Below are positions 1 through 21,608 of a stretch of DNA of 21,608 bases, one piece after another (position 1 is the first letter of the stretch; every line of letters begins with the position of its first letter). The stretch lies in IMG/VR virus record IMGVR_UViG_3300033153_005349, positions 1 to 21,608 of that record. One strand, written 5' to 3'. The translations under genes and the position numbers were made by a program. The stretch comes from a virus. The notes under the pieces were generated by a model that was not told the origin of the DNA, did no database searches, and saw only the letters and a program-made list of their open reading frames with translations.

Positions 1-170
1 TTTCTGTTTAGACCTGCAATCTCTTTTTTAAAGTGTTCTTGCTCTTGTTTAGACTGCTCTTGAAATTTTGCTATTTCCTTTTGAACTAGCTCTTGCATTG
101 TTGGTTCTGTTGTTGTTGTTTCCTGATCCTGTACGGTTGTACCTGATTCCTGATTTGCTTCTGTTGTCAT
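1..170 (-). CDS. Phage capsid scaffolding protein, N-terminal part (cut by window edge)
   Basis: Only the first 56 codons are inside the window and the gene runs off the left edge. The start ATG at 170 follows a clear AAGGACTT ribosome-binding site. The visible peptide begins MTTEANQESG, then becomes rich in Gln, Glu and Lys with heptad spacing, so it looks like an acidic disordered start leading into a long coiled coil. That composition, and the position right after terminase, portal and gp7-like genes, is what phage scaffolding proteins (the DUF4355-like group) show; these chaperone capsid assembly and are lost from the mature head. The major capsid gene would be expected further left. The call rests mainly on gene order and composition. 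Confidence 0.6.
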   Translation of the reverse strand, partial: MTTEANQESGTTVQDQETTTTEPTMQELVQKEIAKFQEQSKQEQEHFKKEIAGLNR

Positions 171-220
171 TTTTTAAGTCCTTATATTTTATCTAATTTT
201 ATAGACTTCTCTTTTATCTT

Positions 221-248
221 ATTAGACAAGTACTGTTTAGATTGTCAA
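221..248 (-). promoter_or_regulatory. Promoter upstream of the scaffold gene
   Basis: On the minus strand TTGACA (248-243) is followed after 16 bases by TCTAAT (226-221), five of six matches to TATAAT. It lies in the 127-base gap between the small gene ending at 298 and the scaffold start at 170. This could give the capsid genes extra transcription on top of read-through. The rest of the gap is AT-rich with no open frame. Confidence 0.5.
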
Positions 249-297
249 GGACTTTACTATATTTATGTTTACTAATATATGTTTGCTATATTTATGT

Positions 298-456
298 TTA
301 GTATGTGAATTTACTGCCTAATATACAATGACACATAGTTAAACGTTCTGGGCTGTAGTTAGGACAGTCTTTACAAGGATCAAAGTCTGGCGTCTTCTCT
401 TTGCCTGCTATTTTAACCAATTCTGCTATCTCGTTGTCTGTTAATAGTATTGTCAT
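298..456 (-). CDS. Small Cys-rich protein, 52 aa, between gp7-like and scaffold genes
   Basis: The ATG at 456 overlaps the stop of the gp7-like gene (TAATG) and is preceded by GGAAGGTGGG, a good ribosome-binding site, so it is translated together with the head genes. The protein has a CKDC pair (residues 28-31) and a CHC group near residues 42-44, a possible small zinc-binding fold. I recognise no family. Its place inside the head operon suggests a role in head assembly or simply a small gene inserted there. Confidence 0.65.
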   Translation of the reverse strand: MTILLTDNEIAELVKIAGKEKTPDFDPCKDCPNYSPERLTMCHCILGSKFTY

Positions 457-1503
457 TATACCCACCTTCCAGATTTATCTTGTTTTAGACCTTTATCCTT
501 AGCCCATTGATTATAGTCTTTATATTCAAATACTTCATTCTTGCCTGTTTCGGGGTTTCTACCTCTTCTAATCTGTGGGTCTTCCCCGTCTATAATGTCA
601 ATAACAGTTTCACGGTCGTTAATGTCATAAGCGGCAACGCCTGTTGTACCCGGTGTCATTGCAGTTACTCCCGGCTTTGGGTAATTAAAAGGTTCGTCAA
701 CTCCTCTTCTTTGACCGTCCATGCTTTGACTTTGCGCTCTTGTATTTATATCAAGAACCGCTTGCATTTGTCGCTCCATTTCAATACCGTGTTCATCAGC
801 GTACTTAGTCTGAGCGTATGAGCCCATATTAGCGGTTCTGTTGGTCTCTGTTCTTAATATTCGCATAGCGTTAGACTTAGCACCTGTAAGTGTGAGTGTG
901 CCGTCTTTCAAGGCTTCATGCCCTATTATCTGCCTTATTATCTGCATGGTGCTATTTTTTGACTGTTGGTTAATAAACCCCTGTGTTATTGCTGATCTAA
1001 GATTTTCTAGTTCCTTATTCCTATTAGCAGCCAATAAGCTTGTCAATGTTCCTTTTTGTGGCATATAATTCAGCTTATCACCAAATTTCTTGATAATGCT
1101 CTTTGTTATTTCGTCCCATGCTTTCTTTGTTCCTAATGTGGTTAATTCTACTAGTTTATTAGGCAATATACCTAAACGGGCGTTGGGTACTAACCACTCT
1201 GTAGCGTAGGCTTTTCGGTAGTAAGTGTTAGAAAAGGCTAGTGCAATGCTGTTTTTAGTCAGTATACCAGCCCTTTTTGCCACCTTCGAGTAGTCTTTAT
1301 TGATTTGGTTTAATAGGTTCTATCATTTCATTATAGTAATTCTCTGGCTTAACACCGCTTAATATGTTGGCGTATACATTAGTTAATTGAGCGTTTATTG
1401 TCTTTGTAGCTGTTCTGTATTCAGCTAGTACTTGACGTGCTAGTCTTTTGACTTCTTTGTCTGTAAGGTTAAAGGCGTCATTTTGAAAGTTTTCCCAAGA
1501 CAT
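456..1503 (-). CDS. SPP1 gp7 / Mu gpF-like minor head protein, split by a frameshift
   Basis: This is read as one gene broken into two frames. The first part (1503-1297, 68 aa, start overlapping the portal stop as TAATG) is a helical N-terminus ending in KPNQ-stop. The second frame is open from 1319 to 456 and reads NLLNQINKDYSKVAKRAG before continuing. It carries the head-morphogenesis core, ILRTETNR followed by LDINTRAQSQSMDGQ, which matches the family pattern LDxRTRxxHxxLDG, although the usual His is Ser here. Removing one C of the CC at 316-317 within 1316-1317 on the plus strand restores a single frame of about 348 aa. Family members bind the portal or sit inside the procapsid in few copies and assist DNA packaging or ejection. 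A GTG at 1283 could start the second part on its own, but its ribosome-binding site is badly placed. Confidence 0.8.
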
Positions 1504-2653
1504 TAAGCTTCAACCTCTTCTTCTGTCTCCTCTTCTTCTGGTTCCTCTTTTAGTAATTCAAGTTCTTCTTCTGGGTCTAGTCCTACTAGTTTTAGCTTTG
1601 TCTTATCTGATATAAAAGCTATTAGATTTAATGCTGCTGCCTTAGCTTCAAAGTCGTCTGGTGTAGTTCTGTTGAATACTATCTTAACTGCTCCTGTGGG
1701 CTGTCCTGTGGCTTCTAGAAGGGTATTAACAAGTCTCACTCTTTTTTCTGACCCTTCCTTATAGATCTTTTCTTTTCTTCTGCTGTCCATATCCATGTCA
1801 AATAAGCGTGTTATCATTGCCTTAGCTGATACTTCACCAGTCAACCCTTGATCTGGGCTATACCAGTCAATAACGTGGCTGTGTTTGTGTATCTCGTTAG
1901 CCATACCCTCTAGAACCTTCCACTCGCTCATATCCCTTTTATCTTCTGGCTTAAGCTTCTTACCTAATACAAGGATAGCATCAACCAATCTTTCGACCTC
2001 ATTACTATTACCACTTACTAGGTAGTCAAGAGCATCTATATAAGGTAATATTGTTTGGTATGGGCTGTTATCATTCATCATTTCGGCATTGTATAATATA
2101 AAAGGGCATTCATCAAAGAATAGTTCCCTAATTGGCTTCCTCTCTGATAGCTCACCACTTTTCATATAATAAAATTGCCATTCGTCTTTATAAATAACGT
2201 CAACATTATACTCATAATCTGGATTGTTTGGTTTTGATTCCATACTAGAAGTACTTGTCTAGGGTCTATATTAGCGTACTTGATTGCTGGTGTTCCTATT
2301 CCGTCCCCTGTAGTATAGACTAGCTCAATCCCTTTATTATATGCAAGGGCTGCAACGCCTGTCTTCATTTCCTTTATATCGTTGTTGTTCTCTTTAAATA
2401 GTTCATTAAGAGCCTCAGCATATTTCTTGTCTGCTGGCTTGTCAGGTATATATTGAACGTTAGAAAACATATAGCCCGACATAGTGTCTACTACTGTACT
2501 ATAATAAGCTGTTGGTATGTAGTTGTTTGGTGTTTTGTTTCTATATCTTCTGTCTAAGTATTTACCTGTTATATCTGGGTTTTTAGATATCTTCTCGTCT
2601 TGATCCCATATAACTTTACTTTGTGTTGGTATTCTGTTTGCCTGGTTTATCAT
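1503..2653 (-). CDS. Phage portal protein, SPP1 gp6-like, split by a frameshift
   Basis: The portal is the dodecameric ring at one head vertex through which terminase pumps DNA. The gene starts at ATG 2653 after GTGAGGACAAA. The N-terminal frame (2653 to about 2235) includes RNKTPNNYIPTAYYSTVVDTM, cut here as NNYIPTAYYSTVVDT, and IDPRQVLLVWNQ. The C-terminal frame begins KPNNPDYEYNVDV and ends in a very acidic tail. Both halves align with one SPP1-type portal. Adding a single A to the AAAA run at 2232-2235 joins them as VLLVWNQKPNNPDYEYNV, giving about 383 aa. The sequence at the junction is not a good slippery heptamer, so programmed frameshifting is unlikely. Either the base is missing from the sequence or the gene is mutated. 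Confidence 0.85.
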
Positions 2654-2660
2654 TTTGTCC

Positions 2661-3575
2661 TCACTGTTTGCCTATTCTGTCTTGTGCTATTTTAAAATAT
2701 TTCTCTTCTTTTTCGATACCTATAAAACTTCTGTTTAAGTTCTTGCAAGATACGCCTGTTGTGCCTGATCCCATGAAACAATCAAGAATTAAATCATTTT
2801 CGTTAGTAGAATGTTTAATTATGTTTTCCATTAAATCAATTGGTTTTGGTGTTATATGCCCTTGTTTTTTGGCTATTTCATAATTCCATATTGAGTGATG
2901 TGTTTTTTGATTATTAAATGTATATCTCAAACTTTCGTATTCCTTTTTAACACTTTCATATGCTCTTTTATAGTGCCCTGTTCCCTGCAATTTTTTATAA
3001 TGCTTTTCTTCTGGGATCCTGTACTCGTGTGTTGTGGGCTTGTCCCAATAACACGAGCTAGCCTTTATACCTAAATATTTGTCACACTTATCATATGTCC
3101 ATCCGAGTTTTTCTCGTTCTCCCTTGAAGTATTGCATTACACTAGAAAACCCTGTTTCGTCTTGTAAAGTGTAATATAATATATATTCAGCCATTAATCT
3201 GTAGTTTCTGTCAATATTTGATTTAATAACATTGTCAAAATAATATTTTCTTGTACTTGCCTCATACCTTTTATTCCATACTATAAATTGTTTAAATACA
3301 TAATCTGTCTTTTCCGTTATTAAGTTTTGAATATTGACAATCTGCATAAAATCATTATGGAAAAAATAGAAAGATCCGTTATCCTTTAATAATTGCCTTG
3401 CTTTTGAAAAACAATTTACTAGCCATTCAGCATATTTAATTTTATCTTGCCACTTATCCCACTCGGCTTTTTTAATATTATATGGTGGATCTGTAATAAT
3501 AGCGTCGACTTTGACACCGTCTTTTATAAGTTCGTCCATTATTTCTAAACAATCGCCATGATACAACTCGATCAT
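2661..3575 (-). CDS. DNA adenine-N6 methyltransferase, beta class
   Basis: The enzyme transfers a methyl group from S-adenosylmethionine to adenine in DNA. Motif IV, DPPYN (residues 29-33), comes first and the SAM-binding motif FMGSGTT (about 267-273) comes last, the order of the beta class (N6_N4_Mtase family). DPPY rather than SPPY points to adenine. The region between them (about 120-220) is the probable target-recognition part. I chose ATG 3575 (304 aa), which overlaps the TerL stop as TAATG and has AGAGGTGG in front; a GTG two codons upstream is less likely. No restriction enzyme gene is nearby, so it is an orphan methylase, probably shielding phage DNA from host restriction. Its place between TerL and portal is unusual. 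Confidence 0.92.
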   Translation of the reverse strand: MIELYHGDCLEIMDELIKDGVKVDAIITDPPYNIKKAEWDKWQDKIKYAEWLVNCFSKARQLLKDNGSFYFFHNDFMQIVNIQNLITEKTDYVFKQFIVWNKRYEASTRKYYFDNVIKSNIDRNYRLMAEYILYYTLQDETGFSSVMQYFKGEREKLGWTYDKCDKYLGIKASSCYWDKPTTHEYRIPEEKHYKKLQGTGHYKRAYESVKKEYESLRYTFNNQKTHHSIWNYEIAKKQGHITPKPIDLMENIIKHSTNENDLILDCFMGSGTTGVSCKNLNRSFIGIEKEEKYFKIAQDRIGKQ

Positions 3576-4758
3576 TACCACCTCTCTATTATTGCGTACT
3601 CTTGTAGCCCTTCCAAACTATAACGTAGGGCGTCACAAATATGGTTGCTCTTATCTTCTGGCACGTTCATCAATTCGCCTGTTGTTGCGTTTTCCTTCCA
3701 TGAGTAATGTCTAAATTCGTCTATTGTTGCTTTACATCTAGGGTGTATATATATTCTATAAAAGCCCCTGATCTTTTGTATTCCGTCTATAATAGAACCA
3801 GCACCCTTCTTTGCACCCCTGATATTAAAGCCTTGATTATTCATATGGCTTATTGTCTCAGGTCTTGCACTATCTGCTATTATTAGATTCTTGTCTGAAT
3901 CCGGTACTATTCTAAATAAGGCTGGTGTATCGTCTAGGTCAACACCTATTCCATAACAATCAAAATCTATAAATAGCTCGTTGTCAATAACAAAACTACG
4001 TATTAAACAAGTTGGACTTTAGCGAACCCCCAGTCAGCACCGTAGTTAAGTTCTACATCTTTAGGTGTATCGAACTCTTTAACTTCCCACTTATCATAAA
4101 AGACTTGTGCTTCTGAGTGTAGAATGCACTTACCTTCCCACTTATGCAGATACTTGTCGTGGTCTGTCTTTTTGTCATATTCTAGTTCTTTTTTAAGTAC
4201 TTCTGGAAAGAATGGATTGTCTGAGTAGTTTATATTTATCTTCAAACAGTCGTCCCTATCTGCTAGGGTGTAGTCTTTATGTACTGGGTCATAGTCGTTA
4301 GTAGGGTTGTATGTAAATATTATCTGGCTGTTTGGCTTTCTGATGGTTGGTGTTAATATCTCTAATGACTTTCTACTCAATGACTGAGCTTCTTCACACC
4401 ATGCGTAATCTATACCTTCCATTGACTTAATAATATCAGGGTTGTGCTTTAGTCCATGAAACAATAACTCAGTCCCGTTCTGACCTTTTATAGCCCTGTC
4501 TGTAATATCAAAGAAAGACTCTAAACCTAAAGCCCTTATTCTGTCACAAAATAACTTATGTACTGAATCTTTAATTGATTTCTGTATCTCTCTAGTGTTG
4601 AGTATGCGTTTTCTGTTTTTAACTCCCTTAATCAATAAGAAGTCCGCTACTGTCCAACTCTTAGCCGATCCCCTACCGCCGTATATATCAATAAACCTGT
4701 CTTTAGCGTTGTAAAGAGGTAGCAGTTTATCTGGTATCTTTAGGTCTATATTAAGCAT
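3575..4758 (-). CDS. terL: Terminase large subunit, split by a frameshift
   Basis: TerL is the ATP-driven packaging motor and the nuclease that cuts concatemeric DNA. The first frame (4758-4003) has Walker A GGRGSAKS (residues 27-34), Walker B DYAWCEEAQ, and the motif TYNPTN, then GADWGF with the first nuclease Asp. The frame then stops. The other frame continues the same protein with FVIDNELFIDFDCYG, the second nuclease Asp in IIADSARPE, and the C-terminal NHICDALRYSLEG (stop at 3575). Adding one A to the AAA run at 4018-4020 joins them as GFAKSPTCLIRSFV, about 394 aa, a normal length for this family. The start ATG overlaps the preceding small gene and has little ribosome-binding site, so translation is probably coupled. 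Confidence 0.92.
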
Positions 4759-4928
4759 TTATTTTCTAAAGCATTAACGAGGTCTGCCACACTGCCCTTG
4801 TTCTCATATGTTGCTAAATCCTTTTGTACTCTTACTATACGTCTGACTAATGGTTTTGCTTTTCTTCTGTGAAAGCCGAATGATTTCATTAGCTTATATA
4901 CTGGCTTATATATCTTATTATCAATCAC
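4746..4928 (-). CDS. Small basic protein between TerS and TerL, 60 aa
   Basis: It starts at GTG 4928 with AGGAG eight bases upstream, overlaps the TerS stop and overlaps the TerL start by 13 bases, so the three are translated as a unit. The protein is rich in Lys and Arg (HRRKAKPLVRRIVR in the middle) and mostly helical, which would suit nucleic-acid contact. I recognise no family. Being wedged between the two terminase subunits suggests a packaging accessory role, but this is inference from position. Confidence 0.65.
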   Translation of the reverse strand: MIDNKIYKPVYKLMKSFGFHRRKAKPLVRRIVRVQKDLATYENKGSVADLVNALENKCLI

Positions 4929-5307
4929 TCTTAACTCCTGTTACGTTTATAGTTACTGCCATGTCTCCAGTATGTTCTATTACTTGTTTGTCCATGCCTA
5001 AATATTGAGCAAGACCTTTTAAGCCTGCTACCTTGATTTGGTCGTCCTCTTCTTTAAAGGCAAGCTTCCTGTATTCGTCTATAACTTGATTTATTAGTTG
5101 GCCGTTGGTATCTCTTGACTCTACACATAATTGGTTGACTCTGTCTTTTACGTACTGTTTTGACAATGTATCATGAGCGATCTGTCTTGCTGAATGTTCG
5201 CTATATCCTGCCTTAACTGCTGACTGAGTCTTGTTCCATCTAGTCTCTGGGTCATTGACATAAGCTTGGCAAAAGGCTTCTTCTTTGTCTGTTAGTGTCT
5301 TAGTCAT
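4921..5307 (-). CDS. terS: Terminase small subunit
   Basis: TerS recognises the packaging site on phage DNA and recruits TerL. The N-terminus LTDKEEAFCQAYVNDPE, followed by TQSAVKAGYSEHSARQIA (about residues 27-44), is the typical helix-turn-helix of the Terminase_2 / XtmA family; the C-terminal half carries the oligomerisation region. The length of 128 aa is normal to slightly short. ATG 5307 overlaps the stop of the upstream gene (TAATG) and has GGAAAG-type ribosome binding upstream. The operon continues into TerL, and the packaging site may lie in or near this gene, as in pac phages, but I cannot see it. Confidence 0.88.
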   Translation of the reverse strand: MTKTLTDKEEAFCQAYVNDPETRWNKTQSAVKAGYSEHSARQIAHDTLSKQYVKDRVNQLCVESRDTNGQLINQVIDEYRKLAFKEEDDQIKVAGLKGLAQYLGMDKQVIEHTGDMAVTINVTGVKSD

Positions 5308-5471
5308 TATGATTTCCTTTCCATTTGCATCATCTTTATGGTGAACTCTATTGGTTTAAAGCAATCTTCACATATATCGTACATCGTGTCAATTTCATCT
5401 TGTGCGCATAGGCTGTATTTAGATTCACCCTCTTTTAGTTCCCCGCAACAATCACATTTATAAGCTTTCAT
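5307..5471 (-). CDS. Small zinc-ribbon-like protein, 54 aa
   Basis: The ATG at 5471 is preceded by AGAGGTGCAAA and lies inside the end of the upstream gene; the stop overlaps the TerS start. Cys residues at 6, 8, 9 and 22 and the pair CEDC (34-37) fit a two-knuckle zinc ribbon. No family is recognised. It is one of several small Cys-paired proteins in this operon and the previous one. Confidence 0.7.
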   Translation of the reverse strand: MKAYKCDCCGELKEGESKYSLCAQDEIDTMYDICEDCFKPIEFTIKMMQMERKS

Positions 5472-5634
5472 TTTGCACCTCTTTATAACATTCTAATCTG
5501 TCTGTATATTGAGCTATTGGTAGTCCTATTCTTATAGCTCCATTGCTTATCTCTGTAGTAAGAGCAGTTTTACAAGTGTTGAACTTTTTACAAGTAACGT
5601 CATTGCAGAAGGTTCTGTCTCTATAGCATAGCAT
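5458..5634 (-). CDS. Small Cys-rich phage protein, 58 aa
   Basis: It starts at ATG 5634, overlapping the stop of the preceding gene (TAATG), and overlaps the next gene by 14 bases. The N-terminal part, DRTFCNDVTCKKFNTC, has Cys at 10, 15 and 21 with further Cys at 3 and 49. The middle reads IRIGLPIAQYTD. The pattern resembles small Cys-containing proteins seen in many Bacillota phage genomes with no assigned function. A metal-binding role is inferred from the Cys spacing only. Confidence 0.7.
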   Translation of the reverse strand: MLCYRDRTFCNDVTCKKFNTCKTALTTEISNGAIRIGLPIAQYTDRLECYKEVQNESL

Positions 5635-5786
5635 TATTCTTTACCCATAGTTATTTCTATACACCATCTGCCAACATCAACGAATATATGAAAATGTTTA
5701 ACGCTTTTACTCCACAAGTGGGCGTGGTAGGTTAAGCAGAACCCTATGTTTATATCTTTATCATATTTATGTACTGTCCATCTCAT
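5634..5786 (-). CDS. Small protein of unknown function, 50 aa
   Basis: An upstream in-frame ATG at 5831 exists, but the start at 5786 (MRWTVHKYDK) is better: it follows AGAGGTAAAGAG and lies just after the stop of the upstream gene at 5800. The protein is rich in His, Trp and aromatic residues (LTYHAHLWSKSVKHFHIFVD) and probably forms a small beta fold. No family is recognised. Confidence 0.65.
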   Translation of the reverse strand: MRWTVHKYDKDINIGFCLTYHAHLWSKSVKHFHIFVDVGRWCIEITMGKE

Positions 5787-5799
5787 TCTCTTTACCTCT

Positions 5800-5985
5800 T
5801 TATAGTCCAAATATTCCAATACATTCGTCACATCTTTCTGTCATATAAACCAGAAATAAACTACAATGCCTATTCCCTTCATAAAATGCTAAATATTGAC
5901 ACCCTTCACACTCTGTTTTATCTATCCGCTCTATACAAAAGTCATATAATAGGCTCTTTTCTATATCGTTCATGTTATTCTTCAT
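5800..5985 (-). CDS. Small Cys-rich protein, 61 aa
   Basis: Three starts are possible; ATG 5985 is preferred because AAGGGA lies eight bases upstream. Two CxxC pairs (CEGC near residue 26 and CDEC near residue 52), plus Cys at 17 and 41, suggest a zinc-binding fold. It overlaps the preceding gene by 11 bases and is part of the same operon. No family is recognised. Confidence 0.65.
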   Translation of the reverse strand: MKNNMNDIEKSLLYDFCIERIDKTECEGCQYLAFYEGNRHCSLFLVYMTERCDECIGIFGL

Positions 5986-6133
5986 CACATATGTCCCTTG
6001 CTAAAATAGCCATGCACTCTTTAATCCGCCTTTGGTCGTCTAACAATAGCATTATCTTCTTTTCTGTTTCTGCTAAAGATTTAGCATATTCGAAATAAGT
6101 CTTTTGTTTTTTCTCCAATTCTTCGTTATTCAT
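5975..6133 (-). CDS. First gene of the packaging operon, 52 aa coiled-coil protein
   Basis: The ATG at 6133 follows GGAGTGTAAG. The protein is almost entirely charged helix (ELEKKQKTYFEYAKSLAETE), with a short Cys-containing C-terminus. It is the first gene after the promoter at 6146-6174 and therefore leads the packaging transcript. Function unknown. Its ribosome-binding site is exactly complementary over seven bases to the terminator loop of the candidate small RNA at 20367-20442. Confidence 0.65.
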   Translation of the reverse strand: MNNEELEKKQKTYFEYAKSLAETEKKIMLLLDDQRRIKECMAILARDICDEE

Positions 6134-6145
6134 CTTACACTCCTT

Positions 6146-6174
6146 ACTTTATTTTATATTATATATATTGTCAA
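6146..6174 (-). promoter_or_regulatory. Promoter of the packaging/head operon
   Basis: Minus-strand TTGACA (6174-6169) is followed after 17 bases by TAAAGT (6151-6146), a weak but properly spaced -10. The upstream sequence TAATAC joins directly to the -35, and its TAA is the stop codon of the gene ending at 6178. The same extended element occurs at 10102, 12104 and 21470. Confidence 0.6.
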
Positions 6175-6177
6175 GTA

Positions 6178-6381
6178 TTATTCTTTATCTAAGTCTTTTA
6201 ACCACTTGTCATAATATGTTTCCTTTACCATTGTAATAGCTTCTAGTTCTTCATAAGTTGTTTCACAGTCAAAACAAACTATCTTATCTGGATAGAACTC
6301 AACTACTAGATCGCCTATTATGTAGTCAACTCTTTTCTCTTCTGGGTATTCTCTATGGATCTCTATATATAAGTTATTCAT
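6178..6381 (-). CDS. Small acidic protein of unknown function, 67 aa
   Basis: ATG 6381 (MNNLYIEIHR) overlaps the stop of the upstream gene as TAATG and has AGGTGG nine bases upstream; a GTG at 6393 would add four residues. The protein is acidic with alternating beta and helix (YIIGDLVVEFYPDKIVCFDC). No family is recognised. It is the last gene of the ERF-led operon, and its stop codon lies inside the next promoter element. Confidence 0.65.
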   Translation of the reverse strand: MNNLYIEIHREYPEEKRVDYIIGDLVVEFYPDKIVCFDCETTYEELEAITMVKETYYDKWLKDLDKE

Positions 6382-6569
6382 TAAATATGCCACCTGTCCG
6401 CTATATTTTCATGATGCTGTTCAAACCAGTCTTTTAATGGTCTAGGAGTTCTACCGAACCATTTAAGATTATGTTTACAAGACAAGTATTCTGCTATCCA
6501 GAAATCGTAAGGGATTTCTTTATAATAGTTGTCTATGTGGTCATAATTCTCTAATTGTTTTGATCGCAT
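6381..6569 (-). CDS. Small protein of unknown function, 62 aa
   Basis: ATG 6569 lies inside the end of the upstream gene (29-base overlap) and is preceded by GAGGAG at ideal distance, which supports this start. The protein is rich in aromatic residues and His (YDFWIAEYL, KDWFEQHHENIADRWH). No family is recognised. Confidence 0.65.
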   Translation of the reverse strand: MRSKQLENYDHIDNYYKEIPYDFWIAEYLSCKHNLKWFGRTPRPLKDWFEQHHENIADRWHI

Positions 6570-6723
6570 TTAGTAGCTCCTCGTCTGACACTCCATACTT
6601 AATCTTAAAACACTTATCACATATGTCAACATTGTTTTTATTTGCGTTCTCGCTTTCTACTATTATTTTAATCCCACATACTGTACAATCTGTTTCTACG
6701 TAATAATCGCTTATCTTGACCAT
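6541..6723 (-). CDS. Zinc-ribbon protein, 60 aa
   Basis: Two CxxC pairs, CTVC (13-16) and CDKC (35-38), with 18 residues between them, form a classic zinc ribbon, followed by a short helix (SDEELLNAIKTI). Such small phage ribbons may bind host RNA polymerase or nucleic acid, but nothing here shows the target. The start overlaps the upstream stop (TAATG). Confidence 0.72.
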   Translation of the reverse strand: MVKISDYYVETDCTVCGIKIIVESENANKNNVDICDKCFKIKYGVSDEELLNAIKTIREL

Positions 6724-7049
6724 TATATTAAACCTACTCTTTTTTTACTTTGCATATACTTTTCTGCTGCTTCTTTATCTACCTTAATTTCGTCTGATTG
6801 ACACGCTTTTAATTGCTTTTCAGTGTATCTTTTTCTCTTCTTTTCGTTGTACTCTTCTTTTGTAAATTTAAGCTTATAAGTTTTATTGTACTCGTGAGCA
6901 TCTATAGCCTGACATTTTTTGCATTTCGCTCTTGGTAATCCTGTAGGCTTGTCAAGGCTAAAGTCTGTAAATGGTTTGATTTCACCACATTTGCTACATT
7001 CTCGCTCTTGTTTTTCTACGTTAAAATATCTTTGTTTTACTTTGTTCAT
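6723..7049 (-). CDS. Zinc-ribbon protein, 108 aa, HNH-associated type
   Basis: The pattern CSKCGEIKPFTDF then AKCKKCQA (Cys 18, 21, 43, 46) is the zinc ribbon often found at the N-terminus of phage HNH nucleases and in stand-alone phage proteins. Here no HNH His/Asn core follows. The C-terminal half is a very basic helix (EEYNEKKRKRYTEKQ), suiting nucleic-acid binding. ATG 7049 follows AGGAG. It could be a remnant of an HNH protein or a stand-alone regulator. Confidence 0.72.
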   Translation of the reverse strand: MNKVKQRYFNVEKQERECSKCGEIKPFTDFSLDKPTGLPRAKCKKCQAIDAHEYNKTYKLKFTKEEYNEKKRKRYTEKQLKACQSDEIKVDKEAAEKYMQSKKRVGLI

Positions 7050-7065
7050 CTTCTCTTTACTCCTT

Positions 7066-7422
7066 TTATAGCTCTGTTACTGTCACATTATCTACATATA
7101 TGTCTGTTAATTGGTTTAAGCGTGTTCCCTTGTATCTAGTTAACCCGTCTATAGTAATAGTAATCTCTTGCTTGCTTGCAAGGTTGACATCAATGTATAT
7201 TTCATATAGTTTACTATTCTCTTCTACTGAATAATAATAAGTACTCTCTTGCCTTTTTACTATCACTACTTCTACTATAACAGAATCTACAGAGTCGTCA
7301 ACACTTAATTCATATCGTATCAATTGCTCTTCTGTGTAATCTTCACCCCAATCAATACCAGTAATTATACCAGCATCATAACACCCTACTAATAAAACTA
7401 AACTTAATAATAATTTTTTCAT
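7066..7422 (-). CDS. Phage-encoded lipoprotein, 118 aa
   Basis: The N-terminus MKKLLLSLVLLVGC is a lipoprotein signal peptide with lipobox LVGC and lipidated Cys at residue 14, so the mature protein should be anchored outside the cytoplasmic membrane. The rest is acidic and beta-rich (SVIVEVVIVKRQES). The start follows AAGGAGTGAGACA. Phage lipoproteins of this size commonly act in superinfection exclusion by blocking DNA entry; here that is inference from localisation and size. The gene follows the tRNA-like gene at 7446-7547 by 24 bases and is probably on the same transcript. Confidence 0.8.
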   Translation of the reverse strand: MKKLLLSLVLLVGCYDAGIITGIDWGEDYTEEQLIRYELSVDDSVDSVIVEVVIVKRQESTYYYSVEENSKLYEIYIDVNLASKQEITITIDGLTRYKGTRLNQLTDIYVDNVTVTEL

Positions 7423-7445
7423 TGTCTCACTCCTTATTTTAAGAT

Positions 7446-7547
7446 GGGCAAGGGCAGGATTCGAACCTGCACCCCTCCGCCTTGATCACAACACGCAATG
7501 TTTGTGTCTTCTATAGTGCGAAGCCTCTACCATTGAGCTACCTTGCC
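7446..7547 (-). tRNA. tRNA-like gene (Gly-type D arm) with about 30 extra bases in the anticodon region
   Basis: On the minus strand the 5' end GGCAAGG (7547-7541) pairs with CCTTGCC (7453-7447). TA, GCTC and the loop AATGGTA then form a D arm (its last pair is a G-G mismatch), and GCAGG-TTCGAAT-CCTGC is a perfect T arm. CCA is not encoded. The length of 102 bases is about 30 too many. A six-pair stem CTTCGC/GCGGAG (one T-G pair) fits the anticodon-stem position and leaves a canonical short variable region GGGT or GGGGT, but encloses about 37 bases instead of 7. An alternative local hairpin CTTC-GCACTATA-GAAG puts the extra bases in the variable region. No loop has a clean U33 plus anticodon, so I assign no amino acid. 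It could be an interrupted tRNA, a decayed tRNA, or a tRNA mimic. Confidence 0.65.
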
Positions 7548-7689
7548 GCTGTGTCGATTTTTAAAGATGAACGACTAACATCTTTGTTGTTTCAAATTGA
7601 CCTTTCTACTACACAACAAAACTACAACTCCACTTTACTCATTCATTGCCTCGTTCTTAAATTTTATATTAAAGCTTTCGCTAATATAA
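7548..7689 (-). other. Structured 142-base non-coding leader before the tRNA-like gene
   Basis: No supportable reading frame is present. A perfect seven-pair inverted repeat, AAAGATG...CATCTTT (7563-7585) with a nine-base loop, ends 15 bases before the tRNA-like 5' end. Another small hairpin, AGC-GAAA-GCT, lies near 7676. Neither is followed by a T-run on the minus strand, so they are not terminators of the operon; they may be processing signals. No promoter with good -35 and -10 is visible here. Confidence 0.4.
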
Positions 7690-7896
7690 TCACTGTTTAA
7701 TTATAGCATCTCTTACTTTCGACATTATCCCTTTTTTAGACGCTGCACCTTCTGATACTGCCTCTTCAATTCTTGAGTTTAATATTTGATAATCGCTGTT
7801 CCATTTCACTATTTGAGCGTGTAGAGATTTATCTTTTTTGCACTTATTGCAATCAACTGTAAACGTATCTCTTAATAAACAATCTTTACAATTCAT
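7690..7896 (-). CDS. Small zinc-ribbon protein, 68 aa
   Basis: The N-terminus holds CKDC (3-6) and CNKC (16-19), a compact zinc-binding pair, followed by a helical tail ending in MSKVRDAIIKQ. ATG 7896 overlaps the upstream stop and follows GGGGATAAAAT. No family is recognised. Confidence 0.7.
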   Translation of the reverse strand: MNCKDCLLRDTFTVDCNKCKKDKSLHAQIVKWNSDYQILNSRIEEAVSEGAASKKGIMSKVRDAIIKQ

Positions 7897-8486
7897 ATTT
7901 TATCCCCATCTAATAACATGAAATTAAACTTTACATTGCTTGAATCGTAGGCTTTAACCATAATTCTATCATAATCTTTTTTACTGTTGGCTACTATACA
8001 CCCTGCACTGTACTTGCCTATCTTAAATAGTTTCTTGCTCAATGATGCCCTGTGAAAGTTCAAGCCTATTGATACAAATCTGTAATTCTCTTCTTTATCT
8101 TTCTTTTGGTTCTTATTGGTGTCTCTAGAAATTACGCATTGCGCCCCTTCTCTTTGAACTAACGCAGCATATTTCCCTTTATGATATCCACGTCCCCAGA
8201 TTCCTTTATGAAAGCCGTTGCCTAGTCTTGCAGCACCTTCTTTATTTAGAGGGTTATTAGTGTAGTATAAACCTGCCTCAGTAGTGCCACTAGTAATAAA
8301 TATATGGCCGTCCATATCAAAGTAAAATAAAATATCGTCAAAAGCGTCTTTGCTGTCTGCTTTTTCATATCTGATCCCGCCTAAATTAAATTCTTGTAGT
8401 TGGCTTATCATGTAAAAATTCCTTATATAACTATATAGTTTTTTCGGGTTTTTGTTGTACATCGCAGACACTTCTTTTTTAGTCAT
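7893..8486 (-). CDS. Possible L,D-transpeptidase/peptidase-like cell-wall enzyme, 197 aa
   Basis: The C-terminal half contains GLNFHRAS (His145) and then GKYSAGC (Ser160-Cys163), spaced like the HxG...SxGC active site of YkuD-type L,D-transpeptidases, which act on peptidoglycan peptides. Before this lies a beta-rich segment with TNNPLNKEGAARLGNGFHKG. There is no signal peptide, so if it is lytic it would need a holin. A role as the phage's lysis enzyme is possible but not proved; no other endolysin is visible in the window. The start follows GAGAGG. The match to YkuD is a motif resemblance only. Confidence 0.55.
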   Translation of the reverse strand: MTKKEVSAMYNKNPKKLYSYIRNFYMISQLQEFNLGGIRYEKADSKDAFDDILFYFDMDGHIFITSGTTEAGLYYTNNPLNKEGAARLGNGFHKGIWGRGYHKGKYAALVQREGAQCVISRDTNKNQKKDKEENYRFVSIGLNFHRASLSKKLFKIGKYSAGCIVANSKKDYDRIMVKAYDSSNVKFNFMLLDGDKI

Positions 8487-8733
8487 TCTTAAGCCTCTCG
8501 TTTTCTTTTTCTAGTTCTTCTATATACACATGTTCTTCTGGACTTCCTAGAATTAAACAGCCGTTAAATTTTGCCTTGTATTTTGCTCTAGCTTCTTCTA
8601 ATGGTGTTTTTTTAATCAGCTTATATGATTTGAATAAATCAAGTAATTGGCTTTTATCAAGATCGCTATTGCCTCTTACTATGCCTATTATATGTTTTGC
8701 CTCTTCTTCATTATCGAATATTGGTTTAGTCAT
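8479..8733 (-). CDS. Hypothetical protein, 84 aa
   Basis: ATG 8733 overlaps the upstream gene by 8 bases and follows AAGGGGC. The protein is mainly helical and ends in a short heptad stretch (YIEELEKENERLKND) that could dimerise. No family is recognised. It sits between a possible DNA-binding protein and the possible cell-wall enzyme in the ERF operon. Confidence 0.65.
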   Translation of the reverse strand: MTKPIFDNEEEAKHIIGIVRGNSDLDKSQLLDLFKSYKLIKKTPLEEARAKYKAKFNGCLILGSPEEHVYIEELEKENERLKND

Positions 8734-9049
8734 TTTTAGCCCCTTTACTTTTAAGCTCTGTTACTGCTACCATATTAGCAAAGTCGTTTCTACATCTGTT
8801 TATCTCGTTTAATGCCTGGTTTAATCTGTTATCTTCATTCTCTGAAATTAAAATAGTGGTCGGGCTTGCTAACCCTCTTTTAATCTCGTCTTTTCTAACT
8901 TCTAATCTTCTAAATTTCCCAGTATGTACATAGTGCATAAGTAAATTTTTAAGGTAAACACTAAAGTATTTCTCTCGTTCGTTGTGTTGCTCTATTGTCA
9001 GCTTTTCTTTTATCTCTTCACCTAACTGTATGCTTCTTCTAATTATCAT
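8726..9049 (-). CDS. Hypothetical protein, possibly ribbon-helix-helix type, 107 aa
   Basis: ATG 9049 (MIIRRSIQLG) is preceded by GGAG at six bases, which is better than the ATG at 9061. The first 45 residues (a basic strand IIRRSIQL, then two helices) loosely resemble ribbon-helix-helix DNA-binding proteins or MobC-like accessory proteins. The C-terminal part is helical (NRLNQALNEINRCRNDF). The resemblance is weak; treat the function as unknown. Confidence 0.6.
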   Translation of the reverse strand: MIIRRSIQLGEEIKEKLTIEQHNEREKYFSVYLKNLLMHYVHTGKFRRLEVRKDEIKRGLASPTTILISENEDNRLNQALNEINRCRNDFANMVAVTELKSKGAKND

Positions 9050-9284
9050 CTTTTTCTCCATTTAGTAAGTCTTCTATTGTTTTACCTGTCATTTTTTTAA
9101 TAGCCTCTTCCAAATAAAGCACCATAATTGGTTGATCATATGATTGGTGAAATTCGTTTCTACATTCCATTATAATATATACAAGTTCTTTAACCATTCG
9201 CTCTAGTCCATATATACGACCATTAAGTCTGTGTATTATTCTGTCTGATGCTTCGTTTGCAATTATTAACTCTTTCTTTTTCAT
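9039..9284 (-). CDS. Hypothetical helical protein, 81 aa
   Basis: ATG 9284 overlaps the upstream stop (ATGTATGA context) and follows AAGGGA. The whole protein is predicted helix with a central amphipathic stretch (GRIYGLERMVKELVYIIMEC). No family is recognised. Confidence 0.65.
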   Translation of the reverse strand: MKKKELIIANEASDRIIHRLNGRIYGLERMVKELVYIIMECRNEFHQSYDQPIMVLYLEEAIKKMTGKTIEDLLNGEKDDN

Positions 9285-9463
9285 ACATTGTCCCTTAATT
9301 CCTTATCAAAAATGTAGACTATCTCATCAATTGATATTTCTTTTCTGGCAATTGCTTCTTCTATTTCGTACGGTTTTAAATGGTCGCATTCTTTACGGTC
9401 ATAATACAAAAGTGAAGATACTAGGTCTTTTACAGTATTCTCTATTTGCTTTCTTTTATTCAC
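9281..9463 (-). CDS. Hypothetical protein, 60 aa
   Basis: It begins at GTG 9463, overlapping the end of the ERF gene, with AGGGG upstream at normal spacing. The protein is acidic and helical (KPYEIEEAIARKEISIDEI). It may be a small partner of ERF because it is translationally coupled to it, but nothing in the sequence shows this. Confidence 0.65.
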   Translation of the reverse strand: MNKRKQIENTVKDLVSSLLYYDRKECDHLKPYEIEEAIARKEISIDEIVYIFDKELRDNV

Positions 9464-10047
9464 TTGTTAGCCCCTAACTGCTTATATCTATAATCAAATT
9501 TACTTTGAGCATAATCAGTTTGTTTCTGGGTTTTGCATTTTCCTAGTATTTCTTTTTCAAACTCTCTAGCTTCTTCTAGGGTCATTTTGCTTAATGTTGC
9601 AACAACCTTCTCTATATCTACTCTTTGATTATTTTCTTTTTCTTTACCTACTAATCCGTTACCGTCATCGTCTGGCTCGCTACTAATATTTAATAAAGCT
9701 GATAAAGCATATCTTCTACCGTAAGTAATAGCACCGCCGACCGTTTGAGCATCGTATCTATTGCCATTTGTACAAGGTACGGTAACAGTCGTTTCTATCC
9801 ATTCACCTGAAATGTGCGCTAATAAAGTCTTAACATTGATATGTTTCTCTTCACTTAATAAAGCGTCTTGTATTACACATAAACCGTTTTTATATAAAGT
9901 CTCTTTGACCGTGTCTATAATATGAGGTAAGTCCGCATATTTAGATTTATAAAATGGATTGTCTGCATTCTGATCTACGTTTTTTAACTCTTTGCTTGCT
10001 TCACATAATGCTTTTGATATTTCTATTATAGTGTCTGATGTTTTCAT
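9460..10047 (-). CDS. erf: ERF-family single-strand annealing recombinase
   Basis: ERF proteins anneal complementary single strands and drive phage recombination and genome circularisation. Visible family features are NPFYKSKYADL (residues 30-40) and the signature QTVGGAITYGRRYALSALL (101-119), followed by the acidic PDDDGNG. The C-terminal 60 residues are the variable helical tail. The length of 195 aa is typical. ATG 10047 follows GAGGAG, and the promoter at 10074-10102 lies directly upstream, so it leads its operon. With the RecU-like resolvase and replisome organizer it forms the recombination-replication set of this phage. Confidence 0.93.
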   Translation of the reverse strand: MKTSDTIIEISKALCEASKELKNVDQNADNPFYKSKYADLPHIIDTVKETLYKNGLCVIQDALLSEEKHINVKTLLAHISGEWIETTVTVPCTNGNRYDAQTVGGAITYGRRYALSALLNISSEPDDDGNGLVGKEKENNQRVDIEKVVATLSKMTLEEAREFEKEILGKCKTQKQTDYAQSKFDYRYKQLGANK

Positions 10048-10073
10048 TCTCTACTCCTCTTTACTTTTTACTT

Positions 10074-10102
10074 ACATTATATTTTATTATATATTTTGTC
10101 AA
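10074..10102 (-). promoter_or_regulatory. Promoter of the ERF operon
   Basis: Minus-strand TTGACA (10102-10097) with AAATAATAC directly upstream; TAATGT (10079-10074) follows after 17 bases, and TATAAT (10081-10076) after 15. The upstream TAA is the stop codon of the HNH gene ending at 10106. ERF starts 27 bases downstream. Confidence 0.65.
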
Positions 10103-10105
10103 GTA

Positions 10106-10426
10106 TTATTTGTATTCTTTTTCATAAATATCTATTATTTTTTGTTCCATGATCTTAGTCTTGAAATATATGTTAAATCCGCTGTTGCATAAAGGGCAAG
10201 CAATGACAACGTTTTGCTCATCATTTATAATGTCTTTAGCTTGCTTCTTAGTTATCACCTTATTATATTTTCGTTCTATAAAGTTCTGTACTGTCTTTAT
10301 GCTTCCAGATCCCTGCTTGACCCTGTGCGCTATTTGCAAAGTGTCTATATTTCCTATCTTGTTACACTTTGGATTTTGACACATAAAGCTGTCTCTTTGT
10401 AGTAGTTCGTATTTCGTTAATATCAT
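10106..10426 (-). CDS. HNH-type endonuclease-like protein, 106 aa
   Basis: The protein shows RDSFMCQNPKC (Cys16, Cys21), then TLQIAHRVKQG (His34), and near the end DEQNVVIACPLCNSGF (Cys77, Cys80, Asn81). This is the two-knuckle zinc frame with the His and Asn of HNH nucleases, with a basic insertion between about residues 45 and 65. The family includes phage homing endonucleases and packaging nucleases; its place in the early region favours the first or a DNA-processing role. ATG 10426 directly follows the upstream stop and has GGGG upstream. Confidence 0.8.
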   Translation of the reverse strand: MILTKYELLQRDSFMCQNPKCNKIGNIDTLQIAHRVKQGSGSIKTVQNFIERKYNKVITKKQAKDIINDEQNVVIACPLCNSGFNIYFKTKIMEQKIIDIYEKEYK

Positions 10427-10780
10427 TCAATACCCCTTTTTACTATAATGTTCAATAAGCTTGTCAATCATAGCACCATAATAATCTTTAAAATCTTTTT
10501 CGCTTTTTTCCCTACTCCATAAACCGAATAATGTCTCTCTAAGTTGTTGACTTTTGCTTTTCTTCTCAGTCTTTTTAAGCTCTGGTAAGTCAATAATATC
10601 TTCTGCCTCAATTTGATGCACGTTAAAAGTGAACCACCCGTCTTGATCTGTCAACGTTGATAAATGCGCCCAGCTTTCAGGGCTTATATTGTCGAGCAAA
10701 TCCACACTTAATTTAATACCTGTCTTTGATTTCTTAAACCCCGTTATATTTGCCGGTTCTTGCCAAATTTTATAGCTCAT
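10427..10780 (-). CDS. Hypothetical early protein, 117 aa
   Basis: ATG 10780 overlaps the upstream stop as TGATG and follows GGTGAG; a GTG one codon earlier is also open. The N-terminal half looks beta-rich (GIKLSVDLLDN, DGWFTFNVHQIE), followed by a lysine-rich linker and a helical C-terminus. Proteins of this layout accompany recombination genes in some low-GC phages, but I cannot name the family. Confidence 0.68.
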   Translation of the reverse strand: MSYKIWQEPANITGFKKSKTGIKLSVDLLDNISPESWAHLSTLTDQDGWFTFNVHQIEAEDIIDLPELKKTEKKSKSQQLRETLFGLWSREKSEKDFKDYYGAMIDKLIEHYSKKGY

Positions 10781-10956
10781 CACTCACCGTCCCTAATACC
10801 AGGCAATTTTATTATATCTAAAGCTTTGTTTAGATACTTACTACTGAAAATAAATACTGGGATATACAATATAAAGAATATTAAAAGTATTGCATAAAAT
10901 ACTATCTCTATTATTAGACTTAAAACTGTTTTACCTATTAACTTAATTCTGTTCAT
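10780..10956 (-). CDS. Small membrane protein, 58 aa
   Basis: ATG 10956 follows AGAGGTAAGAG. A single long hydrophobic segment (about residues 9-37, VLSLIIEIVFYAILLIFFIL cut at 20) spans the membrane, with a charged C-terminal tail. It could be a holin-like or superinfection protein, but one membrane span alone does not decide this. The stop overlaps the next start (TGATG). Confidence 0.65.
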   Translation of the reverse strand: MNRIKLIGKTVLSLIIEIVFYAILLIFFILYIPVFIFSSKYLNKALDIIKLPGIRDGE

Positions 10957-10968
10957 CTCTTACCTCTT

Positions 10969-11088
10969 TTATTCTTTATCAAAATAATCTAATCTTATTC
11001 TAGTTAAAAAACACATTATCCGGTGCTTAATCCTAAATCTTAAAGGTGCGTCTTTTATTCCTTCATCAAATATATTATATTTGGGCAT
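10969..11088 (-). CDS. Very small basic protein, 39 aa
   Basis: ATG 11088 is preceded by AAAAGGAGCGAGAGA, a near-ideal ribosome-binding site. The peptide MPKYNIFDEG...RFRIKHRIM is basic in its second half. No family is recognised; the strong ribosome-binding site and tight spacing to neighbours are the evidence that it is real. Confidence 0.55.
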   Translation of the reverse strand: MPKYNIFDEGIKDAPLRFRIKHRIMCFLTRIRLDYFDKE

Positions 11089-11101
11089 TCTCTCGCTCCT
11101 T

Positions 11102-11191
11102 TTATTTGTCATTCTTTTTTAATAAGTTCCATGTAGTCATATATAGATTTAATATCACTATAATAGTAATTATATCTATTTTATCTCCCAT
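11102..11191 (-). CDS. Very small membrane-type peptide, 29 aa
   Basis: ATG 11191 follows AAAGGAGTGAGAGG. The peptide has one hydrophobic stretch (IDIITIIVILNLYM) and a basic end, consistent with a small membrane peptide. The ribosome-binding site is strong, but the length makes the call uncertain. Confidence 0.48.
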   Translation of the reverse strand: MGDKIDIITIIVILNLYMTTWNLLKKNDK

Positions 11192-11203
11192 CCTCTCACT
11201 CCT

Positions 11204-11380
11204 TTAATGTAGTATCTCGTTATCTGCACTATTAAATGTCTCTGAAATTATAGCGTGTAATACTTCTTCTGCTCTTGCTAAGTCTCTTTCTAGTAAGCCT
11301 AGAACCTTGTCCGAATAGCCCTTAGTTATTATTTTGTTCTTCTCTAAGTCGTGTAGTAGTTCTCTTAATTCCTTGCTCAT
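11204..11380 (-). CDS. Small helical protein, 58 aa
   Basis: ATG 11380 overlaps the stop of the upstream gene (ATGA) and follows GAGGTCAAT. The sequence is charged helix throughout (LRELLHDLEKNK, LLERDLARAEEVLH). Function unknown. Confidence 0.6.
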   Translation of the reverse strand: MSKELRELLHDLEKNKIITKGYSDKVLGLLERDLARAEEVLHAIISETFNSADNEILH

Positions 11381-11469
11381 ATTGACCTCACAAAATAGCT
11401 ACATTCTATAGGGTTAATCAATCTGTGAGCTTTGCAATATTTATATTTTGCACACTGTTTGCAGTTCAT
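11377..11469 (-). CDS. Very small Cys-rich peptide, 30 aa
   Basis: ATG 11469 overlaps the upstream stop (GGAATGA) and its own stop overlaps the next start. Cys at 3, 6, 12 and 23 with His15 (CKQCAKYKYCKAH) form a possible single zinc knuckle. The overlaps on both sides and the Cys pattern support it despite its size. Confidence 0.5.
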   Translation of the reverse strand: MNCKQCAKYKYCKAHRLINPIECSYFVRSI

Positions 11470-11639
11470 TCCGATAGCCCTTTTATATGATTTCTTATTA
11501 TATGAAATACGGCACATTCTAAGCTTTGCTTATACTCATACTCACAAAAACTTACATCGTTCTTTGATGCTTCTTTTCCTTCTACTAGTGCGTCAGCTTC
11601 ATCATCGTCTAAAATTATTGTTATTTTCCTTAAACTCAT
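11466..11639 (-). CDS. Small acidic protein, 57 aa
   Basis: ATG 11639 follows GAGGTGACAGA. The N-terminus is SLRKITIILDDDEADALVEG, a strand followed by an acidic helix; the C-terminus holds ECAVFHIIRNH. Function unknown. The stop overlaps the next start. Confidence 0.6.
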   Translation of the reverse strand: MSLRKITIILDDDEADALVEGKEASKNDVSFCEYEYKQSLECAVFHIIRNHIKGLSE

Positions 11640-11648
11640 TCTGTCACC

Positions 11649-11879
11649 TCACATTCTTCTTTTTAACGTTTCTAATATGTTCAGCTCACCACTGATAAAA
11701 TTTTCTAATGCTTCCACTCCGCTATCATTTAATCGCTCTTCTTCTTTTATAAACTCATATAAACAGTTAATAGTGTCTACTAAATCCTTATATTTTTTCA
11801 CAAAATCTCCCTGTTCAAGTTCCCTTTTTATTTCTTCTATTTCTTTACAAAAATCTGCTGATGTTCCCTTGTCGTTCAT
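11649..11879 (-). CDS. Small coiled-coil protein, 76 aa
   Basis: ATG 11879 overlaps the upstream stop (GAATGA). The protein is helical with heptad-like spacing (FCKEIEEIKRELEQGD, then LVDTINCLYEFIKEEERL). Function unknown. It is the second gene after the promoter at 12076-12104. Confidence 0.65.
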   Translation of the reverse strand: MNDKGTSADFCKEIEEIKRELEQGDFVKKYKDLVDTINCLYEFIKEEERLNDSGVEALENFISGELNILETLKRRM

Positions 11880-12046
11880 TCTATTACCTCTTTATATAAT
11901 TCACAAATTTCACATTCTGATAATTCGTTCAATATTCTTATTTGTCTTTGTTTATACTCTTCTGCTATTTCTTCAATGTATTCTGCTTTGTTAAATGGCT
12001 TTGTCTCTTCAAAATACTCCGGATTTATTAAGCTTTGTTCTGTCAT
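11876..12046 (-). CDS. Small acidic protein, 56 aa, first in its operon
   Basis: ATG 12046 follows GAGGGGACATT and lies 30 bases after the promoter -10 at 12081-12076. The protein is acidic and helical (NKAEYIEEIAEEYKQRQI) with a CEIC pair near the end. Function unknown. Confidence 0.62.
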   Translation of the reverse strand: MTEQSLINPEYFEETKPFNKAEYIEEIAEEYKQRQIRILNELSECEICELYKEVIE

Positions 12047-12075
12047 AATGTCCCCTCTTCACTTGATTTAATTAG

Positions 12076-12104
12076 ACAATAGAATATATTACTATGTTTG
12101 TCAA
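12076..12104 (-). promoter_or_regulatory. Promoter of the small-gene operon
   Basis: Minus-strand TTGACA (12104-12099), preceded by AATAATAC, then 17 bases, then TATTGT (12081-12076). It directs transcription into the chain of small genes from 12046 leftward. Confidence 0.65.
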
Positions 12105-12123
12105 GTATTATTTGTTATTATTA

Positions 12124-12141
12124 TAAAAAAAATCACTTTTT
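12124..12141 (-). terminator. Weak possible terminator after the RecU-like gene
   Basis: On the minus strand AAAAA-GTGA-TTTTT followed by more T (eight T in all) spans the stop codon of the RecU-like gene. The stem is only A-T pairs, so termination would be partial at best. Confidence 0.25.
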
Positions 12142-12648
12142 AAATTCACCTAATTGAAAGTGTTTTCTGAATCTTTCTGTGTTAAATCGTCTTAATTTCC
12201 CTTGATACCCGTGTGAAGCCATCGTTTTTAGCTGGTCTTTAGAGATACCGCCTTTTTTAAGGATGTTTAGCATAGTATCTATATGGATAAATATGCACTT
12301 GTTTATTTTCTCTTCTTTTATCCTTATGTTAATAGCGTAATAAGCTAAACCACCTGCGACCTCTTTAAACTTTACTAGCTCTTTTATTTGGTGGTATTCT
12401 GTAAAGGGTACTTTTAAAAGCTTTTCTTTAGTGTTGCCGAAGTAGTTCGGGTTAATTTTCTGCCATTTCTTTATTTGCTTACATTCGATTAAAAGAGGTA
12501 CTAGCCCACATATGACAATTAAATCCGCTGGTTTCTTTGGGATAAATCTAGTTTCTTTTGTCTTAATCATATCTGGAATTTTCAACGTCCAACAACCTAA
12601 ATCTTGAAAAGTGCCTTTAAGCTCGAATTGAAAGATTGATTCTTTCAT
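12133..12648 (-). CDS. recU: RecU-like Holliday junction resolvase, 171 aa
   Basis: RecU-type enzymes cut four-way DNA junctions with a PDDEXK nuclease core. Here Asp42 in PADLIVICG, then ECK (Glu55, Lys57) after a strand, and TEYHQIKEL (His86, Gln87) match the family pattern D...ExK...HQ. This is followed by GGLAYYAINIR, the equivalent of the family's strand after the helix. ATG 12648 overlaps the upstream stop (TAATG), so the longer in-frame extension is rejected. In a phage it would resolve recombination or replication intermediates before packaging. It is odd that it is the last gene of a block that otherwise looks structural. Confidence 0.75.
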   Translation of the reverse strand: MKESIFQFELKGTFQDLGCWTLKIPDMIKTKETRFIPKKPADLIVICGLVPLLIECKQIKKWQKINPNYFGNTKEKLLKVPFTEYHQIKELVKFKEVAGGLAYYAINIRIKEEKINKCIFIHIDTMLNILKKGGISKDQLKTMASHGYQGKLRRFNTERFRKHFQLGEFKK

Positions 12649-12971
12649 TATGGGGTCACGTCTGGCATTGCACAAACTGTTAAGTCTATAGATTCGCAAG
12701 TATCCGTTGGGTATGTTATGACCTCACCAGCGTTAGTTACTGGGATCTTGATCCTGTTTTCACCTAGTTCAAAAGTTCCATCTGGTGTAATATAAATATC
12801 AACCGTTGTGCTTGCTGGTGGTGTCCCTGTTTGCTCAACTGTTGCGGTGCGTTCTTCTATTGTTCCGTCTGGTGCTGTTATATTAAATTTAGCAGTTGCG
12901 CTGCTGTAATCGTCTGTAGTTGTTAGCTGTATTTTAATAGGTCTCGTGTCATCTTCGTTCATGTATTTCAT
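12648..12971 (-). CDS. Beta-rich phage protein, possibly baseplate or fibre associated, 107 aa
   Basis: The sequence is Thr-rich with alternating strands (IKIQLTTTDDYS, AKFNITAPDGTIEE, VDIYITPDGTFELGENRI), resembling the small immunoglobulin-like or BppU-type N-terminal domains of baseplate and fibre proteins. ATG 12971 follows GAGGTAAGAA. It is downstream of the beta-helix protein, so it may attach it or be co-displayed. The resemblance is of fold type only. Confidence 0.55.
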   Translation of the reverse strand: MKYMNEDDTRPIKIQLTTTDDYSSATAKFNITAPDGTIEERTATVEQTGTPPASTTVDIYITPDGTFELGENRIKIPVTNAGEVITYPTDTCESIDLTVCAMPDVTP

Positions 12972-12974
12972 TTC

Positions 12975-14492
12975 TTACCTCGTATATGTACCAAGTATCA
13001 ATTTGTCTGTAGGGGTGTAACTAGCTAAAGTCAATCTTTCTTCTGGTGTATATGTTCCTAATAGCAAGGCATTATCTAAATCCAGTTCACCATCAACAAC
13101 AATTCTGCCACCTGTTGTAAAAATAGGTTCTAGATTACCTTGTATTTCTTGTGCTTGTGTTATTTCTCCGGAACTTGTAAAAATCGGTTGCAAGTTTCCT
13201 ACTAACTCAACATCTCCGACGACTTCTATTTGTCCGCCACTGGTGAAAATAGGTTCTAGATTTCCAACTATAAATTGAGTTTGTTCAATCTCTCCTGCAC
13301 TGGTAAAAATAGGTTCTAGATTTCCGACTAATTCTACACCTGTTACTTGTACTATCTGCCCACCACTTGTAAAAATCGGTTGCAAGTTTCCTTGTATTTC
13401 TTGGCTTTGTTCTATCTGCCCTGCTGATAAAAACACGGGTTCTAGATTTCCAACTAAAGTCTGTGATTGGTCTATCTGTCCTGCACTTGTAAATATTGGT
13501 TCAAGATTACCTTGTATAACTTGCGATTGAGTTATCTGACCACCGCTCGAAAATATTGGCTCTAAGTTTCCAGTTAATTCGACACCACCAGAAACAAACT
13601 CGAATGCTCCTGCATCCCATGCCGACCGAGTTACATTGTCTTGATCGTAATCGAAAGCAAAATTGGCGTCACTAGATAGATCTGTTGCTTTTCCCCTTGC
13701 GCCAGTATCCCCACTTTCTAAATGAACATCATCACTTGATAAATCAGTAAAAGTAAAAGATTGACTTTGCTCATCATTCGTCCCCGAAAAGTCAAAAGCC
13801 CCTGAAAACATATTGTAGTCGGATGATCCCGAAACAGTGCCACCAGCAGCAACAGTGTCAATTATATTGTTTATATAAAGAGCATTAGAAGCATTTGTTA
13901 AATTAGCTCTACGCCCTACGAAAGTATTATTATAAACATATGTGGGTCTATCCGAGCCATGATTTATACATGATACGGCCGTGCTTGTGCTTGTTCCTTT
14001 TGTCCTTAGATAGTTGTTTACTATTGTTAAGGTCGCATTATAAGAAACATTTAACGTGGTTTCTATAAGTCGTTCTCTTGCTGTTCCTGTTTGCTGGCTT
14101 ATAAAACTACTATTTTTAACAATTATAACGCCGTCTCGAATAGCATCGAAACTTAATATAGGTTGGTAGTTTGCCGACATTGACGGTTTTTCAAACTGGA
14201 CGCCGTCTATTGTAATATTGTAAGTCATACCGAAAGAATGAATAAAACTTAATTCTGCGGTGTCCGCAGGGCTGTATATGTAGTTGTCGTCAGAAGGTGT
14301 TATAGTAAGCGTATAACTGGACGTGGTATCTATTACAGTTGCGGCACAACTTGTCGTGTCCTTCACTGATGTACTAGCAGCAAGGGTGATAGTGTTGTCT
14401 GCTGTGAATGTAGCAGGGAGAGCAGCCAACGCCGCATTTAAACTTGAATAACTACCGCTGACCCCGTCCGTATCTACTGCAAATATTGCCAT
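12975..14492 (-). CDS. Beta-helix surface protein with eight GNLEPIF repeats, 505 aa
   Basis: Residues 1 to about 297 look like a right-handed parallel beta-helix: the start FAVDTDGVSGSYSSLNAAL, many short strands with Asn ladders (VKNSSFIS, VNNYLRTK, YNNTFVG, INNIID), and the end DAGAFEF, as in proteins whose helix closes with DIGAYEY. After this come eight tandem repeats of 20-22 residues with core GNLEPIFTSGGQI (bases 13571 to about 13075). A short C-terminus follows with three copies of a LxLGTYTP-like unit. Such proteins are usually tail fibres, tailspikes or head decoration that bind cell surfaces. The weak ribosome-binding site suggests coupling to the gene before it. Confidence 0.7.
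   Translation of the reverse strand: MAIFAVDTDGVSGSYSSLNAALAALPATFTADNTITLAASTSVKDTTSCAATVIDTTSSYTLTITPSDDNYIYSPADTAELSFIHSFGMTYNITIDGVQFEKPSMSANYQPILSFDAIRDGVIIVKNSSFISQQTGTARERLIETTLNVSYNATLTIVNNYLRTKGTSTSTAVSCINHGSDRPTYVYNNTFVGRRANLTNASNALYINNIIDTVAAGGTVSGSSDYNMFSGAFDFSGTNDEQSQSFTFTDLSSDDVHLESGDTGARGKATDLSSDANFAFDYDQDNVTRSAWDAGAFEFVSGGVELTGNLEPIFSSGGQITQSQVIQGNLEPIFTSAGQIDQSQTLVGNLEPVFLSAGQIEQSQEIQGNLQPIFTSGGQIVQVTGVELVGNLEPIFTSAGEIEQTQFIVGNLEPIFTSGGQIEVVGDVELVGNLQPIFTSSGEITQAQEIQGNLEPIFTTGGRIVVDGELDLDNALLLGTYTPEERLTLASYTPTDKLILGTYTR
13075..13571 (-). repeat. Eight tandem 60-66 bp repeats inside the beta-helix gene
   Basis: Each unit encodes GNL[EQ]PIFxSxGxI plus a variable Gln- or Val-rich end. 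Nucleotide identity is high in the core (GGTTCTAGATTTCC and close variants recur on the plus strand). Units 4 and 6 carry a short extension before the next GNL. Such arrays can gain or lose units by recombination. Confidence 0.85.
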
Positions 14493-14786
14493 TTAAAACC
14501 CGGCTGTTTCGTTTAGATAAATCACTGTCCCGTCTAATTTTGCTTTTATAGTTCCAACTTTACTTTCTTGCTGTCCTAGTATTTCTTTTGCATCTGCTTC
14601 TGTTGTACTAGCAGAATTATAGTTATTAACAGTTGTTCTATATGTAGCGTAATCAGTTTGAAAAGCGTCAACTTTTGTCTTTATATCTCTAAAAACTTGT
14701 GTGGCATTCGCTAAATCTCTATCTATATTTCTTAATTTTGCGTCGACTTCATCTTGTTGAAACCTTATTGTATCGGTTGTTGCCAT
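14493..14786 (-). CDS. Coiled-coil structural-type protein, 97 aa
   Basis: The protein is Ala/Thr/Asp-rich and helical (DEVDAKLRNIDRDLANATQV, then DIKTKVDAFQTDYATYRTTV) and ends in a short strand region VIYLNETAGF. The composition is that of phage virion proteins rather than early proteins. ATG 14786 follows AGAGGTAATTAA. It lies between a surface-like protein and the beta-helix protein and may link or trimerise them. Confidence 0.6.
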   Translation of the reverse strand: MATTDTIRFQQDEVDAKLRNIDRDLANATQVFRDIKTKVDAFQTDYATYRTTVNNYNSASTTEADAKEILGQQESKVGTIKAKLDGTVIYLNETAGF

Positions 14787-14796
14787 TTAATTACCT

Positions 14797-15174
14797 CTAT
14801 GGAATTGTAAAAGTTATAGGTGAGCCACTAGACATATCTAGTGATGCGCCTACTGCTATTGTATTGTCTGTGATTTGAATATCTCCAGTACCAGCCAATA
14901 TAGTGCTTACTGTCCCTGTACATTCAACTGTTGTATCTGATTGTTGTATCTCGAACTTTTCGGCTAAACCCCCTGTTGCGTCTGCGTCTGCTGTCATTGT
15001 TGCAAATGTTCCAACGCTACCAGTCACACTTGCAAAAGCGTTTGTTGCTGCAATTGTAATAGTTGCTACTTCTACATCGCCACTAGTTTGCAGAATTAAC
15101 GTTCCCCCGTCTATTCTCGTATCCATCGAATTGAGTATTATTTGGGCTGCTGTTGTACTATAACTTATAGCCAT
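14797..15174 (-). CDS. Phage structural protein of the short beta-sandwich type, 125 aa
   Basis: ATG 15174 follows GAGGTGAAAAA, better than the GTG three codons earlier. Small residues dominate. The order of features, an N-terminal helix (YSTTAAQIILNSMDTRID), then GGTLILQTSG, an ATMTADADATGG segment, EFKIQ-like strand and a C-terminal SGSPITFTIP, matches a common family of small phage virion proteins with the layout helix, 'tLkiydgs', 'a.AtatGta', 'sgtpitit'. Members are found near decoration and fibre genes. It is the first gene after the promoter at 15201-15228. Confidence 0.65.
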   Translation of the reverse strand: MAISYSTTAAQIILNSMDTRIDGGTLILQTSGDVEVATITIAATNAFASVTGSVGTFATMTADADATGGLAEKFEIQQSDTTVECTGTVSTILAGTGDIQITDNTIAVGASLDMSSGSPITFTIP

Positions 15175-15200
15175 TTTTTTCACCTCTAATTATTTTCTTA

Positions 15201-15228
15201 ATAATAAAAGGCGACATCAATTTGTCAA
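15201..15228 (-). promoter_or_regulatory. Promoter of the structural-like block
   Basis: Minus-strand TTGACA (15228-15223), 16 bases, TATTAT (15206-15201), five of six matches. It lies just after the RNA ligase stop and starts transcription into the gene at 15174. It lacks the AATAATAC extension seen elsewhere, so it may be controlled differently. Confidence 0.7.
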
Positions 15229-15234
15229 GCTCTT

Positions 15235-15948
15235 TTACCTAATCATGTATTTTTCAGTTCCCTTGTTCCATACTTCTTTTGCTCCCAAATATTCACCATC
15301 AATTTTATCTGCTCTCACATATTTAGCCAAAAAATCCACTCTCCCTTCTCTCTCACATCTATAGACAACGCCCTCTGGCTTCTCACCTGCCACAGTAAAT
15401 ACTAATTGCCCTAACAGACTTAGGGAATTTTTTATTGAAATTGGTTGCCCTATGTGAACCAGCGTCACTGTTTGGATATGATAAAATGATAAAATTTTCA
15501 ACATTTCTACATAGCTAAATCTTTCATTTTTGTCACTTATCAAGTCAAAAGCTACAAAAGGGCTACCGTAAGTAATATCATATTTAGTACCATGAGTTAA
15601 AAGCATCCATTCACCGCAAACCCGATACCCTTCTGGTAGCCACTCAAATTTTTCAAGATTGTTTTGCACCCATTTATCAAAATAATGGTGTTGAGAATAT
15701 GGGCTTGTCTTGGCATCATACCCTTTTCTAGTTATAGCTCTTAAAACCCCATCATTTTTAATTACCCCCACATTAGACCCATCTAGCTTTTCAGTAACTA
15801 TAATAGTATCCTTCCAGTCTCTCGCTTTTTTAGTGAGTATTATTTCTTGACCTATTTGTATTTTTTTATCTGCTTGCTGTGATAATTTAGATATTGATAA
15901 ATGTGGTATGCTCCCATAATTCCGATCAATTACTTTATTTTCTCTCAT
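15235..15948 (-). CDS. RNA ligase (nucleotidyltransferase family), 237 aa
   Basis: The protein has the ordered motifs of ATP-dependent RNA ligases of the Rnl2-like group: motif I EKLDGSN with Lys54 as the AMP acceptor, RKGY shortly after, motif III GEWM, IIIa FVAFDLI, motif IV EGVVYR, and motif V FLAKYVR. It should adenylate a 5'-phosphate end and seal RNA breaks. No separate polynucleotide kinase is visible. ATG 15948 follows GGAGTAAAGAGA. In T4-like phages such ligases repair tRNAs cut in the anticodon loop by host defence nucleases; that role, or joining of the interrupted tRNA-like genes found here, is inference. Confidence 0.85.
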   Translation of the reverse strand: MRENKVIDRNYGSIPHLSISKLSQQADKKIQIGQEIILTKKARDWKDTIIVTEKLDGSNVGVIKNDGVLRAITRKGYDAKTSPYSQHHYFDKWVQNNLEKFEWLPEGYRVCGEWMLLTHGTKYDITYGSPFVAFDLISDKNERFSYVEMLKILSFYHIQTVTLVHIGQPISIKNSLSLLGQLVFTVAGEKPEGVVYRCEREGRVDFLAKYVRADKIDGEYLGAKEVWNKGTEKYMIR

Positions 15949-15959
15949 TCTCTTTACTC

Positions 15960-16352
15960 CTATAATCTTAATTGTGCTAAAATTGCAACGCCTTCAAAAC
16001 TGTCCTTGCTTATTATCACACCGCCACCAAGTGCCACATTGCTGTTAATGCTGTGTAAATAATTCATCATTAGTTTAGGCTTGTTATCATAAAGGAAAAC
16101 ACCTTGCAGGCTGTGTTTTCTATAAGGGATTTTGATTTCAACTTTACTAACTCCCTTCCCTTTTGCTTCTGTCTTAAATTCTAGTTTGTTTTTCTTGTAC
16201 TTTACATCACTTACAATTATACGTTCCCCCGATATCTTTGTAGTGATAACTTGAACTTCTGGATTTTCGTTCTTAGTTAATTGTTGATAAATAAATAGTG
16301 ATAGTATGGCTAGTATTAACCCAGTTAAAAAGCCAGAGAAATATACTTTCAT
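15960..16352 (-). CDS. Membrane-anchored protein of unknown function, 130 aa
   Basis: One N-terminal membrane span (about residues 5-23, FSGFLTGLILAILSLFIYQQ) is followed by a Lys-rich beta domain. The C-terminus reads NVALGGGVIISKD and FEGVAILAQLRL, like the last strands of a small beta structure. It could be held at the membrane facing outward. ATG 16352 overlaps the upstream stop (ATGA). A spanin or holin-partner role is possible but unsupported. Confidence 0.65.
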   Translation of the reverse strand: MKVYFSGFLTGLILAILSLFIYQQLTKNENPEVQVITTKISGERIIVSDVKYKKNKLEFKTEAKGKGVSKVEIKIPYRKHSLQGVFLYDNKPKLMMNYLHSINSNVALGGGVIISKDSFEGVAILAQLRL

Positions 16353-16471
16353 TCATTAACCTCACATTCCTTGTTTGATGCTTCCTTTTCTGTTATCTTC
16401 TCGACCATCTCAATTGCTCGCTCTCTTGATAGTCCAAGATTCATATACATTTCAACTTGATTTTCGTTCAT
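16349..16471 (-). CDS. Very small acidic protein, 40 aa
   Basis: ATG 16471 follows AGGAGTAAACA. The peptide is helical and reads NLGLSRERAIEMVEKITEKE; its first part resembles a UBA-like short helix motif. Its stop overlaps the next start. Function unknown. Confidence 0.58.
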   Translation of the reverse strand: MNENQVEMYMNLGLSRERAIEMVEKITEKEASNKECEVNE

Positions 16472-16474
16472 TGT

Positions 16475-16690
16475 TTACTCCTTAAATATACTGTCGTCTT
16501 TTAAGACTCCATTTTTTATAATTATCTCTCCATTCATTTTAAACTCTTTAATATCGGTAAAGTCAAGATTTATTTCATTCCCGTTCTTTAATGCCACAGT
16601 TACTGTCTTTTTTCTTCCGTTGCCATTTTGCCGTTCTAAGTCAAGTATATCAATCCCGTCTAAAAATATTTGTCCTTTTTCTGGGAACAT
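16475..16690 (-). CDS. Hypothetical beta-rich protein, 71 aa
   Basis: ATG 16690 overlaps the upstream stop (TAATG) with AAAGGT upstream. The sequence alternates strands (GQIFLDGIDILDL, KTVTVALKNGNEINLDF, GEIIIKNGVLKD). No family is recognised. Confidence 0.65.
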   Translation of the reverse strand: MFPEKGQIFLDGIDILDLERQNGNGRKKTVTVALKNGNEINLDFTDIKEFKMNGEIIIKNGVLKDDSIFKE

Positions 16691-16899
16691 TATTTACCTT
16701 TATATTGATTATATATTACTAGCCAACTAGCTACTAGCCCATATAAGCCCAGTACAAAAGTATCTGATATCTGCCTGAGATCAAAGATTTTAATCACTCC
16801 TGCTATTACTACTAATATCATTAGTACTGTTATCCAGGCATACGGGGCGACAAAATCCCCGTCTGAGTTGTGGAAAAATGCTTTAATTATCTTTTTCAT
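16690..16899 (-). CDS. Two-span membrane protein, holin-like size, 69 aa
   Basis: There is a short basic N-terminus, a membrane span (ITVLMILVVIAGVIKIF), a polar turn with RQISDTF, a second span (LGLYGLVASWLVIY) and a short basic end. The size and two-span layout fit class II holins, but its place in the replication operon, far from the possible lysis gene, argues for caution. ATG 16899 follows AGGAG. Confidence 0.65.
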   Translation of the reverse strand: MKKIIKAFFHNSDGDFVAPYAWITVLMILVVIAGVIKIFDLRQISDTFVLGLYGLVASWLVIYNQYKGK

Positions 16900-16917
16900 C
16901 TATTACTCCTATACTTA

Positions 16918-17112
16918 TTATAAATCTTTTATATTATCATACATATATTTTATATAACTGTATACACAATATATCAAATAAAATCCTGGTATAAATTTAA
17001 AAAGATCTTTTCTTGTTTCTATATGCCTATCAAAGTCAACAGATAAATCAGCCCATGCCAACATCTGGAACATCACCAAAATCACTAATATCACAAACAC
17101 CATTATATTCAT
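16918..17112 (-). CDS. Two-span membrane protein, 64 aa
   Basis: A strongly hydrophobic N-terminus (MVFVILVILVMFQMLAWADL) is followed by a charged loop DRHIETRKDLF and a second, aromatic span (FIPGFYLIYCVYSYIKYMY). ATG 17112 overlaps the upstream stop and follows AGAGGG. Function unknown. Confidence 0.63.
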   Translation of the reverse strand: MNIMVFVILVILVMFQMLAWADLSVDFDRHIETRKDLFKFIPGFYLIYCVYSYIKYMYDNIKDL

Positions 17113-17723
17113 TGCTTTCTACCCTCTCTATACTTATTAAATCCATTTAGTATAAAGTTTTTATCATCTTTACTAGATAAGATAGGTTCTAAATCTACCG
17201 GCACACCCATTTTTAAATTCTCTAGCTCTCTGAATGTTTTGTCCTCATTACCAACGTCTTTTTTTCTTAGTCGTTCCCTATAGTTTAATATAAGGTCAGA
17301 AAAAGCAAACAGAAAATAAGCGTCGTAAGTAGAAAGATTATGGCTGTTCATTTGTTTAACTTCTATTCTCTGATACTTTGCAATGATGTTTTTAAGGTCT
17401 AGGTTCTGGGTCATGGTGACATGCTTTACAAATTTGTCATGGTAGTATATATCGTCTGTTGCTTCTTTGCTTTCATAACTATCTACTTTATGTTTATTGC
17501 CGCCGACTATAGAGTAACCACGTTCATATATATCCTTAATGTCTTTAACAAAAGGAAATGATGTTTTACTGTAGTTATCTTTCATTAGTATTTCAATAGT
17601 TTCTAGTTGCAAGTCAGTAACTTTTGTTCTCTCTATATACTCTTTGACATCTTCAATTTTGATCTCACTAGCTCCAGTTGGATATCGTAAAGTCAGATTA
17701 TCAACAAATTTCTTTAACTCCAT
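17109..17723 (-). CDS. Hypothetical replication-operon protein, 204 aa
   Basis: The protein is helical with a mixed charge pattern: residues 1-75 (KFVDNLTLRYPTGASEIKIE onward) look like a small globular domain, and residues 110-165 are helical (YDAYFLFAFSDLILNYRERL). It directly follows the helix-turn-helix replication protein, a place often held by helicase loaders or similar replication accessory proteins, but no Walker motif is present. ATG 17723 follows AGAGGG. Function unassigned. Confidence 0.68.
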   Translation of the reverse strand: MELKKFVDNLTLRYPTGASEIKIEDVKEYIERTKVTDLQLETIEILMKDNYSKTSFPFVKDIKDIYERGYSIVGGNKHKVDSYESKEATDDIYYHDKFVKHVTMTQNLDLKNIIAKYQRIEVKQMNSHNLSTYDAYFLFAFSDLILNYRERLRKKDVGNEDKTFRELENLKMGVPVDLEPILSSKDDKNFILNGFNKYREGRKQ

Positions 17724-17735
17724 TATTTACCCTCT

Positions 17736-18452
17736 TTACCATTTAATTTTTTTAAGAAGCTCTTTTGCTTTTTCTTGTTCATTAGCATAAAAATCAAGTT
17801 TCTCTTTTTTCTCTATAATCTCATCATTCCAACATTTACCATTTATGTAAGTTGAGAACATCTTTCTATAAGTCTTGTCTGGTGTTGATTTAACATAATT
17901 AGGTATGTGGATTAACATTAAGTCAATATCTTTTTTACTTACTTTCTTAAATGCTTTATATGCCTTGTCTCTGTCTACTTTCTTTTCATATAGATCCCAG
18001 AGATGATTAAAAACGTTTATATCTTTCTCTATTATTTTATTAGTATTTGGTTTATTTAGTAATTTAGTATTATTAGTACTTAGTAGTGTCGGGTTTTCCG
18101 TTATCTGTTTTACCGTTTTCGGGTTTTCCGTAACGGTTGATCCGCTTCGGTTATTAAGCTCTGGGCTTTCATAAACAAAATATTCATATCCACTAAATTG
18201 ACCCTTTTCTTTCTTCTGTTCTCTAGATATATAATTATTTTCTATCAGCTCATTTATAGCCGAGGTAGTGGCGTCTCTTCCATCTTTCGATCTATTCTTT
18301 AAATCTGCAATATATACTTGCCAATCATCCGGCAAATGTAATAAATATGCCAATAGACCTTTTGCTTTCCATGATAATCTATTATCTCTTAGCCCTGTAT
18401 TATCTAATATAGTGAAATTCTCTGTCTTCTTTTCTATAGTTATTTTACTCAT
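17736..18452 (-). CDS. Helix-turn-helix replication protein, 238 aa
   Basis: The N-terminal 85 residues contain LSWKAKGLLAYLLHLPDDWQ, then DLKNRSKDGRDATTSAINEL and NNYISREQ. This is the winged helix-turn-helix found in many Bacillota phage and plasmid replication initiators. A low-complexity Asn/Thr linker (about 100-140) leads to a C-terminal helical region (FNHLWDLYEKKVDRDKAYKA) that resembles the DnaD/DnaB-like or helicase-loading tail. It probably binds the phage origin and recruits host helicase. ATG 18452 overlaps the upstream stop (ATGA). Confidence 0.82.
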   Translation of the reverse strand: MSKITIEKKTENFTILDNTGLRDNRLSWKAKGLLAYLLHLPDDWQVYIADLKNRSKDGRDATTSAINELIENNYISREQKKEKGQFSGYEYFVYESPELNNRSGSTVTENPKTVKQITENPTLLSTNNTKLLNKPNTNKIIEKDINVFNHLWDLYEKKVDRDKAYKAFKKVSKKDIDLMLIHIPNYVKSTPDKTYRKMFSTYINGKCWNDEIIEKKEKLDFYANEQEKAKELLKKIKW

Positions 18453-18991
18453 TTACGGCCTCTTTTCTTATGACATTTCTTGTGACAGTCTATACATAAT
18501 GTAACCCCATTATTTAGATCATATCTTAAATGAGGGTACAATGCCCATTCCCTCGTGTGATGAGCATTGAGCACAACACCCCTTGTACCACACTTTTGAC
18601 ACTTATAATCATCTCTTTCAAAAACTCTATTCCGCCATTCTTTATATTCTTTTGAGCTTCTATTACGTTCTAAATCAACATTCAAGTCCCTAATAATCAG
18701 CTCACTACCGTTATATTTTATCAACCCACTAATCACATCGTTATTTAAAAATCCATTTGCCACTTCTTTATTTATGCGCAAGGTTGCAGATATGTACTCA
18801 CTATACGGTATAAGCCATTTAATCCAAATAGATCTATAACCTCTTTTATAATAATCACCCATACATAATAATTTTAAGTACAATATGCTATATAAATAAC
18901 CGTCTTGCATATTCTGTAATATTATTAACTCCTCTGAGTCAAAGAAATTATCTTTTAATTTTAGATAATAATACTTTTTGTTGTCTGGCAT
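18449..18991 (-). CDS. Replisome-organizer N-terminal domain fused to an HNH nuclease, 180 aa
   Basis: Residues 1-100 begin KKYYYLKLKDNFFDSEE and continue YLYSILYLKLLCMG, the start of the phage replisome-organizer N-terminal domain (the domain that binds origin DNA). Residues 117-175 are an HNH nuclease: YKCQKCG (Cys131, Cys134), LNAHH (His144, His145), then YDLNNGVTLCIDCHKKCH with Asn160 and Cys166, Cys169. The usual C-terminal part of the organizer is absent. The frame is continuous and the start at 18991 follows AAGGAGTGACTT. The protein may nick or cut near the origin, or it may be the scar of a homing nuclease captured into the gene. It leads the replication operon. Confidence 0.85.
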   Translation of the reverse strand: MPDNKKYYYLKLKDNFFDSEELIILQNMQDGYLYSILYLKLLCMGDYYKRGYRSIWIKWLIPYSEYISATLRINKEVANGFLNNDVISGLIKYNGSELIIRDLNVDLERNRSSKEYKEWRNRVFERDDYKCQKCGTRGVVLNAHHTREWALYPHLRYDLNNGVTLCIDCHKKCHKKRGRK

Positions 18992-19021
18992 AAGTCACTC
19001 CTTACTTTATTTTATAACCAT

Positions 19022-19049
19022 ATAATAAAGACTAGTTTAGTTATGTCAA
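19022..19049 (-). promoter_or_regulatory. Promoter of the replication operon
   Basis: Minus-strand TTGACA (19049-19044), 16 bases, TATTAT (19027-19022), five of six matches. The TGA inside TTGACA is the stop codon of the gene ending at 19046. The leader downstream includes TATAAAATAAAGTAAGGAGTG, identical to the leader of the packaging operon. Confidence 0.72.
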
Positions 19050-19258
19050 GTAATAACTCGTTTTGGTATTTTATTTAATTTTTCTTGAATACCATAGAGT
19101 GTTTCCATGCGCATACTTTGTGGCTTTAATACTAGTCTCTTGTACTCTCCTGATGATATGCCGTTCGCCTGTAGTGCATATGTTGTGAACTCTGTTACTT
19201 TTAATTGTAGCTCTTTTATTAGTTTGTCTTTTTCAATAAGAAAATCTGATTTAGTCAT
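19046..19258 (-). CDS. Hypothetical helical protein, 70 aa
   Basis: ATG 19258 overlaps the upstream gene by 8 bases. The protein starts with a charged helix (DFLIEKDKLIKELQLKVTEF) and ends with a basic stretch. No family is recognised. Its stop codon lies in the -35 of the replication promoter. Confidence 0.63.
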   Translation of the reverse strand: MTKSDFLIEKDKLIKELQLKVTEFTTYALQANGISSGEYKRLVLKPQSMRMETLYGIQEKLNKIPKRVIT

Positions 19259-19448
19259 TTACTACCTCCTCACTAATCGTTATATTGTCACTTAATTTAA
19301 GTGTCCAATCATAGATAATGTGTGCTATCCTAGCAAATTCTCTATTATCTATTACTGGTTGAGTATCTGGACATATACCGCTCATTATTTCTATAATAGC
19401 TCTTAATGATTTTAAATTTCCTACATCAATGTACTCTTGTTCTGTCAT
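19251..19448 (-). CDS. Hypothetical protein, 65 aa
   Basis: ATG 19448 follows GGAGAGATAA. The protein is helical with an acidic end (NREFARIAHIIYDWTLKLSD). No family is recognised. Confidence 0.63.
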   Translation of the reverse strand: MTEQEYIDVGNLKSLRAIIEIMSGICPDTQPVIDNREFARIAHIIYDWTLKLSDNITISEEVVND

Positions 19449-19457
19449 TTATCTCTC

Positions 19458-19613
19458 CTATGCATACCATTTATCTATTAGGTTAAATGCTTTTTTTACT
19501 TCTTTATCGTTAATGTATTCTAATAGTAGATCATCAGCTGTTCCGTGGGCTATTTCTTCATCTACTTTACCATGTAATTCTTGCAGGTTTTTAATCAATT
19601 GTTTTTTAGTCAT
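19458..19613 (-). CDS. Hypothetical acidic protein, 51 aa
   Basis: ATG 19613 overlaps the upstream stop (ATGA) and follows GGTGGAAAAG. The sequence is helical and acidic (LQELHGKVDEEIAHGTADDL). No family is recognised. Confidence 0.6.
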   Translation of the reverse strand: MTKKQLIKNLQELHGKVDEEIAHGTADDLLLEYINDKEVKKAFNLIDKWYA

Positions 19614-19963
19614 CTTTTCCACCATTTCTTTTTAATTAGTTGTTCTTCTAGCTTGGCACATTTTTCACATAAATTATTATATTGGTCTGTCAATTTATAA
19701 TAGTCCTCCTTATATCTTTCTCCCTTTTCTTTTAACTTTTCGATAATAGCGTTTTCTAAAATTTCTTTTTCTACTTTTTCTGGATAATAAACACATTCTT
19801 CCCTTTCTTCCCATGTCCCTAGAACACGCATGTAAATGTATTTAGTAAAATACCCATAGTAATCGCCCCTATTCTGGAACAGCTCTTGCGTTTTAATTAG
19901 AACCTCATAACGGTCTAAATCAATCATTACTTTATCTTTTATTAAATTATTAGTATTTTCCAT
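19610..19963 (-). CDS. Hypothetical coiled-coil protein, 117 aa
   Basis: ATG 19963 follows GAGGAGTAAAGAG. The N-terminal third is globular (DLDRYEVLIKTQELFQNRGD), and the second half is a strongly charged coiled coil (KVEKEILENAIIEKLKEKGE and CEKCAKLEEQLIKKK) that includes a CEKC pair. Function unknown. Confidence 0.66.
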   Translation of the reverse strand: MENTNNLIKDKVMIDLDRYEVLIKTQELFQNRGDYYGYFTKYIYMRVLGTWEEREECVYYPEKVEKEILENAIIEKLKEKGERYKEDYYKLTDQYNNLCEKCAKLEEQLIKKKWWKR

Positions 19964-19967
19964 CTCT

Positions 19968-20129
19968 TTACTCCTCGTCCTTTATTGTTATGCTGTTTAC
20001 TATGCAATTTTCTGGCAATGATCTCAATATTTTAACTATGTCTTTAGATCTACCACCTGAATAATGGATTGATGTTGTAGGGTAGTCTGGAAATTCTTTG
20101 TCTTTAAAGTTTACTTTAATTATCTTCAT
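19968..20129 (-). CDS. Hypothetical small protein, 53 aa
   Basis: ATG 20129 overlaps the upstream stop (ATGA), and its stop lies 5 bases before the next start. The protein has the layout strand, loop HYSGGRSKD, helix IVKILRSLPE, strand IVNSITIKDE. Function unknown. Confidence 0.6.
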   Translation of the reverse strand: MKIIKVNFKDKEFPDYPTTSIHYSGGRSKDIVKILRSLPENCIVNSITIKDEE

Positions 20130-20305
20130 TTTCTATTATCCCATTCTTTTATAATTGTTTTTAGATCTTCTATTGAAATATAGGCATCTTCATAGCCGTC
20201 TGATGAACCTGACAAGTCGCCGTCTTCATCTATCTCCCAAGAATACCCGGTTGCTTCAAAGGTCATACTATCCCCTTTTTTATCATATTTAATATTTTCA
20301 ACCAT
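20126..20305 (-). CDS. Hypothetical small acidic protein, 59 aa
   Basis: ATG 20305 (MVENIKYDKK) follows AGAGGTGAAGAGA; the GTG three codons upstream overlaps that ribosome-binding site and is rejected. The protein is very acidic with an Asp/Gly/Ser-rich middle (EIDEDGDLSGSSDGYEDAY). An acidic DNA-mimic role would be speculation. Function unknown. Confidence 0.6.
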   Translation of the reverse strand: MVENIKYDKKGDSMTFEATGYSWEIDEDGDLSGSSDGYEDAYISIEDLKTIIKEWDNRK

Positions 20306-20333
20306 TCTCTTCACCTCTTTTTTGTTTTTCCAC

Positions 20334-20361
20334 TTGACAAATAATACTATCTATGTATTAG
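20334..20361 (+). promoter_or_regulatory. Plus-strand promoter between minus-strand genes
   Basis: TTGACA (20334-20339), 16 bases, TATTAG (20356-20361, four of six). A second, poorer choice is TTGACC (20362-20367) with TATAAT (20382-20387) at the short spacing of 14. The sequence after the -35, AATAATACT, is the same block that precedes the -35 in the minus-strand promoters. Confidence 0.45.
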
Positions 20362-20366
20362 TTGAC

Positions 20367-20442
20367 CTACTCTTTACGATTTATAATTTTTACATAGTTA
20401 CACTTTAAGTCAGCCCCTCACACTCCGGGGGGTTTCTTTTTT
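20367..20442 (+). ncRNA. Candidate small RNA, about 75 bases, plus strand
   Basis: It is bounded by the promoter at 20334-20361 and a strong intrinsic terminator at 20414-20442, both on the plus strand in a 142-base gap where every neighbouring gene is on the minus strand. There is no reading frame with a ribosome-binding site. The terminator loop carries ACACUCC, complementary to GGAGUGU in the ribosome-binding site of the gene starting at 6133, and over six bases to those at 18991, 11191 and 7422. Existence and function both need RNA data. Confidence 0.42.
20414..20442 (+). terminator. Intrinsic terminator on the plus strand
   Basis: CCCCTC (20414-20419) pairs with GGGGGG (20427-20432; one T-G pair) around the loop ACACTCC, followed by TTTCTTTTTT. 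On the minus strand the stem has no T-run after it, so it is directional. Confidence 0.78.
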
Positions 20443-20463
20443 ATAACTCAATTATTTTATTCT
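20441..20463. repeat. 23-bp direct repeat, left copy
   Basis: TTATAACTCAATTATTTTAT followed by TCT, identical to 20716-20738. It includes the stop of the gene ending at 20457. The two copies bracket a one-gene cassette. Confidence 0.85.
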
Positions 20464-20690
20464 CCGTTTACCTCTTTTAAAAACCATAATATATCATTAA
20501 ACTTGCTTAAAGGAATCTCTATATAATCTTCTGCGTATAGGTTACCTGTTTTCTTTATTCTAATGGTCTTTGTTTCTAAATCTATTTGTATGATAACTTT
20601 GTGACCAATACTGTTAAGCTCCAATGTTTCTACTCTAGGAAATTCTTTTATCCTTTTCTTATATTCCTTGATTTTTTGTTTTAGATTCAT
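20457..20690 (-). CDS. Hypothetical protein, 77 aa, in a direct-repeat-flanked cassette
   Basis: ATG 20690 follows GAGGTGATGAGAA. It begins with a basic helix (LKQKIKEYKKRIKEFPRVE), then strands (HKVIIQIDLETKTIRIKK), then a helix (LSKFNDILWFLKEV). No family is recognised. The gene lies exactly between the two 23-bp repeats, suggesting it was inserted as a unit. Confidence 0.66.
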   Translation of the reverse strand: MNLKQKIKEYKKRIKEFPRVETLELNSIGHKVIIQIDLETKTIRIKKTGNLYAEDYIEIPLSKFNDILWFLKEVNGE

Positions 20691-20715
20691 TTCTCATCAC
20701 CTCTTTTTTTATTTA

Positions 20716-20738
20716 TTATAACTCAATTATTTTATTCT
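20716..20738. repeat. 23-bp direct repeat, right copy
   Basis: Identical to 20441-20463. It encodes the last residues and stop of the gene at 20716-21117 (NKIIEL). Confidence 0.85.
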
Positions 20739-21117
20739 GTCTTTTTACTGCTGCATCATCATCTATCATATGTAACATCTCAGATAAAGGTGCTGCAAAC
20801 CTATTTTGAAGATTCTTGACAGTATGCTCTAATCGTCTATTGAATATCTCTGATTCTCTACGTTCTTTTTTACAAGCCAGTCTTATCTTTTCAGCTTCCT
20901 GAACGTTTGTTTTCATTGCTTTTATTATATCATTTAGCCTTTTTTCTTCTTTATCTCTTGCGAAGTTTTCTAATTCATGAGACATTTTTACGTTATAAAT
21001 CTTAGTTTCGTTGTGCTCTTCTACATCAATTATCTTTTGTTTACCGTCTCTTATTCCTTTAGAGTAACCACAGTCAAATATGAATTGATTTACTTTCTTA
21101 ATTATCCACTTTTTCAT
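20716..21117 (-). CDS. Hypothetical coiled-coil protein, 133 aa
   Basis: ATG 21117 follows AGGGGATTAAGA and overlaps the upstream gene by 20 bases. The protein is highly charged and helical (DKEEKRLNDIIKAMKTNVQE, then CKKERRESEIFNRRLEHTVK), likely a coiled coil of more than 70 residues. The upstream gene encodes a membrane protein with a charged tail, so the pair might act together. Function unknown. Confidence 0.66.
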   Translation of the reverse strand: MKKWIIKKVNQFIFDCGYSKGIRDGKQKIIDVEEHNETKIYNVKMSHELENFARDKEEKRLNDIIKAMKTNVQEAEKIRLACKKERRESEIFNRRLEHTVKNLQNRFAAPLSEMLHMIDDDAAVKRQNKIIEL

Positions 21118-21259
21118 TCTTAATCCCCTTCATTTTTCTTAATAGTTCTTCTTCGTGCCTGTCTGCTCTACTCCCTGCTATCATTAGCGAGAAAATACCC
21201 GCAATAAACAAGAATACAAAACCCGATATTAAAATTATTATTACTAACATAGCTTTCAT
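21098..21259 (-). CDS. Small single-span membrane protein, 53 aa
   Basis: ATG 21259 follows AAAAGGAGCTAGGT. Residues 4-28 (MLVIIIL onward to GIFSLMI) form one membrane span, followed by a charged tail (RADRHEEELLRKMKGIKNEK). It is the first protein gene after the tRNA-like gene and the promoter at 21442-21470. Function unknown. Confidence 0.66.
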   Translation of the reverse strand: MKAMLVIIILISGFVFLFIAGIFSLMIAGSRADRHEEELLRKMKGIKNEKVDN

Positions 21260-21281
21260 ACCTAGCTCCTTTTATTTAATT

Positions 21282-21429
21282 TGGCAATGGCAAGGATTTG
21301 CACCCTGCATGTCTTAGCTTCGACATCGATTAAACCACTTTTATATGTTATCCAAGGTTCATATAATTTAAACTTACCCGACTGCTTAAACTTAGCCTAT
21401 TTAGCGTCTACCTATTCCGCCACATTGCC
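21282..21429 (-). tRNA. Leu-like tRNA gene with an enlarged interior (148 bases)
   Basis: The 5' end GGCAATG (21429-21423) pairs with CATTGCC (21289-21283), with A at 21282 as discriminator base. TGGCGGAATAGGTAGACGC is a textbook tRNA-Leu D region. The T arm is CAGGG-TGCAAAT-CCTTG with one extra C before the acceptor stem. ATGTC-GAAGCTAA-GACAT just before it fits a class II variable arm. Between D arm and variable arm are about 77 bases instead of about 18. TAAAT-AGGCTAA-GTTTA makes a five-pair, seven-base loop of anticodon-arm size, but position 33 is G, not U. A further hairpin TTATATG/CATATAA follows. No amino acid can be assigned from the loop; CCA is not encoded. Confidence 0.65.
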
Positions 21430-21441
21430 ATTTATAAGATG

Positions 21442-21470
21442 ACATTATTAAATAATACTTTAAATGTCAA
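21442..21470 (-). promoter_or_regulatory. Promoter of the leftward transcript starting at the tRNA-like gene
   Basis: Minus-strand TTGACA (21470-21465) preceded by AATAATAC, 17 bases, TAATGT (21447-21442). The predicted start lies only a few bases before the tRNA-like 5' end, so that gene is the first thing transcribed. Confidence 0.65.
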
Positions 21471-21487
21471 GTATTATTTTAAACTAA

Positions 21488-21515
21488 TTGACAAATATAT
21501 AACAGTATCTACTAT
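21488..21515 (+). promoter_or_regulatory. Divergent plus-strand promoter
   Basis: TTGACA (21488-21493), 16 bases, TACTAT (21510-21515, four of six). It faces away from the promoter at 21442-21470, and the two -35 boxes are 17 bases apart. Another TTGACA lies at 21592-21597 near the window end. The rest of 21434-21608 has no supportable gene. Confidence 0.5.
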
Positions 21516-21608
21516 ATGCTTAATAGAATACTTACGCCTCTGATTGACTAGCTTCATGCTGGGAATAAGCGCAACTTTAAGTATTTTTGTATTGACAATA
21601 TGGGTGGG

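What the first reader, a model, noticed from the sequence alone, without database searches (positions are those of the whole stretch)
21282..21429. Leu-like tRNA gene with about 60 extra internal bases
Acceptor stem, Leu-type D arm, variable-arm-like hairpin and T arm are all present in order, but the middle is far too long. The local seven-base loop lacks U33. Three GTTTAA copies (near 21387, 21370 and 21331) let the stem strand TAAAT pair with either a near or a distant partner, which would place the extra bases either after the anticodon arm or inside its loop. Group I introns known in bacterial tRNA-Leu are much larger, so this does not fit them. It could be an interrupted tRNA, a degenerate tRNA, or a tRNA-shaped RNA with another role.
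Basis: partly seen in the sequence, partly recalled or inferred. Interest (0 to 1): 0.75.

Follow-up and report, generated by a model that had tools for sequence, protein, structure and literature searches.

The report
Phage tRNA-shaped RNAs with swappable inserts
The odd 'tRNA' is one of at least several hundred phage-encoded RNAs that share a constant tRNA-shaped frame, have no anticodon arm, and carry a different, interchangeable folded RNA domain in each phage, a family found in neither Rfam nor the open literature searched here.

Summary
In detail: 21429..21282 (minus strand, 148 nt) has a perfect 7-bp acceptor stem, a Leu-like D arm, a T arm and about 60 surplus bases. It is neither an intron-bearing nor a decayed tRNA. 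The chassis is constant: 7-bp acceptor, U8, D arm GGCGGAAUAGGUAGACGC, invariant U48, 6-bp T stem, T loop UGCAAAU with G55. The middle is not: 286 distinct inserts fall into 233 unrelated clusters. Chassis pairs covary (96.8% paired against 61.4% with partners shuffled). Inserts are folded, often pseudoknotted, anchored 2 nt before the T stem in variable-arm position; no canonical anticodon arm is detectable. Inserts swap as cassettes: near-identical flanks carry unrelated inserts, and an identical 49-nt insert sits in unrelated phages. Best reading: a tRNA-like scaffold, processed and protected like tRNA but excluded from translation, displaying interchangeable RNA effectors, probably binders or decoys of host (defence) factors. 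Anatomy, breadth and swapping are shown; expression, processing and function are inferred.

The parts
21282..21429 (-). whole tRNA-like RNA, 148 nt
21423..21429 (-). acceptor stem 5' strand GGCAATG
   Evidence: 7/7 Watson-Crick with 21289-21283
21283..21289 (-). acceptor stem 3' strand CATTGCC; discriminator A73 at 21282; no CCA encoded
21404..21422 (-). constant 5' core: U8 + GGCGGAATAGGTAGACGC (D arm, D stem GCG/CGC, G18 G19, A15)
   Evidence: used as the pattern that found the family; D-stem compensatory change GTG/CAC in two loci
21309..21403 (-). variable insert ('payload'), 95 nt, ends in AU before the T stem
   Evidence: position replaced by unrelated sequences in relatives; its own fold is not settled
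21309..21326 (-). variable-arm-like hairpin AUGUC-8-GACAU at the insert's 3' end
   Evidence: MFE fold
21333..21366 (-). possible H-type pseudoknot in the insert: UUAUAUG/CAUAUAA crossed by AACC/GGUU
   Evidence: stem list; the MFE prefers an alternative hairpin; no relatives with this insert to test covariation
21290..21308 (-). T arm: 6-bp stem GCAGGG/CCTTGC, loop TGCAAAT (G55)
   Evidence: 6-bp stem in 240 of 244 unique members; G55 preference tested
21442..21470 (-). possible promoter TTGACA-17-TAATGT ending 12 nt before the RNA
   Evidence: direct reading and (9/12 match); not above chance family-wide
7446..7547 (-). second, different tRNA-like gene: canonical T loop TTCGAAT, 37-39 nt in the anticodon loop; not a member of this family
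   Evidence: Rfam tRNA 43.6 bits; near-identical copy in L015

Best explanation
The element is one member of a large family of phage-encoded RNAs built as a chassis plus a payload. Chassis (shown): a tRNA elbow and acceptor branch with 7-bp acceptor stem, 3-bp D stem, G18G19, A15 facing invariant U48, 6-bp T stem and a UGCAAAU T loop; no anticodon arm. Payload (shown): a phage-specific folded domain, often pseudoknotted, in the place of the class II variable arm, whose basal helix commonly ends 2 nt before the T stem. Payloads are exchanged between phages as cassettes (shown). Mechanism (inferred): the RNA is cut out of phage operon transcripts by host RNase P and RNase Z, the tRNA-like ends protect it from exonucleases, and the 13-bp stack, G55 and missing anticodon keep it off EF-Tu and the ribosome, so it accumulates as a stable scaffold. 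The payload does the work, most likely by binding, mimicking or sequestering host factors that differ from host to host, with anti-phage defence proteins the leading candidates. That would explain why payloads are so diverse and are swapped while the chassis stays fixed.
For: Family and constancy. Chassis covariation: 11 variable pairs 96.8% standard in 233 cluster representatives against 61.4% with partners shuffled, and 33-43% with the acceptor partners slid; 160 distinct acceptor stems. U48, which the search patterns did not fix, is invariant in 237/237. G55 is strongly preferred: 9 contigs with GGTTCRAATCC at comparable insert length against scans capped at 120 with GGTGNRAATCC. Payload folding: MFE z mean -0.79 over 228 clusters (control 0.05), strong crossing stems 15.7% against 2.7%; basal helix ending 2 nt before the T stem 120 against 22 expected; a covarying pseudoknot in one payload family, 100% of cells paired with 6 two-sided-change pairs in the pseudoknot and no shuffle reaching the covariation score. 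No anticodon arm: 1 against 1.9 by chance. Cassette exchange: L070/L141 and L157/L257 have 94-96% identical downstream flanks with unrelated payloads; L003/L005 and L049/L069 have identical payloads in unrelated flanks and with different acceptor stems.
Against: There is no expression, processing or binding data; stability, exclusion from translation and the effector role are all inferred. N73 is A in only 51%, so uniform aminoacylation is unlikely. No payload has been tied to any target: Rfam gives no payload identity, and there is no excess antisense match to the phage's own locus. The insert of the window itself has no relatives, so its structure cannot be tested by covariation. Payload folding is significant on average but modest per sequence.
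Confidence: 0.55

Rival explanations
1. The constant tRNA-like part is itself the effector, a decoy or competitor for a host tRNA-handling enzyme (synthetase, RNase P, a tRNA-cutting defence nuclease); the insert only replaces the anticodon arm and shields the RNA.
For: The chassis is the conserved part and looks like a Leu-type elbow; G55 and the 13-bp stack would bar translation; phages have reason to block tRNA-targeting defences (own knowledge).
Against: Inserts are under structural constraint, with covarying pseudoknots and invariant unpaired bases and more stable folds than shuffles, and they transfer intact between phages, which mere filler would not need. N73 is mixed.
Confidence: 0.15
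2. A packaging- or terminase-associated RNA, or a cis-acting regulator of the late operon.
For: The commonest annotated downstream families are TerL, TerS and HNH; it lies between an ArpU-type or other transcription regulator and terS, between terS and terL, or at the genome end in several named phages.
Against: Payload does not follow the neighbouring genes: 94-96% identical flanks carry unrelated payloads and identical payloads occur beside unrelated DNA. Members also sit in tRNA clusters, head operons and other regions. phi29-type pRNA is not known to be tRNA-like (own knowledge).
Confidence: 0.12
3. A tmRNA-like or otherwise ribosome-acting RNA that enters the A site as a tRNA mimic.
For: tRNA-like ends plus pseudoknots resemble the layout of tmRNA; phage EFDG1 carries a true tmRNA directly upstream of its member.
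Against: No Rfam tmRNA match over any member that was scanned; the only other tmRNA match was a 17-nt, 17-bit fragment in L049, below the cut-off. The D stem is canonical, unlike tmRNA. G55 and the long stack argue against EF-Tu delivery. A conserved reading frame was not tested systematically.
Confidence: 0.08
4. A tRNA-Leu or tRNA-Ser interrupted by a short intron.
For: A cloverleaf-like layout with surplus bases; an RNA ligase gene in the same window.
Against: Inserts of 41 to over 150 nt share no ends or splice signals and leave no canonical anticodon arm above chance; the contig with the 57%-identical ligase homologue shows no such element; far below group I size.
Confidence: 0.03
5. A decaying tRNA pseudogene.
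For: ARAGORN and Rfam miss it.
Against: Perfect stems here and compensatory changes across the family.
Confidence: 0.01

Closest known systems
class II tRNA-Leu
   Same: U8, D arm GGCGGAAUAGGUAGACGC, 7-bp acceptor, elbow bases G18 G19 C56, a large element in variable-arm position
   Different: no anticodon arm, 6-bp T stem, G55, insert domain of 41 to over 150 nt, N73 variable
tmRNA (RF00023)
   Same: tRNA-like ends closing a long, pseudoknot-bearing RNA
   Different: canonical D stem, about 150 nt or less in most members, no common core beyond the chassis, no tag frame known, no Rfam match at gathering threshold
tRNA-Sec
   Same: 13-bp acceptor/T stack and long variable arm (own knowledge)
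   Different: 7+6 rather than bacterial 8+5, no UCA anticodon arm, Leu-like D arm
non-proteinogenic tRNA-Gly of Staphylococcus aureus
   Same: tRNA with altered elbow and T-arm features, held to escape EF-Tu for cell-wall synthesis (PMC4052509)
   Different: those are full tRNAs with anticodon arms and altered G18G19; here G18G19 is kept and the anticodon arm is lost
YrlA (Y RNA-like) RNAs
   Same: tRNA-mimicking module joined to a functional RNA domain (own knowledge)
   Different: in YrlA, as recalled, the ends lie in the Y stem; here the ends form the acceptor stem and the payload is interchangeable
cabRNA of staphylococcal phages (PMC10686824)
   Same: structured phage RNA from the terminase region, relevant to host immunity
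   Different: arises within terS/terL transcripts, about 400 nt, reported as hairpins, not as a tRNA-like RNA

Membership tests
functional elongator tRNA (Leu/Ser) | anticodon arm: 5-bp stem, 7-nt loop, U33 | tested here: not met
   1 of 228 against 1.9 expected by chance; the window loop lacks U33
functional elongator tRNA (Leu/Ser) | T loop TTCRANN with a 5-bp T stem | tested here: not met
   TGCAAAT and 6 bp
functional elongator tRNA (Leu/Ser) | acceptor stem and D/T elbow | tested here: met
intron-containing tRNA (group I or other) | removal of an insert restores a standard anticodon arm; shared intron core or borders | tested here: not met
   unrelated inserts in 233 clusters, no shared borders except the AU next to the T stem
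tmRNA (RF00023) | match to the tmRNA covariance model | tested here: not met
   no match at gathering threshold over any scanned member; the window element has none at E<=5
tmRNA (RF00023) | tag reading frame and SmpB/ribosome function | not tested
   no systematic frame test; no experiment
any Rfam 15 family | score above the family threshold | tested here: not met
   window element no hit; in payloads of the scanned loci only a tRNA embedded in L007
this tRNA-chassis/payload family | acceptor 7 bp + U8 + GGCGGAATAGGTAGACGC + variable insert ending U48 + 6-bp T stem with TGNRAAT | tested here: met
   all present at 21429..21282
this tRNA-chassis/payload family | stable, translation-excluded RNA with effector payload | not testable with these tools
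   needs RNA and genetic data
pRNA / packaging RNA | co-inheritance with the packaging motor | tested here: not met
   payload and flanks are uncoupled

The most novel reading that the evidence does not exclude
Phages, mainly those of Bacillota, maintain a shared, horizontally exchanged repertoire of hundreds or more of structured RNA effectors displayed on one tRNA-derived scaffold, a natural counterpart of the engineered tRNA scaffold, used against host defence and other host factors.
Probability: 0.35. Interest if true: 0.95.

Novelty: categorically new. Interest (0 to 1): 0.87.

Why it matters
It shows a large, so far unannotated class of phage RNAs, present in model phages such as SPP1 and phi3T, with a modular build (fixed tRNA-like handle, exchangeable folded domain) that no family in Rfam matches. 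If the payloads are effectors, it is an RNA counterpart of the swappable anti-defence gene islands of phages and a ready library of naturally selected RNA ligands. It also gives a testable case of a tRNA fold released from translation, and tRNA finders and phage annotation pipelines miss it.

Tried and rejected
Intron and pseudogene readings. Antisense payload against the phage's own locus: no excess (mean longest match 9.13 against 9.14). Dedicated sigma-A promoter before each RNA: no excess at two or three mismatches. Payload as a known RNA family: no. A tie to the RNA ligase: the 57%-identical relative contig (L016) has no such element and the near-identical contig L015 begins at the ligase. 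Relatives of the window's downstream gene: none found. Uniform leucylation via A73: N73 is A 119, T 66, G 24, C 24. Literature searches found no description; the library holds open-licence papers only and no bioRxiv collection of its own.

Full report
What was checked. ARAGORN reports no tRNA in the window and Rfam does not match this element even at E<=5. Unconstrained folding gives the acceptor, D and T stems, z = -2.0. Two details not in the finding turned out to matter: the T stem has 6 bp, so the acceptor/T stack is 13 bp, and the T loop reads UGCAAAU, with G in place of U55.

It is a family. An exact scan for the 5' core found 13 other viral contigs, all with the same frame and nearly all with a different middle. 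One genome-wide scan of 84,980 species gave 55 loci; by their record titles about nine tenths are Bacillota, and the other six are metagenome bins. In one sample of the family of Levilactobacillus brevis, 10 of 151 genomes had a match to the narrow pattern. Among phage records 133 match part or all of the chassis (Enterococcus, Lactobacillus, Listeria, Leuconostoc, Bacillus, Paenibacillus, a Synechococcus phage and others), though some of the weak single-piece matches are ordinary tRNAs, for example the crAss-like cr53_1 tRNA-Leu. The named cases read in full are not annotated as RNA: SPP1 between genes 9 and 11, phi3T, Ln-9, EFDG1, VEsP-1, Maenad, BtpYZU01, phiJL-1, B025, Pd_22F.

The chassis is real RNA structure. 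In 233 representatives, one per insert cluster, the 11 variable chassis pairs are standard in 96.8% of cases, against 61.4% with partners shuffled; the acceptor pairs slid by 1-3 positions fall to 33-43%. All four Watson-Crick pairs occur at acceptor positions 1-6, and there are 160 different acceptor stems. Two loci replace the D stem GCG/CGC by GTG/CAC. The base before the T stem, never fixed by a search pattern, is U in 237 of 237 and can make the 15-48 tertiary pair with A15. A structural detector blind to the D-arm sequence found 240 elements in 2.79 Mb and none in shuffled sequence. The D-arm sequence was part of the searches, so its uniformity is partly ascertainment; relaxed variants do exist (GGTGG, GGCGA, GGTGT starts). 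G55 was tested directly: the same pattern with GGTTCRAATCC at insert lengths 55-85 gave 9 contigs, most of them clearly the same family.

The insert. 286 distinct inserts fall into 233 clusters without BLAST similarity. They fold more stably than dinucleotide shuffles (mean z -0.79, 228 clusters, control 0.05) and are rich in strong crossing stems, 15.7% against 2.7%. A standard anticodon arm after the D stem occurs once where chance gives 1.9. Helices whose 3' strand ends exactly 2 nt before the T stem are found 120 times against 22 expected, so the insert commonly starts from a helix in variable-arm position. One payload family with six members shows an H-type pseudoknot: 25 of 25 pairs intact in all six, six pseudoknot pairs changed on both sides, and no shuffle or slide near it. 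SPP1's RNA folds freely into the same plan.

Cassette exchange. Among pairs sharing the acceptor stem and a flank over 80% identical, 69 of 141 have inserts below 60% identity, for example L070/L141 (downstream flank 96%) and L157/L257 (94%). Conversely, L003/L005 share a 49-nt insert letter for letter while flanks are at background identity and acceptor stems differ (CCTTCCG, TATGTGG); L049/L069 likewise. Inserts therefore move independently of their neighbourhood. This argues against a cis-regulator and against a partner of the adjacent terminase, although terminase and HNH genes are the commonest downstream families and the first downstream ORF is on the same strand in 82 of 97 loci.

How it probably works. 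Shown: frame, fold, missing anticodon arm, exchange. Inferred from established tRNA biology: a CCA-less 7-bp acceptor and elbow should be cut by RNase P and RNase Z; the 13-bp stack and G55 should weaken EF-Tu binding, as altered T-arm and elbow bases are thought to do in the cell-wall tRNA-Gly of S. aureus (PMC4052509), and no anticodon means no decoding. That leaves a stable scaffold that displays the insert. Diversity and exchange of inserts beside a fixed scaffold look like the outcome of conflict with varying host factors. I therefore favour RNA effectors, probably binders or decoys of defence proteins, but no target is identified and this step is the weak one. N73 is A in only half, so I do not claim leucylation. 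Presence in phages known as lytic (SPP1, EFDG1, phiJL-1; own knowledge) makes a purely prophage-protective role less likely.

The window's own copy. Its insert has no relative in what was searched, so its internal fold is unsettled: the MFE hairpin and a UUAUAUG/CAUAUAA + AACC/GGUU pseudoknot compete. A TTGACA-17-TAATGT site ends 12 nt upstream, and a short ORF with a ribosome-binding site starts about 22 nt downstream (direct reading).

Novelty. No Rfam family (copy of 30 Sep 2026) and none of the ten full-text searches describes it; the library lacks most subscription papers and has no bioRxiv collection of its own, so prior description cannot be excluded.

Noticed in passing
window 7547-7446 (-): A second tRNA-like gene with perfect acceptor, D and T arms (Rfam tRNA 43.6 bits), canonical TTCGAAT loop and a 37-39 nt anticodon loop; only a near-identical copy in L015 was found.
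   Followed up: partly
window 15948-15235 (-): RNA ligase (PF09414, phrog_38169), 57% identical relative in L016; a possible tRNA repair or splicing enzyme in the same phage as two odd tRNA genes.
   Followed up: partly
L316 (- strand), L317 (- strand), L058 from 2434, L003 (- strand): tRNA-like genes of about 115-120 nt in tRNA-rich phages with about 45-nt inserts that share a short hairpin followed by (U)ACAGCAA: perhaps a second family of inserted tRNAs or small introns.
   Followed up: partly
L007 about 587-706; L251, L063, L311: Payloads that contain whole tRNA-like or tandem T-arm-like hairpins (GGTTCGA..CC), suggesting payloads partly built from tRNA pieces.
   Followed up: no
L253 (SPP1 X89721) about 3541-3590: Directly after the SPP1 member lies a short tRNA-like stretch (ACGGAC...GCGGGTTCAATTCCCG..GTCCGT) without an anticodon arm.
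   Followed up: no
L256 (EFDG1) 4645-4995: A phage-encoded tmRNA (Rfam 140.6 bits) ends right before the family member; absent from the feature table of the record.
   Followed up: no
L207 2834-3958: A TnpB/OrfB (IS605) gene lies just downstream of one member.
   Followed up: no
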